Part shown: in pieces, positions 1-64,000 of the stretch
Layout: each line of letters begins with the position of its first letter
How positions within the stretch are numbered: the first letter of the stretch is position 1
From: Planktothrix paucivesiculata PCC 9631
GTDB taxonomy: Bacteria > Cyanobacteriota > Cyanobacteriia > Cyanobacteriales > Microcoleaceae
Assembly: GCF_900009265.2 (NCBI RefSeq)
Contig: NZ_LR735026.1
Span: forward strand, 109,925-173,924
DNA length: 64,000 nt
Reading direction: 5' to 3'
Position numbers and translations under genes: made by a program
Notes under the pieces: model-generated
What the model was told of the DNA's origin: nothing
The model's database searches: none
What the model saw: only the letters and a program-made list of their open reading frames with translations

Positions 1-30
1 GCTCCCCCTGCTCCCCCTGCCCCCCCTTCT
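1..30. repeat. C-rich nonamer repeat at window edge
   Basis: Two copies of GCTCCCCCT followed by a run of C precede the first start codon. The reverse complement resembles the G-rich tract near 14165-14258, so this is probably a dispersed low-complexity repeat rather than a gene-specific signal. No ribosome binding site is visible in it. Confidence 0.5.
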
Positions 31-1542
31 ATGAGTAAATTCAATGAGGAATTGAAGCTATTATTGCGATCGCGCTACGCTATTATTTACATTCCGACTT
101 TAGAAGAAGAACGAGTCGAAACCATAATTAAACAAGCGGCAAAAGATCAGGGCAACCGAGGGGTTTATATCTGGGATTTTGTGGAAGGATATCAACAGGG
201 AAATCCCAATGATTTAGGAGCCGGAAAACGCAATCCGTTACAAGCCTTAGAATTTGTAGAAAAACTACCGGAGGCAATGGCTGGTATTTTTATTTTAAGG
301 GACTTTCATCGATTTTTAGAAGATATCTCAATTTCGCGAAAATTAAGAAATTTAGCCAAAAAATTAAAATCTCAACCCAAGAATTTGGTGATTATTTCTC
401 CCCAAATTTCGATTCCTTCTGATTTGAGTGAAGTGTTAACGGTTTTAGAATTTCCCTTACCCAATCTAGCAGAAATTAAAACGGAAGTTGAACGGCTATT
501 AATCACAACAGGAAATCCGTTAGATCCTCGTTTATTAGATGAAATGGTGCGTTCATCTCAGGGGCTATCTATTGAAAGGATTCGCCGAATTTTAGCCAAA
601 GCGATCGCCACCCATGGAGAATTACAGGCCGATGATATTGAATTAATCTTAGAAGAAAAACGCCAAACTATTCGTCAAACTCAAATTTTAGACTTCTATT
701 CTGCCCAGGAAAATATCTCTGATATTGGCGGATTAGATAATTTAAAAGATTGGTTATTACTCCGGGGAGGAGCGTTTTCAGAACGGGCGAGACAATATGG
801 TTTACCCTATCCCAGAGGGTTATTATTAGTCGGAATTCAAGGCACGGGAAAGTCCTTAACGGCAAAAGCGATCGCTCACCATTGGCATTTACCCCTATTA
901 AGATTAGATGTGGGGCGGCTATTTGCGGGATTGGTCGGAGAATCGGAATCTCGCACCCGACAAATGATTCAATTAGCCGAAGCCTTAGCGCCTTGTGTAT
1001 TATGGATTGATGAAATTGATAAAGCCTTTTCGGGATTAGATGGTAAGGGAGATTCAGGAACCAGTAATCGGGTGTTTGGAACATTTATTACTTGGTTAGC
1101 TGAAAAAACCTCCCCGGTTTTTGTCGTCGCCACGGCAAATAATATTCAAACCTTGCCCCCGGAAATGTTAAGAAAGGGACGATTTGACGAAATTTTCTTT
1201 GTGGGATTACCCTATCAAGAAGAACGAAAAGAAATTTTTGAAGTGCATTTAACCAAACTACGTCCTCAGAATATTAAAAATTATGATATAGAACGATTAG
1301 CTTATGAAACCCCGGATTTTTCTGGGGCGGAAATTGAACAAACCTTAATTGAAGCCATGCACATTGGTTTTAGTCAAAACCGAGATTTCACAACGGATGA
1401 TATTTTAGAAGCAGCGAGTCAAATTGTCCCCTTAGCCAGAACTGCTAAAGAACAAATTGAGTTTCTGCAAGAGTGGGCAGCGGCTGGGAAAGCCCGTTTA
1501 GCTTCTCGACAGAGTAGTTTAAATCGTCGCCTATCCGGTTGA
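31..1542 (+). CDS. AAA family ATPase, Ycf46-like
   Basis: A 503-residue AAA ATPase. The N-terminal part (about 1-225) is the helical region typical of cyanobacterial and plastid Ycf46-like proteins; the AAA module follows, with Walker A GIQGTGKS near residue 268, Walker B CVLWIDEIDK near 322 and an arginine-finger region around the segment ending RKGRFDEIFF. The length fits the Ycf46 family (about 500 aa). Synechocystis Ycf46 has been linked to CO2 uptake; that role here is by family only. The start is the first in-frame ATG and matches the family's usual N-terminus, but no Shine-Dalgarno sequence is visible in the C-rich leader. The next gene starts 37 bp downstream on the same strand and may be co-transcribed. 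Confidence 0.88.
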   Translation: MSKFNEELKLLLRSRYAIIYIPTLEEERVETIIKQAAKDQGNRGVYIWDFVEGYQQGNPNDLGAGKRNPLQALEFVEKLPEAMAGIFILRDFHRFLEDISISRKLRNLAKKLKSQPKNLVIISPQISIPSDLSEVLTVLEFPLPNLAEIKTEVERLLITTGNPLDPRLLDEMVRSSQGLSIERIRRILAKAIATHGELQADDIELILEEKRQTIRQTQILDFYSAQENISDIGGLDNLKDWLLLRGGAFSERARQYGLPYPRGLLLVGIQGTGKSLTAKAIAHHWHLPLLRLDVGRLFAGLVGESESRTRQMIQLAEALAPCVLWIDEIDKAFSGLDGKGDSGTSNRVFGTFITWLAEKTSPVFVVATANNIQTLPPEMLRKGRFDEIFFVGLPYQEERKEIFEVHLTKLRPQNIKNYDIERLAYETPDFSGAEIEQTLIEAMHIGFSQNRDFTTDDILEAASQIVPLARTAKEQIEFLQEWAAAGKARLASRQSSLNRRLSG

Positions 1543-1579
1543 TGGTATTATAGTTATCTTTAAATTCGGTTTAAAACTC

Positions 1580-2062
1580 ATGTATAGAAATATTCCCAAA
1601 ACTATGAATCTTTATGGTGTTTTTAAATTTATTGTGGGTTTTTTCCTGGCAATTTTGATTTTAGCGGGTGCAACCGTCGCCACAGCTTTATATTTCGCAG
1701 CCCGTTTATCCGAACTTCCAGAACGTCCGACTTTTCCCAATGATAACCCGCAAACAAAAATAGCAGCAAAGCCAGCCACTCCCCAAGCCGCGGTCAAGCC
1801 CACCCCAACGCCAACTCCAGAAGCAGAAAAGCTTGAACCCGGTGCTTATCGGGCGATTGTCACCCAGCCGATTGGTTTGATTTTACGCGATAGTCCCAGT
1901 ACGGACGCGAATCGAATTGGCGGGATTGCCTATCAAGAAAAAGTGGTTGTCCTAGGAGAAAGTGACAATAAGGAATGGCAAAAAGTTAGGGTAATCAGCG
2001 ATGGCGATCGCACGGGATGGGTTAAGGGTGGAAATACAGAAAAAGTTGAATCGGAAAACTAA
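1580..2062 (+). CDS. Membrane-anchored SH3-domain protein
   Basis: A 160-residue protein with one N-terminal membrane segment (about residues 14-40), a Pro/Thr/Ala-rich linker (about 50-85) and a C-terminal bacterial SH3 domain (about 95-155) containing the typical LRDSPS and GWVKGG elements. Bacterial SH3 domains usually bind cell-wall or protein ligands outside the membrane, so this is likely an inner-membrane protein facing the periplasm. An alternative ATG lies nine codons further in (1604). It follows the AAA ATPase by 37 bp. The specific ligand is unknown. Confidence 0.75.
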   Translation: MYRNIPKTMNLYGVFKFIVGFFLAILILAGATVATALYFAARLSELPERPTFPNDNPQTKIAAKPATPQAAVKPTPTPTPEAEKLEPGAYRAIVTQPIGLILRDSPSTDANRIGGIAYQEKVVVLGESDNKEWQKVRVISDGDRTGWVKGGNTEKVESEN

Positions 2063-2100
2063 TTTTTAAGATTTTTGGGTTGAGTATCTGACCTTGATAA

Positions 2101-2144
2101 CCTGTCTGAACAGCAGGTCAGGTTTGTTTTGCTGTTTAAACAGG
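2101..2144 (+). terminator. Stem-loop after the SH3 gene
   Basis: Arms 2101-2115 and 2130-2144 can pair over 15 positions with one G-U pair and one mismatch around a 14-nt loop. It lies 38 bp after the SH3 gene stop. No T-run follows, so it could be a terminator without a U-tract, an RNA-processing stem, or a repeat. Confidence 0.4.
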
Positions 2145-2191
2145 AGGGTTGCTCACGGCTGCTAGAAAAGTTGGACATTTTCAGCTTCCAA

Positions 2192-2230
2192 GTTAAGATA
2201 AGGTTAAATTGCAGTTAACCCTGTCTTAAC
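2192..2230 (+). promoter_or_regulatory. Imperfect palindrome before the phosphotransferase gene
   Basis: The arms GTTAAGATAAGGTTAA (2192-2207) and TTAACCCTGTCTTAAC (2215-2230) match as an inverted repeat at 14 of 16 positions around a 7-nt centre. It ends just before the Shine-Dalgarno sequence GGAAGGAG at 2233-2240. It could be a DNA operator or a leader stem controlling access to the ribosome binding site. Confidence 0.45.
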
Positions 2231-2248
2231 CTGGAAGGAGAAAGTCAA

Positions 2249-3244
2249 ATGATTCAATCTCAATTAAATTTTTATGAAAATGATAAATACAAAGATTCCA
2301 TATCAGAAAATCAAGTTTCTAAATTTTATCAAGTTCTCCATGAATCTCTCCATCAGGTATTAAGTGATCGCGTCAGCATCGGAGAGATCTTGATGTTTGG
2401 TCAGCCCAAAGGTGTAAAAGATGAGACTAGAAAATTCCTAATTAAAGATCAGGAAAACCGCAAGATAGCTGTAGCGTTGTGTTCTTCCCCTGCATCTCCA
2501 AAGATAATTGCACGGGGGGTAGAATCTTCATATTTAGCCAAGCAGAGAGTAGGTTCAAAATTAGGATATCATATTTTAGGGGCTTTATGTGAGGGGGAAG
2601 TTGATGAATTAAGTTACGCTGTCCTACCCTATTGTCAGCCGTTAAGTGATTCACGGCTTTTGTGGTATGCTCAACGTTTTTTATTACGTCCCTCCTTATT
2701 CAAATGGTTAACTTGTATTACTGAAGCGACAGTAACAAAAGTCAACTCCGATGAAATAGAAGAAAACTTTATCGTTCCACTTCAGCATTTAGTGGAGTTA
2801 GAAACGATTACCGATCGCGTTCGTGTTGCGGCATTAGACACTCTCGAACGTTTGGCTAAAGGAACTTGGCATCCTTGTCATACGCTGATGCACGGTGATC
2901 TTTGGAAAGGTAATGTTCTGATCGCTCCTCCTTCCCTGGGCAGCGCGGAAAACCGACCATGGCAAGAGCGTTTTGTGATCATTGATTGGCCCGGTGGCAT
3001 GATTAAAGGATATGGGATATATGATTTAATTCGACTAGCCCAATCTTTTAAATTAGGAAAAAAACAACTTCGTAAACAGGTAAATGCCCATTGTGAGATA
3101 TTAGATTGTGAGTTCACTGATGCCCGTTGCCATCTTTTGGCAGCTTTGAGTTACCGAGGTATGCACCTAGAAAACTTCCCGGTGTCAAGATTTGCTAAAA
3201 TGGCAGATTCTTGCCTAAAAACACTTGAAGAAATAGGAGGTTAA
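2249..3244 (+). CDS. Aminoglycoside/choline phosphotransferase-like protein
   Basis: A 331-residue protein of the APH/choline kinase-like fold. The Brenner motif HGDLWKGNVLI (near residue 214) and the metal-binding IIDWPGG (near 247) are both present, so ATP-dependent phosphotransfer to a small molecule is likely. The N-terminal lobe is poorly conserved and the substrate cannot be named; it need not be an antibiotic. The start is supported by the strong GGAAGGAG site at 2233-2240, eight bases before the ATG. A long imperfect palindrome sits just before that site, suggesting regulation. The gene converges on the large cyclase gene, with 17 bp between stops. Confidence 0.75.
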   Translation: MIQSQLNFYENDKYKDSISENQVSKFYQVLHESLHQVLSDRVSIGEILMFGQPKGVKDETRKFLIKDQENRKIAVALCSSPASPKIIARGVESSYLAKQRVGSKLGYHILGALCEGEVDELSYAVLPYCQPLSDSRLLWYAQRFLLRPSLFKWLTCITEATVTKVNSDEIEENFIVPLQHLVELETITDRVRVAALDTLERLAKGTWHPCHTLMHGDLWKGNVLIAPPSLGSAENRPWQERFVIIDWPGGMIKGYGIYDLIRLAQSFKLGKKQLRKQVNAHCEILDCEFTDARCHLLAALSYRGMHLENFPVSRFAKMADSCLKTLEEIGG

Positions 3245-3261
3245 TTCTAGGATTTATGTTG

Positions 3262-6200
3262 TTAGGGAAATCGCCGTTTACTTAACCAGTAGGTGAGCAT
3301 TTCTCCTCGACCTTTAACATCAATTAAACCCCGTTCTTCAAAGTCATATTTACCATTTAAAAGGTTTTTAGTGGCGGCTGTTACTTGGATTTTACCCACT
3401 TCTCCTTGGGATTCCATGCGAGAAGCAATATTAACGGCATCTCCCCATAAATCATAGATAAATTTTTTCGTGCCAATGACACCCGCCACCACTGGCCCGG
3501 TATTAATTCCGATTCTTAAATTAAAAGATTGACCCATTTGTCCTTGAAATCGGCGAATTTCCGCCTGCATATCTAAAGCCATTTCTGCAATAGCTTCTAC
3601 ATGGTCATGGCAAGGAGTGGGCAAGCCACCAGCAACCATATAGGAATCTCCAATAGTTTTAATTTTTTCTAAATGATGTTTCTCGGCTAATTCATCAAAA
3701 GCAGAAAAAATTTGATTCAAGAAATTGACTAATTCTGAGGGAGAAATTCGAGCAGAAAATCCTGTAAAATCTACAATATCTGCAAACATAATCGTAGCTT
3801 GTTCAAAACGTTCGGCAATAGAATGATGATTTTGTTTCAGTTGTTCGGCAATAGATTTCGGCAGAATATTGAGTAATAACCGTTCCGATTTTTCCTGTTC
3901 TGCTTTTAACGCTTCTAAAACTCTTCGTCTTTCGGTTGTATTTCTTGCTACCCAAATGACACAATTATCTGGCATGGGAGAAACCGTTGCAGCAAACCAA
4001 ACTTCATCTCCAAGATTCAAAGGGGATGAATTAGTGCCATGATGTCCGGGTTGATATTCAGCAGAAACTAAACTATATTCAATATTTAAAGTTTGCTTGG
4101 TGTTTAATACTTCTTGAATTTGATTATAAAATAAACTGGCATGACTAGCTGGAAAAACTTCAAACACAGTTTTCCCCAGCAGTTCTTCTGTCGGACTATA
4201 TAAAACCTCGGAATTGGTGGTGACAATCTTTTTATATTTTCCTTCAGCATCAAACACCGTAATTACATCCGTCATCGCAGCAAATAAAGCTCTAAGTTCG
4301 GCTTCTGACTCTCGCAAAGCATTTTCAATCCGTGTTCTTTCCGCAACTTCTCGAACTAATTGATGGTTGGCTTCCCGCAGAGCAGCGGTACGTTCTTCCA
4401 CCCGAATTTCTAACTGTTCCATTGCCCTTTGTAGGGCTGCTTCCGCTTGTTTTCGCTCGTTTATATCTTCAACGGTTCCTTCATAATGAAGTAGGTTTCC
4501 GGCTTCATCTCGGACTGCAAAAGCATTTTCTGAAATCCAAGTTAACTGTCCATCTAAGCGTCGGATTTGAGATTCATAACCAACAATTGCCCCCTGTTCT
4601 GCCAATAGTTTAACAAACTGTTGCCGACGTTGGGGTTGAACATAGAGTTGGTCTTGAATATCCGTTAAATTTTGGATTAATTCTTCAGGAGATTCATAAC
4701 CGTAAATTCGAGCTAAAGCCGGATTTGCACTTAAATAAATCCCCGTAGATGTAGTTTGAAATATGCCTTCAACCGCATTCTCAAAAATACTCCGATAGTT
4801 AGCTTCTGCTTGTTTTAAGGCTTCTTCCGCTTGTTTGCGTTCTGTAATATCAATTCCCACAAAGAAAGCCGCTTGATTTTCGTTATATTTATGGGCAACA
4901 ATTAAATAATTTCGAGGTTTACCTTGAATGACAGACATGACTTCTTGATAGGAGTCTTTGTCGGGATGATCAAAAAAGTTTTGAACGAAATAATTAAACT
5001 CAAAACTAGCTTTTAAAAACCCAATATCTTGATTGACAAAATCTTCGGGTTTGAGGTCAAAGGTCGATGCCAAATAACGATTCACTCCCAAATAACGTAA
5101 ATCTGAACTAATCCAAGAAACCGTACCCGGAACCACATCTAATACTGCTTCTAATTGGTCTTGGGTTAGTCTTAATGCTTCTTCGGCATCCCGGCGTTCA
5201 GTAATATCAATTCCCACTACAAAAGCCGCTTGATTATTATTGTATTTTTGGGCAACAATTAAATAATATCGTAACTTGTTATTCAGGACAAATGAAACCT
5301 CTTGAAAAGCATCAATAGAGGGACTATCAAATAAATTTTGGATAAATTCAGTAAACCCTGAATGATTGCCTAAAAAACCAATATCTTGATCAATAAAAGT
5401 TTCTCTAGGCATACTAAACATATCTGCCAACCGTTGATTCACCTCAATATAACGCAAATCTGAATTAATCCAAGAAACCGTGCCGGGAACCGCTTCTAAT
5501 ACTGTTTGTAATTGATTTTTGGCATTAATCAAAGATTCTTCCGCCTGTTTGCGATCGGTAATGTCAATTCCGACGACAAAAGCCGCCCGATTATAATTAT
5601 ATTTTTGAGCCACAATTAAATAGTGACGCCATTGTCCGTTCACCTGATTTCTGACTTCTCGATAGGCGTCAATTTCAGGACTATCAAATAAATCTTGGAC
5701 AAAATCTTGGAATTCCGAACTGGTTCCTAAAAATCCAATATGTTGACCAACAAAACGTTCCCGAGGGAGGTTTAACATATTAGCTAATTGTTGATTGACT
5801 TCGATATAACACAAATCTGAATCAATCCAAGAAACCGTACCGGGAACCGCTTCTAATACTGTTTGCAATTGATTTTTAGCATTTCTGAGAGATTCTTCAG
5901 CTTGTTTGCGTTCAGTAATATCAATTCCGACGACAAAAGCCGCCCGATTATAATTATATTTTTGAGCCACAATTAAATAATATCGCCATTCCCCATTCAC
6001 TTGATTTCTAACTTCTCGATAGGCGTCAATTTCAGGACTATCAAATAAATCTTGAACAAAATCTTGGAATTCTAAACTGGTTCCTAAAAACCCAATATGT
6101 TGACCAACAAAACTCTCCCTGGGGAGGTTCAGCATATCCGCTAATCGCTGATTAACTTCGATATAACACAAATTAGAATCAATCCAAGAAACCGTCCCTG

Positions 6201-7611
6201 GAACCGCATCTAAAACCGTTTGCAGTTGATCTCTCGCCATGCGTAGAGCATTTTCTGATTGTTGATGCTGGACAATTTCTTGGACTAAATTATCATTCGA
6301 TTCTTTTAAGGCAGCGGTGCGTTCTTCCACCTTTTTTTCTAACTGTTCATTGGCTTTTTGCAGAGCTAATTCAAACTGTTTGCGGGTTTCAATTTCCTGC
6401 TGGAGTTGTGCTTTTGTTGCTTCGAGTTCAATCGATTTTTGTTCTAATTGTTCGGCTCGTTCAATCCCTTGACTCACTTCCGATAATAACTCAAAAACAA
6501 TACCAGAAGCATTAAAATTATCTTCATTAAACCCCAACCAAGGCAACGGTTTAATCAGTTTTTCACTGGTATATAAAACCTCAAATTGTTGATTAGGTAA
6601 TACCTGACCAATGCGACAAACCTTAGAAACATGATGATTAGGTTCTAAACGAACTAACCCCCCAGGAGACAAAAAACGCTGTCCATAAGCTGCAATCCTC
6701 ACCCGTTCTATATCAAAAGATTCAGCTAATTCAACGGCTTGTTTCCAGAGATGAATTTGAGTATGGGCGGTTGCCATAGAGTTATTAATAACCCGTTCTT
6801 CTCCATAAAAGCGTTTAAAAGTTTGAACAAATTGATGATTTTCTGGGGTATTTAAACTTTGAAAATAATGAAAACAACTGAAGTGACCAACGGCGGCCTC
6901 TTGAAGTTTTTGCGCTTCTGATTCTGAGAAGGATGTGGCTAAAATGGGTAAATCAGAAGCCCTAATTCCACTTTCATAAAATTGGCGATAAAAACTTAAA
7001 TTGCGATCGCCTCTAAGGGTATTAATAATAATATCGGGTTGTGCCTGTCGAATTCGAGTGATAATCGGTTGAAAATCTAGGGTTGAAGAAGGAACATAGG
7101 CCTCTCCCACCACCTCCCCCCGATAATGTTTGAGGTGCACTTTCATCAATTTATTCAGGGTATGGGAAAACACCTGATCCCAACCCAATAAATAACACCG
7201 GGTTTTCTGGTTTCGCAATAACCAACTAATGGTTAATTCAACTTGCTGATTCGCACAAAATCCCGTATAGAAAATTTGGCTACAATTCTCCAACCCTTCG
7301 TAGGAAGCCGGATACCAAAGTTGAGCATTGAAGGCTTCGAGCACCGGTCTAACGCCGTGACGACTGGCGGAAGTCCAACAGCCAAAAAGGGTAGTAATAC
7401 CATCTTGTTGAATTAATTTTTGGGCTTTCTGTTCAAAGGTGAAGCAGTCTGAGGCACCATCCTCAATCACGGGTTCAATGATTTGCCCTAAAACCCCCCC
7501 CTGAGCATTAATTTCGGCAATGGTCATTAATTCCGTTTCCAGCAACAGCCTTTCCCTATAGGCCATCGCTCCGCTCAGAGAATGCAGTAACCCGACTCGT
7601 ACACCTGGCAT
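3262..7611 (-). CDS. Substrate-binding-domain / multi-PAS class III adenylate cyclase
   Basis: A 1449-residue sensor cyclase. Residues 1 to about 360 resemble the amide/urea-type periplasmic binding protein family (AmiC/UrtA-like), but no signal peptide precedes them, so this ligand-sensing domain is probably cytoplasmic. A coiled coil follows (about 385-455), then four near-identical PAS units of exactly 119 residues, a different PAS/PAC, a second coiled coil, a sixth PAS-like domain and a C-terminal class III cyclase (about 1265-1449). The cyclase has metal-binding MFADIVDFTGFS, the KIKTIGDSYMVAGG segment with the adenine-selecting Lys, and LWGDAVNIASRM with the adenine-selecting Asp plus transition-state Asn and Arg, so it should make cAMP. 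The gene stands alone, with 312 bp before the upstream gene. Confidence 0.88.
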   Translation of the reverse strand: MPGVRVGLLHSLSGAMAYRERLLLETELMTIAEINAQGGVLGQIIEPVIEDGASDCFTFEQKAQKLIQQDGITTLFGCWTSASRHGVRPVLEAFNAQLWYPASYEGLENCSQIFYTGFCANQQVELTISWLLRNQKTRCYLLGWDQVFSHTLNKLMKVHLKHYRGEVVGEAYVPSSTLDFQPIITRIRQAQPDIIINTLRGDRNLSFYRQFYESGIRASDLPILATSFSESEAQKLQEAAVGHFSCFHYFQSLNTPENHQFVQTFKRFYGEERVINNSMATAHTQIHLWKQAVELAESFDIERVRIAAYGQRFLSPGGLVRLEPNHHVSKVCRIGQVLPNQQFEVLYTSEKLIKPLPWLGFNEDNFNASGIVFELLSEVSQGIERAEQLEQKSIELEATKAQLQQEIETRKQFELALQKANEQLEKKVEERTAALKESNDNLVQEIVQHQQSENALRMARDQLQTVLDAVPGTVSWIDSNLCYIEVNQRLADMLNLPRESFVGQHIGFLGTSLEFQDFVQDLFDSPEIDAYREVRNQVNGEWRYYLIVAQKYNYNRAAFVVGIDITERKQAEESLRNAKNQLQTVLEAVPGTVSWIDSDLCYIEVNQQLANMLNLPRERFVGQHIGFLGTSSEFQDFVQDLFDSPEIDAYREVRNQVNGQWRHYLIVAQKYNYNRAAFVVGIDITDRKQAEESLINAKNQLQTVLEAVPGTVSWINSDLRYIEVNQRLADMFSMPRETFIDQDIGFLGNHSGFTEFIQNLFDSPSIDAFQEVSFVLNNKLRYYLIVAQKYNNNQAAFVVGIDITERRDAEEALRLTQDQLEAVLDVVPGTVSWISSDLRYLGVNRYLASTFDLKPEDFVNQDIGFLKASFEFNYFVQNFFDHPDKDSYQEVMSVIQGKPRNYLIVAHKYNENQAAFFVGIDITERKQAEEALKQAEANYRSIFENAVEGIFQTTSTGIYLSANPALARIYGYESPEELIQNLTDIQDQLYVQPQRRQQFVKLLAEQGAIVGYESQIRRLDGQLTWISENAFAVRDEAGNLLHYEGTVEDINERKQAEAALQRAMEQLEIRVEERTAALREANHQLVREVAERTRIENALRESEAELRALFAAMTDVITVFDAEGKYKKIVTTNSEVLYSPTEELLGKTVFEVFPASHASLFYNQIQEVLNTKQTLNIEYSLVSAEYQPGHHGTNSSPLNLGDEVWFAATVSPMPDNCVIWVARNTTERRRVLEALKAEQEKSERLLLNILPKSIAEQLKQNHHSIAERFEQATIMFADIVDFTGFSARISPSELVNFLNQIFSAFDELAEKHHLEKIKTIGDSYMVAGGLPTPCHDHVEAIAEMALDMQAEIRRFQGQMGQSFNLRIGINTGPVVAGVIGTKKFIYDLWGDAVNIASRMESQGEVGKIQVTAATKNLLNGKYDFEERGLIDVKGRGEMLTYWLSKRRFP
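4810..6240 (-). repeat. Four tandem 357-bp PAS-coding repeats
   Basis: The same landmark (the codons for the PGTVSW stretch) recurs at about 6188, 5831, 5474 and 5117, a spacing of exactly 357 bp or 119 codons each time. The second and third units from the N-terminus share long identical stretches, which points to recent duplication or gene conversion inside the gene. Confidence 0.85.
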
Positions 7612-7923
7612 AGTTGATTAACGGCTGGTAGAACTAAATTTTCGACTTAGGGTAAGATAGCTGCACCCTCAAATTCTTTACCCTTAATACAACTGACAAG
7701 ATAGACCTGTCCTATCACAATAGTCTAAGCTACGATCGGCTTAAATTCCTAATTCAACAATATTGGGATGAATTAACATCATTTGATCGGTAGCACAAAT
7801 GCTCCCCTACTGTAGAGATTTACTGGAACGTCTCCACAGGGAAAAAACCCAGAAGTGTTAATTTTTTTCTGGATTTCCTCTAATATTTTCCTCTGGGGAT
7901 ATTGTTGGTTAACAGTCCATCTT
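7612..7923. other. Intergenic region, 312 bp
   Basis: No convincing gene. It holds the upstream region of the cyclase gene and the 3' side of the amidase gene, both on the minus strand. An ATG-initiated 20-codon frame near 7799 has no ribosome binding site and was not called. Confidence 0.5.
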
Positions 7924-9840
7924 TTAATATCGGTTATCCCTTAAATATTGGAGAATCCCCTGGGCGATCGCTTGGGCCATGCGACTGCGTTGAGCCGGAT
8001 CACCCAACATATAGGCATCATAATTATTAGTGACAAATCCCGTTTCGACTAAGACCGAAGGCATAGAGGTATTTCGCAGCACATAAAAACGCGCTTGTTT
8101 TACCCCACGATTGGGCAGTTGGGAAAAACTGGCCATCACACTATTTTGCACATATTGGGCCAGACGAGAACCACTGCTGTAGTAAAAGGTTTCAATCCCA
8201 CTCGCTGCTGCATTCGTGGCGGCATTGGCATGAATACTGACAAATAACGTCGCATTCATCCGGTTAGCCATATCCACCCGGGGTTCTAACTCAATGGTGC
8301 GATCATCCAAACGAGTCATCACCGCCTGTACCCCATTTTGCTGCAAAATCTGGGCTACCTGTTGAGAAATCGATAGAACAATATCTTTTTCTCGCAGTCC
8401 CCCCACACCCACCGCACCGGGATCACTGCCCCCATGTCCAGGATCGATAATCACCGCCACCCGACCATTAGGAATCGGATTATTAGAGGGAGGATTAGCG
8501 GTACGAGGGGGAAAGGGGAAGGGATTGGTATTAGTTCGAGGGGGATTTGTCCGGGGGGAGAAGGGTCTAGGATTAGGAGTGGGAACCGTGGCGACGGGGG
8601 GACGGGCTGCTGGAGTTCGACTTCCTAAACCCTCTCCCACAAAAGCTAGGGCAAGCTGTTGAGGACTGCCTTGGCTAATTTGTCCCACTTCAATCCGGGT
8701 TGCCGGTTTAATTAATAGGGTAAAAGTCTCTGGGTCTTCCCGACGTACCCTTGTCCAAATAATAGGACTTCCGACCTGCCGTTGGGGTAGGGCAATTCCA
8801 TCGGCCAGGGCCGCGGAGAAAAACGTAATACTATAGGACTGAGTTTCATTGTCCCAACCGCTACTATAGTTCAGAGGCTGATCGGCTTGGATCAGAAGTT
8901 GTTGATTGCGGATTTCGACCGAACGAATTTTGGCAAATCCTCCCGACAATTGGACGGCGGGGGGAGTGCTTCCCTGGGGCCAAACCGCTATCCCTCCGGC
9001 CGATGAGCGGGCTTGCCAATTTTGACTCCGTTTTGGGGTACTCATCGTAACCCGAACAACAGGAGGGTTACTCGATAGTTGGGTGACTTGAGAAATCGTT
9101 ACCCCATCTCGGTTAACCTGTTTTCCGGTACTGTTTGAACGGGATGCTAAGGTGGCACCCAAAATATCCAAAGTCATCCAACTACGATCTTGACTTTGTT
9201 TAAATTCAATATCGGCCATTTTGCCGGTGGTGTGGAGCACAATTCCATTATCCCGCACCTCGACTTGAGCTAAGGTGGTTTGAGGTTGCTGGGGAATGGA
9301 ACGATTAACGGTCTGTTGAGGTAGGGGAGCAGGCACACGAGCCGGGGCAGGAGGCCTGACAGATGGGGTTTGAGGTAAAGGTAGGGAAGGACGGGTTGCG
9401 GTTGGGGGGGGAGGAGCAGGAGCAGGGGCAGGTGTGCCTAGAGATCGAGGCGAGGGCAGTTGCACCGTCCACTGAGTTGGGGAAATCCCCCGAAATTGGA
9501 CTCCTTGAGGATCGAGAGTATAACCATCGGCTAATTCCACCACAATCCGGGTGGTTTGGTTATCGACCTGACCCACTCGAATTTCCCGAATCGCTCCCCC
9601 AATTAATTGCTGACGATTGACACCTCCTAAGCTCGTGCCGGGCAAATCAATCACTAATCGGGCAGGGTTGGAGAGCAGTTGAGCTTTGGGTTGTACCCCG
9701 CCATCGGTTGTAAAGCTGAGGCGGTTTTGAGAACTTTCAAATTGCCAAGATTGCAGACTGGCTGCTTCGGCGGGAGAGGTCAGAATAAAAAAGCTGACTA
9801 AACCGGGCATTAACCAACGCGAAAATAGAGTTTTTCCCAT
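7924..9840 (-). CDS. amiC: N-acetylmuramoyl-L-alanine amidase with AMIN domains
   Basis: Secreted cell-wall amidase that cleaves the amide bond between MurNAc and the peptide. I chose the ATG at 9840 because it gives a clean signal peptide ending near AEA; an in-frame start at 9912 would add 24 residues. An AMIN domain follows the signal, then a Pro-rich linker, a second AMIN-like region, another Pro/Asn-rich linker and a C-terminal amidase_3 domain with DPGHGGSDPGA (Zn His), LREKDIVLSI (Zn Glu), SIHANAA (Zn His) and the catalytic Glu in VLVETGF. The tandem AMIN plus amidase_3 layout matches cyanobacterial AmiC proteins, which act at the septum and in filament cell-cell communication. Symbol by family resemblance. 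Confidence 0.88.
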   Translation of the reverse strand: MGKTLFSRWLMPGLVSFFILTSPAEAASLQSWQFESSQNRLSFTTDGGVQPKAQLLSNPARLVIDLPGTSLGGVNRQQLIGGAIREIRVGQVDNQTTRIVVELADGYTLDPQGVQFRGISPTQWTVQLPSPRSLGTPAPAPAPPPPTATRPSLPLPQTPSVRPPAPARVPAPLPQQTVNRSIPQQPQTTLAQVEVRDNGIVLHTTGKMADIEFKQSQDRSWMTLDILGATLASRSNSTGKQVNRDGVTISQVTQLSSNPPVVRVTMSTPKRSQNWQARSSAGGIAVWPQGSTPPAVQLSGGFAKIRSVEIRNQQLLIQADQPLNYSSGWDNETQSYSITFFSAALADGIALPQRQVGSPIIWTRVRREDPETFTLLIKPATRIEVGQISQGSPQQLALAFVGEGLGSRTPAARPPVATVPTPNPRPFSPRTNPPRTNTNPFPFPPRTANPPSNNPIPNGRVAVIIDPGHGGSDPGAVGVGGLREKDIVLSISQQVAQILQQNGVQAVMTRLDDRTIELEPRVDMANRMNATLFVSIHANAATNAAASGIETFYYSSGSRLAQYVQNSVMASFSQLPNRGVKQARFYVLRNTSMPSVLVETGFVTNNYDAYMLGDPAQRSRMAQAIAQGILQYLRDNRY

Positions 9841-9926
9841 TCGTGACACGCTAAGAACCTTAATTAACAATAGAATTTGGGTCAAGGTTTGACACTCCCA
9901 CAGCCACACCAAAAGGAGATTCTAAG

Positions 9927-10025
9927 ATGTCGTCGGTCGTTGCCGGACAATCCGAAGCTCGAATCCTAACACCATCACCAAGCACTGTGATTTGTCCTTA
10001 TGGACAGAATCAACAAAGCGAGTGA
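9927..10025 (+). CDS. Candidate 32-residue small protein
   Basis: A short frame on the plus strand between two minus-strand genes. It has a strong Shine-Dalgarno sequence AAGGAG at 9912-9917, nine bases before the ATG, and a TGA at 10023. The predicted peptide is hydrophilic, without a membrane segment, and contains the segment TVICPYGQNQQ. Its base composition is richer in G+C than typical intergenic DNA here, as coding sequence often is. I do not recognise the family. It lies divergently from the amidase gene and converges on the MscS gene stop at 10043. It could also be chance. Confidence 0.45.
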   Translation: MSSVVAGQSEARILTPSPSTVICPYGQNQQSE

Positions 10026-10042
10026 ATCATATCATATTATTA

Positions 10043-11716
10043 TCAATGTTTTTCAGAGGTTGCCCCATTGATTCGGTGAGAATCTGTAAATTGAATACTT
10101 TGTTGGGGAATCCCAATCGAAATATTATGCTGATCAAAGGCAATTTTTAAACGTCGCCGATATTCCCGTGCTACAGGCCATTGTTCCAGGGGTTTAGTCT
10201 TAATAAAAATCCGAATCCCGATGCCACTATGATCAAGTTGGTCAACGCCCAATACCCGGGGCGGTTCTAAAATATAGAAACTCCATATCGGATCTTGATT
10301 CATCGTTTGAGCAACTTGATCAACGACTTGAAGGGCTTGATCTACATCCGTATTATAATCAACATTTAAGGTTAAATCTACCTGTGACCAACCGTTAGAA
10401 AAATTCTGAATACTGGTAATAATTCGGTTTGGTAAAGTAATCAAATTTCCGTTGGTACTTCGGAGTTGAGTAATCCGTAAATTAATATTTTCTACTTTCC
10501 CAGATAATTCACCAACGGCAATAAAATCCCCCACGGCAAATTGATCATCAATTAAAATAAAAATCCCATTAATAATATCTCTAATTAAATCATTAAAAAT
10601 GATGGATAGAGCCAAACCAATTAAACTACCTGCGGCTAAAATACTGGCGGAATTGACTTCTAAAATCGTGAGGATAGTGATGATCCAAATTGTTAACCAG
10701 ACAACGACTGCAATACTTTTGAAGGCGCGGGTTAAAGTATAGGCGCGTAAAGTTCTACGGCGAGATACATCAGGGTTAGCAACTAAAAAAGAAGAATCTT
10801 CTAAAGCCGTTATGAATTGGTCAACAAATATTAGAGTTAAACGGTTACAAATATAGAAAATTATTGTGATAATTAGCAATGAGTTCATGGCACTTAAGAT
10901 TAATTGAATAGATCGAGTTTGAGGAAATAATCCCAAAATCACAAAAAAAACAGTATATCCAATAATTAACTTAAAAATCTGTGCTGCTTGACGTTGTAGT
11001 TTATTAAAATCAATCTTTTTTTGATAACTAATAAATGCTTTTGTATGCTCATCAGCATGGGGATTCAAAGGTTTAGGTGGAGCATTTTCAGAGAGGATTT
11101 TCCATTGATTCTTTAACTGATTTTCTCGCCAACAAACTAAGCCAGTAATCAAACTCATTCCTAATAAAAGTACAAAAGCAATCCCTAACTGTCGCTGTAA
11201 AAATTCAGGTTTACGTTCTAATTTTGCTTGAATAATACCCTCGTGAATAATCGGAATTAATTCCATCACATGGGTTTCCGAATCAATCCCATTAATTTCG
11301 GCATCCAGTGGAGTAACGGTCATTAATTCATAGGGTCTTTCTCGACCTTCCCAGGCTGCATAAATAACGGGCAAACTATTTTTAATTTTATAAAAAATTT
11401 GTAAACTATTGATATCAAAATCACTATTAACAACAAATGAAAGTCTATTTTCTATTTTTCCAACTCGGCGATTAATTGGTGGATGTCTACTTTCATCCTC
11501 ACTAACACGAGGTGCGGTAATTTGAAACAATTCCTGACCGTCTAATCTTACAGTTCTTTGGACAATGACCGAATCATCTACAGGATTCAACAAATTGTTT
11601 AAAGAGTTAACAGGTATAACTTGTCCCCAAGCCTTTGGTAAAGTAATTAAACCGCAAGTCAATATAATTAAACTGAGCAGAAAAATTGCCTGATATTTTG
11701 ATTTAAAAAAACGCAT
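10043..11716 (-). CDS. MscS-family mechanosensitive channel
   Basis: A 557-residue membrane protein. An N-terminal hydrophobic signal/anchor (about 8-30) is followed by a periplasmic domain of about 130 residues, a membrane helix near 175-195, a cytoplasmic loop and more helices near 245-375, then the MscS pore-lining and beta-domain region (SLIGLALSIIFNDLIRDIINGIFILIDDQ-like stretch, then FAVGDFIAVGELSGKVENI) and the C-terminal alpha/beta domain. It likely gates small solutes during osmotic downshift. It is longer than E. coli MscS (286 aa) and belongs to the medium-sized MscS-like proteins with an extra periplasmic domain. It starts 53 bp after the NblS-like kinase gene on the same strand and may share its transcript. 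Confidence 0.85.
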   Translation of the reverse strand: MRFFKSKYQAIFLLSLIILTCGLITLPKAWGQVIPVNSLNNLLNPVDDSVIVQRTVRLDGQELFQITAPRVSEDESRHPPINRRVGKIENRLSFVVNSDFDINSLQIFYKIKNSLPVIYAAWEGRERPYELMTVTPLDAEINGIDSETHVMELIPIIHEGIIQAKLERKPEFLQRQLGIAFVLLLGMSLITGLVCWRENQLKNQWKILSENAPPKPLNPHADEHTKAFISYQKKIDFNKLQRQAAQIFKLIIGYTVFFVILGLFPQTRSIQLILSAMNSLLIITIIFYICNRLTLIFVDQFITALEDSSFLVANPDVSRRRTLRAYTLTRAFKSIAVVVWLTIWIITILTILEVNSASILAAGSLIGLALSIIFNDLIRDIINGIFILIDDQFAVGDFIAVGELSGKVENINLRITQLRSTNGNLITLPNRIITSIQNFSNGWSQVDLTLNVDYNTDVDQALQVVDQVAQTMNQDPIWSFYILEPPRVLGVDQLDHSGIGIRIFIKTKPLEQWPVAREYRRRLKIAFDQHNISIGIPQQSIQFTDSHRINGATSEKH

Positions 11717-11769
11717 TTTAACTAATATTTTAATTCAACACTTAATGAGTATAGCGGTATTTTTTGCCT

Positions 11770-14043
11770 CTATACTTTAGAAATTGATATGGATTTTCCC
11801 CCCATAAAAACATCATTGCTAAAAGATATGGATGGTGTTTCTTCCTGGGATACTGACAGGTCAAACCAAAATGTGGTTCCGATTCCTAACTCACTAATTA
11901 AATGAACTTGACTGCGATGTTTTTCAATAATATTTTTCACAATAGACAACCCTAAACCTGTTCCTTCTAAGGTATGAACCCGATTTTCTACCCGGAAGAA
12001 ACGAGTAAAAATAGCCTCTTGGTCTTCCGGTGCAATTCCGCTTCCAGTATCGGAAACTTCTGTTCTAATATAACGAGTTTTAGGGCGATTTTCAGCTAAA
12101 TGCAAATCAATGGGACGGGGAGGAGGAGGGGAAATAATCCAGCCTCCTTTGGCAATTTCTTCTACTTCTTGGTTTTTCTTCAGATTATCTTCTTCTAATA
12201 GATAAACCCGAATAATTACCCGTCCTCCCGAAGACGTAAATTTTAGGGCATTTCCGACTAAATTGGTTAAAACTTGCAACAATAAATCATAATTTCCTAC
12301 AACTAATGGTAAATCCGGTTCTATTTCTCGACTCAGTTCAATGCCTTTATCCTTAGCATTCAGTTGATAAGTTCTCAAGGTTTGTTCTACAACTTGCGCC
12401 ATATCAACGGGTTCAAAATTATAGATGCGACAGGATTCTAAACGAGACAAATCTAACACATCATTCACTAAACGAGTTAAACGATCGGTTTCATGGTTGG
12501 CGGTGGCTAAAAACTCCTGTCTTTCTTCTTCGGTTAAATCTTCGCCATAATCATGGAGGGTTTCAATAAAAGATTTAATATTAAATAACGGGGTTCTTAA
12601 TTCATGGGAAATATTACTAATAAACTGACTCTTAGCATCATTTAACTCGACCTCACGAGTAATATCCTGAATGGTCATCGCAATTCCCTTTAAACTTTCT
12701 CGATATTTCCCTTCTTCGATAGGGGTTGACATCAGATCATATTCTTGTGTCTGATTTTCATATAAAGTACATTCCTGAACATTGGGACGTTCTGACAATT
12801 CACAGGTATTTTCTGTGTCATGAATACAGCTATGACACAGGGGTTCAATCCCCGGAGATTTATGTAATAAAACCGTGGTTAATAAAATCCGTAATGTCCG
12901 ATTTGTTGGTTCTCCCAAAGAACAACGAAATTCTCCTCCCTCTAAAGTTCCACTAGCAATTTTTTGTAACGGTTGTGATAATTCTTCTGTTACCAAACTG
13001 GGCAAAAAGTTAAGTACATTATTCCCAATTACCGTTTGACCTTCCCATCCAAATAAGCGTCGGGCGGTGGGATTGACTAAAATTAAATTCAGTTCAGCAT
13101 CAATTAAAACTGCTCCATCGGCAATGGTGGAAACCAAGGTTTCTAACTTGGCTTTTTCTGCGGTTAATTCTTCAATATTTTGTTCTTCAAAACTTTCTAG
13201 GCGTTCCGCCATTTCATTGAAACTGGAAATTAATTCTCCTAACTCTCCCCCAAAGGGTAAATCAACCCGTTGATTAAAATTTCCGATGGCAATATTTTTA
13301 ACTCCCTGAACTAATTCTTTAATCGGTTGAGTAATGGTTAAAGCATTAAATACTGCCCCTAAAATTACCATCACCCAAATCGAAACAAATACCGCTAATG
13401 TCACATCCCGGGTTAAATTTGATGATACAACAACGGTAGGATTGGGATTAATTCCAATGGCTAAAATCCCTAAATAACGACCATTGTGCATCATCGGCAC
13501 AAAAACATCCGTCACCTCTCCTGCGGGGGTTAAATGTTGTCTGACCATGGGCAAATCTGCAAAATTTCCCGATTCCACACTGGCTAAAAAATTATCGGGT
13601 AATTGCATCCGCCGCCGCAGGGTTAGGGAATTTTGTACCGCCGAATCAGAAAAAGGTAAACCTAGATAAATTTCCCCGTCTTGATCTGCGTATAACATAT
13701 AACGAACACTGGAGGTACTGGTGTAAAATTGACGAGAAAATCGTGCAACTTCATCCCGTTTTTCTTCCGCAATTAGAGGCGCCACATTAGCGGCTAATAG
13801 TAATCCTAAATCTCGACCATAGCGAGTATCATTAATCCGAGCATCTTCTTGAATGGTATTGACCGCCCAAAAAGTTAAACTACTCATCAACAGAGAAACT
13901 ACCAGGGTCGCCCCGGCCATTAATCGAGTTTGCAGGGTAAACTCAGACCACCATCTGCTAATAATCTCACCTATTTTTTTGAGGAGTTTCAGCATTTGTT
14001 GAGGATTTGGGGGTTGACGGTTGTGGGGTAACTCTGAGTTCAT
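11770..14043 (-). CDS. nblS: NblS/Hik33-like sensor histidine kinase
   Basis: A 757-residue membrane kinase: first helix near 42-64, periplasmic sensor region to about 210, second helix near 215-235, HAMP (about 236-290), PAS (about 300-440), HisKA with the phospho-acceptor in SHELRTPLFNIK and HATPase_c with NLVGNALKF, DTGSGI and GTGLGLSIVK. The order and the sequence around the first helix match NblS (also called Hik33/DspA/Ycf26), the essential cyanobacterial sensor for high light, cold and nutrient stress. In several cyanobacteria nblS lies beside purD, as here. An insertion in the PAS region carries four cysteines (C-x2-C-x7-C-x10-C, about 402-424). A G-rich tract lies upstream of the start. 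Confidence 0.78.
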   Translation of the reverse strand: MNSELPHNRQPPNPQQMLKLLKKIGEIISRWWSEFTLQTRLMAGATLVVSLLMSSLTFWAVNTIQEDARINDTRYGRDLGLLLAANVAPLIAEEKRDEVARFSRQFYTSTSSVRYMLYADQDGEIYLGLPFSDSAVQNSLTLRRRMQLPDNFLASVESGNFADLPMVRQHLTPAGEVTDVFVPMMHNGRYLGILAIGINPNPTVVVSSNLTRDVTLAVFVSIWVMVILGAVFNALTITQPIKELVQGVKNIAIGNFNQRVDLPFGGELGELISSFNEMAERLESFEEQNIEELTAEKAKLETLVSTIADGAVLIDAELNLILVNPTARRLFGWEGQTVIGNNVLNFLPSLVTEELSQPLQKIASGTLEGGEFRCSLGEPTNRTLRILLTTVLLHKSPGIEPLCHSCIHDTENTCELSERPNVQECTLYENQTQEYDLMSTPIEEGKYRESLKGIAMTIQDITREVELNDAKSQFISNISHELRTPLFNIKSFIETLHDYGEDLTEEERQEFLATANHETDRLTRLVNDVLDLSRLESCRIYNFEPVDMAQVVEQTLRTYQLNAKDKGIELSREIEPDLPLVVGNYDLLLQVLTNLVGNALKFTSSGGRVIIRVYLLEEDNLKKNQEVEEIAKGGWIISPPPPRPIDLHLAENRPKTRYIRTEVSDTGSGIAPEDQEAIFTRFFRVENRVHTLEGTGLGLSIVKNIIEKHRSQVHLISELGIGTTFWFDLSVSQEETPSISFSNDVFMGGKSISISKV

Positions 14044-14377
14044 CGGCTATACGGTAATAATTCGGTGATTTGTCTACACACCATATTGGCCTGTAGAAAC
14101 CCAGAGTTGTGTCCCAATACAGCGTTAAGTTTTGTTAACACATACTATACATGGTAACAGCAGACGGGGAAAGCGGGAGCGGGGGGAGCAGGGGAGGCAG
14201 GGGGCACTTCGACAGGCTCAGTGGCCGCAGGGGGAGCAGGGGAGGTGGGGGAGGGAAGACGATCACTGACAATTAATAATTGATAATTGATAGTAAATTA
14301 TTGTTTATAGCGAGCGAGGACGCTCGCATTGCAGGAGTTGTAGGATTTTGAAATCGCGAATTTAGATGCTGAATAGC
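14044..14377. repeat. Intergenic region with G-rich repeat tract (14165-14258)
   Basis: About 334 bp between purD and the NblS-like gene. The section 14165-14258 is a run of G-blocks (GGGGGAGCA-type units) interrupted by CACTTCGACAGGCTCAGTG at about 14205-14223, a segment resembling the CTTCGACTTCGCTCAGT module seen near 47310 and 53510. The rest is AT-rich with no gene. The minus-strand transcript would be C-rich; the plus strand could form G-quadruplexes. Confidence 0.6.
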
Positions 14378-15649
14378 TTAACCATCAACCGTCACTCGGC
14401 AACCGATATCTCGACGATAGTAGAGCCCTTCAAAATTGATACAATCAACGGCTTTGTAGGTTTGGGTGATGGCATCTTGGAAAGTAGACCCAACGGCCGT
14501 AACCCCTAAAACTCGTCCGCCATCGGTGAGAATTTGGCCGTCTTGTAGTTTGGTTCCCGCATGGAATACGATCGCTCCCGATGCTTCTGCGTCTTCTATC
14601 CCGGTGATGACTTTGCCTTTTTGATAGGAACCAGGATAACCACCCGAAGCTAATACCACACACACAGAAACCCCGGATTTCCAGGTTAAAGGAACCTGTT
14701 CTAGCCGCTGTTCACAACAGGCGAGTAGGACTTCTTCTAAGGGGGTTTCTAAGAGGGCGAGAACCGTTTGGGTTTCGGGGTCGCCAAACCGACAGTTAAA
14801 TTCTAAGACCTGAATTTCTCCTTCCGGGGAAATCATCAACCCGGCATAAACCACCCCCCGATAGTCAATTCCCCGTTGACGCAAGGTGGCTAAAGTGGGT
14901 TCTAAGACCGACTGTTGCACGCGAGACAGCAGTTCGGGGGGGAGAATGGGTGTGGGAGCATAGGCCCCCATGCCCCCCGTGTTGGGGCCAGTATCCCCCT
15001 CTCCGACCTGTTTATGGTCTTGGGCCGGAACTAAGGGCCGAATAGTTAACCCGTCCGTTAGGGCGAGTACGGATACTTCCTGTCCAGTTAGAAAGTCCTC
15101 CACCACTACCCGCAGGTTATCCTGGCCAAATTCCCCGGCGAAAATAGTATCTATCGCTTCATAGGCCATTTCCACAGTAGTCGCAACGGTGACGCCCTTT
15201 CCGGCGGCTAACCCATCGGCTTTGACTACAATAGGCGCCGTTTGAATATAGGCTTTCGCGCTGGCTGCATCGGTAAAGACGGCCGCCTTAGCTGTGGGAA
15301 TTCCGGCGTCTTCCATGAAGGCTTTAGACCAGGCTTTACTGGCTTCGAGTGCTGCCCCGGCTTGGTTGGGGCCGAATACTTTAATATTGTGTTGTTGCAA
15401 ATAGTCGGTAATTCCTAGGGCGAGGGGTAATTCTGGCCCGACTACCACTAGGGAAATATCCTGATTTTGAACTAAATTTTTGAGCGCTTCAAAATCTTCT
15501 ACGGAAATCGGATAATTTTCACAGCCTTTGAGGGTGGCTGTCCCACCATTTCCGGGGGTACAAAATACTTTTTCAACGTTGGGCGACTGGAGTAATGTCC
15601 AGGCGAGTGCGTGTTCCCGTCCCCCATTTCCAACTACTAGAATTTTCAC
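14378..15649 (-). CDS. purD: Phosphoribosylamine--glycine ligase (GARS)
   Basis: A 423-residue ATP-grasp ligase for the second step of de novo purine synthesis, joining 5-phosphoribosylamine and glycine to give GAR. The N-terminus has the family's VVGNGGREHALAW; VVVGPELPLALGI, the ATP-grasp VKADGLAAGKGV, QDHKQVGEGDTGPNTGGMGAY and LEFNCRFGDPETQ follow in order. The length is typical. Translation starts at GTG (15649), which fits the family N-terminus; no strong ribosome binding site is seen. Downstream on the same strand lies the NblS-like kinase gene, 334 bp away. Confidence 0.95.
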   Translation of the reverse strand: MKILVVGNGGREHALAWTLLQSPNVEKVFCTPGNGGTATLKGCENYPISVEDFEALKNLVQNQDISLVVVGPELPLALGITDYLQQHNIKVFGPNQAGAALEASKAWSKAFMEDAGIPTAKAAVFTDAASAKAYIQTAPIVVKADGLAAGKGVTVATTVEMAYEAIDTIFAGEFGQDNLRVVVEDFLTGQEVSVLALTDGLTIRPLVPAQDHKQVGEGDTGPNTGGMGAYAPTPILPPELLSRVQQSVLEPTLATLRQRGIDYRGVVYAGLMISPEGEIQVLEFNCRFGDPETQTVLALLETPLEEVLLACCEQRLEQVPLTWKSGVSVCVVLASGGYPGSYQKGKVITGIEDAEASGAIVFHAGTKLQDGQILTDGGRVLGVTAVGSTFQDAITQTYKAVDCINFEGLYYRRDIGCRVTVDG

Positions 15650-15821
15650 GGTTTTTTGTTCTCAAATTGATTAGCAGTTTTTGATTGTACAATTGTGGCG
15701 GTTGTTTTTACATCGGTTGAGGATTGCTATAGATTGAAATTGGCTATCTATAATTTAGTATAATTTAAAAATTAATTTGCTTCTGAGTGGCACTGTAAGT
15801 TTTGATTGGTAGAGCATTGTC

Positions 15822-16280
15822 TTACTCTTTAATTTCATTCATTTTCAAAATTTTAAACATCTCAAAAGGAGGTTCAGGACGTAACTCCAGATAAACATCT
15901 CCTGCATTCAAAAGTTTAATAGGAAAAAAACAAAATGTGACTTTAACATCGAATTCCACCACAGCCCGACATAAGCTATTTGTACTTTCTATAACTCTTA
16001 AAATTTTGATCGTTAAATTTAAACCACATTGTTGAGGGAGGTTTTCAAATCTATCTTTAAATATTTGAATCAATTCTTCTTTATTAGTCGCTTCTAACAG
16101 ATTTCCCGAATAAGAATCTGAAATGAGTTTGCGTATTTGCTCAGAGCTTTTATTCTCATAAGATTTCTTAAATCTTTGAAAAAACACTAAAGTCTCGCCA
16201 CTAATCCCATCAGGATTGCTGCCTCTGTTTGCCAGCCAATAAATATCTTTGGATACTTTAACCAAATCAGAAATATCCAT
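15822..16280 (-). CDS. Unrecognised protein, 152 aa
   Basis: A soluble, Lys/Glu-rich protein with no signal peptide or membrane segment. The stretch around residues 65-100 (ISDSYSGNLL, then EELIQIFKDRF) and the following beta-rich half have the look of an NTF2/SnoaL-like fold, but this is only an impression. It stands alone between purD and the structured repeat at 16.4 kb; lower G+C than purD. No function is assigned. Confidence 0.6.
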   Translation of the reverse strand: MDISDLVKVSKDIYWLANRGSNPDGISGETLVFFQRFKKSYENKSSEQIRKLISDSYSGNLLEATNKEELIQIFKDRFENLPQQCGLNLTIKILRVIESTNSLCRAVVEFDVKVTFCFFPIKLLNAGDVYLELRPEPPFEMFKILKMNEIKE

Positions 16281-16397
16281 ATTTTTGCTTGTTAGATAGG
16301 TGGTATGGAAGTTAGAGTTTGCTTTGTGAGTATTATACCATGCTCTGTGTTACAGCAATTTTCAGATGGATGAAGATGAAGTATAAAAAACCCGGTG

Positions 16398-16504
16398 TCT
16401 CGTTCCCTGGTTCAACCAGGGAATGTATTTTTGAGGCTCTGCCTCAAGTTAATAGCAGGCGAAGCCTGCCCTAAGACATTGCTAGGTAGAACCTAGCAAC
16501 GAGA
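16398..16504. repeat. Four-hairpin structured repeat with closing stem
   Basis: An outer stem TCTCGTT (16398-16404) / AACGAGA (16498-16504) encloses four consecutive perfect hairpins: 16403-16423 (stem TTCCCTGGT), 16431-16447 (TTGAGGC, loop TCT), 16455-16469 (GCAGGC, loop GAA) and 16479-16499 (TTGCTAGGT, loop AGA). The first and last share bases with the outer stem. The layout resembles a cloverleaf and may be a member of the multicopy palindromic repeats common in bloom-forming cyanobacteria. It lies before the KGK-domain gene. Confidence 0.65.
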
Positions 16505-16575
16505 ATTAACTCTTTTGTGGGTTATAATTGTTTGATAATTGCTATATTAGATCAAATTTTGAGGATAATATCAAA

Positions 16576-17016
16576 ATGAATAATACCTTTTATCTGTTAA
16601 GTAATGATGATATTTTAATGTTCGACAAGAATACATTTACTGTCGAAAATTTTAAAGAAATCCTGATAGATATTCTCAACAAAAAAACCTATGTCAAAGG
16701 GTATAAAACCGATGGGGTAACCTCTTTCAATTTTCATATATTAGAAAGAATTAACTCCGAATATAATATCGAAGAAAAAGTGATTTTAACAGTAAATCAA
16801 AGTAGCGTCAATACCGTTAGTGAGGAAATTGATTGTAAACTCTTAAAATTAGGTGCAGCCTCTTGGAAAACTGGGAAATTGAGATTTAAAGCGATCGCCG
16901 ACTATAATAACTTATCCGAACCTCAACTTACCATTGAAATCGAACTAGAATTCTGTCCCGACCAACCCGAACTATCAGAAACCTCTGATTCTACATTGGA
17001 TGAATTGAGAAAATAA
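16576..17016 (+). CDS. KGK-domain family protein
   Basis: A small soluble protein of 146 residues from the ATG at 16576. I prefer this start to the in-frame ATG at 16528 because GAGG lies at 16561-16564, 11 bases ahead. The C-terminal half contains SWKTGKLRFKA followed by an acidic segment with EFCPDQPE, matching the cyanobacterial KGK domain, named for its Lys-Gly-Lys core (here K-T-G-K). The family's function is not known; members are often multicopy and recently diversified. The gene stands alone after the four-hairpin repeat. Confidence 0.7.
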   Translation: MNNTFYLLSNDDILMFDKNTFTVENFKEILIDILNKKTYVKGYKTDGVTSFNFHILERINSEYNIEEKVILTVNQSSVNTVSEEIDCKLLKLGAASWKTGKLRFKAIADYNNLSEPQLTIEIELEFCPDQPELSETSDSTLDELRK

Positions 17017-17254
17017 CTAAAAATTGATAAATAATACTATAATTTTCGGATATTTCAGAAAACCTAAATCTATAATATCCCTAGATAATCCTTCTTAGTG
17101 CCTTAGTGTCTTTGTGTTTACTGATATGATCATAAGCACCATAAAAACCCAATTAATTCTGTTAATTTTTATAATATTTTCTGAAAATAATCTTGTGAGT
17201 TTTTAAAGACTACAGTAAAGTGGATAAAATATTCTTATCTGGAGATCTAAATTG

Positions 17255-17857
17255 ATGTTAGTTCCTAATCGAGACCAATACCGTCCTTCCGAGGAAGAAA
17301 TTGAGCAAATGTGGCAGGAATTACAAGTAGTATATACCCCCTCAGAAGATCCGGCAATTAATAAACTCCTACAAGAGTTAAGAAAAATTCTTGTTAACGG
17401 GGGTGCGGAGTTTGCTAGATTTAAAATTTCTCCTCACGCGGTGTTAAATTGGTTTGGCTCCAGGGACTTACTGAATGAAATTAATTTTTTTGAGCAATTT
17501 GTCAGCTTACCCCAGGTGATGGATGGTTTATCAGCTTTAGAAATTGAAATCCCCTTAACAGCAGAGCTAGACCTGACCGAAGATACCAGCGCCTTCACCC
17601 TGGATGGAGAATTAGCAGAAGCCTTATTCTTAGGTGGAGCCGATGAAGAATTTGAAGGGACAGCCAAACAAGCGAAGGATATTGGGATGAAATTTTGTGA
17701 GGCTTTGTTTGGGAGTCGCTATGATGAAGTGCAGATGTATATTTCTCAAGAGCCTTGGACAGAGTGGTTTGCGGGTGTTTCTTGGGATGTGACTTGGTTT
17801 GGAATTGATAAGCGAAACTATCAAATTTGGATCTTGTGTATTACGGATACCGATTAA
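17255..17857 (+). CDS. Unrecognised acidic protein, 200 aa
   Basis: A soluble, acidic protein without membrane segments. GGAG at 17241-17244 supports the ATG at 17255; an in-frame TTG lies one codon earlier. The N-terminal 60 residues look helical; the C-terminal part has an aromatic-rich pattern (EPWTEWFAGVSWDVTWFGID, then YQIWILC) suggesting a compact beta domain. I do not recognise the family. It is flanked by non-coding stretches of about 240 and 260 bp and is probably monocistronic. Confidence 0.65.
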   Translation: MLVPNRDQYRPSEEEIEQMWQELQVVYTPSEDPAINKLLQELRKILVNGGAEFARFKISPHAVLNWFGSRDLLNEINFFEQFVSLPQVMDGLSALEIEIPLTAELDLTEDTSAFTLDGELAEALFLGGADEEFEGTAKQAKDIGMKFCEALFGSRYDEVQMYISQEPWTEWFAGVSWDVTWFGIDKRNYQIWILCITDTD

Positions 17858-18001
17858 TTAGAGATCGATTCCTGGTACTATAAGTTTGGGACGACAATTA
17901 TTTGTTTTCCCTGCTATAATTGCCTTTAAGGCACAGTTAAAGCCCCCGTAACCTAAAATTAACCTCGAAATTTAAAAAAAAGATTGCTTTTTCAAAGTTT
18001 A

Positions 18002-18010
18002 TGCTATACT
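18002..18010 (+). promoter_or_regulatory. Extended -10 promoter of the DUF4327 gene
   Basis: TGC-TATACT forms an extended -10 element. A weak TTGCTT lies 15 bp before TATACT as a poor -35. It predicts a leader of about 100 nt; within it AGGG/CCCT and CTTTG/CAAAG segments (about 18028-18057) can form a stem-loop. Not experimentally supported. Confidence 0.45.
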
Positions 18011-18118
18011 CATGATCGAGGAAGCCGCTTTGAAGGGCAAAAACCCTGTATGCAAAGAAAAATCATTCAGGTTGGAAATTGTTAACCATTTAGAAATTAG
18101 AACAATTTAAGAGGTATT

Positions 18119-18343
18119 ATGAGCCAAAAGGTTATACACCCGATGGATAAGTTACAACGTCAGGTGCATTCCCTGGTCAAGTCTGACATTATCAAACCTT
18201 CCGATAGTCTATGGAAAATCGCCCTTCTCTATGGCGATGACTGGAAATATTGGAAACAGGAATTGTTAGAATTTGGTTTCTCCATGCAAGATCCCCTCAG
18301 CGAGCTATTAGCCGTTGAAGCTTGGGATGAAGACGAAGGTTAG
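18119..18343 (+). CDS. DUF4327 family protein
   Basis: A 74-residue soluble protein. The pattern of an N-terminal VIHPMDKLQRQVHSLV helix, a central IALLYGDDW segment and the C-terminal ELLEFGFSMQDPLSELL matches the cyanobacterial DUF4327 family in length and layout as I remember it. The ATG is supported by GAGG at 18111-18114. Function unknown. It has its own likely promoter with an extended -10 at 18002-18010 and converges on the FHA kinase gene. Confidence 0.65.
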   Translation: MSQKVIHPMDKLQRQVHSLVKSDIIKPSDSLWKIALLYGDDWKYWKQELLEFGFSMQDPLSELLAVEAWDEDEG

Positions 18344-18502
18344 AAACCTATTTTTCAAACCCTCCCTGATTTAAGTTAGTCTGTAATCAATCAGGAATTC
18401 GCCCTTTAAAATTCCACTGTTTAAAGTTTTGTATTCATTTCTATCAATAGCTTTTAGTCCTTTGCCCTTTCCTCCTGCTTTGCATAAATCTTCCTCACGA
18501 TT

Positions 18503-19714
18503 TTATGAATTTAGGCACTGGGCTAGAGCTTGAGATAGAGATTGAGCCGTTAGATAGCGATCTTTAGGTCGGTATTCCGTGGCTTGTTCAATTACTTTTC
18601 GCAGTTCGGGCGTAATCGTGGGAACGTTGTTGAGTTCAAAACCATAACTGTTTCCTCGTTTACCATAGAATTTGAGGGGTGTTTCGGCGGTCAGTAAAAA
18701 AATTAAGGTTGTACCGATCGCATATAAATCCGATTGAGTCAGGGGTTGGCCTCGATCCTGTTCCGGGGCACTGTATCCTTCCGCCCCAATACGGGTTCCG
18801 GGGGGGGTTCCGATTTCCTTCACGGCTCCGAAATCCAAGACCACAATCCGATGATCTCGGCGTCGCAAGAGCAAATTTGCCGGTTTGATATCTCGGTGGA
18901 TTAGAGGCGGATCAAGTGAGTGAATATAGTCCAAGATCTCACAGGTTTGGATCATCCACTGAATGGCTTGTTGGGGAATGACTGGCCCCCGTTGATGGAT
19001 ATACTTTTCGAGATCCGTTCCATGGATCATTTCCATCACTAAATATTTTTTGCCATCTTCCACGAAAAAGTCATAAAACTGGGGAATTCCCTCATGATTT
19101 AAGGCTTTAAGGGTACGGGCTTCCCGTTCAAATAGTTCTTGAGCCTTGGCAATTTGCGCCATATCCGCATTCATTTCTTTGAGAACAACGACAATAGGCA
19201 CAGCAGATTTAGCCGTGGTAGAATCCCAGGCTAGGGTTGTTGTTCCCATTCCGCCCTGTCCGATAGTTCTCAAGACTTGATATTGTCGGACTGCGCGCTC
19301 AACTTGTATGGGAAATCCACAATGAATACAGAATAAATTCCCTGGCGTATTCCCCTCATGCTTACAGGAGGGAGGATTGGCCGCAATAGCAATTACACTG
19401 GCTTGGATTTGGATTTGTAATAAGGTGCCATCTTTTGCTAATTCAATTAAAGCCCCATCCCCGACTAACCCCTGATTCGTGAGAACCCCATTCACAAAAG
19501 TTCCATTAGTCCCCTTACTTACCAGCAACCACAGGGAACTCTGGGTTTCATCCGTGGGACGGTGTAACTCCAGATGGTAACGGGAGACCAAGGAATCAAC
19601 GATTACGACCTGATTATCCGCCGCCCGTCCAACCCGAATCACCGCCTCCTGTGCAAATGTCCACTGTCTCAGGGGCGTTTTTTGTTGGGGGTCTAACAAC
19701 GTTAGGGTTAACAT
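18503..19714 (-). CDS. FHA-domain serine/threonine protein kinase
   Basis: A 403-residue soluble kinase. An N-terminal FHA domain (about 1-100, with VGRAADNQVV, VSRYHLEL and GTNGTFVNG) binds phosphothreonine; a zinc-ribbon motif (two Cys pairs near 117-135) links it to the kinase domain (about 145-400). The kinase has GQGGMGTTTLA, the ATP-binding Lys in VVLKEM, HRDIKPANLLL and VLDFGAVKE, so it should be active. No membrane segment, unlike PknB. It lies 107 bp after a PP2C phosphatase gene on the same strand; the two probably act on the same targets. The spacer holds an inverted repeat. Confidence 0.9.
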   Translation of the reverse strand: MLTLTLLDPQQKTPLRQWTFAQEAVIRVGRAADNQVVIVDSLVSRYHLELHRPTDETQSSLWLLVSKGTNGTFVNGVLTNQGLVGDGALIELAKDGTLLQIQIQASVIAIAANPPSCKHEGNTPGNLFCIHCGFPIQVERAVRQYQVLRTIGQGGMGTTTLAWDSTTAKSAVPIVVVLKEMNADMAQIAKAQELFEREARTLKALNHEGIPQFYDFFVEDGKKYLVMEMIHGTDLEKYIHQRGPVIPQQAIQWMIQTCEILDYIHSLDPPLIHRDIKPANLLLRRRDHRIVVLDFGAVKEIGTPPGTRIGAEGYSAPEQDRGQPLTQSDLYAIGTTLIFLLTAETPLKFYGKRGNSYGFELNNVPTITPELRKVIEQATEYRPKDRYLTAQSLSQALAQCLNS

Positions 19715-19743
19715 AAATCAGTTATTAGTTATCGGTTATCAGT

Positions 19744-19797
19744 GGGCCAGACGTACCCGAGCGCAGCGATGCCGTAGGCTATTGGCACGTCTGGCCC
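19744..19797. repeat. Inverted repeat between phosphatase and kinase genes
   Basis: Arms GGGCCAGACGT (19744-19754) and ACGTCTGGCCC (19787-19797) are a perfect 11-bp inverted repeat around a GC-rich centre. Related GACGT-containing repeats occur near 36658 and 45252. It may be a stem-loop between the two genes or a dispersed repeat. Confidence 0.55.
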
Positions 19798-19821
19798 CAG
19801 TTATCTGCTTCGCCCAATTAA

Positions 19822-21852
19822 CTAAACCCAAGCTCGAACCACAATAGCCGTAATATTATCGTGACCATTATGTTGATTAGCCAGAGCAATTAAACCGTCT
19901 ACGGCGGTGGCTAAAGGGGTTTCAGGATTGAGTAGGGGATTAAGTTGAGTTTCACAGAATATTTCTAAGAGGTTATTATCGGTTAAACCATCGGACGCTA
20001 GGATTAGAACCGTATCTTCCTCAATGTCCAAAAACTGAACATCGGGGTGAACAAACTGCTCCTCCCTTGGCCCTAGGGCTTGAGTTAATTGATAGGCGTC
20101 GGGGCGAGAGTAGGCCAGTTCTGGATTAATTCCCCGTTCAATTTCCCGTTGTCCAACTTCATGATCAACCGTAATTTGTTGTAACCCCTGGGTGCGAGTT
20201 AAACGATATAATCGACTATCTCCCACATGGGCAACCACCGCTTGATGATCAACCACCAAAGCCATCACTAAAGTTGTCCCCATGCGACCCACCCCCGAAC
20301 GCACCCCTTGTTGATTTTCGGTATAAATTACTTCGTTGGCTTGAAGAATTGCATCGTGTAGGATTTCTTCCGTGGGTAGTCCTTCGGGATATTGGTTTTG
20401 GAAATAGTCTTTCAGGGTATCAACGGCCATTTGACTGGCGACTTCCCCTCCGGCGTGTCCGCCCATCCCGTCACAGAGAATATATAAACCCCGGACTGAG
20501 TTGGTTTGTCCCCGAGGTGTTTCTTCGAGCTTGATTTGGGTTGCCATGCCAAAACAGTCTTCATTATGATCCCGTTGACGTCCGACATCCGTGCGTCCCA
20601 CCGCTTCCAGGGATTTGAGCCGTTGAACCGGAATTACGGTTGGAGCTTGATTTAGGCTCAGGGGTGGGGGTTCTGTGGGGTCTTTGGGTCGGGGATAGGC
20701 GGTCGAAGGACAATTAATTTCATCTAAAACCACCATGAGGTTTTTTTGTAATTGGGCAACAGTTTGAATTTTTCCTTCAATTAAATCCCGTAATATTTCT
20801 GTTAAGGAACCCACTAAAGTTCGTTGAGATTGGTGGAATAACTCCTGCCATAACAAACCTAAATTCGATAAACTCAAGGTAGAATTGGGCGGATCAAAGT
20901 ATAGTTGTTTTAAACATAGCTGTTGAGAATCTTGGGGAAATACCCTTAAATTTTGGGAATCTAATAAACTTTGACGACAGCCCCAGGGTTCTAATAATTC
21001 CCAGAGTTTGACTAAATCCCCTAACCAATCAACTATTTGTTTAGGTGTAGTTTTTTTATTACTCCACAGGTCAGACAAGAGGGGAAAATCGGCAAAATCT
21101 TCTAACAGAATTACACGATAAAAAGACTGTTCCCAAGCATCTTGTAAGCGAGGAAAATATTTGGAATTCTCAGCAGCTAAGGAAAAATAGGGTTGAGCAT
21201 CCGCAATAATAAAAGTTTCTAATTGTTGATCTGAGGGGGTAGAGGGTTGTTTTTCCAGGGCTTTTAGGGGAGACACCTGCAAGGGCTGGGTATCTAAAAC
21301 CTTAACCGTCAGGGATTCTCCTGATTGTAGGGGGGGTAAGGGTTCTAGGAGTTGATACCGCTCTTGCGGGTCTAAATAGGCTCCCACGGGTAGTTCTACG
21401 AACTGAATATCTTTTGGTGGCGGTTCGGGGATCGTACTCAGGGCATCCCGGGGGGCAATGGGAATGGGTTCGATGTCTGTTGGTGAGAAAATTTCTTCTT
21501 CGAGTTCAAGGGGAGAGGGTGGCGCGTCTGATAATTCAGGGTCTTCAGGGGGGGGAGGTTGGGTATCAATTCGATCTAAAACCGATTCTGTGACGGTACC
21601 CCCGCCCTCTAAATGGTCATTATTTAAAGATTCTGCTAAGGGTTCAGGTTGAGGCGGAACTAGGGACAAAGGGATAACTACTGCTCGATAAACCGTTCCG
21701 GTTGCTGTGCCACAGTTATGACATTCCAGGGTATTAAAAGCAACTGTTGCCCCACATTCAGGACAATATTTCTGGGTCAGAGAACTACCGCAGCTTTGAC
21801 AAAACTTATTTAGACTGGGGTTTTCAAATTGACATTGGGGACAAACGACCAT
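19822..21852 (-). CDS. Zinc-ribbon / degenerate kinase-like / PP2C phosphatase
   Basis: A 676-residue soluble protein. Residues 1-52 contain three Cys-x2-Cys pairs plus one further Cys-x2-Cys (zinc ribbons); 60-150 is an acidic, Pro-rich linker; 160-385 has the layout of a protein kinase fold without HRD or DFG residues; 410-676 is a PP2C Ser/Thr phosphatase with RDHNEDCFG, CDGMGGHAGGE, VAHVGDSRLYRL, LASDGLTDNN and GHDNITAIVV, so all metal-binding aspartates are present. It should dephosphorylate proteins, most simply targets of the FHA kinase encoded next on the strand. The kinase-like assignment of the middle region is an inference. Confidence 0.87.
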   Translation of the reverse strand: MVVCPQCQFENPSLNKFCQSCGSSLTQKYCPECGATVAFNTLECHNCGTATGTVYRAVVIPLSLVPPQPEPLAESLNNDHLEGGGTVTESVLDRIDTQPPPPEDPELSDAPPSPLELEEEIFSPTDIEPIPIAPRDALSTIPEPPPKDIQFVELPVGAYLDPQERYQLLEPLPPLQSGESLTVKVLDTQPLQVSPLKALEKQPSTPSDQQLETFIIADAQPYFSLAAENSKYFPRLQDAWEQSFYRVILLEDFADFPLLSDLWSNKKTTPKQIVDWLGDLVKLWELLEPWGCRQSLLDSQNLRVFPQDSQQLCLKQLYFDPPNSTLSLSNLGLLWQELFHQSQRTLVGSLTEILRDLIEGKIQTVAQLQKNLMVVLDEINCPSTAYPRPKDPTEPPPLSLNQAPTVIPVQRLKSLEAVGRTDVGRQRDHNEDCFGMATQIKLEETPRGQTNSVRGLYILCDGMGGHAGGEVASQMAVDTLKDYFQNQYPEGLPTEEILHDAILQANEVIYTENQQGVRSGVGRMGTTLVMALVVDHQAVVAHVGDSRLYRLTRTQGLQQITVDHEVGQREIERGINPELAYSRPDAYQLTQALGPREEQFVHPDVQFLDIEEDTVLILASDGLTDNNLLEIFCETQLNPLLNPETPLATAVDGLIALANQHNGHDNITAIVVRAWV

Positions 21853-21981
21853 AGTTAGATTCCCCGCCTTTTTACAAATTATACAGGGATATTTTAAGAG
21901 TACGATTTTTTATTGTACAACAGGATTAGGAAAAATGGTTAATTACCTATTCTAAAATTTTAAATCCCTAAAAATTAGGGA

Positions 21982-24360
21982 TTAATCTAAGTTTTTGTTT
22001 GCCTCTTTGATCATGGTTTGAACCGCAATTGATTCGAGAGTTGACAACGGAATTTTACAAAAATATTGGCGGCGAAATTGTTCTTCTTGAACGGCAGCAA
22101 GAAAGGCTTGGATTAATTGATTTAGGGTTTCTGAGGGATTACAAACCGATGATTTTTGCCAACTGATATAAAAAGCCTGGTCTTGATATTCAATCTTAAA
22201 TCCTAAGATAGTTAAAATTTCAAAACCAATTTTTAAGGGAATTACTCCTAGGTTTAATTGATGGCAGAGTTTTTTAATACTAACGGGTTGATGGGTACGA
22301 CTGAGATATTTGGCAACGCCGATCAGTTGTTCCCAAATTTTTTCAGGCGGTAATAATTGAGGTAGAGTATAGGCGATCGCTAAAGGTTGTTTTTCAGCAT
22401 AGGCGCGACGAAACCAAGAGTTTAAATCTTCCCAACAGGTGGGACAGTCATTGAGAATTAATAAGTGTTCAGATAAGGGTTGATTAAAGTTTTGATTCCG
22501 ATAATCTAAAATAGGATTATTAGCAAGATTAATAGATGCTGGGGGAGTCTGAGCTTGGGCAGATTGTAATTCTAATATCCGAATTTCATATTGTCTTTTA
22601 AAGGTATTAAAATCTAGTTCTACAATCACATCCGATCGTCCTTCGGGTAGCTCATCTTTATAATGTCCCCACCATACCCCGGGAAATCCAGTTGATAGGG
22701 ACTCATCCCACAATTCAAAGGTAGTTTTAATATATTGAACTTTTTGCCCTCTTAAATCCTTTTCTGAAGTATTCCAAGCATTAGTAAACCAGCAATTTTG
22801 AATTAGAATTTTAGGGACAGGGTTGCCCATTCCACAGGGCTCTAAAAGTTTTAACTCTTGAAATAAATCAACTCCTAATTCAGCAACGGTACAAACTAAA
22901 TCAACTTGAATATTCCGTTGTCCAATTTCCTGTATATTGGATTTTAATTGTTCTCGCATCTGACGATTAATTGCATCTATAAATATCGGGATATTTTCTA
23001 TCGTCAAACTCAAGCCAGCCGCAAAGGGATGCCCTCCAAATCGATGCAAAAGATGGGCTTGACTTTTGACTAATTCATACAAATCAATTTGATTAATAGA
23101 ACGAGCCGAACCCCGGGCTAATTTAATTTCTGAATGATCGCTTAATTCCTGCTGATAATTACTTAAATCTATTGTTCCTTCTGTACTTAATAAAATAGTA
23201 GGTCGTCCATATTCTTGGGCGACTTGACCCGCCACTAAACCCAAAACTCCTCCTTGCCATTGAGGATCGGATAACACAATAACCTGAGTCGTAGATAGGT
23301 CTATTTTCTTTAATTTTTTCATCACATCACGACTGACTTCTTTTTGTAATCCTTTGCGTCGAGTATTGGCTAATTCGGTTTCTATAGCTAATTCTTGACA
23401 GCGTTTTTTATCCCTACTGGTGAGAAGTTCTACACAGAATCTAGCATCTCCATAAATGCGACTTACAGCATTAATTCGAGGGCCAAGACCAAAGGAAATA
23501 TCGGTGGGGCGATCGCCTGTTCGTTTACACAAATCTAACAGTTTAGCAACCCCTGGACGGGTAGGATTTTTTAATTGTTGTTGTAATTTTTCTATTCCCA
23601 ATTGAGCTAAATAGCGACAATCTCCTTTAAGTTGGACTAAATCTGCAATTAAACCAATGGCAACTAAATCTAATAAATCTTCTAAGGGACGTTGGGGAAT
23701 ATCGGGTAAAGTTTGATATAAAGCTTCAATTAATTTATAAGCAACTGCTACCCCAGATAAATGATATAAAGGATGATCTAAGGATAAATAACGAGGATTA
23801 ATAATAGCAATTACTGGAGGTCTTTCTTCGAGTAAAGTATGATGATCGGTAATAATAATATCAATGCCTAATTGATTAGCATATTCAATTTCTTTTAAAT
23901 TGGTACTTCCTGTATCGCAAGTCACAATTAACCGACATCCCTGTTGATAGAGTTGATCAATTCCGGCACAATTTAATCCATGGGATTCGGTTAACCGATT
24001 AGGAATATAATAGGATAACTGCTGATTTTCTCGGTTAAAAAATTGTCCTAATCCATCCCATAATACAGAAGTTGCAGTAATACCATCGGCATCAAAATCC
24101 CCCCAAATTGTCACATTTTCTTGGTTATTTCTAGCTAAAACTAATCGTTCAATTGCTTGTTCCATCTCCATCCCAAATTCAAACGGACTGGATGGTTTAT
24201 AGGAATTAGGGTTTAAAAATCCCACTAATTTTTCAGGGGTTTTTATCTCTCTTTGTAATAATAATTGAGCAATATATTTTCCTGAAATTTGAGGTGCGTA
24301 CTCTTGAATAATTGGGATAATCCAATTAGGAATTTCTAAAGTAGGTTGAATTTGCCACAT
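21982..24360 (-). CDS. recJ: Single-stranded-DNA-specific exonuclease RecJ
   Basis: A 792-residue DHH-family 5'-3' exonuclease acting in recombination and repair. Catalytic motifs are in order: DFDADGITATS (near 91), CDTGSTN, ITDHHTL, and the DHHA1 domain with ARGSARSI and RFGGHPFAAGLS. An OB-fold region follows, then about 200 extra residues, including a winged-helix-like end (SIKKLCHQLNLGVIPLKIG); longer than E. coli RecJ (577 aa) but similar to other cyanobacterial forms. The start is 4 bp after the stop of the PD-(D/E)XK nuclease gene, so the two are probably translationally coupled. Confidence 0.9.
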   Translation of the reverse strand: MWQIQPTLEIPNWIIPIIQEYAPQISGKYIAQLLLQREIKTPEKLVGFLNPNSYKPSSPFEFGMEMEQAIERLVLARNNQENVTIWGDFDADGITATSVLWDGLGQFFNRENQQLSYYIPNRLTESHGLNCAGIDQLYQQGCRLIVTCDTGSTNLKEIEYANQLGIDIIITDHHTLLEERPPVIAIINPRYLSLDHPLYHLSGVAVAYKLIEALYQTLPDIPQRPLEDLLDLVAIGLIADLVQLKGDCRYLAQLGIEKLQQQLKNPTRPGVAKLLDLCKRTGDRPTDISFGLGPRINAVSRIYGDARFCVELLTSRDKKRCQELAIETELANTRRKGLQKEVSRDVMKKLKKIDLSTTQVIVLSDPQWQGGVLGLVAGQVAQEYGRPTILLSTEGTIDLSNYQQELSDHSEIKLARGSARSINQIDLYELVKSQAHLLHRFGGHPFAAGLSLTIENIPIFIDAINRQMREQLKSNIQEIGQRNIQVDLVCTVAELGVDLFQELKLLEPCGMGNPVPKILIQNCWFTNAWNTSEKDLRGQKVQYIKTTFELWDESLSTGFPGVWWGHYKDELPEGRSDVIVELDFNTFKRQYEIRILELQSAQAQTPPASINLANNPILDYRNQNFNQPLSEHLLILNDCPTCWEDLNSWFRRAYAEKQPLAIAYTLPQLLPPEKIWEQLIGVAKYLSRTHQPVSIKKLCHQLNLGVIPLKIGFEILTILGFKIEYQDQAFYISWQKSSVCNPSETLNQLIQAFLAAVQEEQFRRQYFCKIPLSTLESIAVQTMIKEANKNLD

Positions 24361-24364
24361 AGGT

Positions 24365-25174
24365 TTAAATTATAACTTCTTGGAATTGATCAATATTATA
24401 TAGATTCAGGGAATTTAAAGGTTGATCAAGAGTTAATTCTCCAGAAACTCGCTGACAACGCAGAGCAAATTGACAGGATTTACAATGTCCCTGACTTTGA
24501 TCAACTTGCGGGAAAGATTCCCCCTCTTGATAACGGTCTAAATAGTTATGAAATTGATCAAAAAGTTGGGTTAAATCCTGTTGATTTTTCTCATGTTGTT
24601 GTGAAGTATAGGGGAAGTGTAAAAATTCCGGTGGTTGTTGTCGGGAAGACTTCACAAACCAATAGGTCATTGAGACTTTTTCGGGTAAATATTGACTGGT
24701 TTCAACTAAAATATAAGGATATAAACGAGTTTGCCAGTTATTTTCTAAAAGCTGGCGATTTTGAGGACGAGGATAGGTTTTCCAATCAAAGATTTGAGCT
24801 TGTTTTTCTTCCGCTTTAATTAAATCATAAATAACCACTAATAAATCACGATTAAAATTTAAACTACGGTAATGTTCTGCTTCTCTAAAAACAAAAGTTG
24901 AGGGATCGGAATTTAACCTAAAAATATCCGACGCCACGGTTAAAAATTCAGTATAACAGCGTTTTAATTCTGGATTTCCGGTGAGTAAAACATCCAGAGG
25001 AAGTCCTAACTCATGTTGCTGCATCAACAAGTGAAACTGATTTCCCCAGGTGATGCGCTCCTCATTTTCTGGAGAAGGGGGTGAAACTAACTGATCTAAA
25101 TAGGTATATTGAAACTTTCGGGGACACAGAGACAACAAATTTAAGTGTTGTTGAGAGAGTCTAAATCCAGTCAT
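24365..25174 (-). CDS. PD-(D/E)XK nuclease with likely 4Fe-4S cluster
   Basis: A 269-residue RecB/Cas4-like nuclease. The core catalytic residues appear in VIYDLIKAEE and QIFDWKTYPRP (Asp and Asp-x-Lys), followed by the QxxxY-type motif in NWQTRLYPYIL. One cysteine near the N-terminus (LCPRKFQYTY) and three in C-terminal CKSCQFALRC form the pattern of the iron-sulfur cluster of Cas4 and AddB nucleases. No Cas genes are nearby. It precedes recJ by 4 bp, suggesting a shared role in DNA end processing or repair. Confidence 0.8.
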   Translation of the reverse strand: MTGFRLSQQHLNLLSLCPRKFQYTYLDQLVSPPSPENEERITWGNQFHLLMQQHELGLPLDVLLTGNPELKRCYTEFLTVASDIFRLNSDPSTFVFREAEHYRSLNFNRDLLVVIYDLIKAEEKQAQIFDWKTYPRPQNRQLLENNWQTRLYPYILVETSQYLPEKVSMTYWFVKSSRQQPPEFLHFPYTSQQHEKNQQDLTQLFDQFHNYLDRYQEGESFPQVDQSQGHCKSCQFALRCQRVSGELTLDQPLNSLNLYNIDQFQEVII

Positions 25175-25207
25175 GGTGATTTGATCAACAAACAGGTATA
25201 ATCTGAA

Positions 25208-26863
25208 TTATCCCCTAAAAATGGTTAAAACAGTTGTGATTAATCCTCCGACGATTAAACCAGTAATTCCATAGAATAAATAATTGGGTTGAGTCTCGGA
25301 GGTGGGAACGGAAGTTAGGGGCGTTCCTTGATAGAAATGCACTGCAATATCATCGATAAATTCAGGTAATTGCACTGCCACTTTTCCCTGTATTACCTCT
25401 ATTTTTTGGCTCGAAAGTACACCTTGATCGGGTTTAAAAATATCCATTTGATAGAGTCCATCGGTTAAAGATAGATCTTTTAAGAATATTGTTTGTTGGG
25501 GGAAGCTAATATCTTGTGTACCAGCTTCAGAAGATAGATAGGCGATCGCTTCTTCGGGAGAAGATAAGACATAGCGATGGGATGCTGTTTCTGATTCTAA
25601 TTGTCCATTAAACCACAGATTTGGATAGTCTGTTAAGCGGTTCCAAAAGTTTCTTAAAACTAACGTATCTTTTTCTAAAGGGTTCCATCCATAGGGATTA
25701 TAGTTATGATCGTATCCCGGTTTTTGATCTTTAATTCTGGGTTTAATATAAAGATCCATTTGCTGACATTTTGCCATCATAAACTTCCAGAAAAATTTAC
25801 GGGTTCTGGCTCTAAACTTAGGCTCTCGATACCCATATTTAGAGTTATTTTCATCCCAGGATTCTTGAGGAATATAGGGTTTTTTGTATTTAATTCGCCA
25901 ATCTTTAGCTTGTTGAAAAGTATGTTTTTTACCATAAATCAGGAGATCAAAATTAGGATGGTTAAAAATCCAATCCCGTTGAAATAGGTTTAATCCTCCG
26001 GTATCCATACCTAAAATTATTTGTTTTTGGGGTTGCAATTCACCAAAGCGATCGCGGACTGTAGTTGACATTTGATCAATCCAAACCCTGACTTTTGACC
26101 AATCTTCATGGTTTTCGGCAACTTCATGCACTAAATCATAATAAACATTATCTAAATCTGCGGTCACTTCAATTAATTTATTAAACCAGGCTTTTTGAAC
26201 TTCAGCTAATTCCGTTTGGTTATCAGCAACAGAATGATAAAATTTTAAGCGATTATCTTTTAAATGATCGGTAAAAGCATTAATATTGTTATCAGGATTA
26301 AAAAAATGCCCTCCCCAATTCTTTTCATTATCATCCATTTGCCAACCATTCATCATTAATAGATGAATAATGATTCCCTTAGACTCTAAATATTTAACCT
26401 GTTCTCGAAACCGTTTCCAATACGCTTGATTAAATTGAGTTAAATCAAACTGTCGGTTTCCCGGTTGTGTTTCTTGATAGGGAAATAAGACATTATTGAG
26501 AGAACCGCCATTATCTTGAGTAAATTTTTCAATATATTTCCAACTATAGGGTGGGTACGCTCTTAAATGATTCATCCCATGTTCAGCCGCCCAATTTGCC
26601 CACTGTCTATAATTATAGGCATCATCAGAGGCATAGAAAATAAAATCCGATAGTCCTCCAAAAGATAATAAGGGTTTTCCGTGATGGGTAAAATAGACTT
26701 TTTCTGTTCCGACTTTTTCTAGTTTTATTTCTGGGGTTTGGTTTGGGGTTTGAGCGACGGGATTTTGTGCAGCCAATTGCAGAGTTGGACTACACAAAAT
26801 AATTCCTATAGCCAGAAAAAACAATAAAAAAAATCTCAACAAAGAACGATTATTTTTATTCAT
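25208..26863 (-). CDS. Secreted, C-terminally anchored glycoside-hydrolase-like protein
   Basis: A 551-residue protein with a signal peptide (about 1-32), a TIM-barrel region resembling cellulase/apiosidase-like hydrolases (about 45-430), a small beta domain (about 440-510) and one C-terminal membrane helix (about 525-547). Candidate catalytic acids are the Glu in DLVHEVAEN (near 240) and the Glu in IPQESWDEN (near 340). The N-terminal KPLLSFGG and YPPYSWKY segments fit a substrate-binding barrel start. It probably cleaves or binds a surface polysaccharide; the substrate is not clear. It follows the HTTM-DCC cassette on the same strand, 112 bp downstream of it. Confidence 0.65.
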   Translation of the reverse strand: MNKNNRSLLRFFLLFFLAIGIILCSPTLQLAAQNPVAQTPNQTPEIKLEKVGTEKVYFTHHGKPLLSFGGLSDFIFYASDDAYNYRQWANWAAEHGMNHLRAYPPYSWKYIEKFTQDNGGSLNNVLFPYQETQPGNRQFDLTQFNQAYWKRFREQVKYLESKGIIIHLLMMNGWQMDDNEKNWGGHFFNPDNNINAFTDHLKDNRLKFYHSVADNQTELAEVQKAWFNKLIEVTADLDNVYYDLVHEVAENHEDWSKVRVWIDQMSTTVRDRFGELQPQKQIILGMDTGGLNLFQRDWIFNHPNFDLLIYGKKHTFQQAKDWRIKYKKPYIPQESWDENNSKYGYREPKFRARTRKFFWKFMMAKCQQMDLYIKPRIKDQKPGYDHNYNPYGWNPLEKDTLVLRNFWNRLTDYPNLWFNGQLESETASHRYVLSSPEEAIAYLSSEAGTQDISFPQQTIFLKDLSLTDGLYQMDIFKPDQGVLSSQKIEVIQGKVAVQLPEFIDDIAVHFYQGTPLTSVPTSETQPNYLFYGITGLIVGGLITTVLTIFRG

Positions 26864-26975
26864 GATTTGAGTTTTTTAGGGGATATAGCAATCCGCCACG
26901 CGCGAGACGGAGGTTGTAACATTTCAATAATGATATGAAACAGTCAGAAGTATTACCCCTGTTCCCTGTTCCCTT

Positions 26976-28337
26976 TTATTTTAAAGAACAGCTATCAAAA
27001 CTGCATCGTGTTAACCGTTTTCTGCGGGAAGCCACAAACCTATAAATTTTTGGCCCCAAGATGGCAGCCCCAGGAAAATAAAGTAAGACTAATAACGGCC
27101 ACAGAGGCGGTAAATAGCGAATAATTTCGCGGAAGGCAAAGAAACCTTTTTGCACAGAACCATCAGGAAGAATTAGGTGCATTTCTGCTAAACAAGCATC
27201 TAAAGAAAGGTCGGGATGAGTCTTTTGAATACTCGCCCATTGTTCTTCCACCGGAGTATAACTTAATCGTTGAAACCAGTCAAAATAACACAGAATAGTC
27301 ATGGAACGAATACACAAAGGACAGAGACCATCATAGAGAATTTCGGGTTTAGGTTGACCCGAAGAATGCAGTTGGCGACGAGAGAGGGTTTTGATCATCC
27401 CAGTCCAAGGCATGAACACAGAATATAATGCTATATATGTAAAAAATGGCGCTCGTTGTGCCAAATAAATTCCGGTATGAAATCCAATTCCGGCGGGAAT
27501 ATAAACCCAAACTAAGGAAGGGAAAATCAACACTAAAAAGAAAGTTCCCTCAAAAATAATTGCCATCCAAGCAAAAACCACCCCGATAATGCGGTATTGC
27601 CCTAACCAAACTCCAAGAGCACTTTCCCAAAGTAAACCATCATTAGTCAAGACATATTGTAGGGTATATCCGTTCATCCAATCGGTACTTATGATGCCCG
27701 CACCTTGAGTTAACTTGTGCAGGGCTGAGGATAAGTAAACGATGGCAAACAACCACTGAATTGTTAATAAGGGCCATCGAGCCAATTCACTTTTTTTGTT
27801 TAATAAATTAAAGGGTTTGAATCGCTGTTTTTTGATATTAGTTCGGAGTTTTTGCAACAAATCATCCAAAGACATAACACCGCCAGAAGGGCTTAAAGCT
27901 AAGATAAATAGTGCAATGAGTAGTAAAGCAAATCGATGGTGGTGGTGGTGTGACCCAACAGAAAAAATATAAGCCTCTAAAAAGAAATTTCCCATGGCAA
28001 AAACCATCAAACTGAGATTGGTTTTAAATCCGATCAAAGAAGTGATTCCGCAGATAAAAGTCAAGCAAAAAATTAGAGATAAAAACCAATCGGGAGGAAT
28101 TTGTTGCGCTCCCCAAAGAAAGCTAAACAAGCTTACAATATGCCAAGGATTATAAGCTAAACCTGAAATGTCTCCTAGTTCGAGAATTCTGTGGTAATAA
28201 TCTGTAAATATTATAAATCCCAACTGAAATCCAACAATAATGATCCGGCACAAAGCCAGATCAAATAGGGGCGCAGGTCTAAACCAATAAGCATTCCAAA
28301 CTTTAGAGAGTTGTAATCTGGATTGTTGAATTTTCAT
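26976..28337 (-). CDS. HTTM-DCC fusion membrane protein, copy 1
   Basis: A 453-residue protein. The N-terminal part (about 15-320) is an HTTM domain, the membrane domain related to vitamin K-dependent gamma-carboxylases: several helices, SVGSHHHHHRFALLL near 125, ALSPSGGVMSLDDLL, VYLSSALHKLTQG and IPAGIGFHTGIYLAQ. The C-terminal part (about 330-445) is a DCC (DUF393) thiol-oxidoreductase-like domain with YDGLCPLCIRS, where the two Cys may be redox-active. Reaction and substrate are unknown. It lies downstream of a 169-aa anchored protein; the pair is duplicated at 29115-31040. The two HTTM-DCC genes share long identical DNA stretches. Confidence 0.82.
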   Translation of the reverse strand: MKIQQSRLQLSKVWNAYWFRPAPLFDLALCRIIIVGFQLGFIIFTDYYHRILELGDISGLAYNPWHIVSLFSFLWGAQQIPPDWFLSLIFCLTFICGITSLIGFKTNLSLMVFAMGNFFLEAYIFSVGSHHHHHRFALLLIALFILALSPSGGVMSLDDLLQKLRTNIKKQRFKPFNLLNKKSELARWPLLTIQWLFAIVYLSSALHKLTQGAGIISTDWMNGYTLQYVLTNDGLLWESALGVWLGQYRIIGVVFAWMAIIFEGTFFLVLIFPSLVWVYIPAGIGFHTGIYLAQRAPFFTYIALYSVFMPWTGMIKTLSRRQLHSSGQPKPEILYDGLCPLCIRSMTILCYFDWFQRLSYTPVEEQWASIQKTHPDLSLDACLAEMHLILPDGSVQKGFFAFREIIRYLPPLWPLLVLLYFPGAAILGPKIYRFVASRRKRLTRCSFDSCSLK

Positions 28338-28487
28338 GAATTAATCTTGATTTTTTTAAAGATAAGGTGAGTATTTTTTTTGTTTATAGCAATCAGCAGG
28401 TTAGTCTTTACAACTTTTTTGTGTCTTTGTGGTTAAATTAAAGTTTAACCCTTGTCAAGATCCGAGTGCGAACTGCTATAGTAAGAT

Positions 28488-28997
28488 TTAGAGCATCAGA
28501 TCAACAATTACTGTTTTTTCTACTGGATTTACTCCTTCACGAGTGATCGCTAAGGGATGATTCTCTAAGCGCAGTTTTACTAGCTTTTTTTGATGTTTTT
28601 GTTCATATATTTTTACATATTCTTTAAGAAATGGAAGATCTTTTTCCAGAACTTTAGGGAGTATCTCTTCGATAAAAAGATATCGGGAAACCTGTAGTTC
28701 TTGATCGGTAATGGGAATTTCTGTACCATCTTCTAAAACTCCAAAGAGCAAGTGTTGCCTAACCTTAATTCCCTCATATCGGGCTCTAGCGTACATGGGA
28801 TAATTTAAAAATGGGTAGAAAGCAGGGTCTTTGGGCAGCCGAGGACAAAGACTTTTTAAGGAGAAAGAGGAGCTTTTTTTAGGACAAATTCCGAAAAATG
28901 CCACAGAAAATTGTACAAAAATAACGCTTATAATAAACATCGAAACAGAAACTTTGGTTACAGACCTATATTGTTTTTGAGTCAGGCTTTCTATCAT
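28488..28997 (-). CDS. HTTM-associated anchored protein, copy 1
   Basis: A 169-residue protein with one N-terminal membrane helix (about 15-35) and a soluble domain, probably outside the cytoplasmic membrane. The core has YPFLNYPMYARARYEG and a strand pattern LLFGVLEDGTEIPIT, followed by a helical region and the end LRLENHPLAITREGVN. The PFxxYPMY pattern recurs in proteins encoded beside HTTM genes, as I recall, so it is likely a partner of the HTTM-DCC protein 150 bp downstream. A paralogue lies at 30531-31040. Function unknown. Confidence 0.7.
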   Translation of the reverse strand: MIESLTQKQYRSVTKVSVSMFIISVIFVQFSVAFFGICPKKSSSFSLKSLCPRLPKDPAFYPFLNYPMYARARYEGIKVRQHLLFGVLEDGTEIPITDQELQVSRYLFIEEILPKVLEKDLPFLKEYVKIYEQKHQKKLVKLRLENHPLAITREGVNPVEKTVIVDLML

Positions 28998-29114
28998 AGG
29001 ATTTACTTCAATTTTTGACTAGAGAAAATCCGTTAATCGAATTTAAGTTCAGAGATAAGTAAGGGAATGAACAGCACAACGAGGGGAGTTTTTATTCATA
29101 ATTCTATTAACTAT

Positions 29115-30473
29115 TTATTTAACAGAACAGCTATCAAAACTGCATCGTGTTAACCGTTTTCTGCGGGAAGCCACAAACGTATAAATTTTTGGCCCCAGAA
29201 TCTCAGAACCCGGAAAATACATCAGGGCTAATAACGGCCAGAGAGGGGGTAAATAGAGAATAATTTCACGGAAGGCAAAAAATCCTTTGCGTACATAACC
29301 ATTGGGAAGAATCAAGTGCATTTCTGCTAAACAGGCTTCTAAAGACAGATCAGGATGAGTCTTTTGAATACTCGTCCATTCTTCTTCAACTGAAGTATAA
29401 CTTAGTTTTTGAAGCCAATCAAAATAACACAAGACAGTCATGGAACGAATGCAAATAGGACAGAGACCATCATAGAGAATTTCCGGTTTGGGTTGTTGAG
29501 AAGACTGCTGTTGGCGACGAGAGAAGGTTTTAATCATCTTAGTCCAAGGTATAAACACTGAATAAAGTACCATAAGGTGGAAAAATGGTGCTCGTTGTGC
29601 TAAATAAATTCCGGTATGAAATCCAATTCCGGCGGGAATATAAACCCAAACTAAGGAAGGGAAAATTAATACTAAAAAGAAGGTTGCCTCGAAAATAATT
29701 GCCATCCAAGATAAAATTACCGCGAGGGTGTGATATTGTCCTAACCAAACTCCAAGATCACTTCCCCAGCGTAAGCCATCATTAATTAAGAAATATTGTA
29801 GGGTGTATCCGTTCATCCAATCTGCACTGATTAAACTTCCATTTCCTTGAGATAATTTGTTCATAGTTGCAGATAAATAAATCAGTGCAAATAACCACTG
29901 AGCAGTCAATATCGGCCATCGAGAAAATTCACTTTTTTTGTTTAATAAATTAAAGGGTTTGAATCGCTGTTTTTTGATATTAGTTCGGAGTTTTTGCATA
30001 AGATTATCTAGGGAAAGAACACCTCCAGAGGGACTTAATGCTAAAAGGAATAGTGTAATTAGCAGTAGAGCTTGGGGATGGTGGTATTTTCCAAAGGAGA
30101 AAAGATAAGCTTGTATAAATAGATTCCCAATGGCAAAAAATATCAAACTTAGATTGGTTTTAAATCCGATCAAAGCAGTAATTCCAGAGATAAAAGTCAA
30201 TCCAAAAGTCATGGATAAAAACCAATCCGGAGGAATAGTTTCTGTTCCCCAAGGAAAGGTTAACCATTGCACAATATGTAAGGGTTCGTAATCTAAACCC
30301 GGAATATCTCCTCTTTCTAGCATTTGCCGATGATACTCTTTTACCAGCAAATATCCAATCTGAAATCCAACAATAATAATCCGACACAAGGCTAGATCAA
30401 AAAGGGGTGCGGGTCGGAACCAATAAGCATTCCAAAGTTTAGATAAATTCAATGTCTGTTTTTGAAAGTTCAT
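29115..30473 (-). CDS. HTTM-DCC fusion membrane protein, copy 2
   Basis: Paralogue of the protein at 26976-28337, with the same order: HTTM membrane domain, then a DCC domain with YDGLCPICIRS. I take the ATG at 30473 because it aligns with the start of copy 1 (both continue to an LSKxWNAYWF segment); an in-frame TTG lies at 30485. The poly-His stretch of copy 1 is reduced to KYHHPQ here, leaving two His as the likely conserved pair. Several long stretches are identical to copy 1 at DNA level. It follows its own 169-aa partner gene by 57 bp. Confidence 0.82.
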   Translation of the reverse strand: MNFQKQTLNLSKLWNAYWFRPAPLFDLALCRIIIVGFQIGYLLVKEYHRQMLERGDIPGLDYEPLHIVQWLTFPWGTETIPPDWFLSMTFGLTFISGITALIGFKTNLSLIFFAIGNLFIQAYLFSFGKYHHPQALLLITLFLLALSPSGGVLSLDNLMQKLRTNIKKQRFKPFNLLNKKSEFSRWPILTAQWLFALIYLSATMNKLSQGNGSLISADWMNGYTLQYFLINDGLRWGSDLGVWLGQYHTLAVILSWMAIIFEATFFLVLIFPSLVWVYIPAGIGFHTGIYLAQRAPFFHLMVLYSVFIPWTKMIKTFSRRQQQSSQQPKPEILYDGLCPICIRSMTVLCYFDWLQKLSYTSVEEEWTSIQKTHPDLSLEACLAEMHLILPNGYVRKGFFAFREIILYLPPLWPLLALMYFPGSEILGPKIYTFVASRRKRLTRCSFDSCSVK

Positions 30474-30530
30474 AGGTTGATTCAACTTTTGTAAATTTTG
30501 TAAAGAATCAGACGGGTGAAAAATGGTAGT

Positions 30531-31040
30531 TTATAGCTCCAGGTCAACCGTTACGATTTTGTCTCCTGGATTAATGCTTTTACGGGTAATGATTAAGGGA
30601 TGGTTTTCTAACCGCAACTTTACTAGATTCTTTTGAGACTTTTGCTCATAAATTTTTACATAAGATTGAATAATCTCAGGATTTTTTTTCTCGATTTCAG
30701 GTAATATATTTCTCAAGAATTTATATCGAGATGTTTGTAAGTCTTCGTTGGTAATCGCAACTTCTGTTCCGTCCTCTAAAACGCCAAATAGAAAGTATTG
30801 ATTAACATTAGTTCCCTCATATCTAGCTCCAGCATACATGGGATAATCTAAAAAAGGATATAAAGCTGGATCATCGGGAATACTTGGGCAAATAAGTTTT
30901 AATAGGAAAAAATCAGAGTCCAAATAGGTACAAGTTCTAATGTTTCCAGCTAAAAATTGTAAATAAATTACCCCTAAAATGGTCAAAGACACAGAAAATT
31001 TAGCCAGAAGTTTGTAATTATTTTTGTTGAGGGTATCCAT
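30531..31040 (-). CDS. HTTM-associated anchored protein, copy 2
   Basis: Paralogue of 28488-28997: same length (169 aa), N-terminal membrane helix (about 14-35), then YPFLDYPMYAGARYEG, LLFGVLEDGTEVAIT and the end LRLENHPLIITRKSIN. The two are more diverged from each other than the HTTM-DCC copies. It is the first gene of the duplicated pair and lies 58 bp downstream of the NAD(P)H dehydrogenase-like gene on the same strand, so all five genes may form one transcript. Confidence 0.7.
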   Translation of the reverse strand: MDTLNKNNYKLLAKFSVSLTILGVIYLQFLAGNIRTCTYLDSDFFLLKLICPSIPDDPALYPFLDYPMYAGARYEGTNVNQYFLFGVLEDGTEVAITNEDLQTSRYKFLRNILPEIEKKNPEIIQSYVKIYEQKSQKNLVKLRLENHPLIITRKSINPGDKIVTVDLEL

Positions 31041-31098
31041 AATTTGATCAACTCTAATTGTTTTTCAGAGACTGAGTTTAGAAATGGCTGAGTCGGAG

Positions 31099-32400
31099 TT
31101 ACAGTGGTTTATGGAAGTTGAATTTAGACGATTTCCAGGGTATTTTAAAAAGGTTTTTAATTCCTTGTTTCCATCGATATTGAGTTACTTGTAAACGATG
31201 ATTTACCGTTGGCATTCTCAGCAGAATATAAACCCAGGTTCTCACCCAACAGGCAATTAAACCACTTAAATTAATCCCAAAACTAGATACAATTGCCTCT
31301 CTAACCCCTAGGGTTAGCATTTCTCCGAGGTGAACATAATGAAATGCTTTTAAAGATTTTCCCATGATTAAAGCCTTGAGATTATCAGCCGTAGCAGCAC
31401 CTTGTTGAAAGGCAGCTTGAGCCGTTGCGGGAACTTGTTGCCCCTGCAAATTGCGAATATCGGCTAAATCTCCTAGGGCAAAAACTTCAGGATAATCAAT
31501 AAATTGTAAAGTGGGTGTTGTTAAAACTTGACCCCTTTTATTATGCTGACAATCCAGGTGATACAGCCATTCTCTGGGTTGGGTTCCGACGGTTTCAATG
31601 ACTAAATCAATCGGGATTTTGTGTTGCTGTTCGGGTTCAATTAAGGTGATATGATGGTGATCAACCGATTGAATCTGAGTCTGAAATTTAAGTTGAACTC
31701 CCCTAGATGCTAAGGACTGATAAGCAACTTTTCGGCTAAAATTTGAAAAGCCTTTCAGAATTTGTTGACCTCGAACAATTAAATAAATTTGCCCTCGCTT
31801 TTGTAAACGGTCGGCTAATTTTCCTGCTAGTTCTACGCCATTGGGCCCTCCTCCAATTACAGCAATGGAAATTTTGGGTTTTGGAGATAATTCTAATCCA
31901 GATAATCGCTGTTTGAGTCGTTCAGCATCCGCTAAAGTTCGGAAGGGATAGGTTTCTACTTCCTGCTCAGAAACAACACTAGAAAAGGTTTTTCGACCTA
32001 CCGATAAGACTAAATAATCATAGGTTAAACACTCTTGGTTTTTTAGATGAATTTCCCGTTGTTTTAAGTTAATATTCTCAACGGTTCCTTGGCAAAATTT
32101 AACCTTAACTTTAGCCAGCAATTTCTGGAAACTAGGGGCAATTTCCCAGTCTCTAAATTCATCCGTAATTAATTCATAAAGAAAAGGTGTAAATAAAAAA
32201 CGCTCCTCTTTATCAATTAAGGTGATGTTAGGAATTAGGGATTTATGCCAAGATAAACGCGCTAAGGACAACGCGGTATAAAGTCCAGCAAAACCTCCCC
32301 CTAGAATACAGATTTTAGTGGGTGTTTTAGGTTGTGAGATGGATATTGGAAAACCTTTGTTTTCGGGATCATTAAGATTGGCGCGAGACTGATAGCTCAT
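31099..32400 (-). CDS. Type II NAD(P)H dehydrogenase-like flavoprotein
   Basis: A single-polypeptide FAD/NAD(P)H oxidoreductase. The FAD-binding ILGGGFAGLYTALSLA and the NAD(P)H-binding VIGGGPNGVELAGKLA are intact, as is the second FAD motif VFALGDLADI. The C-terminal 70 residues carry an amphipathic segment for membrane attachment, as in NDH-2, which passes electrons to quinones. Cyanobacteria have NdbA, NdbB and NdbC types; I cannot tell which this is, though an NdbB-like (demethylphylloquinone-reducing) role would fit its neighbours. I use the ATG at 32400; an in-frame TTG at 32466 would add 22 residues. It heads the HTTM-DCC cassette strand. Confidence 0.78.
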   Translation of the reverse strand: MSYQSRANLNDPENKGFPISISQPKTPTKICILGGGFAGLYTALSLARLSWHKSLIPNITLIDKEERFLFTPFLYELITDEFRDWEIAPSFQKLLAKVKVKFCQGTVENINLKQREIHLKNQECLTYDYLVLSVGRKTFSSVVSEQEVETYPFRTLADAERLKQRLSGLELSPKPKISIAVIGGGPNGVELAGKLADRLQKRGQIYLIVRGQQILKGFSNFSRKVAYQSLASRGVQLKFQTQIQSVDHHHITLIEPEQQHKIPIDLVIETVGTQPREWLYHLDCQHNKRGQVLTTPTLQFIDYPEVFALGDLADIRNLQGQQVPATAQAAFQQGAATADNLKALIMGKSLKAFHYVHLGEMLTLGVREAIVSSFGINLSGLIACWVRTWVYILLRMPTVNHRLQVTQYRWKQGIKNLFKIPWKSSKFNFHKPL

Positions 32401-32466
32401 TTTGATATCAGCAATGGAGAAACTGCTGAATCTATCCCAAATCTGGGATAGGATTAATCTTCCCAA

Positions 32467-32769
32467 TATAGCAACTTTATTTTCAATTGCCGATGAACGG
32501 TTATCGCGGTTGTCCCCAATATTAAATAATATATTTTTATACTTTTATTGATTTTATTTTAATTTTTTGTAATTTTCGATACAAAATTTTTAGACAAAGG
32601 ATTAATTTTTTTCCGATTTTAGCTTGACTTTAGGGATTCAGAATAGTTCAAACAGTAATTTTATAATTTTATCTTATCAAAATATAACTCAGGATAGAAT
32701 AGGAAATTTTACATAAGGGGTAGATTTATGAAGCTCATCCGTTAATATTTCCAGAATAAGGCTTCTAGT
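32467..32769. other. AT-rich intergenic region
   Basis: About 300 bp (370 if the upstream part of the dehydrogenase frame is non-coding) with long A/T runs between the dehydrogenase and glycosyltransferase genes, both on the minus strand. No gene or clear terminator is seen; a five-codon frame near 32727 with AGGGG ahead of it is too short to call. Confidence 0.5.
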
Positions 32770-33696
32770 TTAAAGGTGTTCAATCACTTTCGCTGCTTCT
32801 GATAATTTCGCCTGTTGTTGTCCTTGGAAACGGGCATTTCCATTAAATAAGGAGATGGGGGTACTAATTAAATCCACAATTTCGGCTTTTCCGGTTAATA
32901 GTTTGACCGTACCCAGAGGTAATTCCTTTAAAACCCAACGTCCTAACCGATATAGATAATCAGAAGGAGTTAAGGATGCCATTAAATTAATCCCATGGAG
33001 TTCATGTAAATACCGATTTGATTCTCCGTAACGTCGCCACTGACTTTTTAAGGCTTTTAAGGTAGACCGATGACGGTGTTTAACTATTGCTTGGGATGCC
33101 AATTCTAATTGATAATCGGTTTGTTGTTGAATCCGCCAACACATATCCGCATCTCCCCCAGTGGTTAGGTAGGGACGAAACAAACCCACCTGTTCAAAAA
33201 TTTTACGCCGAATCGCTAAATTAGCGGTTTGACCGTAGGGTAAAAAGCTATTATTTAAGGTGTGTTTTTGGGATAAAGTTTCCTGTTTATCGGCATATTT
33301 TTCTAATAGGTTTTGACTGGGTAAGGCGATAATTTCACCCGCCACCAAACCGATATCAGGATTAGAAAAGGGTTGAATTAACTGCTCTAACCATTGGGGT
33401 TCCGGTCGGCAATCCATATCGGTAAATGCGATAATATCACTGGTTGCAACTCTAATTCCGGCATTGCGAGCGGCATAGGAACTTTGGATATTATTTTCTG
33501 ATAGGGAATGAATATTAATTGTACTAGATCTGGCTAATTCCTGAACAATAGAAACAGAATTATCCTGACTATTGTTATCAACTAATAAATATTCTACTTG
33601 ATCTGCCGGATAGGTTTGCGATCGCAAACATTCAATTAAATCCGGCAAATCCGTCTCGCCATTATAAACCGGGATCACAACAGAAAGGTTAATCAT
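32770..33696 (-). CDS. Family 2 glycosyltransferase
   Basis: A 308-residue GT-A fold transferase with VVIPVYNGETDLPDLIECL at the N-terminus, the nucleotide-binding VDNNSQDNS, the metal-binding AFTDMDCRPEPQWL (D-x-D) near 91-104 and GLFRPYLTTGGDADMCWRI further on. It has no clear membrane segments. It probably moves a sugar from a nucleotide donor to a surface glycan; the substrate is unknown. It begins 15 bp after the mraY stop, so the two are probably one operon. Confidence 0.85.
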   Translation of the reverse strand: MINLSVVIPVYNGETDLPDLIECLRSQTYPADQVEYLLVDNNSQDNSVSIVQELARSSTINIHSLSENNIQSSYAARNAGIRVATSDIIAFTDMDCRPEPQWLEQLIQPFSNPDIGLVAGEIIALPSQNLLEKYADKQETLSQKHTLNNSFLPYGQTANLAIRRKIFEQVGLFRPYLTTGGDADMCWRIQQQTDYQLELASQAIVKHRHRSTLKALKSQWRRYGESNRYLHELHGINLMASLTPSDYLYRLGRWVLKELPLGTVKLLTGKAEIVDLISTPISLFNGNARFQGQQQAKLSEAAKVIEHL

Positions 33697-33711
33697 GAGC
33701 AGGCAAAATAC

Positions 33712-34818
33712 CTAGAAAAAATTGTATCCCAGGAAAAGGGTAATCAACACTAAGATAGCATTAATTAAATAGAAACTCCCGACCACTTGGGTTTCATGCC
33801 ATCCTGATAATTCTAAATGGTGATGTAAAGGCGCCATTTTGAACAGACGTTTTCCCACACCCTCGGAATTTTTTGTGGCTTTATAATAGCTAACTTGAGC
33901 AATTACAGAGAGGGTTTCCACAAAGAAAATTCCACTAATGATTAATAACACCCATAAACTATTAGTTAATAGGGCTACCGTTGCTAAACCTCCGCCCAAT
34001 GCCAAAGCTCCCGTATCTCCCATAAACACTTTTGCCGGGTTGCGGTTGTGGGTGACAAATCCTAAACAACTGCCACTCATACAAGCACAAAAAGTGGTTA
34101 ATTCCGGTGCAGTCGGGGCAACATAAGCACCTAAACCGATAAATGCGATCGCGCCTAACCCGCCCATTAACCCATCAACACCATCGGTTAAATTGGTGGC
34201 ATTACTTTCAGCTACTTGGACAAAAATTGCTAGGGGCCAGAATAATAATCCCAAGGGAATTGCTAGTCCTAAAGGTAAAGCAATGGTGCTTAAAGTTGAA
34301 GATTCAGTTACAGCTAACCACACACAAAATAGCGTCGCAAAACCTACCTGCAACGCCAACTTCATTCGAGGAGAAATTCCCTTATTTGATTTACGTCTTA
34401 AAATCTGCCAATCATCTAACCAACCAATAAATCCATAGGCTAAAGTCACGGCAGAAACCCCGATTACATTGGGATTAAATTGAGTTAAAATTAAAGCGAT
34501 CGCCAATCCCACAGGAACAAAAAATATCCCTCCCATGGTAGGAGTTCCAGCTTTTTGTAAATGGGCTTGGGGGCCATCTTCTCGGATGAATTGTCCGGCT
34601 TTAATCTTGACTAAAAGCGGAATTGCCCAATATCCTAAGATAGAAACGGCGATCGCACAAATCAAAGCGGGTAAAAATAACGATCCTTGAACTTGAAATA
34701 AATTATGGTTCACCCGGTCTAAACTGAAGGCAAACACACTTAAGCCTAAACTCAGGAAAAACAATAGGGTTTGTCCAGACCCATTGAATGATTTAACCGA
34801 ATAAAGTTTGCTATCCAC
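33712..34818 (-). CDS. mraY: Phospho-N-acetylmuramoyl-pentapeptide-transferase
   Basis: A 368-residue integral membrane enzyme with about ten helices that attaches phospho-MurNAc-pentapeptide to undecaprenyl phosphate, giving lipid I. Signature residues are present: the KAGTPTMGGIFF loop, YGFIGWLDDWQIL with the catalytic Asp pair, ATNLTDGVDGLMGGL, and KVFMGDTGALALGG plus the MAPLHHHLEL loop. Translation starts at GTG (34818), matching the cyanobacterial N-terminus, with GAGG about 13 bases upstream. A glycosyltransferase gene follows by 15 bp and a DUF3134 gene precedes by 68 bp. Confidence 0.95.
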   Translation of the reverse strand: MDSKLYSVKSFNGSGQTLLFFLSLGLSVFAFSLDRVNHNLFQVQGSLFLPALICAIAVSILGYWAIPLLVKIKAGQFIREDGPQAHLQKAGTPTMGGIFFVPVGLAIALILTQFNPNVIGVSAVTLAYGFIGWLDDWQILRRKSNKGISPRMKLALQVGFATLFCVWLAVTESSTLSTIALPLGLAIPLGLLFWPLAIFVQVAESNATNLTDGVDGLMGGLGAIAFIGLGAYVAPTAPELTTFCACMSGSCLGFVTHNRNPAKVFMGDTGALALGGGLATVALLTNSLWVLLIISGIFFVETLSVIAQVSYYKATKNSEGVGKRLFKMAPLHHHLELSGWHETQVVGSFYLINAILVLITLFLGYNFF

Positions 34819-34886
34819 AAAAATTTTTAATCCTCAACACCACACTATCAAAATCCTAAAAATCGCTAGTTTCCTAGCGTCTATTT

Positions 34887-35126
34887 CTAGCTTTCTATCT
34901 CATCATCATCATCATCATCATCCTCATAGGCGGAGTCATCGACGGAAATCAGATCGGCGATTTCTTCTTCTTCCTCCAAGTAGTCAACGGTTGTAGTGCT
35001 GACGGTATCTCGCTCGATTAGACGTCCGGTGGACTCCAACCAAGCAATTAGTGAAATTTCTTGTTTGGAAGGAATCACATCAGCCGGTTCATGGGCGGGA
35101 ATTTCTCGTAAGGACGGATTAAGCAT
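34887..35126 (-). CDS. DUF3134-like acidic small protein
   Basis: A 79-residue soluble protein. The N-terminus (NPSLREIPAHEPADVIP) and SLIAWLESTGRLIERD resemble the cyanobacterial DUF3134 family as I remember it. The C-terminus is extremely acidic, with five Glu/Asp-rich residues near 51-54 and a run of seven Asp near 69-75. The Asp run is encoded by a perfect CAT trinucleotide repeat on the plus strand (34901-34921), which can change length by slippage. It lies 68 bp upstream of mraY on the same strand. Function unknown. Confidence 0.6.
   Translation of the reverse strand: MLNPSLREIPAHEPADVIPSKQEISLIAWLESTGRLIERDTVSTTTVDYLEEEEEIADLISVDDSAYEDDDDDDDEIES
34901..34921 (+). repeat. (CAT)7 microsatellite
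   Basis: Seven perfect CAT units, read as GAT-type Asp codons on the minus strand in the C-terminal tail of the DUF3134-like gene. Uncommon as a perfect tract in a bacterial gene. Confidence 0.85.
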
Positions 35127-35278
35127 TTTTAGTTTCCGGTGTCAAATGAAATTGAGTTAGAGTTAATTTAATTTTACACAATCATTGGTTATGGACAGTA
35201 TCATATTTTTTAAATCGATCTTGAGTCTTATAGATTTAAAAAAGCTAACCAATAATTCATTAAACATAAGATAAAACT

Positions 35279-35872
35279 ATGATTAATCAAAAAAAAGCCC
35301 TGCTGTTAGAAATGATTGCTGGGAAAAATCGCGGTCTACTCGCCACTCCAGGGGATAAAGCAGCTATTTTATCCGCCCTGACTCAACTGGAAGAATTTAA
35401 CCCGAACCCCCGACCCTTAGAAGTTCCTGAACTCTTAGAGGGAAATTGGCGATTATTGTATACCAGTAGCGATGAATTACTGGGCATTGGTCGATTTCCC
35501 TTGCTTGAGTTAGGGCAAATTTATCAATGTATTCGGGTGAGCGATCGCAAAATTTATAATATTGCAGAAGTTCAAAGTTTACCCTTCTTAGAAGGATTAG
35601 TGAGTGTCGCCGCCGAATTTGAACCCGTTTCAGAAAAACGAGTTAATGTTAAATTTAATCGGTTTATTATTGGTTATCAACGGTTTATCGGGTATCAATC
35701 TCCTGATAGTTTAATTGGGGATATTGAAAGGGGTAAAAAGTTTATTGCCATTGACTTTAGTTTACAAGCACGAGATCAAAAAGGCTGGTTAGATATTACT
35801 TATTTAGATGAAGATTTAAGAATCGGACGGGGAAACATCGGGAGTGTTTTTGTATTAACAAAAGTTGTTTAA
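35279..35872 (+). CDS. PAP/fibrillin family protein
   Basis: A 197-residue lipocalin-like protein of the plastid-lipid-associated (PAP/fibrillin) family, found in cyanobacteria and plastids and linked to thylakoid lipid or quinone/carotenoid handling under light stress. Evidence: N-terminal helix, LEVPELLEGNWRLLYTSSDELLGI, FPLLELGQIYQCIRV, central VSVAAEFEPVSEKRVNVKF and the C-terminal LDITYLDEDLRIGRGNIGSVF, the family end signature. No transit or signal peptide. It is transcribed divergently from the DUF3134-mraY genes and lies 44 bp upstream of uma2. Confidence 0.85.
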   Translation: MINQKKALLLEMIAGKNRGLLATPGDKAAILSALTQLEEFNPNPRPLEVPELLEGNWRLLYTSSDELLGIGRFPLLELGQIYQCIRVSDRKIYNIAEVQSLPFLEGLVSVAAEFEPVSEKRVNVKFNRFIIGYQRFIGYQSPDSLIGDIERGKKFIAIDFSLQARDQKGWLDITYLDEDLRIGRGNIGSVFVLTKVV

Positions 35873-35882
35873 TTACCCATTC

Positions 35883-35910
35883 GTAATTCGTAATTCGTAA
35901 TTCGTAATTC
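35883..35910. repeat. Tandem heptamer GTAATTC x4
   Basis: Four perfect copies of GTAATTC lie directly before the uma2 start codon. Related heptamers occur at about 47340-47372 and as GGGTAAT at 53467-53508. They resemble the short tandemly repeated repetitive sequences known from filamentous cyanobacteria. Confidence 0.75.
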
Positions 35911-35916
35911 CCCCTT

Positions 35917-36618
35917 ATGCTATTAAAATACAATCCTGGTCTTTGTTTACCTTCGGCGGAAGATTTGCCCGACTCCGATGATACGCCTGTGGATAACGAA
36001 CTGCAAGATTTAATCCCTGGACTGTTAAAAATCCTCCTTGCTTCTATTTGGTCTGAACGCATGGATTGGTTTTTTGGCGTGGATATGGGAATTTATTATG
36101 ATCCCGAACAACCTGCTATTGTCCCCGATGGTTTTTTAAGTGTGGGAGTTCCTCGAATTATTGATGAAGATTTACGCTTGAGTTATGTACTTTGGGAAGA
36201 ACAAGAAGTTCCTATTTTAATCATTGAGGTTGTATCCCATAAACGTCGAGGAGAATATACGAAAAAGAAACGGTTTTATGCAGAAATGGGGGCTTTATAT
36301 TATGTGGTTTATAATCCCCTACGGAAACGCAAACCCCCTTTAGAAGTTTATAAACTGGAAAACGGTGAATATCAATTACAACCTGGGGAACAGGTTTGGT
36401 TGCCGGAATTACAATTAGGAATTGGTCGAGAACGGGGAACCCATGTAGGAATTACGAGGGATTGGCTATATTGGTATAATCCACAGGGAAACCGTTATTT
36501 AACTGCCGAAGAACGTCTGCAACAATCTCAAGAACAAACCAGTTTAGCCGAACAAAGAATACAACAACTGGAAGAACAGTTACGAAGTTTAGGACTTAAT
36601 CCCGATCAAGTCAATTAA
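35917..36618 (+). CDS. Uma2 family endonuclease-like protein
   Basis: A 233-residue protein of the Uma2/DUF820 family, a PD-(D/E)XK restriction-endonuclease-like fold that is greatly expanded in cyanobacteria. Key elements are IVPDGFLSVG with the acidic residue, VPILIIEVVSHKRRGEYTKKK with Glu-x-Val-Ser and the Lys cluster, and FYAEMGALYYVVYNP. The C-terminal 40 residues form a coiled coil ending near QVN. The ATG lies directly behind the tandem GTAATTC heptamers, without a visible ribosome binding site. Biological role unknown; many such genes appear mobile. A 34-bp perfect palindrome follows the stop. Confidence 0.82.
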   Translation: MLLKYNPGLCLPSAEDLPDSDDTPVDNELQDLIPGLLKILLASIWSERMDWFFGVDMGIYYDPEQPAIVPDGFLSVGVPRIIDEDLRLSYVLWEEQEVPILIIEVVSHKRRGEYTKKKRFYAEMGALYYVVYNPLRKRKPPLEVYKLENGEYQLQPGEQVWLPELQLGIGRERGTHVGITRDWLYWYNPQGNRYLTAEERLQQSQEQTSLAEQRIQQLEEQLRSLGLNPDQVN

Positions 36619-36651
36619 TATTAATTGGGGGAAATTATTACGCATAAAATC

Positions 36652-36685
36652 ATTGTGGAGACGTACCATGGTACGTCTCCACAAT
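36652..36685. terminator. 34-bp perfect palindrome after uma2
   Basis: Arm ATTGTGGAGACGTACCA is followed at once by its exact reverse complement, 17+17 bp. As RNA it makes a strong hairpin and may terminate uma2 transcription; it also looks like a dispersed GACGTACC repeat. The group II intron begins 8 bp after it. Confidence 0.6.
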
Positions 36686-37295
36686 AATTGGAAGTGCGAT
36701 TCGTTTAACCTAAAATAAGTTGAAAAAGACTTATGGGACGGTTAACCCAGTTATTAAGACTGGTGATAACTGATTACATTTGTGGGTGAAATTCGGTGAA
36801 TTAAGTCCCACCCCTCAAGTGCTGAGGTGAAAGCATAACCCCTAGTTTGATTGGGTAGCAACCAACAGATTAAAGCGGGGTTAAAAGGTAGAACTACTGG
36901 TAGCCAAAACTGGTAACTATCGAGCAAGAAGTCCATGCGTAGCGCAAGCAAAGATGTATCTGAATCATCGTTAATTGTAATGGTGTAATGGCTAAATCAA
37001 GGTTAAAAACTTGATAAACACCAAGCCAAAAGGCAAGGATAGGGCATAAGCGGTTTTCCTTCCGACTTATAAGCACCGCCCAATAAACCCGGTGGATAAC
37101 ATCACGCTAAAGACTTCAATAATGTGTAATCGGAACGAAGTAACCCCTATATATCTCTGGAGAGGTCGAAATCCAGTAAGTAGCTAACGAACGATATATA
37201 GGGAAGGGATGGTATCAAAAGCGAATGCTTTGCTGTAATGGCAAAAGATATGCAGACAGATACTCGGTAATTCCAAAGAAATAGAACAAGTAGCA

Positions 37296-39020
37296 ATGAA
37301 TATATCTAAAACGCAGAACAATCTGACGGTGGAGTGGAAAGACCTTAACTGGCGCAAACTGGAAAAGGTAACTTTTAAGTTGCAAAAGCGCATATTTCGA
37401 GCGAGTGAACGAGGCGATGTTAAAGCAGTTCGTAAACTTCAAAAGACCCTGATTAATTCCTGGAGTGCTAAATGTATCGCGGTTCGCAGGGTAACACAAG
37501 ATAACCAAGGACGAAATACGGCAGGAGTGGACGGAATTAAATCCCTAACCCCGAAGCAACGTATGAACTTGGTAGGACGATTAAAGTTAACCAATAAAGT
37601 TAAACCAACTCGCAGAGTTGAAATACCTAAACCTGGTACAACCGAAACCCGTCCATTAGGAATACCCACAATCAACGACCGCGCATTGCAAGCGTTAGTA
37701 AAACTAGCGTTAGAACCAGAATGGGAGGCTAAATTTGAGCCAAACAGTTATGGTTTTAGACCAGGACGTTCATGCCACGATGCAAGAGAAGCAATATTTT
37801 TGAATATTAGATACAAGTCCAAATATGTACTTGATGCTGATATCTCCAAATGTTTCGACCGCATAAACCACAAAGCATTAATCTCCAAAATACACACATA
37901 CCCTACATTAAGCCGTCAAATCAAGACATGGCTCAAGGCAGGGTACATGGACGGAAAAGAACTTTTTCCTACCAATGATGGTACACCACAAGGAGGGGTA
38001 ATTTCACCCTTACTTGCGAATATTGCCCTACATGGTATGGAAGAAAGAGTTAAGCAATACGCCGAAACTCTAAAAGGGAAAAAAGCGAGAAATCGTCAGG
38101 CTCTTAGTCTAATCCGTTACGCTGATGATTTCGTAATAATCCATGAGGATTTAAACGTAGTCAAAAAGTGTCAAGAGATAATCGCTGACTGGTTAAGTGA
38201 CATGGGATTGGAATTAAAACCAAGTAAAACAAAACTAACCCACACCCTCAATGAAATTGATGGGAATGTTGGATTTGAGTTCTTAGGATTCCATGTACAA
38301 CAACACAAAGTAGGTAACTACCGATGTGCCAACAACCCGAATGGAATACCACTAGGTTTTAGTACATTAATCACACCCTCAAAAGCCAAAATAAAGACTC
38401 ATCTTGTCAAGATAGCTGAAGTAATAGACTCCCATAAAACCGCACCTCAAGCTGCCTTAATTAGTAAGCTGAACCCTATTATTAGAGGTTGGTCAAACTA
38501 TTATTCAACAACAGTTAGTAAAGAAACCTTCTCAAAGGTTGACCGCCTAACTTACGACAAGTTAAGAGCTTGGGCAAGAAGGAGGGGAAAAGGGAACATC
38601 AATAAAGACAAATACTGGAAAACAGTAGATGACAGAAATTGGTGTTTCAGTACAGAAGATGGATTAGAATTACTCACCCATAGCAGTACGCCAATCGTAA
38701 GGCATACAAAGATTAAAGGTGAAGCTAGTCCGTTTAATGGAGACTGGATTTACTGGAGTAAACGACGAGGCGAATATCCAGAAACTCCTAAAAGAGTGGC
38801 AACACTTATTAAGAAACAAAAAGGTATTTGTCCTCACTGTGGTCTGTATTTTACAAGTACAGATATTGTAGAAGTTGACCATATTATACCTAAATCGTTA
38901 GGTGGTAAAGATACCTACGATAACCTTCAACTTCTACACAAACATTGTCACGACACAAAGACGGCTAGTGATGGTTCTTTAACTAAAACAGTTGAGAATT
39001 ATGACAATCAACCGTTTTGA
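37296..39020 (+). CDS. ltrA: Group II intron reverse transcriptase/maturase with HNH domain
   Basis: A 574-residue intron-encoded protein that helps splicing and mobility. The RT domain spans about 55-330, with RPLGIPTINDRALQALVK, YGFRPGRSCHDA, PQGGVISPLLANIALHGM and catalytic RYADDFVII near 272; the maturase/X region follows (SKLNPIIRGWSNYYS near 393), and the C-terminal HNH endonuclease has CPHCG near 512, VDHIIPKSLGG and LLHKHCHDTK. All catalytic residues are present and the frame is open, so the element may still be mobile. The host gene context is the uma2-purB spacer, so no protein gene is interrupted. Confidence 0.92.
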   Translation: MNISKTQNNLTVEWKDLNWRKLEKVTFKLQKRIFRASERGDVKAVRKLQKTLINSWSAKCIAVRRVTQDNQGRNTAGVDGIKSLTPKQRMNLVGRLKLTNKVKPTRRVEIPKPGTTETRPLGIPTINDRALQALVKLALEPEWEAKFEPNSYGFRPGRSCHDAREAIFLNIRYKSKYVLDADISKCFDRINHKALISKIHTYPTLSRQIKTWLKAGYMDGKELFPTNDGTPQGGVISPLLANIALHGMEERVKQYAETLKGKKARNRQALSLIRYADDFVIIHEDLNVVKKCQEIIADWLSDMGLELKPSKTKLTHTLNEIDGNVGFEFLGFHVQQHKVGNYRCANNPNGIPLGFSTLITPSKAKIKTHLVKIAEVIDSHKTAPQAALISKLNPIIRGWSNYYSTTVSKETFSKVDRLTYDKLRAWARRRGKGNINKDKYWKTVDDRNWCFSTEDGLELLTHSSTPIVRHTKIKGEASPFNGDWIYWSKRRGEYPETPKRVATLIKKQKGICPHCGLYFTSTDIVEVDHIIPKSLGGKDTYDNLQLLHKHCHDTKTASDGSLTKTVENYDNQPF

Positions 39021-39052
39021 ATCGTACCTATAACAAAGGTGGAATTATCAAG

Positions 39053-39086
39053 GAGCCGTGTGAGGTGAAAGTCTCAAGCACGGTTC
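39053..39086 (+). ncRNA. Group II intron domain V
   Basis: A 34-nt hairpin with the AGC triad at its 5' strand (GAGCCGTG), a GAAA tetraloop (GAGGTGAAAGTCTC) and closing strand CACGGTTC. This is the catalytic core signature of group II introns. Confidence 0.88.
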
Positions 39087-39178
39087 TGAAGGAGAGGTAG
39101 GAGTGGTAACGCTCCTATCGACTCTAACAACTTTTTGAGGGGTTGCGATCGCTGATCCACATCAAAAGTTAAAATAGG

Positions 39179-39248
39179 ACAGTTGTGCTAAATGGGATGT
39201 GAGTGACCTACCTCGGATGCAGTAGATAGGAAATTGGGCTACAACTGT
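39179..39248 (+). promoter_or_regulatory. Possible structured leader of purB
   Basis: ACAGTTGT (39179-39186) and ACAACTGT (39241-39248) form a perfect 8-bp stem enclosing 54 nt in which CCTAC / GTAG and AGG segments can pair further. It ends 69 bp before the purB start. It could be a regulatory leader or a small RNA; I do not recognise a known class. Confidence 0.3.
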
Positions 39249-39317
39249 TTCACCCGTCTACTGTTAAACGATTAAAGTCTATTTGAACATCAAAGCGATC
39301 AAATCCAAACCCAGAAT

Positions 39318-40613
39318 ATGATAGAACGGTATACTTTGCCCGAAATGGGCAATTTGTGGACAGAGACTTACAAGCTACAAACTTGGTTACAAGTGGAAAT
39401 AGCCGTCTGTGAGGCCCAGGCGGAGTTAGGATATATTCCATCGGAAGCCGTTGATGAAATTAAGGCTAAGGCGAATTTTGATATCAAGCGGGTGCTCGAA
39501 ATTGAAGCCGAAGTCCGCCATGACATGATTGCCTTTTTAACCAATGTCAACGAATATGTCGGGGATGCCGGACGCTACATTCATTTAGGCTTAACCAGTT
39601 CCGATGTCTTAGATACGGCCCTCGCCTTGCAGATGGTGGCCAGTGTGGATGTATTATTGGAACGCACAGAAGCCTTGAGTCAGGCCATTCGTTACCAAGC
39701 GCAACAACATCGAGATACAGTAATGATCGGCAGATCCCATGGGATTCACGCGGAACCGATTACCTTTGGGTTTAAATTAGCCGGATGGTTAGCGGAAGTT
39801 TTTCGCAACCGAGAACGTTTAGTCCGTCTGCGTCAAACCGTGGCAGTCGGTAAAATTTCTGGGGCCGTGGGAACCTATGCTAATGTCGATCCGAGGATAG
39901 AAGCGATCGCCTGTCAAAAATTAGGACTCGAACCCGATACCGCTTCCACCCAAGTCATTTCCCGGGATATTCATGCGGAATATGTGCAAACTTTGGCATT
40001 ATTAGCCGCTAGTATTGAACGGTTTGCGGTGGAAATTCGTAACCTGCAACGTACCGATGTTTTAGAAGTAGAAGAATTTTTTGCTAAGGGTCAAAAAGGG
40101 TCTTCTGCCATGCCCCATAAACGCAACCCGATTCGCAGTGAACGCTTAACGGGAATGGCGCGAATTATTCGGGGAAATGCCGTTGCTGCCTTAGAAAATG
40201 TTGCCCTGTGGCATGAACGGGATATTTCCCATAGTTGCGTTGAACGAATGATCTTACCCGATTCTTCAACGGTGGCTCATTTTATGTTAGTTGAACTAAC
40301 AGATTTAATCAAGAATCTGTTAGTTTATCCCGAAAACATGAAGCGCAATATGAACCTTTATGGCGGTGTAGTCTTTAGTCAACGGGTGCTATTAACCCTA
40401 GTGGAAAAAGGCATTAACAGGGAAGAAGCCTATAAAATTGTGCAATCTTGCGCCCACACCGCTTGGAATCAAACCGATGGAGATTTTGAATCTTTAATTA
40501 GAGAAAATGACGAAGTTAAAGCAACATTATCTCCAGGGGAAATTGATGCTTGTTTTGATCCTAAACATCACTTAAAAAACCTCGACCAAGTTTACCAACG
40601 GTTAGATATATAA
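39318..40613 (+). CDS. purB: Adenylosuccinate lyase
   Basis: A 431-residue fumarase/aspartase-superfamily enzyme that acts twice in purine synthesis, releasing fumarate from SAICAR and from adenylosuccinate. Evidence: N-terminal MIERYTLPEMGNLW, HDMIAFLTNV, YIHLGLTSSDVLDTAL, the catalytic His in GRSHGIHAEPITFG, and the signature loop GSSAMPHKRNPIRSE with the catalytic Ser. The length is typical of the bacterial type. It is the first gene downstream of the group II intron, which lies in its upstream spacer; a 28-bp palindrome follows the stop. Confidence 0.96.
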   Translation: MIERYTLPEMGNLWTETYKLQTWLQVEIAVCEAQAELGYIPSEAVDEIKAKANFDIKRVLEIEAEVRHDMIAFLTNVNEYVGDAGRYIHLGLTSSDVLDTALALQMVASVDVLLERTEALSQAIRYQAQQHRDTVMIGRSHGIHAEPITFGFKLAGWLAEVFRNRERLVRLRQTVAVGKISGAVGTYANVDPRIEAIACQKLGLEPDTASTQVISRDIHAEYVQTLALLAASIERFAVEIRNLQRTDVLEVEEFFAKGQKGSSAMPHKRNPIRSERLTGMARIIRGNAVAALENVALWHERDISHSCVERMILPDSSTVAHFMLVELTDLIKNLLVYPENMKRNMNLYGGVVFSQRVLLTLVEKGINREEAYKIVQSCAHTAWNQTDGDFESLIRENDEVKATLSPGEIDACFDPKHHLKNLDQVYQRLDI

Positions 40614-40644
40614 AAACAAACCAGGTTTTTAAATCTAATTCATC

Positions 40645-40672
40645 GTAGGGGCGAGGCGCGCCTCGCCCCTAC
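40645..40672. terminator. 28-bp perfect palindrome after purB
   Basis: Arm GTAGGGGCGAGGCG is followed directly by its reverse complement. It would form a very GC-rich hairpin 32 bp after the purB stop. No long T-run follows. GGGGCGAGGCG palindromes of this type also occur as dispersed repeats in cyanobacteria. Confidence 0.6.
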
Positions 40673-40732
40673 AGGATTCTGCACTAAATCAACCCGGTTT
40701 CTAACTAATTACATCATCATCATTTTAACCCT

Positions 40733-41431
40733 ATGCTTTCTAAACTCCTGATGCGATTATTCTTATTTTTATTCCTAATTTTGGGTATTAACTGTAATCC
40801 TGTTCACGCTAAAAATTTAACCCCGCCTCCTGCGTCTCCTCCTCCTTTAGTGATTCAAGACTATAATCAAGTTCCAAATACAGATAAATTAGTTGATATT
40901 AAAAGCGTTAACCCGAATATTCGCCATGATATTCGCTACGCCACAACCAACAATTTTTTGAAGAAAAAACTCTATGCGGTTCCCCGTTGTTTTTTACGCT
41001 CTGATGTCGCCCAACGTTTATCAAAAGTACAAAAAGATTTAGAAGAAATAGGGTTAGGATTAAAAGTCTATGACTGTTATCGCCCCCTGTCTGTCACTCG
41101 TCAAATGTGGGAAATTCTACCCGATACTCGTTATGTTGCTAACCCCGCTAGAGGGTCTCGCCATAACCGAGGAGCGGCGGTTGATTTAACCTTAGTTGAT
41201 TTACGCACTGGGGCAGAGTTACAAATGCCCACGGATTTTGATGATTTTACCGATAAAGCTGCTAGAGATTACACTGGAAATTCTCCCCAAGTGCGTCGAA
41301 ATAGTGATTTACTCGCGGCTAAAATGAAACAACAAGGATTCATTTCCTTAATTACAGAATGGTGGCATTTTGATGCACCCGGATGGGATAAATACGGTCT
41401 TTTAGATGTGCCTTTGCAAAATATTCGTTAA
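40733..41431 (+). CDS. VanX-like D-alanyl-D-alanine dipeptidase (M15)
   Basis: A 232-residue zinc peptidase with a signal peptide (about 1-26). M15D family features: VNPNIRHDIRYATTNNF, CFLRSDVAQRL, VYDCYRPLSVTRQMW, SRHNRGAAVDLTL (Zn His and Asp) and ITEWWHFD (catalytic Glu, Zn His). It should hydrolyse D-Ala-D-Ala or similar dipeptides in the periplasm, perhaps for murein recycling rather than vancomycin resistance, since no vanH or vanA gene is nearby. Its stop overlaps the CHAT gene stop by 4 bp in convergent orientation. Confidence 0.87.
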   Translation: MLSKLLMRLFLFLFLILGINCNPVHAKNLTPPPASPPPLVIQDYNQVPNTDKLVDIKSVNPNIRHDIRYATTNNFLKKKLYAVPRCFLRSDVAQRLSKVQKDLEEIGLGLKVYDCYRPLSVTRQMWEILPDTRYVANPARGSRHNRGAAVDLTLVDLRTGAELQMPTDFDDFTDKAARDYTGNSPQVRRNSDLLAAKMKQQGFISLITEWWHFDAPGWDKYGLLDVPLQNIR

Positions 41432-44157
41432 TCTTGAATTCCTCGCCATTCTCCTTGTAAAGTAAACCCCGACCAATAGTAAGGGGGTATCCATTCTGAA
41501 TCGTTTTGCATTTTGATTTGAGCTTGTCTTAAAGCCGCCCCAGGAGCTAATCCTTCCTTTAACATTCCCTGATAAAACTTAACCATTAATTCGGCGGTTG
41601 CTTGATCATCAACTTTCCATAAACTCACCAGCACTCGATTCGCTCCCGCATACATAAATCCCCGGGTTAAACCTACTAATCCTTCCCCTTTGATCTCCTG
41701 ACCTAATCCGGTTTCACAGGCACTTAACACGACTAATTCCACTGGTAAATTCAAGTTAAAAATATCATAAAGTCGTAAAAATCCATTCTGAGATTCTCCG
41801 GTTTGATTTACTAAAGAAAAAACCAAACCGGATAATTGGGGATTTTCACTATTGAGTAAACCATGGGTGGCAAAATGCACAAAACGGTATTGACTTAATT
41901 CAAGATTAATTGCAGTTTCTCGACTGGCATTAAAGCCGACTTCTTGTAAACTATATTCTTCAGGAACTAAGGCTAAAATCTGAGTCGCTTCTTCCTGGGT
42001 AAAGGGTAAACGATCAAATAAAATTCCCGATTCTCTGGCGGAACGTTCTAACTCTGGAGGAAGGGCTTTAATCGCTTGAAAAACAACGGATTTTAAGCGA
42101 TCATCTGTAGAAGCAAAGACCGGATCAGCTAACACCGCTAGGATTTTTTCTGGGGGTTTGCGATTCTGATTTTCTCCGCGCATAATCCCTAAAACCGAAG
42201 CCGAAGGTAAGGTTAATAATTCATGATTAATAATTAAAGGAATTGCCTCGCTATCCCCAGGGGTTCCCGGTTCAGGAAGGGCGGCAAAAGGAACATATTG
42301 TAAGGCTCCATCGGCGACAATTAATAATCGTTTATTTTTGATAGAGGGGATGGGGGGAAAAGCAATTTCAGTTAGGGCTTTTCCGGTTTCTTCGTAGAGC
42401 GATCGCCGTATCCGTTTACTCGGGGAAAGTAAATTATCTCTAAAGGTTTTAACGGCGGTTTTAAAGGTAGCTTCTGGGGGTAATTCATAAGTTTGGATTG
42501 AGTTAGGAGTCACCGCCCATAAATAACTGCGTTCTTTGCCGAGGGAATATTCTAATAAAACCGTCTGGTCATCTAATAATTTTTGAATTTCAGCTAAAGT
42601 TAAAGGTTGGGGTTGAGTTAGGGCCGCATAATGGGGATTATTCACCCGAATCGTATCTAAAACTTGGCTATATTGTTGAATTAAACTTTCAATTTCTTGA
42701 TTGAGTTGCCGTTTCTGTTCATTCGTATGGGACTGGCTTAAAAGTTTAACTCGCTGTTCTTCTAAAGTCGATAATTTTTGTTTTAAGGTTTGTTTTTTAT
42801 TTAACAGTTTTGGGTCAACTCCAGAGGTCACATCTCCTTGAGCTTGGGCTAAAATATCTAATAAAGATCGAGCCTTAGCCCGTTCACTAATTTGTAATGC
42901 TTTTCCATCCCATCCTTGATCCGGTTGTTGTTGATTCAGTTGCATTAACAAATCAATATAGAATTGGTAGTAATCCTGTTTAGATCCTAAAAAAGAAGCT
43001 CTTAGGTCTTGACTATTAATCTTTATTCGTAAATCTTCAATAATAGTTAAAGCCGTTTCAATTTGAGCGATCGCGGCTTCAAAATTACCCTGTTTTCTTT
43101 CAACCGTTGCCACTCGATATCGAGATAAGGCTTCTTTTGGGCGATCGCCCACTTCCTGACGAATTTTTAAAGCTTGATGATATAATTCTAAGGACTGATC
43201 TAACTTATTTTGTTGAAAATAAATAAAGCCGATATTATTTAAGGTACTGGCTTCTCCCGTGCGATCGCCTATTTTTTGCCACACATTCAAAGATTGATTA
43301 TAGGTGGTTAAAGCCGAATCCATTTGATTCAAATTTGCATAAACAAATCCAATATTATTTAAGGTTGCTCCCTTACCTCGTTGCACATTAACCGCCGCAC
43401 TATCCCCAAATTTATTAATCACTTCGTCCCATAAACTCAGTGCTTGTTGATAATGCTTGAGGGAGATTTCAAACTGATTTAACTCCGATTCTACCTGAGC
43501 TATATTATTTAAAATTGCCGCCACATTAGTCGGGTTTCCCAACTGTTTAACGATAACTAAAGCTTGATTATAATAGTTTAGAGCTTGTTGAAGTTCCCCT
43601 AAATTAAAATAGATCAATGCCATCTCATTTAACGTGGCAACTTCTCCGGTTTTAAAATTAACGGTTTGCCAGAAAGTAAAGGTTTTATTCAGAGTATCTA
43701 AGGCTTTTTGATATTCGCCTAATTGACTATAAATCTTAGCAATAGAAATTAACGTTGTGCCTTGGGTTTGTTGATCTTCTAAGGTTTGAGTTAAAACCAA
43801 TAATTGATTATAACAATTAATCGCCTGGGGATATTCTCCTAAACTACTATAAACAGAACATAAAAAATTTCGAGTCATCGATTCTTGCTGAGGATTATTA
43901 GCTTCTCGCCCCAGACGTAACCCTTCTTCCCACTGTTGAATCGCCGCCCGAAACCCAGCTACTGTCCCCTCTCGATAGCGTTTCATCCCTTGATTAAAAA
44001 TATCTTCCGCTTTAGAATTAGAATTAGTAATTTCTGTGGATTGACCTTCCTGGGCGATCGCCGGGACAACAAATCCAAAAACCAAAAAAGACGCCAGCAT
44101 CAGGAGGCAAAACCAAACCGTAAAAAACTTATTTATGCGTCTATTATTGTGTATCAT
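41428..44157 (-). CDS. TPR-CHAT protease-like protein
   Basis: A 909-residue secreted or membrane-anchored protein: a hydrophobic signal/anchor (about 12-35), some eight TPR units (about 75-375), a coiled-coil region (about 410-500) and a C-terminal CHAT domain (about 590-905). The caspase-like dyad is intact: His in FVHFATHGLLNSENP and Cys in VVLSACETGLG. CHAT proteins are caspase-family proteases, several of which act in defence or cell death; cyanobacteria have many of unknown role. It is divergent from a FecR-domain gene, 136 bp away. Confidence 0.88.
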   Translation of the reverse strand: MIHNNRRINKFFTVWFCLLMLASFLVFGFVVPAIAQEGQSTEITNSNSKAEDIFNQGMKRYREGTVAGFRAAIQQWEEGLRLGREANNPQQESMTRNFLCSVYSSLGEYPQAINCYNQLLVLTQTLEDQQTQGTTLISIAKIYSQLGEYQKALDTLNKTFTFWQTVNFKTGEVATLNEMALIYFNLGELQQALNYYNQALVIVKQLGNPTNVAAILNNIAQVESELNQFEISLKHYQQALSLWDEVINKFGDSAAVNVQRGKGATLNNIGFVYANLNQMDSALTTYNQSLNVWQKIGDRTGEASTLNNIGFIYFQQNKLDQSLELYHQALKIRQEVGDRPKEALSRYRVATVERKQGNFEAAIAQIETALTIIEDLRIKINSQDLRASFLGSKQDYYQFYIDLLMQLNQQQPDQGWDGKALQISERAKARSLLDILAQAQGDVTSGVDPKLLNKKQTLKQKLSTLEEQRVKLLSQSHTNEQKRQLNQEIESLIQQYSQVLDTIRVNNPHYAALTQPQPLTLAEIQKLLDDQTVLLEYSLGKERSYLWAVTPNSIQTYELPPEATFKTAVKTFRDNLLSPSKRIRRSLYEETGKALTEIAFPPIPSIKNKRLLIVADGALQYVPFAALPEPGTPGDSEAIPLIINHELLTLPSASVLGIMRGENQNRKPPEKILAVLADPVFASTDDRLKSVVFQAIKALPPELERSARESGILFDRLPFTQEEATQILALVPEEYSLQEVGFNASRETAINLELSQYRFVHFATHGLLNSENPQLSGLVFSLVNQTGESQNGFLRLYDIFNLNLPVELVVLSACETGLGQEIKGEGLVGLTRGFMYAGANRVLVSLWKVDDQATAELMVKFYQGMLKEGLAPGAALRQAQIKMQNDSEWIPPYYWSGFTLQGEWRGIQD

Positions 44158-44293
44158 GATTCAATTCCTGCTACAACTCAAATCTTGACGATGAGGTGAT
44201 CAAAGGTTTAGGATTTATTATACAGATTATTTTAACCTGATCCGTGTTCAAGAGTTTCTGATCGTTGAAAGTTTCTCATTTTCTGCTTAACCT

Positions 44294-45097
44294 ATGTTCA
44301 CTATTCCTGTTTTTTTAAGATCAATTATTGGGCTCCAACCTTTTCGGGATTGGAAGCGAATTCTAATCGGTTTCAGCACAGGATTTTTCCTGATTTTGAG
44401 TATGGGACTGTTTCAACAACCTACTATTGCTCAAACTAATCTTGCCATCATTCAAGAAATTATCGATGGTAATCAAGTCTTTATTCAAGAAAATCAAGCT
44501 AAGGTAGAAGACCAAGCGGAATTCGGACAAATGATTATCACAAAAGACTCTCGCGCTGGAGTTATATTTAATCAGGGGGCGTCGGGACGGATGGATAAAA
44601 ATTCCCAGATTACCGTTGGTCAATGTGTAGAAATTCAACGGGGACAAATATTAGTAAGTGGCCCGGTTAATGGATGTATTGCGGGGCTGACGGTGGGTGT
44701 TCAAGGAACTATTTATATCCTAGAAACTACCGACGGAAAAACGGGTAATATTAAAGTTTTAGAAGGAACTGTAGAAGTGATTCCAGCCGATGGAACTGGA
44801 GAACCTATCACAGTTAATGAAGGAGAAAAAGTACCTATTTTAAAAGGAATTTTAAGTCAAGTCGTTCCCATGACATTGGAAGAAATTTCCTCCATTTTAT
44901 TAGGTGAATTATTCACGGGTTTCAATATTCCCGTTACTCCCGAAGGGGCATTATCTTCTGTTTGTTCTCGTCTTTTACCCGGGTTTACTTGTTCTCAAAA
45001 TGGTATTCCTACCCCGGCAATTCCCACGCCCCCAATTCCCACGCCCCCAATTCCAACTCCGCCGGTTTCTGTTCCAATTCCGCGTTTCCCATTCTAA
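44294..45097 (+). CDS. FecR-domain protein with proline-rich tail
   Basis: A 267-residue protein with an N-terminal signal/anchor helix (about 24-46), a FecR-like beta domain (about 55-180, with GVIFNQGASGRMDKNSQITV and GNIKVLEGTVEVI) and a C-terminal tail of IPTPP repeats (about 238-262). FecR domains usually lie in the periplasm and relay signals or bind partners; a sigma factor or FecA partner is not nearby. The repeats come from tandem ATTCCCACGCCCCCA units at about 45018-45060. It is divergent from the CHAT gene, so the two may share regulation. Confidence 0.75.
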   Translation: MFTIPVFLRSIIGLQPFRDWKRILIGFSTGFFLILSMGLFQQPTIAQTNLAIIQEIIDGNQVFIQENQAKVEDQAEFGQMIITKDSRAGVIFNQGASGRMDKNSQITVGQCVEIQRGQILVSGPVNGCIAGLTVGVQGTIYILETTDGKTGNIKVLEGTVEVIPADGTGEPITVNEGEKVPILKGILSQVVPMTLEEISSILLGELFTGFNIPVTPEGALSSVCSRLLPGFTCSQNGIPTPAIPTPPIPTPPIPTPPVSVPIPRFPF

Positions 45098-45118
45098 ATG
45101 ATTTAGGACTTATGCAGA

Positions 45119-45147
45119 AACCAGCTTTCTGAACAAGAAATCTGGTT
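45119..45147 (+). terminator. Hairpin after the FecR gene
   Basis: AACCAGcTTTCT and AGAAAtCTGGTT pair over 11 of 12 positions around GAACA, ending in TTTTC. Together with its place 21 bp after the stop it is a plausible intrinsic terminator. A second small palindrome, AGAAACC-C-GGTTTCT, lies at about 45169-45183. Confidence 0.5.
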
Positions 45148-45393
45148 TTCATCCGCAAAATCAGGGCGAGAAACCCGGTTTCTTTGCTCTTGTGCGTCAG
45201 TCCTGGGATTGATAATTAATAGGTAATGGGCAATAAAATGATAACTGGTAGAGACGTGCCCATAATCGCGGCGATCGGGCGCGTTCCTATACTGATAACT
45301 TAATCATTCAAAAGGCAAAATTAATCTTTCTCTTTTGACGGGTTTTTGATTAAATGATAGAATCTATAACTGTAAACAATTGTGCCAAAAAAT

Positions 45394-47268
45394 ATGACCC
45401 AATCTAATCCAGAAGATAGTTTAATTATGACTGAATCTACCCATCCCTACGCTGACTTAATGACGGAATTATGCCAACAGGCGATTCAATATCAAGAAAG
45501 TGAGAATTTTAACGAAGCGATCGCCTGTTACCAAAAAATAATTAATCTTGAGCCCAAATTTCTCCTAGGATATCAAAAAATTGGCAATCTTTCCCTCAAA
45601 ACTCAAGAATTTGAACAAGCCATTACAGCCTATCAAAATGTTATTGAATTAAGTCCTAATGATTTCTGGGCTTATAATAATTTAGGAGAAGCCTTAATTA
45701 AATTACAGCGCTGGGAAGCTGCAATTCCCATCTATGAAAAAGCGATTCAACTCGACCCCAATTGTTTTTGGGGTTATAATGGTTTAGGCGAATGTTTAAC
45801 CCAAACTCACCAACTAGAAAAAGCCGTCCCTATTTATCAAAAAGCCATTGAATTAGACCCGAACTTTTGGGGAGTTTATCAAAAATTAGCAGAAGCCTTA
45901 ACCACCTTAGAAAAATGGCAAGAAGTCATCCCCATCTATCGCCGTGCGATTGAATTAAAACCCGACTTTTTTTGGTCGTATGCTAGTTTAGGAAAAGTAT
46001 TAATTCATTTAGAACAATGGGAAGAAGCCATTCCCATTTGTCAACAAGCAATTTCCATTGACCCTAATTTCTTTTGGTCTTATATTAATTTAGCGGACTC
46101 CCTATTTAATTTAGAAAGATGGCAAGAAGCCATTGAAGTCTATACCACAGCTAATCAAATTAAATCGGATTTCTTTTGGTCTTATAAAAATTTAGGGGAT
46201 GCGCTTATTAAATTGCAGCAATGGCAGGAGGCTATTGCCGTTTATCGAAAATCTTTAGAACTAAATTATACCGAACCTTCCTGTTATTATAACTTGGGTT
46301 TAGCCTATCTAAATTTACAACAAAAATCCGAGGCTATTCCTTGTTTTGAAACCGCTTTAAAACTGAATCCAGATTATAGTTTAGCTCAACAAAAATTAGA
46401 TGAAATTCTCGGAATTGATTCTACTTTCTCTCCCCATCCACTCGAACCAATTGACTGGTTAAAATATTATCCGAAATCGGGACAAGCTCCCTCCTATTGT
46501 TTACCTAAACCCAATATTTTAGGCAAAAATCCCCAAACCGGAAAATGGCAATTTCCCGTTCCTCCTCAAGATTTGAGGTTAGTTTTTGCAGAGAATGAAG
46601 AATATTATCTCAACTCAGGAAAAACGCAAGTTCAGGTGATGTTAAGTGTATTGCGAGAGTGTGGATATTTCCTCAAAACTGGAAGCCGAATTTTAGACTT
46701 TGGTTGTGCATCGGGACGCATCCTCAGAGAATTAGCCGATTTATCAGAAATTTGTGAAATTTGGGGAACCGATATTAGTGCGGATTGTATTGCTTGGTGT
46801 CAACAAAATATGAGTCCCCCCTTTCATTTTTTTGTCGGGACAACCCTGCCCCATTTACCCTTTGAAGACCGCTATTTTGATTTAATTTATGCGGGTTCTG
46901 TTTTTACCCATATTGATGATTTAGCCGATGCTTGGCTGTTAGAACTGCGTCGGATTTTAAAACCTGGGGGATTAGCTTTTATTACGATTCAAGAACAGTA
47001 TATTTTTGATAAAATTAAACAATTCCCCGAAGTCTGGCTGTCTAATAATAATGTCTGGCCCCCAGAACAAAAACAGACTTGTATTCAAAACTATTTTGAA
47101 TATATCAATCAAGATTTTTCCATGTTCACCCTGGGACGGGATACCCGTTCTCTGGTTTTCTATGACGTGAATTCTTTCCGCGAAAAATGGAAACCCTTCT
47201 TCCAAGTTTTAGCGGTTAAACAAGAAGCCTATTATTGGCAAACAGGAATATTATTAAAGCGCCTGTGA
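45394..47268 (+). CDS. TPR protein with C-terminal methyltransferase
   Basis: About 624 residues. Some nine tetratricopeptide repeats (about 30-345, recurring WQEAIPIYxxAI units with an unusual FFWSY at the turn) are followed by a linker and a class I SAM-dependent methyltransferase (about 415-560: RILDFGCASGRILREL, then LPFEDRYFDLIYAGSVFTHI). The TPRs probably bind a protein partner; the substrate is unknown. I chose the ATG at 45394; an in-frame GTG lies at 45382 and another ATG at 45427, and none has a clear ribosome binding site. It converges on the RTX-CAP gene with a palindrome between the stops. Confidence 0.85.
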   Translation: MTQSNPEDSLIMTESTHPYADLMTELCQQAIQYQESENFNEAIACYQKIINLEPKFLLGYQKIGNLSLKTQEFEQAITAYQNVIELSPNDFWAYNNLGEALIKLQRWEAAIPIYEKAIQLDPNCFWGYNGLGECLTQTHQLEKAVPIYQKAIELDPNFWGVYQKLAEALTTLEKWQEVIPIYRRAIELKPDFFWSYASLGKVLIHLEQWEEAIPICQQAISIDPNFFWSYINLADSLFNLERWQEAIEVYTTANQIKSDFFWSYKNLGDALIKLQQWQEAIAVYRKSLELNYTEPSCYYNLGLAYLNLQQKSEAIPCFETALKLNPDYSLAQQKLDEILGIDSTFSPHPLEPIDWLKYYPKSGQAPSYCLPKPNILGKNPQTGKWQFPVPPQDLRLVFAENEEYYLNSGKTQVQVMLSVLRECGYFLKTGSRILDFGCASGRILRELADLSEICEIWGTDISADCIAWCQQNMSPPFHFFVGTTLPHLPFEDRYFDLIYAGSVFTHIDDLADAWLLELRRILKPGGLAFITIQEQYIFDKIKQFPEVWLSNNNVWPPEQKQTCIQNYFEYINQDFSMFTLGRDTRSLVFYDVNSFREKWKPFFQVLAVKQEAYYWQTGILLKRL

Positions 47269-47276
47269 TTTATAGT

Positions 47277-47298
47277 AGGGGTAATTCATGAATTACCC
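47277..47298. terminator. 22-bp perfect palindrome between convergent genes
   Basis: GGGGTAATTCA and its exact reverse complement abut, forming a hairpin between the TPR-methyltransferase and RTX-CAP stops. A degenerate copy centred on TAATTCATGAATTA lies at 51747-51760, also between convergent genes. Likely bidirectional terminators or dispersed repeats. Confidence 0.55.
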
Positions 47299-47303
47299 CT
47301 TAC

Positions 47304-47372
47304 CCTGTTACTGAGCGAAGTCGAAGTATTACCCCTTAGTAATTAGTAATTCGTAATTCGTAATTACCCATT
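47304..47372. repeat. Dispersed repeat module with heptamers
   Basis: Contains CTGTTACTGAGCGAAGTCG (reverse complement of a segment at 53511-53530) and GTAATTC-type heptamers. The same association of module and heptamers recurs near 53.5 kb, so it is a composite dispersed repeat. Its last bases overlap the end of the RTX-CAP gene. Confidence 0.55.
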
Positions 47373-48458
47373 ACCCAACCCTGTCCCAAATACCTGCGTC
47401 CAATAGTGGTTCCAATTTTCAAACCCCGTATCATTTTCTAAATAGAAATAGCCAATGCCAATTTCGGCGTAATTGGGGTTAAGCAGGTTTTCCCGGTGTC
47501 CTGGACTATCAATCCATCCCTGAACCACCTCCTCGGGGGTTTGATACCCCGCACCAATATTTTCACCGATAAAAGAAAAAGTGTATCCCTGGTCTTGGGC
47601 ACGGCTGGCGGGGGTGGAACCATCTAAGCCGATGTGGTCAAAAAAGTCTTCCTGCGCCATATCTTGACTCTGTTCTTGGGCGGCGGCGTTTAACTGAGTG
47701 TTCAAGGTTAGGGGCGGTAAACCATTTTGGCTACGGAATTCATTGGTTAAGTCTAAGACCTGTTGAACAAAGTCAGAGGTCGGAGGCAAAACATTATCGG
47801 TGTTTAAGGTAAATCCCTGACCGATAAAATCACTGTCCCGTAAGTTCGATGGCACAATCCCGTCCAGGAGGGCGATTTCTTCGTTCGTAGCACTCACCAC
47901 CAGGCGAGTTTGATTACTGCCTACGGCTTGGACTTGCACTTGGCCCAGGTTATCGGGGAGTTGAATTAAATCGATATTCGGTTCAAAATCCGTAATCCAG
48001 TCCCGTCCTTGACCTTGTTGTTGTAGCAGAAATACATCCTGACCAATGCCTCCGGTGAGGGTATCCGCCCCTAAATCCCCCGCTAGGGTATCATTTCCGC
48101 CTTCACCGTTCAAGACGTCATCGCCTTTCCCGCCAAATAAACTATCAAACCCCTCACCCCCAAAAAGGGTATCGGCATCTAGGTTGCCAAATAGGAGATC
48201 ATTTCCCCCTTCTCCCTCCAGGATATCCCCCTCCTTACCTCCAAATAGGGTGTCGGAACCCTCAGCACCCCATAACTGATCAAAACCTGTATTTCCTAAA
48301 ATTAACTCATCATCACTCGCACCAAATAGGGTATCGTCCCCACCGAGTCCTAACACCCCGCCGGGATGGTTGAATAACTGTCCTGAAAATAGGGAAATCA
48401 ATTCGGAGGATTCATTTCCAATTAAAGCACCGATAGCAGCATCAGGAATTAAACTCAT
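47364..48458 (-). CDS. RTX-repeat protein with CAP (SCP/PR1) domain
   Basis: A 364-residue protein. Residues about 35-140 are calcium-binding RTX nonapeptides (GGxGxDxLF units such as GGEGFDSLFGGKGDDVL); about 145-215 is a beta region; about 230-362 is a CAP domain with FFDHIGLDGSTPASRA, IGENIGAGYQTPEEVV, WIDSPGHRENLL and HYWTQVFG, including the conserved His and Glu. There is no classical signal peptide; RTX proteins usually leave by type I secretion. CAP domains may be proteases or lipid-binding. Function in this cell is unknown. Confidence 0.85.
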   Translation of the reverse strand: MSLIPDAAIGALIGNESSELISLFSGQLFNHPGGVLGLGGDDTLFGASDDELILGNTGFDQLWGAEGSDTLFGGKEGDILEGEGGNDLLFGNLDADTLFGGEGFDSLFGGKGDDVLNGEGGNDTLAGDLGADTLTGGIGQDVFLLQQQGQGRDWITDFEPNIDLIQLPDNLGQVQVQAVGSNQTRLVVSATNEEIALLDGIVPSNLRDSDFIGQGFTLNTDNVLPPTSDFVQQVLDLTNEFRSQNGLPPLTLNTQLNAAAQEQSQDMAQEDFFDHIGLDGSTPASRAQDQGYTFSFIGENIGAGYQTPEEVVQGWIDSPGHRENLLNPNYAEIGIGYFYLENDTGFENWNHYWTQVFGTGLGNG

Positions 48459-48693
48459 GGTTTTAGTATTGATAAAGGTTATAGTTTCGTTTTAATTCGG
48501 TAGTTTCTTTACTCTTGATTATATCTATTCTTTCAAAGTGGCAACTTCTGAAGTAATTAAACAGTCTTACAGGAATGAATCCCCGGAATTTACCAATTTG
48601 GTGTGGAAATTCACCCCAATGGGATATAAATTTTTTTTCTGTGACGGTGCATCATAATGATCATCATAATAGATATTAAAGAGGCATAATCTC

Positions 48694-49473
48694 ATGGTTA
48701 TCAAGTCTGTTGGTTTTTTAAGTCTGGTTTTAGGGATTCTGTTACCCACCGCAGCCAGTTTAGCAATAACTACTTCACGCATAGGGATAAAACCTCCGGT
48801 TAATACTCCTATGCAAATCAGCTTACAATTTCCCCCGGCCCCCAAAGGAGATGGGCCAGTGAGTACCGCCGGGGGAGGAACCCGCACCGGTGATACCCTT
48901 TCGGCGAGTCAATGTGGAATTGGAAATACAAAAATGACCGCCTTAGTCCCCAGTCAGAACACTTTAACGGTTTCTGCCCATCCCACCTTCTTTATTTATG
49001 TTCCTGAATCTAAGGTAAAAACGGGTGAATTTGTTCTGATTAATCAACAAGGAAAAGATGTTCATAATACCATGGTTCAACTCCCGGCAAAACCCAGTAT
49101 TGTCCAGATTCAACTGCCGAAAACCGTCGCCCTAGAAACGGGAAGTCAATATAAATGGAGTTTTTCTATTACCTGTGAAACGGACGGACAAGAATTTATC
49201 GATACCTTAAAGGTTTCTATTCAGCGAAATGAATTGAATATCTCCCTGAAAAACGCCCTGGAAAAAGCTAAAACTCCCTTAAAAAAAGCGGAAATTTATG
49301 CCCGAGAAAACCTCTGGCAAGATACCTTAATGATTATGGCTCAGATGCGAAATTCTGAACCGGAATTATGGAAAGAACTTCTTACCTCTATTAAAATCAA
49401 TCAAGAGATTGCAGAAGCCCCTTTTGCACCGGAAGCAACGGTGAGTAATTCGGATCATCAATCCACACCCTAG
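48694..49473 (+). CDS. DUF928 family secreted protein
   Basis: A 259-residue protein with a signal peptide (about 1-27). The following GGGTRTG, MTALVPSQNTL and HPTFFIYVP segments are typical of the cyanobacterial DUF928 family, followed by a beta-sandwich and a helical end (ALEKAKTPLKKAEIYAREN, then LWKELLTSIKI). Function unknown; such genes often lie beside CHASE2, CHAT and FecR genes. Here the CHASE2-cyclase gene starts 32 bp downstream, so the two form a likely operon. Confidence 0.82.
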   Translation: MVIKSVGFLSLVLGILLPTAASLAITTSRIGIKPPVNTPMQISLQFPPAPKGDGPVSTAGGGTRTGDTLSASQCGIGNTKMTALVPSQNTLTVSAHPTFFIYVPESKVKTGEFVLINQQGKDVHNTMVQLPAKPSIVQIQLPKTVALETGSQYKWSFSITCETDGQEFIDTLKVSIQRNELNISLKNALEKAKTPLKKAEIYARENLWQDTLMIMAQMRNSEPELWKELLTSIKINQEIAEAPFAPEATVSNSDHQSTP

Positions 49474-49505
49474 AAAGGTAAAGCATAAATCCTAAAATAA
49501 GTTGA

Positions 49506-51740
49506 ATGAGGGCAAAAATTAAACAATTAGTATGGGAGTGGCGTGGCGTTTGGATTACAACCCCAGTCATGGCAGGTCTCGTAATCCTGCTGCGTTTTTC
49601 TGGGGTTTTACAATCCTGGGAATGGGCGGTTTATGACCAATATATGCGTCTGCGTCCCCTAGAAACCCGGGATCAGAGAATTGCGATTGTCGGGTTAGAT
49701 GAAGCGGATATGAAATATATTGGTCAAGGTTATGTTCCTGACCAGGTTTATGCGGAATTAATCGAGAAATTAGTTGCGATGAAACCGACGGTAATCGGGT
49801 TAGATATTTACCGAGATTTGCCTTTTGAACCCGGTCATCAACGGTTAATTAAACTATTAGCAGAAACTCCTAATTTACTCGGAATTGAAAAAGTAGTTGG
49901 GGATGAATCCTTAGAATCCGTGGCCGCGCCTCCAATTTTAAAAGAAAAAAATCGAGTAGCGGCGAATGATTTGATTTTAGATGAAGATAATATTATTCGA
50001 CGGGCGTTATTAGTTGTTAATAATGATCAAGAACAACCAGTATATAGTTTGGGGTTGTTTTTAGCGATGTTTTATTTAGATGCTCAAGGAGTGGCCCCAG
50101 AAATAGTGCCGGGTACTAATAATTGGTGGAAATTTAATGATACTGTTTTTAGACCGTTTGCTAAAAATGATGGGGGCTATGTGCGGGCTGATGCTGGGGG
50201 CTATCAAATCTTTTTAAATTATCGAGGATATAATCGTAGTTTTGAAATTGTTTCTTTTCGGGATATTTTAACTAATAAACTACCTGAAGATTGGGGAAAA
50301 AATCGAATTATTTTAATCGGTTCGGTCGGAGAAAGTTTTAAGGATTTAATGTCAACTCCCTATACGTTGTCTGCGAATCAACGCATGGCTGGAGTAGAAG
50401 TTCATGCCCATATTACCAGTCAAATTATTAGTACGGCTTTAGATGATCGTCCTTTAATTAAAACCTTATCTGATCCTTTGGAATGGCTTTGGATATTGAT
50501 TTGGTCGGGAGTAGGAGCGATTTTAACTTGGAAATTTCGGGCAACGGCTAAAGTACAATTATTAATTATTCGCCAGGTTGCAATTTCGATTTTAGCCACG
50601 GGAATTTTACTCGGAAGTACCTATTTTTTGTTTATTCAAGGGTGGTGGGTTCCGGTAGTTCCTCCCTTTTTGGCGTTGGCGGGTTCGGCGATCGCGATTA
50701 CGGCTTATATTGCCCGTTCTGCTTCGGATATTAGAAATATTTTCGGACGTTATTTAAGTGCTGAAATTGTCTCTAATTTATTAGAAAGACCTGAAGGTTT
50801 AAAACTCGGAGGAGAGCGCCGAAAAATTACAATTTTAACCTCGGATTTACGCGGCTTTACGGCCCTTTCTGAACGGTTAAGCCCGGAGGAAGTGGTTAGA
50901 ATTTTAAACTTTTATTTGTCCTGTATGGCCGATGTAATTACGGTCTATCAAGGAACCATTGATGAGTTTATGGGGGATGGAATTTTAGTTTTATTTGGTG
51001 CTCCTACTTTACGCGAAGATGATGCTCAACGGGCGATTGCTTGCGCGGTGGGGATGCAATTAGCAATGCAGAAGGTAAATGAACAATTACAAAAGTGGGA
51101 TTTATCGGCTTTAGATATGGGAATTGGAATTAATACGGGGGAAGTTGTGGTGGGAAATATTGGTTCAGAAAAACGCACAAAATATGGGGTTGTGGGGAAT
51201 CAAGTTAATTTAACCTATCGAATTGAATCCTATACAACCGGAGGACAAATCTTGATTTCTGAAATGACTTTAAATCAAGCTGGTCGGGATTTAATTAAAA
51301 TTGAAAATCAGAAATTAGTTCAACCCAAGGGCGTTAAAAAACCGATTACTATTTATGAAGTGGGAGGAATTGCAGGTAAATATAATCTTTATATTTCTAA
51401 ACAAGAACAGCATTTTTATCCGATTCCAATTCCGATCTTATTACAATATTTTATTTTAGATGGAAAACATATTGGTGATAGTATTTTAATGGCTAGTTTA
51501 GTTGAATTATCGGAAAAAGGAGGGCTGATTGTGACTGAGGCAAATAATGATATGATTCCTGGGGCTTTAGCCAATTTAAAACTTAATATGAAGTTAGAAG
51601 CAGACCAATGGAGTGATGACATTTATGCAAAAGTTTTAGAAAAATCGGCGGAAACCGGAGCTTTTTATGTGGGGTTTACGGCTAAACCTCCAGAGGTTGA
51701 AAAATATTTTAATCAACTTTATAAAAATATTAAGGTATAG
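49506..51740 (+). CDS. CHASE2-domain class III nucleotidyl cyclase
   Basis: A 744-residue membrane protein. Helix near 18-30, extracytoplasmic CHASE2 sensor (about 35-310), three helices (about 325-405), class III cyclase (about 435-620) and an extra C-terminal domain (about 630-744). Metal-binding ILTSDLRGFTALS and FMGDGILVLFG are present. The substrate-selecting positions read Glu in DEFMGDG where adenylyl cyclases have Lys, and Asn in VVGNQVNLTYR where they have Asp; the catalytic Asn and Arg remain. A Glu here is seen in guanylyl cyclases, so cGMP is possible. It follows DUF928 by 32 bp. Confidence 0.85.
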   Translation: MRAKIKQLVWEWRGVWITTPVMAGLVILLRFSGVLQSWEWAVYDQYMRLRPLETRDQRIAIVGLDEADMKYIGQGYVPDQVYAELIEKLVAMKPTVIGLDIYRDLPFEPGHQRLIKLLAETPNLLGIEKVVGDESLESVAAPPILKEKNRVAANDLILDEDNIIRRALLVVNNDQEQPVYSLGLFLAMFYLDAQGVAPEIVPGTNNWWKFNDTVFRPFAKNDGGYVRADAGGYQIFLNYRGYNRSFEIVSFRDILTNKLPEDWGKNRIILIGSVGESFKDLMSTPYTLSANQRMAGVEVHAHITSQIISTALDDRPLIKTLSDPLEWLWILIWSGVGAILTWKFRATAKVQLLIIRQVAISILATGILLGSTYFLFIQGWWVPVVPPFLALAGSAIAITAYIARSASDIRNIFGRYLSAEIVSNLLERPEGLKLGGERRKITILTSDLRGFTALSERLSPEEVVRILNFYLSCMADVITVYQGTIDEFMGDGILVLFGAPTLREDDAQRAIACAVGMQLAMQKVNEQLQKWDLSALDMGIGINTGEVVVGNIGSEKRTKYGVVGNQVNLTYRIESYTTGGQILISEMTLNQAGRDLIKIENQKLVQPKGVKKPITIYEVGGIAGKYNLYISKQEQHFYPIPIPILLQYFILDGKHIGDSILMASLVELSEKGGLIVTEANNDMIPGALANLKLNMKLEADQWSDDIYAKVLEKSAETGAFYVGFTAKPPEVEKYFNQLYKNIKV

Positions 51741-51746
51741 TAGAGA

Positions 51747-51760
51747 TAATTCATGAATTA
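51747..51760. terminator. Palindrome between convergent cyclase and CocE genes
   Basis: TAATTCATGAATTA is a perfect 14-bp palindrome; flanking GTAG / CTAC extend the pairing. It lies 6 bp after the cyclase stop and before the CocE stop; core identical to the palindrome at 47277-47298. Confidence 0.5.
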
Positions 51761-51783
51761 ACCCTACTACCCTAAACACAATT

Positions 51784-53436
51784 CTAATCTGGATTTGATA
51801 ATATAATTTTTGAAGGGAAATTACCTCCAGTATAAATAGTTAAGGTAATAATTTGATTATCGATTAGGTGGGTTTGATTTAGAGGTTTTTGGGTTCCTGA
51901 GTTGACGGGATAGGCTGGGAAACAAGCTCCACTAATACTTAAACGTAAACAATGATTTTGAGGGATTCTAATACAAGTGGCTTGTAGTTTTATTGGGTAG
52001 CAATTTATATTTTTATCTTGAATAAAATCATTATTTATATTATAATTATTATCAATCTTTCGATAGCCTTGACTGAAATTATATACACTACCATCGGGTT
52101 TAAGTTCTGATAACACCGCAGATAAATCAAAACTAGCTGTGTCCGCACTGCAATAAATTTCCACGGTTAAATTCCCAGCTAAATATAAATCTTGAGTCAA
52201 GGGTTCGGAGGTATAGGTAACAATATCAGTTCGACAGTCCAAGCCAGAACGGTCAAAGGAACCCGTGGGATTAATTGCATGACCTCCGAGGGCTGGAACC
52301 GGGCGCCAAGGGTCATGAACAAAGACATCTTCTTGAGGATTTTCAGGACAATTTAATGTTAATATTCCAGCATCTTCTCGTAAACTAGCGAGTCCATTAG
52401 TTGATAAATAATAAATTTGGGAAGACGATGACGGCCATTGTTTGAATTCTCGCCAAACTTGAGTTCCCATCTCAAATAAACAAACCTGATTTTGATTAAA
52501 AATTGGGTTTTCTTTACCTTTTAAAAAAGTATCAAACCATTGAATTTGCAGACTATCAATCAAGCTGGATGCGGTTAACCCATAATTCACAGAGCCCACT
52601 TTTCGCCCCCACGGAAGATGAGCCCAGGGGCCAATAATTAAATGTTGGGAGGCGGGGCTACGCTTCACCATTTCTTGATAAAAATGAATTGTTCCTCTTA
52701 AATATGTATCAAACCATCCCCCAATATGTAGCATCGGTAAGTCTAAATTGTCTAATTTTGGGGATAGAGTTTCCCAATATTCATCGGGTTGATCATGGGC
52801 TAACCATTCATGATAAAATGAATCTGGATCGTGATTTTTTAAAACTTCTGGACTCGCTGGAATAGCATCAAAAAAGGGTAAATTGCGAGAGGCTTGATAC
52901 AGGGAATTATAGGCAGTTTTATCCTGCTTTAATCGGGCTGTTTCGGCAGAAATTTGCATCGCCCATCCGAGGTTAGCAGATAAACAAAAAGCCCCGCCTT
53001 CATAGGCCCAATCTCCGTATAAATCATGACTCATCATCGCCGGACAAATGGTTTTTAATGCTTTTGGATGGTTAGAAGCGGCATAAACCTGAGTTAATCC
53101 TTGATAGGAAAATCCATACATTCCCACCCGACCGTTACTATAGGAAAAATTAGCAACCCAATTAATAGTATCTAAACCGTCTTCTATTTCATGAGTAAAA
53201 AGTTTAAATTTCCCTTGAGAAGTTCCCCGTCCTCTCACATCTTGAATTACTACAATATACCCCTGTTGAGCATACCATTTTGGATGGGCATAAACAACGG
53301 TCGAGGCGATCGCTCTCCCATAGGGTTGTCGCATTAATAAAACGGGTAATTTTTCCTCTGTATCGGGTCGATAAATATCCGCATCTAGTCGAATTCCATC
53401 CCGGGTAATTAGAGAGGCTGTTTGTTGAATAATCAT
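51784..53436 (-). CDS. CocE/NonD family alpha/beta hydrolase
   Basis: A 550-residue serine hydrolase of the cocaine esterase/X-Pro dipeptidyl-peptidase family. The N-terminal alpha/beta domain (about 1-340) has RQPYGRA, VIQDVRGRGTSQG, the nucleophile in GMYGFSYQGLTQ (G-x-S-x-x-G) and GPWAHLPWGRK with a likely catalytic His; the C-terminal jelly-roll (about 360-550) is the usual PepX_C domain. No signal peptide, so it is probably cytoplasmic. Substrate could be an ester, amide or peptide. It stands alone. Confidence 0.88.
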   Translation of the reverse strand: MIIQQTASLITRDGIRLDADIYRPDTEEKLPVLLMRQPYGRAIASTVVYAHPKWYAQQGYIVVIQDVRGRGTSQGKFKLFTHEIEDGLDTINWVANFSYSNGRVGMYGFSYQGLTQVYAASNHPKALKTICPAMMSHDLYGDWAYEGGAFCLSANLGWAMQISAETARLKQDKTAYNSLYQASRNLPFFDAIPASPEVLKNHDPDSFYHEWLAHDQPDEYWETLSPKLDNLDLPMLHIGGWFDTYLRGTIHFYQEMVKRSPASQHLIIGPWAHLPWGRKVGSVNYGLTASSLIDSLQIQWFDTFLKGKENPIFNQNQVCLFEMGTQVWREFKQWPSSSSQIYYLSTNGLASLREDAGILTLNCPENPQEDVFVHDPWRPVPALGGHAINPTGSFDRSGLDCRTDIVTYTSEPLTQDLYLAGNLTVEIYCSADTASFDLSAVLSELKPDGSVYNFSQGYRKIDNNYNINNDFIQDKNINCYPIKLQATCIRIPQNHCLRLSISGACFPAYPVNSGTQKPLNQTHLIDNQIITLTIYTGGNFPSKIILSNPD

Positions 53437-53466
53437 CTTTTTCAGTTATTTATCTATCAATAAGTT

Positions 53467-53508
53467 GGGTAATAGGTAATGGGTAATGGGTAATGGGTAA
53501 TGGGTAAT
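53467..53508. repeat. Tandem heptamer (GGGTAAT)6
   Basis: Six tandem heptamers, five perfect and one AGGTAAT, followed by ACTTCGACTTCGCTCAGTAA and another GGGTAAT. This matches the composite repeat near 47.3 kb in reverse orientation. The rest of the spacer to 53599 has repeated GATAACTGAT-like units. Confidence 0.8.
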
Positions 53509-53599
53509 ACTTCGACTTCGCTCAGTAACAGGGTAATGGGTTAACTCTTACACCGATAACTATTAACTTTTACACTGATAACTGATGACTGATAACTGA

Positions 53600-55108
53600 T
53601 TATCGTGATGTTTCTTGGACAATATCTTTTAAATCAAAAGCCGCATCGCTGAGTTTTTGAATCCCTAACTTAATTTGACCCATACCCAGACTGGTATCCT
53701 GAGCATTTTTATTCAGATTATTCATTGCTACTACCACCTGTTGAATAGCTACGGCTTGTTGCTTGGAATTTAATGAAATTTGCTGAGAACTTTGAACAAT
53801 ATTACTCAGTTCTTGGGACATATTCCGAAAGGCAGAAGCGGTTTGTTTGGCTAAATCAACGGTATTTTCCACGCTCTTGATTCCTGCTTCGGTAACGGCT
53901 CCAGTTGAATTATTCGACTGTTTAATTCCCAGGACTAAATTATTAATTTGATGGGCGGATTTTTGACTTTCATCGGCTAATTTCCGAATTTCTGAAGCCA
54001 CGACCGAAAACCCTTTTCCATATTCTCCGGCTCTCACGGCTTCTACGGCAGCATTGAGAGCTAACATATTGGTTTGATTGGCTAAATCTCCCACCACTTG
54101 AGAGATACTTCCAATTTGATTAGTTTGTTCACTTAAACGTAAAATTTGTTCGGCAATGGCTTCAACTTTTGCTTTCATTTGGTTCATTTCTACCAAAGTT
54201 TGTTGCACGAGTTCATTGCCATTATCTGCTAGGTTTAAAACTTGTTTGGCTCCTAAGGTAGAAGTTTCCGCCTGTTCGCTGGCTTGTTTTGCCGAAAATT
54301 CTAATTCATCCATCGTGCGAGTGGTTTCATTCACTGAACTCGCTTGACTGCTGATAATTTTTTCCTGTTGGTCAACGGCTACATTAATTTCCAAGGAAGA
54401 ATTATCAATAGCATCAATAGCTTGAGTAATTTTACGACTGACTAAGGAGGAAATTAACCAAGCAATCGTAAAAGCGGTTAAGATAGAAAGAATTGAACCA
54501 AAGATCAAAAGATTAATTGCATTTTGTAACGTATTTCTCGCTTGCATATTTTCAGTATTGAGTCTTTGAATTTCTGTGGTATTAAATTCAGAGTTAAGGG
54601 TTAAAAATTCAGCGAGCAGTTGCTTTCCTAAACCCTCTTTAAAAAGATCAATACTCTCTTTTTTCTTTCCCTGTTGTAGTAAGCCAATTACCTGATTTTG
54701 ATAAGTATTATAACTTTGGGCGATTGTTTTCATTTTTTCAAATCTTTGCTGTTGCTCAGGAATAGTAATTGCATTATTCAAACTTGCACTAGCTTCTTGA
54801 AAACTTTGCCAGTTTTGTTCATATAATTGTAAAAACTCTTGATCTGGAGTGATCAAATAGGCTCGACTATTGGCAACCATATTACTACCGGCTAACACCA
54901 TAATATCAGTTCCAATAATCGTTTTTTGAACTTTCTCAACTTGATCAAATGCCTCAAATACCCTATTAGAATTAATATAAACAATATAGGTAGAACCCGC
55001 AAACATAAAAACGGGAATGGCATAACCAAACAGCATCTGAGTTCTGAGCTTAAATTGACTCAATAAATGCCTTTTATCACCAGAATTTCGTTCAAAACGA
55101 CTCGCCAT
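53600..55108 (-). CDS. Methyl-accepting chemotaxis-type receptor
   Basis: A 502-residue membrane receptor: helix near 26-46, extracytoplasmic four-helix-like sensor (about 47-195), helix near 196-218 and a long cytoplasmic signalling domain (about 240-500). The hairpin tip [31 protein letters not shown] is the MCP core, split here as [16 protein letters not shown] and [15 protein letters not shown]. No distinct HAMP is evident. It may signal to a CheA/CheW-type pathway for phototaxis or motility; no che genes lie in the window. Confidence 0.88.
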
Positions 55109-55309
55109 GTTCTCAACTCCTAATTTCTAATTAATTTCGAGTAATTTTCAGAATAACTTGATTGAGGATAGATAACTGTATTCTTTAAATTAAGAACCTA
55201 ACTTGATAGTCTCTAAGATATTTGATAATTGCTGTCATACAACACTGGATCATTTTGCCTCCTTTGTCTGGTTCTGAGTTGGGGTTTGGGGTTAAAAAAA
55301 TTTATTTAT

Positions 55310-56134
55310 CTAGGTACGAATTAACTCCGAAGGCAAGACTTGGTTTAATTTTCCACTTTGATATCCCTCCAAATCTAAAGTAACATAAATAAAACCAAAT
55401 TCTTGAAAGGCTTGTACTAATTTAGGCAATTCAGTCATCGCTACAAAGTCTTGAATCTGTTCGGGCGATAATTCTATCCGGGCGGTATCTTTTTCCGAAC
55501 GAACTCGCAGATTTTTCCAGCCTAATTTTCTCAAATAAACTTCTGCTCTGCCCACCCGTTGTAATTTAGAAATTGTGATTTCTTCCGTATAGGGAAACCG
55601 TGAACTTAAGCAGGGTTGGGCAGGTTTATCCCAAGCTGTTAAACCCAGATATTTAGCAATTTCTCTAACTTCGGTTTTAGTAACTCCTAATTCGGCTAAA
55701 GGTGAACGCACACCTCGTTCTTTTGCTGCTTGAATTCCCGGGCGATAGTCGCCTAAATCATCCGCATTAACTCCATCAACAATATAAAGATAACCCCAGG
55801 TTTGAGCTAAGGGTTTGAGGTGATCATGGAGTTCACTTTTACAAAAATAGCACCGATTTACGGGGTTTGATGTATAGTTAGGATTAGCCATTTCTTGGGT
55901 TTCAATTTCTTGATGTTGAATCCCAATTTCCGCGGCTTGAATTCGAGCATCTTCTAAGTCTTCGGGTAACAAAGAAGGAGAAACAGCCGTTACTGCTAAA
56001 GCCTGATCTCCTAATACATCATAGGCAATTTTAGCAACTAGGGTACTGTCTATTCCTCCAGAATAGGCAATTAGAGCCCGTTCCATTTCTTGAAATAGGG
56101 CTTGGAGTTGTTGTAATTTTTCTGTGACTATCAT
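55310..56134 (-). CDS. larE: ATP-dependent sacrificial sulfur transferase LarE
   Basis: A 274-residue PP-loop ATPase (ALIAYSGGIDSTLVA near 20-34) with NRCYFCKSELHD and CLSSRFPYTEEIT. These match LarE, which transfers its own cysteine sulfur during synthesis of the nickel-pincer cofactor of lactate racemase. Many LarE-like proteins occur without larA, larB or larC, as here, so the role may differ. Several cysteines (CYFC, CLSS) could hold a cluster in other LarE subtypes. It follows the FraE-like gene by 31 bp on the same strand. Confidence 0.85.
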   Translation of the reverse strand: MIVTEKLQQLQALFQEMERALIAYSGGIDSTLVAKIAYDVLGDQALAVTAVSPSLLPEDLEDARIQAAEIGIQHQEIETQEMANPNYTSNPVNRCYFCKSELHDHLKPLAQTWGYLYIVDGVNADDLGDYRPGIQAAKERGVRSPLAELGVTKTEVREIAKYLGLTAWDKPAQPCLSSRFPYTEEITISKLQRVGRAEVYLRKLGWKNLRVRSEKDTARIELSPEQIQDFVAMTELPKLVQAFQEFGFIYVTLDLEGYQSGKLNQVLPSELIRT

Positions 56135-56165
56135 GGTGTAGACTAAACCTAATTATCTAATTTAA

Positions 56166-56939
56166 CTAAAATTCTCTCTGCCCAAAAATTGCAATAGACA
56201 GGGATAATACAATAACCATATAAAGGATAGCATAAATTCCATTAGTTATTAATAATGAAGATGAGGGGAGATAACCATAAACCGCTTCATTTTTTAGATC
56301 CAGTCGTGCTAAGTCTGGTAAAATGATATAAGTGGTTTTCATGATCTGTTCTAAGGTGGGATTTTCGCTAATTTTTCCTAATGCAAGTAAGTCACGACTT
56401 AGACTTCCCATGGCATACACACCCAGGGTTAATAAACTGGCGAGTAGGGAACTGGTAAAGACTCCTAATAAAATACCGACTGCTGCAATTAAAGAGAGTT
56501 GTAGCCACATAAATACAAAAGCAATACTAAGACTGGCAAAAGGATAGGAAATTTTATTAAAACTGAGAATCCCAAAAAATAATAGGGTCATAACTAAGAT
56601 TAAAACTGCAATAAAAGCCGAGATTCCAAAATGTTTTCCGATAATCAGTTCCGCCGGACTAACGGGTTTAGAAACTAACAAATAAACGGTTTTTTTATCG
56701 ATTTCTTTGTTGATTAGATTAGCACTTACAAAAACTGTAATTAGTAAGCCTAATAAACTAATCATGGCGATGCCAAAATCTAAGGTAATTTTGTTTTCTA
56801 GTCCGGCGGAAACTTCTGGGAGTAAACGAATAGAACCCATTAAAAATAATACAAAAAGACCGATAATATAAAGAATGCGATCGCGAACAACTTCTAAAAA
56901 AACGTTGCTGGCAATGGTAAAAACTCTGTTAAAATTCAT
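56166..56939 (-). CDS. fraE: ABC-2 type permease, FraE-like
   Basis: A 257-residue membrane protein with six helices, of the NosY/ABC-2 permease type: N-terminal FNRVFTIASNVFLEVVRDRIL, NKEIDKKTVYLLVSKPVSP in the first cytoplasmic loop, and FGQREF at the end. In Anabaena FraE, a protein of the same type and length, is encoded by the third gene of the fraCDE operon and needed for filament integrity. The order with the two upstream genes matches. No ATPase gene is adjacent. Symbol by synteny and family. Confidence 0.75.
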   Translation of the reverse strand: MNFNRVFTIASNVFLEVVRDRILYIIGLFVLFLMGSIRLLPEVSAGLENKITLDFGIAMISLLGLLITVFVSANLINKEIDKKTVYLLVSKPVSPAELIIGKHFGISAFIAVLILVMTLLFFGILSFNKISYPFASLSIAFVFMWLQLSLIAAVGILLGVFTSSLLASLLTLGVYAMGSLSRDLLALGKISENPTLEQIMKTTYIILPDLARLDLKNEAVYGYLPSSSLLITNGIYAILYMVIVLSLSIAIFGQREF

Positions 56940-57008
56940 TTTAATTTTCCGGTTAGTATTATGATTGGGGTTGATAGAGTATTAGCAATTTCCTGATTTC
57001 TGGTTCCT

Positions 57009-57575
57009 TTAGAGAAAGAAATAGGATGGAAACACTGGGTTCATTTTAACAGAATTTGGTTGTAAAGTCTCCGGGTTAGGAAGAATATTGGGATCTCTTT
57101 GTAACCATTTTTCTGCTCGTATAGAAAACTCGATCCAGCAATAAAAATTAATATGAATCAGCAAAACAATCAGAAACCCCATCCGAACCAAAGGAGGGGA
57201 AGATTGAATTTTAAATTTATCTCGAATAAATTCCATAATAAAGACTAAACAAACTGCGACAATTGGCCAGGCTTTTATAGCAAAATCCGGTCTATTGATA
57301 CCTGTTTTTTGATGAATTATTAAACATAATAAAGCCGCAGTAATCCAAGGACTTAAAGAAACTCGTCCCAGGACAAAAGGGGGGTCATTGGTTCTTATTC
57401 CAATAGAAATAGTCAGGCTCAATAAACTAAGCAAAGCCAAATTATTTCTGTTATAATCATCATTAGTTACGAAAAGAGAAATAGCCCAAATACCAATACT
57501 TATCAATAAAAATGTTCTCCAATCTAGGGGATGAGTCGGTTTAATGATATTCAAAAAATTAACTAGATTTTTCAT
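57009..57575 (-). CDS. fraD: FraD-like membrane protein, short form
   Basis: A 188-residue protein with about five membrane helices (near 20-36, 46-60, 75-90, 100-120, 128-150). The segment PFVLGRVSLSPWITAALLC and the N-terminal PTHPLDWRTFLLISIGIWA resemble the membrane part of FraD/DUF5357 proteins. FraD of Anabaena is about 340 residues, with a long C-terminal coiled-coil/periplasmic part; here it ends about 35 residues after the last helix. It starts 1 bp after the FraC-like stop and precedes the FraE-like gene by 69 bp. The assignment leans on gene order. Confidence 0.62.
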   Translation of the reverse strand: MKNLVNFLNIIKPTHPLDWRTFLLISIGIWAISLFVTNDDYNRNNLALLSLLSLTISIGIRTNDPPFVLGRVSLSPWITAALLCLIIHQKTGINRPDFAIKAWPIVAVCLVFIMEFIRDKFKIQSSPPLVRMGFLIVLLIHINFYCWIEFSIRAEKWLQRDPNILPNPETLQPNSVKMNPVFPSYFFL

Positions 57576-57576
57576 T

Positions 57577-58083
57577 TCATTTAAAAATAAATAATGTAAA
57601 TACTAAGAATAAAAATAAAGAATAACTTAACGTATGGGCTACTAATACCACTCTAAACTCCTTGTATTGTTCTGAAATTTTAATCTTTTCTTCTTGATTT
57701 CCCGAAAAGACATGACTAATTTTATATATATCTCCACTGGATAAAAATTCTAAAATTTGTAAGCCAATCCATTTAATTAATAGTAATAAAGTAAAATTAA
57801 AACCAGTTAATAAAAACACGATAAAAGAGGTAGTTTCAAATTCTTCAAACAGCAGATAACTAATTAATTCATTTCGAGCTTCTGCGGGAAATATTAATTC
57901 TGCATTTAAAAAAATAATCCATTCACAAGCACCTGCCAATAAATTGAGAGCCATTGTATACTGTACACTCAATTTTGGAGATATATTGAAACTTTTTTTA
58001 AAAATCCAGGCTTCCATAGTAATCGAGATTAAAAACCGAATAACTCTTAATAAAATGACCCTTAATATAGTCTTGATTGGCAT
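57577..58083 (-). CDS. fraC: FraC-like filament integrity protein
   Basis: A 168-residue membrane protein with about three helices. MEAWIFKKSFNISPKLSVQYTM, here split as MEAWIFKK and ISPKLSVQYTM, and NLLAGACEWIIFLNAEL fit the N-terminal half of FraC, a protein located at the septa of filamentous cyanobacteria. Length agrees with Anabaena FraC (179 aa). It is the first of three tightly spaced genes in the fraCDE order and lies 44 bp downstream of an osmoprotectant-binding protein gene. Assignment is from remembered family features and synteny. Confidence 0.68.
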   Translation of the reverse strand: MPIKTILRVILLRVIRFLISITMEAWIFKKSFNISPKLSVQYTMALNLLAGACEWIIFLNAELIFPAEARNELISYLLFEEFETTSFIVFLLTGFNFTLLLLIKWIGLQILEFLSSGDIYKISHVFSGNQEEKIKISEQYKEFRVVLVAHTLSYSLFLFLVFTLFIFK

Positions 58084-58127
58084 ATATGGAGGATGGGGAA
58101 TGGGGAAAAACTAGATATAATCAATAA

Positions 58128-59111
58128 TTAAGGATTAGATTGGAGAAATTCTTGAACTACCTCTTGATATTGTCGTTTTTTGCCATCAACCTGATAATTT
58201 AATTCTCGCATTTTCTCGGCGGAAATTTTACCCGATAACTGTTGTAACACCCCATCTAATTGGGGATATTGGTTGAGGGTTTCCTGGCGAATAATGGGGG
58301 CAGCTTCATAGGGGGGAAAATAGTTTTTATCATCTTCTAAGATCACTAACCCTAAGACATCAATTAAAGCATCTGTTGTGGAACCTGCGACTAAATCTAC
58401 TTGTTTTTGGGCGAGTGCTTGATAAATTAAACCTAAATCCATGGTTTTCACGGGTTCAGAAAATTTAAGATTATAGACCTTAGTTAAGCCGGATAATCCA
58501 TCTTCTCGTTCTCCGAATTCATATCCCGAACCGAAGCGAATTTTAGGACTATCAGGAACTAAATCAGAAAACTTTTTCCAGTTAAATTGTTTAGCATCAT
58601 CCTGGCGTACCACCATAGCAAAGCTATTGTTAAATCCCAAAGGAGGCATCCAAATCAGATTATATTTTTCAGCATAATCAGATTTTAACCGATTAAAAAC
58701 TGCTTTTGGATCACTAATCGGTTTTTGTTTCAAAATATTGGTAAATGCCGTTCCCGTATACTCAACATATAAATCCACTTGACCTGCAACTAGAGCCTGG
58801 TGGCAAAGTTCCCCCGCTAAATTAAATCGTCGTTTGACCTGAATATCCGTTTGGGTTTCAATTTTTTGTGCTAGAATTTCCCCTAAAATCAATTGTTCAG
58901 TAAAATTTTTAGCACAAATCACAATTTCAGGAGAACGGGAAACACAACTACTTAAACTGGCTACAATCCCTAACCATAACCCCAAAAATGTAACAATTTT
59001 TTTTCCTCGCCTGCGAAGGGTTTGGTAGGGGGATAAGGTTTCTGGGGGAAATTCTATTTTATCGTCCATGGAATATTTAGGTTGATAATTTGACTTAACC
59101 GGATGTTGCAT
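58128..59111 (-). CDS. Osmoprotectant/glycine betaine ABC substrate-binding lipoprotein
   Basis: A 327-residue binding protein of the OpuAC/OsmF/YehZ type, with a lipobox (SLSSC near 55), IVICAKNFTEQLILGEIL, DLYVEYTGTAFTNIL and VAGSTTDAL. The ligand could be a quaternary amine. No permease or ATPase gene lies beside it, so it is an orphan here. The start is uncertain: ATG at 59111, or 59069 after 14 residues; neither has a ribosome binding site. A TnpB element ends 36 bp upstream of the first ATG, so its promoter may have been moved or replaced. Confidence 0.85.
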   Translation of the reverse strand: MQHPVKSNYQPKYSMDDKIEFPPETLSPYQTLRRRGKKIVTFLGLWLGIVASLSSCVSRSPEIVICAKNFTEQLILGEILAQKIETQTDIQVKRRFNLAGELCHQALVAGQVDLYVEYTGTAFTNILKQKPISDPKAVFNRLKSDYAEKYNLIWMPPLGFNNSFAMVVRQDDAKQFNWKKFSDLVPDSPKIRFGSGYEFGEREDGLSGLTKVYNLKFSEPVKTMDLGLIYQALAQKQVDLVAGSTTDALIDVLGLVILEDDKNYFPPYEAAPIIRQETLNQYPQLDGVLQQLSGKISAEKMRELNYQVDGKKRQYQEVVQEFLQSNP

Positions 59112-59120
59112 AAATTTTGA

Positions 59121-60395
59121 TCAAAGCAATTGATTGATTAGTTTAACTTGACACTCCCACCCCTTAGCGTAGCGTAGGGGTGGGATTCTCGTATCTAGCC
59201 CAGTCAAACAGAGATAGTTGAACATACCTCTTGTTTGACTGTATTCACCGAGTTCACCGGGTGTGCCAAGCACCCCATGATTTAAACCGGATGAATCCAT
59301 TACAGAAGCATCTCTCTCTAGGTTCAAATCACATGAAAACCCGTCCCATTGAGATAGGTTTCGTGCAGCATTAAGATCGGAATTATGGTAGTGACCGTTA
59401 GGGCAATTGAAATCATGTCGATTTCTTTTGCCAATAACACCACAAGTTGAACAAGATTTAGAAGTATACGGTGCAGGTCTTTTGATTAACTTCAATCCTT
59501 TAAGAGCTAACTTATAATTAAGTTTTTGTTCCAAAGAATAATAAGACCAATTATGTCGAGATTGACCAGAATCAGAACGAGATTTCTTGCTCTGTTTCAT
59601 GGTTTTACGACAACCTTCCAAATCCTCAATCACAACATTAGCATTATGGTATTCAGCAAAACGAACAATTCGGCGACTGACGGTATGGTTAATTGCATCC
59701 ATCCATCGTCGTTCTTTCTTGTCCCATTTCTTTAAGGCTCGAAACTTTTTAGCTTCTTGAAGTTGTTTTCTTCGTTGTTGAAAATAACGTCTCCGATGCT
59801 TAACGCTGTGACCATTAAAGAATTTGCCAAAACCTTCTTTTGGTGCAACTACCGCTAAATTATTCTGCCCTCGGTCACATCCTAATGTTTTCTCTGTCTT
59901 AACTTCTGGAACATCCTCAGTGATTGACAGATAGACATACCACTTATTTCTATGTTTAATTAACTTAAAAGATCCCCCTTGAATTGTTCCCTCTAATAAT
60001 CCATCTAAAATGGTTTGCCAGTGAGCGGATGCAACTTCAATAGGGATTCTTTTTTCACCTTTAAGAGTCGGGAAACTAATTGAATAAGTATTTCCTTTTT
60101 GAGTTAACTTCCAGTTTTGGTTGTTGACTTCCACAGGAAGAACTTTATATTGTTTAGTTTTACGACCCGTGGGGGATGTGGTATGTCGGATAACTTGGTT
60201 AACCAGGGCAGATTTTAACTCGGACATGATTTTAGCTGTTGTCATTTTACGCCGTTCTTTAATCGGCAATGACAACAGGTTATTGGCAATCCGTGTGTTT
60301 TCTGCCGTCATTTGCTCAAACATCTGAGCTTTACAACGGTTGAGATCCACGAATTTCAATTTAATCGTCCGAGTTATTTGTACCATGTTAACCAT
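59121..60395 (-). CDS. tnpB: RNA-guided endonuclease TnpB (IS605-type)
   Basis: A 424-residue TnpB. RuvC residues are intact: Asp in LGCDRGQNNLAV, Glu in NVVIEDLEGC, Asp in HNSDLNAARNL; the zinc finger is CSTCG with CPNGHYH-type second pair (CSTCGVIGKRNRH, NCPNGHYHN). The N-terminal helical domain is normal. After the RuvC core (about residue 345) comes an extra 80-residue tail whose reading frame continues through the right-end hairpin and about 27 bp into flanking DNA. TnpB is an RNA-guided nuclease that helps keep the element; no tnpA is present, so mobility needs help in trans. Confidence 0.88.
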   Translation of the reverse strand: MVNMVQITRTIKLKFVDLNRCKAQMFEQMTAENTRIANNLLSLPIKERRKMTTAKIMSELKSALVNQVIRHTTSPTGRKTKQYKVLPVEVNNQNWKLTQKGNTYSISFPTLKGEKRIPIEVASAHWQTILDGLLEGTIQGGSFKLIKHRNKWYVYLSITEDVPEVKTEKTLGCDRGQNNLAVVAPKEGFGKFFNGHSVKHRRRYFQQRRKQLQEAKKFRALKKWDKKERRWMDAINHTVSRRIVRFAEYHNANVVIEDLEGCRKTMKQSKKSRSDSGQSRHNWSYYSLEQKLNYKLALKGLKLIKRPAPYTSKSCSTCGVIGKRNRHDFNCPNGHYHNSDLNAARNLSQWDGFSCDLNLERDASVMDSSGLNHGVLGTPGELGEYSQTRGMFNYLCLTGLDTRIPPLRYAKGWECQVKLINQLL

Positions 60396-60409
60396 GATAA
60401 CATAAAATT

Positions 60410-60454
60410 GTTCAATTAATATTGATAAAAGAATTTTCTCAATATTAATTGAAC
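60410..60454. promoter_or_regulatory. 16-bp perfect inverted repeat upstream of tnpB
   Basis: GTTCAATTAATATTGA (60410-60425) and TCAATATTAATTGAAC (60439-60454) are exact reverse complements around 13 bp, 14 bp upstream of the tnpB start. It may be an operator or leader hairpin limiting tnpB expression. Confidence 0.5.
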
Positions 60455-60575
60455 TGCCTTCTTTGTGGAGTCGGAGCTATTATTGTGGGACGGCTGGCTC
60501 TGTATAAGAGTGAAACTATCAAGAAATATATTGCAAACCAAAACTCTCATTAACCTTCACTCCGCCTAAAGGCGG

Positions 60576-60618
60576 GTATTCTACATCCCACGCTTGAAAG
60601 ACGTGGGATGTAGAATAC
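60576..60618. repeat. 17-bp perfect inverted repeat at IS left end
   Basis: Arms at 60576-60592 and 60602-60618 with a 9-nt loop CTTGAAAGA. It is the kind of subterminal hairpin recognised by IS605-type transposases. A second small palindrome CCGCCTAAAGGCGG lies at 60562-60575 directly beside it. Confidence 0.8.
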
Positions 60619-60752
60619 GGTTATTGTAAATCCGTTGATTAACTCCGATCTTCTATACTGTTTATTGTTGACCCATAACTGATCAACTCTTACACTGACA
60701 AATCATAAAAGATTCGCCCACTTCTGGCCCACTGATCACTAATTACTGATAT

Positions 60753-60986
60753 ATGAATTATCCCATTCCCACCAGTCCCCAAGAAATGATGGCTCTGCGA
60801 CAACAACCTGTTACCGATGAGTTAGTAGTAACAGCACTCGCTGGAGTGGTTAAAATTGCACGTTCGCGTCAACAATCTTTAGAAGATCTTAAAGCTGAGG
60901 TTTTGGCTGATGATAGTCTGCTGAACCGAGAACAACGGGTTTGGTTAAGTGAATTAGTTACCCATGCTTGGCAATCTTTACCTTAG
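60753..60986 (+). CDS. Unrecognised small protein, 77 aa
   Basis: A soluble, helical protein. The sequence has a good coding look: PTSPQEMMALRQQPV, then TALAGVVKIARSRQQSLEDLKAEVLADDSLL and a C-terminal Trp-rich WLSELVTHAWQSLP, the middle segment being split here as TALAGVVKIARSRQ and QSLEDLKAEVLADD. I believe similar short proteins occur in other cyanobacteria but cannot name a family. No clear ribosome binding site. It stands next to the TnpB element and converges on the REC-GGDEF-EAL gene. Confidence 0.6.
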   Translation: MNYPIPTSPQEMMALRQQPVTDELVVTALAGVVKIARSRQQSLEDLKAEVLADDSLLNREQRVWLSELVTHAWQSLP

Positions 60987-61038
60987 CAAAAAATTTAGGG
61001 TGTTTAGGGGAATAGGCAATACAAAGAATTAATATATA

Positions 61039-62841
61039 TTACCATTGAGGATGGGAGAAAAACAGAGTTTCTGCGGCGGCGGCATCCAAAGGTTTAGCGA
61101 ATAGATACCCCTGAGCTAATTCGCAGCCCAAAAGTCGCAGTAACGATAATTGTTCTGGGGTTTCAATTCCTTCAGCTACCACACTCATCCCCAAATGATG
61201 GGCGAGATTCAGAATTGCTTGAACGACTTCTAAATTTTTTCCCATAGAATCTAAGTTACCAATAAAAGATCGATCAATTTTAATAATATCTAAAGGAAAT
61301 TGGTGTAAATAACTCAAGGAAGAATATCCCGTCCCAAAGTCATCTAAACTTAACTGAATTTTGCGAGCTTTGAGTTGTTCAAATAGCTCGGAGGCTAATT
61401 GAGGATTATCCATAATGGCACTTTCTGTAATTTCTAATTTTAAATTTTTACTATCTAATTTCAAACTCTCAAGAACTTGATCAATTTTTTCAATTAAATT
61501 ATCTTGAGAAAACTGTTTAACAGATAAATTGACACTCATGCTAATCTCAAAAACTTCCCCTCGTTCAATAGCTTGTTCTTGCCAGAATTTGAGTTGACGA
61601 CAGGAATTTTCTAATACCCAAAATCCTAGGGGAACAATTAAACCAGTGGCTTCAGCAACGGGAATAAAATGATCCGGTGAAACTAAGCCCTGTTGGGGAT
61701 GTTTCCAACGAACTAAGGCTTCAAAACTACTAATTCTTCCGGTTGATAAGCAAATAATTGGCTGATAATAAACAATAAATTCTTGACGCTCAATAGCCCG
61801 TCGCAGGTCATTTTCTAATTGTAAACGAGTTAAAGCACGGGTGTGCATCTCTCGATTGAACACTTGATAACGGGCTTTTCCTAGGGTTTTAGCTTGATAC
61901 ATTGCCGTATCTGCATCCCTGAGCAAATTTTCTGGCTGTTCATACTCATAATTTCCCAAAACAATCCCAATACTGGTATTAATAAAAACTTCATGTTGAT
62001 GGAGTAAAAAAGGTTTCATTAAAGCGTGTTGAATCGTTTCTGCTAATTGGGTAGCTTCATCCACCGATTCAATCTTTTCTAAAAGAACAGTAAATTCATC
62101 TCCTTCAAATCTAGCCAAAGTATAATTAGGATTAATACAATTGGCTAATCTTTGAGCCACCGCTTTTAAGAGTTGATCTCCAGCTAAATGTCCTAAAGAA
62201 TCATTAACGACTTTAAAATCATCGCAATCGAGAAATAATACGCCAAATTGAGAACTAAAATGGTTATGAGTATAGGCCAAAACTGCCATTAATTTTTCCA
62301 TAAAAAACACTCGATTCGGTAAACCGGTTAGGGCATCATGGGAAGCCATGTGCAACAATCGTAAATTAACTTGTTCTAGTTCCTTAGTTCGTTCTTTGAC
62401 CCGTTCTTCCAGTTGCGTATTTAATTGTTGAATTTGTAATTTTGCTGCTTGTAAATTCAGTTGATTTTTGATTCTGGCTAAAACTTCTCGAATTTCAAAA
62501 GGTTTAGTAATATAGTCCAAACCGCCCACTTCAAATGCTTGAATTTTATCAAAAACTTCATTTAACGCGCTTAAAAAAATCACAGGGATATCCCGGGTTC
62601 GTTCTGAAGACTTTAACTGTTTGCAAACTTCATACCCACTCATTTGAGGCATCCGAATATCTAATAAAATTAAATCCGGTGGGTCAGTAATCGCACCCAT
62701 AATCGCAGCCGAACCATTAATTACGCAGCGCACATTATACCCCTGTTCTGTTAACATCGCTGATAACAGATATAAATTATCAGGCGTATCATCAACAATC
62801 AAAATGCTAGTTAGTGGGTTATCTGGTTGAGCGTCATTCAT
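61039..62841 (-). CDS. Response regulator with GGDEF and EAL domains
   Basis: A 600-residue soluble protein. REC receiver (about 11-130: [10 protein letters not shown], phospho-acceptor Asp in [13 protein letters not shown]), coiled linker, GGDEF domain (about 165-325) with the signature changed to FEGDEF, and EAL domain (about 335-590) with [31 protein letters not shown] and [11 protein letters not shown] intact. It probably hydrolyses c-di-GMP; the cyclase part may be weak or allosteric because the first Gly is Glu. The cognate kinase is not in the window. It is transcribed with spacing of 57 bp after the fructosamine-kinase gene. Confidence 0.9.
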
Positions 62842-62898
62842 CGGAAAAAACTATAAATACAGAAGGAAATGAGTGGTCAGTGCTGGTTGAGTTAAAGT

Positions 62899-63786
62899 TT
62901 AGCGCAAAATTTCTTCAATCATCTGATTAGCTTGTCTGCCATAGCTTCCTCCAAATAAGTTAAAATGATTTAAGATATGGTAAAGATTATAAAGTATTTT
63001 ACGTCGCTGATAACCTGAATCTATAGGAAAAATAGTCTGATAACCCTGATAAAAACGGGGCGGAAACCCTCCAAATAATTCGGTCATGGCTAAATCAACT
63101 TCTCGATCTCCAAAATAACTAGCTGGATCAAAAATTACTGCTTCTCCTGCTGAAGAAATTGCCGCATTTCCTCCCCATAAATCTCCATGAACTAAGGAAG
63201 GTTTAGGATCATAATCCGCTAACAACTCTGGTATTTTTGTGAGTAATTTTTCTTCGTGTTCAAAATAGCCTCCTCGCTGTTTAGCCAGTTTCAATTGATA
63301 GTTAATTCGATGTTCTTGCCAAAATTCAATCCAATTATTTTTCCAAGTATTAATTTGAGGTGTGGAACCAATTGTATTATTGATTTCCCAGCCAAAGTTT
63401 TCAAACCCAGGATAATCCTGTGGGGGTGTCCAGCGATGCAGTAACGCTAAGTTTTTTCCCATTTCTTCCCAGGCTGAAGGGTCATTTTTTCCCCCTAAAT
63501 TTAGCCATTCTAAGACTAAATAAGCGGAATTTCCTAACCCTCCCCAACAAATAACTTGAGGAACTCTAATTGTATGGGTTTTCCCAATTTGTTTAACCCC
63601 TAAAGCCTCGGCTTCAAACATTTGCACTTGACTAATTTGATTGAGTTTAATAAAATAATGACGGGAACCTTGACTAATTTTATATCCTTGATTGATGCAG
63701 CCTCCACCGACGGAATGGCGATCGCAAATTTGAAATGGTTCTCCCGTAGCTTGACTAATTTGTTCAGAAATTTGATCCCACATCAT
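62899..63786 (-). CDS. Fructosamine kinase family protein
   Basis: A 295-residue kinase of the fructosamine/ketosamine-3-kinase family, which phosphorylates glycated amines so that the sugar falls off (protein deglycation). Evidence: N-terminal SVGGGCINQGYKIS, YFIKLN with the ATP Lys, LVLEWLNLGG, NNTIGSTPQ, LVHGDLWGGNAAI and IFDPASYFGDREVDLAMTELFGGFP, all family landmarks. The length is typical. It precedes the REC-GGDEF-EAL gene on the same strand by 57 bp. The leader of about 135 bp to the divergent next gene may contain both promoters. Confidence 0.9.
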   Translation of the reverse strand: MMWDQISEQISQATGEPFQICDRHSVGGGCINQGYKISQGSRHYFIKLNQISQVQMFEAEALGVKQIGKTHTIRVPQVICWGGLGNSAYLVLEWLNLGGKNDPSAWEEMGKNLALLHRWTPPQDYPGFENFGWEINNTIGSTPQINTWKNNWIEFWQEHRINYQLKLAKQRGGYFEHEEKLLTKIPELLADYDPKPSLVHGDLWGGNAAISSAGEAVIFDPASYFGDREVDLAMTELFGGFPPRFYQGYQTIFPIDSGYQRRKILYNLYHILNHFNLFGGSYGRQANQMIEEILR

Positions 63787-63921
63787 ATCTAATTGTTTTA
63801 TTTTTCTAACTGATTATATCAAATTTCAAAAATTTATGTAAATATTATGATAGGTTTTAAGAGACAATTCATTGTTTAGTTAAACTAAAATCTTCCCACC
63901 TATTTTATCCACATAATTACC

Positions 63922-64000
63922 ATGACTGAAGCAGAAACCCCTAAGCCTAACTTACTAAAACTCGCTAAACAAGGAAATCCGAAAGCGATCGCTATTTTAC
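63922..64000 (+). CDS. Start of a further gene, cut by window end
   Basis: An open frame from the ATG at 63922 runs to the end. The first 26 residues include LLKLAKQGNPKAIAIL, a segment that starts many cyanobacterial multidomain proteins of unknown function (an AKQGxPxAIxxL pattern). It is divergent from the fructosamine-kinase gene. Too little is present to name it. Confidence 0.6.
   Translation, partial: MTEAETPKPNLLKLAKQGNPKAIAIL

Follow-up and report, generated by a model that had tools for sequence, protein, structure and literature searches.

HTTM proteins are, to our knowledge, widespread in bacteria, and their chemistry is mostly unknown. The human vitamin K reductase is VKOR. In the excerpted text of PMC12589487, the carboxylase GGCX uses K218 as its catalytic base, with W223 in the lining of the vitamin K pocket, and in that of PMC9414918, phylloquinone synthesis includes the reduction of prenyl naphthoquinones by NdbB. 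HTTM proteins also occur in peptide-modifying linaridin clusters, where the mechanism of the HTTM protein (crdG) is unclear according to the available sections of PMC9927463. The cluster described here resembles these in its HTTM protein, but those sections name neither an NDH-2 nor a partner. A further likeness is to SdpB (TIGR04033) and to DUF5819-HTTM-DCC cassettes, in which the HTTM protein, often with a DCC domain, likewise has a small anchored protein immediately upstream.

Our window, meaning the whole 64,000-nucleotide stretch of Planktothrix paucivesiculata PCC 9631 DNA that was analysed, contains a cluster of five genes on the reverse strand, in the order NDH-2, then a 169-aa anchored protein (the partner) and an HTTM-DCC fusion, twice over, with intergenic gaps of 45-150 bp; all five open reading frames reported in an earlier note on this DNA were found at their positions and on this strand. 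The leading gene (31099..32466) encodes an NDH-2-like FAD/NAD(P)H:quinone oxidoreductase, assigned by Pyr_redox_2 (Pfam, 1.7e-40), by NDH-2 structures and by a tree; comparison with homologues indicates that it likely starts at the ATG at 32400, giving 433 aa, the length of the relative L042. Partner copy 1 (30531..31040, 169 aa) has one N-terminal membrane helix and an alpha/beta domain with the motif [WY]PFxxYPM[YF], and is followed by HTTM-DCC copy 1 (29115..30485), listed with a TTG start, for which homologues suggest the ATG at 30473 (452 aa). Partner copy 2 (28488..28997) and HTTM-DCC copy 2 (26976..28337) complete the cluster. The cassette is indeed doubled, as the same note had proposed: the HTTM-DCC copies are 76% and the partners 55% identical in amino acid sequence, and because dN/dS is 0.26 and 0.32, respectively, both copies look selected. 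Among ORFs of at least 60 aa, no precursor-like gene was seen inside the cluster. A downstream glycosidase (25208-26863) was rejected as a cluster part, as it is missing at the corresponding place in genome G262. A literature search found no paper describing a module of NDH-2, 169-aa partner and HTTM-DCC.

The window HTTM copies were unmatched by PF05090 (HTTM) in a Pfam scan even at E 10, and a six-frame search of their own genome with this family gave nothing at E 0.001; the HTTM label therefore first needed proof. PF05090 matches 4 of the 11 members of an alignment that contains the window proteins (best 1.2e-9), and a single profile comparison of the HTTM alignment with the membrane part of GGCX gave E 2.2e-5, pairing K208-DWMNGYT with K218-ADWVEGYS, so that lysine K208 corresponds to GGCX K218. 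Searching PDB profiles with the HTTM alignment returned one weak CcdA tail match. For the HTTM-DCC model, which is of weak to moderate confidence (pLDDT 72.5; the other four models reach 40-53), the 16 best PDB matches were all human GGCX, 13 of them at E<=0.001 with a probability of 1.00. Across 55 HTTM sequences, both window copies included, K208 and Y201 are each conserved in 55, H287 in 53 and W220 in 49; copy 2 carries K208, W220 and H287 in its GGCX-like membrane half, with H132 near the H160 site. At that site, which coordinates Glu in GGCX, classical NDH-2-linked HTTM proteins have Asp; the H160/N159 Glu-pocket site reads HH in the window type and INH in a Bacteroidota homologue, GGCX being left gapped there by the aligner. 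A kinship of HTTM domains with gamma-glutamyl carboxylases, claimed earlier, is borne out by the GGCX-like fold of the model and the invariant lysine, and a loss of all catalytic residues with a transporter-like model, which would have spoken against the proposed module, was not found. HTTM-DCC is thus read, from sequence and model, as a GGCX-like catalytic half with putative activity. Human GGCX shares with the cluster its membrane-part fold, the counterparts of K218, Y211, W223 and H287, and a further helix with an extracytoplasmic half, but it is one chain, whereas the cyanobacterial cluster has two chains, a DCC domain behind the membrane half and an NDH-2.

DCC1-like domains (PF04134) were found in both long genes, with the motif CPLC in copy 2 (5e-18) and CPIC in copy 1 (1.2e-15, supported by alignments). 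The CxxC attributed to DCC domains in the earlier note is kept in all 29 NDH-2-linked DCC domains read (the HTTM of L170 is cut by the locus end, and its DCC was left out of this reading). It is lost in L045, L046 and G555:C35, where the HTTM lysine is retained. A rule that CxxC is kept only with NDH-2 was discarded, as L204, L205, L207 and G588 keep it although no intact NDH-2 lies beside it. The DCC domain is probably cytosolic, judging from charges and from a TM8 that is itself weak.

The best-matching solved structures for the cluster NDH-2 are of the NDH-2 type (E 8e-27). It is a paralogue, 46% identical, of a resident NDH-2 (G000:C180), which we presume is probably NdbB, but differs from this NdbB/NDC1 type in its linkage to HTTM and in falling outside the resident clade in trees that leave out three distant rows (G510x, G255x, G157x). 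Across 388 genomes of the order, 38 of 59 strong NDH-2 matches are followed on their own strand by an HTTM gene: 30 of 51 fetched loci, G555, G623 and six loci that belong to the window or G101 type. The absolute gap is <300 bp in 26 of the 30 linked fetched loci, and the HTTM gene is 0.8-2.7 kb away in four of them and in G555. The NDH-2/HTTM-DCC linkage is not chance. Within the resident NDH-2 clade, no HTTM was detected in the scanned flanks of 17 rows (1.5 kb flanks in 15 of these), while the outgroup NDH-2 of G588 (C65), labelled unlinked, has a weak HTTM match alongside (2.6e-6, in a 150-codon frame). NDH-2 without HTTM in the fetched flanks accounts for 21 of the 59 places (L194 ends at a contig end). 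HTTM-DCC also occurs without adjacent NDH-2, in three of four HTTM loci from 50 hand-picked genomes (1.5 kb flanks) and at YPM-type loci in G623, G561 and G555.

No NCBIfam family matches the 169-aa partner, and no Pfam match to it reaches the family's cut-off. The partner lies directly upstream of HTTM in all nine loci found by the HTTM part alone (the G602 partner locus is near a contig end), and its family accompanies HTTM in several phyla; a plasmid search with a Rhodobacteraceae partner found none. The co-occurrence of partner, HTTM-DCC and NDH-2 that the earlier note had wished to see examined is thus present in both respects, and its contrary outcome, a lack of conserved linkage, was not observed. 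In G101 and G668, HTTM-DCC and a partner-like domain are fused in one chain, with NDH-2 directly upstream in both. In profile comparisons this DUF5819-like C-terminal domain gave E 1.8e-8 against DUF5819 and, against the partner, P 0.0038 with a probability of 8.7% and 0 of 40 column shuffles as high; the partner itself was unmatched by DUF5819 in Pfam at E 10, and a direct profile comparison gave P 0.037. With HTTM-DCC followed by such a domain in a single chain in other cyanobacteria, the 169-aa protein is more plausibly the enzyme's second half than its substrate. Its proposed role as target was accordingly given up, given the recurrence with HTTM across loci and phyla, the fusion and the resemblance to the fused domain.

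The partner was also considered as a counterpart of the luminal propeptide-binding domain of GGCX and rejected in this role. Their similarity, a further point of difference from human GGCX, was not significant in profile comparisons (P 0.12 local, 0.064 global, with three Bacteroidota homologues), the luminal domain of human GGCX alone gave nothing, and 9 of 40 shuffles scored as high for the fused C-terminal domain. The partner model had no PDB match at E<=0.001 (best 0.085), and GGCX was absent among the 50 matches listed. As an idea only, the partner and the luminal domain share the order helix, aromatic-Met motif, beta hairpin, helix, strand.

We tentatively favour, with somewhat less than even confidence, a two-chain membrane enzyme of the GGCX/SdpB (HTTM) superfamily that is driven by quinol and has a dedicated quinone reductase. 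The partner, with one helix and an extracytoplasmic domain, would complete the HTTM-DCC half. NDH-2 would take electrons from NAD(P)H and reduce a naphthoquinone (phylloquinone) in the membrane; K208 would deprotonate the quinol, which with O2 would yield a strong base as in GGCX; and this base would deprotonate a substrate on the membrane's outer face, allowing carboxylation or another carbanion reaction. The DCC thiols, probably cytosolic, may help to return the oxidised quinone, in a VKOR-like manner, or keep the enzyme reduced. By analogy with the SdpB/DUF5819 cassettes, the substrate may be a secreted peptide; MBOAT and glycosyltransferase genes flanking the relatives suggest, alternatively, a surface glycan or an acyl-lipid. 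Apart from the 169-aa protein as target, the vitamin-K-cycle-like module first suggested for this DNA keeps its components (a GGCX-like HTTM with its lysine, the NDH-2 linkage and the CxxC), and the idea is strengthened by the linkage and the GGCX likeness. It is weakened by the Asp at the H160 site of the classical linked type, by the lack of significant partner similarity to the luminal domain, by the low confidence of the models, by the linked loci with HTTM at a distance, and by the places where NDH-2 or HTTM-DCC stands without the other.

Chance proximity of these genes, to which we give practically no credence, is refuted by the linkage, which extends across several families of the order and to divergent HTTM types. 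A rather unlikely but substantive alternative is an SdpAB-like pair in which no quinone chemistry takes place: HTTM and the anchored partner would serve to mature or export a secreted peptide, and NDH-2 would be a passenger. On Gram-positive plasmids, HTTM lies directly downstream of all eight DUF5819 matches, and four of the eight pairs have a small secreted precursor-like protein upstream (Virgibacillus with two, Macrococcus and two Streptomyces). The HTTM proteins of two precursor-bearing pairs (two were scanned) match NCBIfam SdpB below its cut-off (9.7e-22, 7.1e-14), and yitPOM, a paralogue of sdpABC, makes a secreted toxin in B. subtilis according to the excerpted PMC6818787. Three HTTM relatives match SdpB below cut-off; the window copies were unmatched by it at E 1 (NCBIfam). 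Unlike those cassettes, the window proteins match neither family, no peptide precursor was seen with them and NDH-2 is present, at a linkage frequency too high for a passenger; retention of the K218 lysine throughout also argues against a pair devoid of such chemistry.

The neighbours of NDH-2 raise a different possibility. The wider operon runs ACAD-ACP-MBOAT-(320-aa protein)-NDH-2-HTTM-DCC-MBOAT, and acyl-dehydrogenase/ACP/MBOAT operons hold NDH-2 also without HTTM. Of the loci with HTTM, 27 of 31 have MBOAT upstream; by blast count, so do 14 of 22 NDH-2 loci without blast-detected HTTM. NDH-2 might serve the acyl-dehydrogenase/ACP/MBOAT route to a surface lipid or glycan, in which HTTM-DCC would act at a further step, with no quinone shared between the two. 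We consider this unlikely, as seven loci (the window, G262, L042, L043, L044, G101 and L153) have NDH-2 and HTTM-DCC but no other operon genes in the stretches searched. A loss of carboxylase-type chemistry, leaving HTTM-DCC as a scaffold for thiol redox or transport, would fit the Asp at the H160 site of the classical linked type and the constancy of CxxC in linked DCC domains, but is improbable given that K208, Y201 and H287 are retained in 53-55 of 55 sequences and that the three proteins lacking CxxC keep the HTTM lysine.

Because the pairing of NDH-2 with a GGCX-like protein recurs in many other cyanobacteria, the quinol-driven reading suggests that cyanobacteria run their own vitamin-K-like chemistry. 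A bolder and more doubtful version is a complete clustered vitamin-K-type cycle outside animals, in which NDH-2 would regenerate phylloquinol, the split GGCX-like enzyme would use it with O2 to form a carbanion on a substrate outside the cytoplasm, and the DCC thiols would close the cycle; rather than a protein, this substrate may be an acylated glycan or lipid of the cell surface. The fixed pairing with a quinone reductase that is kin to a phylloquinone enzyme provides a direct, testable cofactor hypothesis for HTTM proteins; it could also mean that the vitamin K cycle began in a membrane pathway of microbes.

Within a 6.1-Mb genome whose closest relatives are cyanobacterial, the minus-strand cluster at 26976..32466 was confirmed to hold the five genes that the earlier note had described: an NDH-2-like gene, then twice a 169-aa anchored protein (hereafter the partner) followed by an HTTM-DCC fusion. 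Pfam and PDB structure matches identified the first gene as an NDH-2-like flavoprotein, and Pfam found a clear DCC domain in both long genes. Because Pfam HTTM gave no match for either window copy at E 10, the HTTM label was established in three other ways. PF05090 was matched by 4 of the 11 relatives aligned with the window HTTM-DCC; the membrane part of human GGCX (the sequence used in comparisons being checked against PDB chains) aligned with a profile of these 11 at E 2.2e-5; and the best 16 matches of an HTTM-DCC model among 350,542 PDB chains were all GGCX, the model being of moderate quality (pLDDT 72.5; 40-53 for four other models).

K208 of HTTM-DCC copy 2, the counterpart of the catalytic base K218, is kept in 55/55 HTTM sequences, as is Y201 (55/55), with H287 in 53/55 and W220 in 49/55. 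At the site of GGCX H160, in the Glu pocket, His is found in the window type (HTTM with a separate partner), the G101 type (a partner-like domain fused behind HTTM-DCC), the Bdellovibrio-like pair and one Bacteroidota homologue, and Asp in the classical NDH-2-linked type. The CxxC is kept in 29/29 NDH-2-linked DCC domains and lost in L045, L046, G555:C35 and G602. From the charges, DCC would face the cytosol and K208 the outer side, a topology that takes in an eighth helix left unscored by the hydropathy scan.

Nine loci found by a genome-contig scan with HTTM alone as query, from cyanobacteria, a genome titled Ca. Gracilibacteria, alphaproteobacteria and Bdellovibrio-like bacteria, all carried a partner homologue directly 5' of HTTM; in three alphaproteobacterial loci (L035, L047 and L048), DCC was a separate gene just downstream. 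The partner was present in 11/388 genomes of the order by profile search and in 3/386 genomes of the phylum by single-sequence search. In G101 and G668, one chain carries HTTM-DCC followed by a partner-like domain, and 27 of 29 NDH-2-linked HTTM-DCC proteins have behind DCC a domain with Q-S-W-S-I-F-A-P or a near-variant, the other two being G668, with the partner-like domain instead, and L173. This fused C-terminal domain matched DUF5819 in profile comparison (E 1.8e-8) and resembled the partner at P 0.0038 (0/40 shuffles scored as high; HH probability only 8.7%). From the 9/9 linkage, the fusions and the fused-domain similarity, the partner is read as a putative second half of the HTTM enzyme; compared with the GGCX luminal domain, it showed no significant similarity.

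Just 5' of NDH-2, L185:5331-6950 encodes an extra HTTM-like protein (539 aa, without DCC or Pfam HTTM) whose C-terminal YPITSLQMFSG looks intermediate between the two partner motifs. Downstream of the G101 fusion, a 127-aa secreted-looking protein with CDCPFC (L037:6328-6711; no Pfam match at E 1) is a possible candidate substrate. Gram-positive plasmid cassettes (L036, L054, L055 and L058) combine a small, Gly/Ala-rich protein resembling a secreted precursor with DUF5819, HTTM (SdpB-like in both that were scanned) and DCC, and look like peptide loci. The L045 contig is titled Ca. Gracilibacteria SU_1_2, which seems at odds with the placement of G623 in the window's cyanobacterial order.

The two window copies share 76% identity in HTTM-DCC and 55% in the partner (dN/dS 0.26 and 0.32, respectively). 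G262, of the same genus, has one set at the same place, its HTTM-DCC with an in-frame stop; the MAG Oscillatoriales CG2_30_40_61 (G563) has one set lacking such a stop. G255 retains, between the same neighbours, a DCC remnant alone; G573 has the partner alone. The cassette seems to be lost within the genus, piece by piece or whole. Downstream of the cluster, an apiosidase-like protein (25208-26863, under the Pfam cut-off) also occurs in G563 (L042) and is absent at that place in G262.

Linkage of NDH-2 with HTTM-DCC proved much wider than the earlier note could know, extending to many cyanobacteria of the order. Searching 388 genomes of the order with the window NDH-2 gave 59 places in 56 genomes at E<=1e-113. 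A same-strand HTTM lay downstream in 30 of the 51 places fetched, the gap being <300 bp in 26 (between stop-to-stop frames); in the remaining 4, HTTM was 0.8-2.3 kb off or started with a truncated HTTM piece. With G555 (HTTM 2.7 kb from NDH-2, after a truncated HTTM piece), G623 and six of the window and G101 types, 38/59 were linked; G561 holds one more linked NDH-2, whose match was weaker than the threshold. In an NDH-2 tree of 78 rows, the 17 rows of the resident paralogue, which was present in 15/15 genomes checked and is probably NdbB, formed one clade (SH-aLRT 100) with HTTM beside 0/17 in the flanks scanned. The linked/unlinked trait required 5 changes on this tree versus 26.4 in shuffles, a difference that near-copies favour. 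In phylloquinone synthesis, prenyl naphthoquinones are reduced by NdbB (PMC9414918; for NDC1, PMC8133638).

The linkage has limits. Among nine assessable partner-HTTM loci of the order, an intact NDH-2 lay upstream in five (window, G262, G563, G159 and G636), a degenerate piece in G588, and none in G623, G561 and G555, where an extra NDH-2 is near a different, classical HTTM-DCC gene. Fifty further genomes, hand-picked from earlier listings outside the 56 NDH-2 positives and possibly in part outside the 388-genome sample, yielded HTTM-DCC in 4, with NDH-2 adjoining within 1.5 kb in 1. PF05090 matched 15 places in 10/386 genomes of the phylum, with NDH-2 inside the fetched flanks only in G101. 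Separately, L105:2898-3347 gave a weak HTTM match (2.6e-6, 150-codon frame) adjoining another, distant NDH-2 of G588.

Many NDH-2-HTTM-DCC pairs share an operon with genes for an acyl-CoA-dehydrogenase-like protein (ACAD), an acyl carrier protein (ACP), an MBOAT acyltransferase and a 320-aa protein without a Pfam match, often with a second MBOAT downstream. The order acyl-dehydrogenase, ACP, MBOAT, 320-aa protein, NDH-2, HTTM-DCC, MBOAT is kept in several cyanobacterial families (L166, L155, L156, L158, L160, L175 and others). By blast, classical HTTM-DCC was counted in 31/53 loci, 27 of which had a same-strand upstream MBOAT and 22 a same-strand ACAD; the other 22 loci had MBOAT in 14 and ACAD in 12, in a count that misses G101-type HTTM (L153, among these 22, has one) and, with flanks of about 4 kb, is an undercount. 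NDH-2 may therefore work for the acyl pathway. Next to the NDH-2 and HTTM-DCC genes of the window's type, no gene of the acyl operon was detected.

Searches of licensed PMC papers listed none on the NDH-2-HTTM-DCC module or the DUF5819-HTTM-DCC set; PMC8612252 contains the term DUF393 once. A vitamin-K-like reading of the cluster, with putative chemistry and substrate, is the best single explanation, one we hold tentatively and at somewhat less than even confidence.
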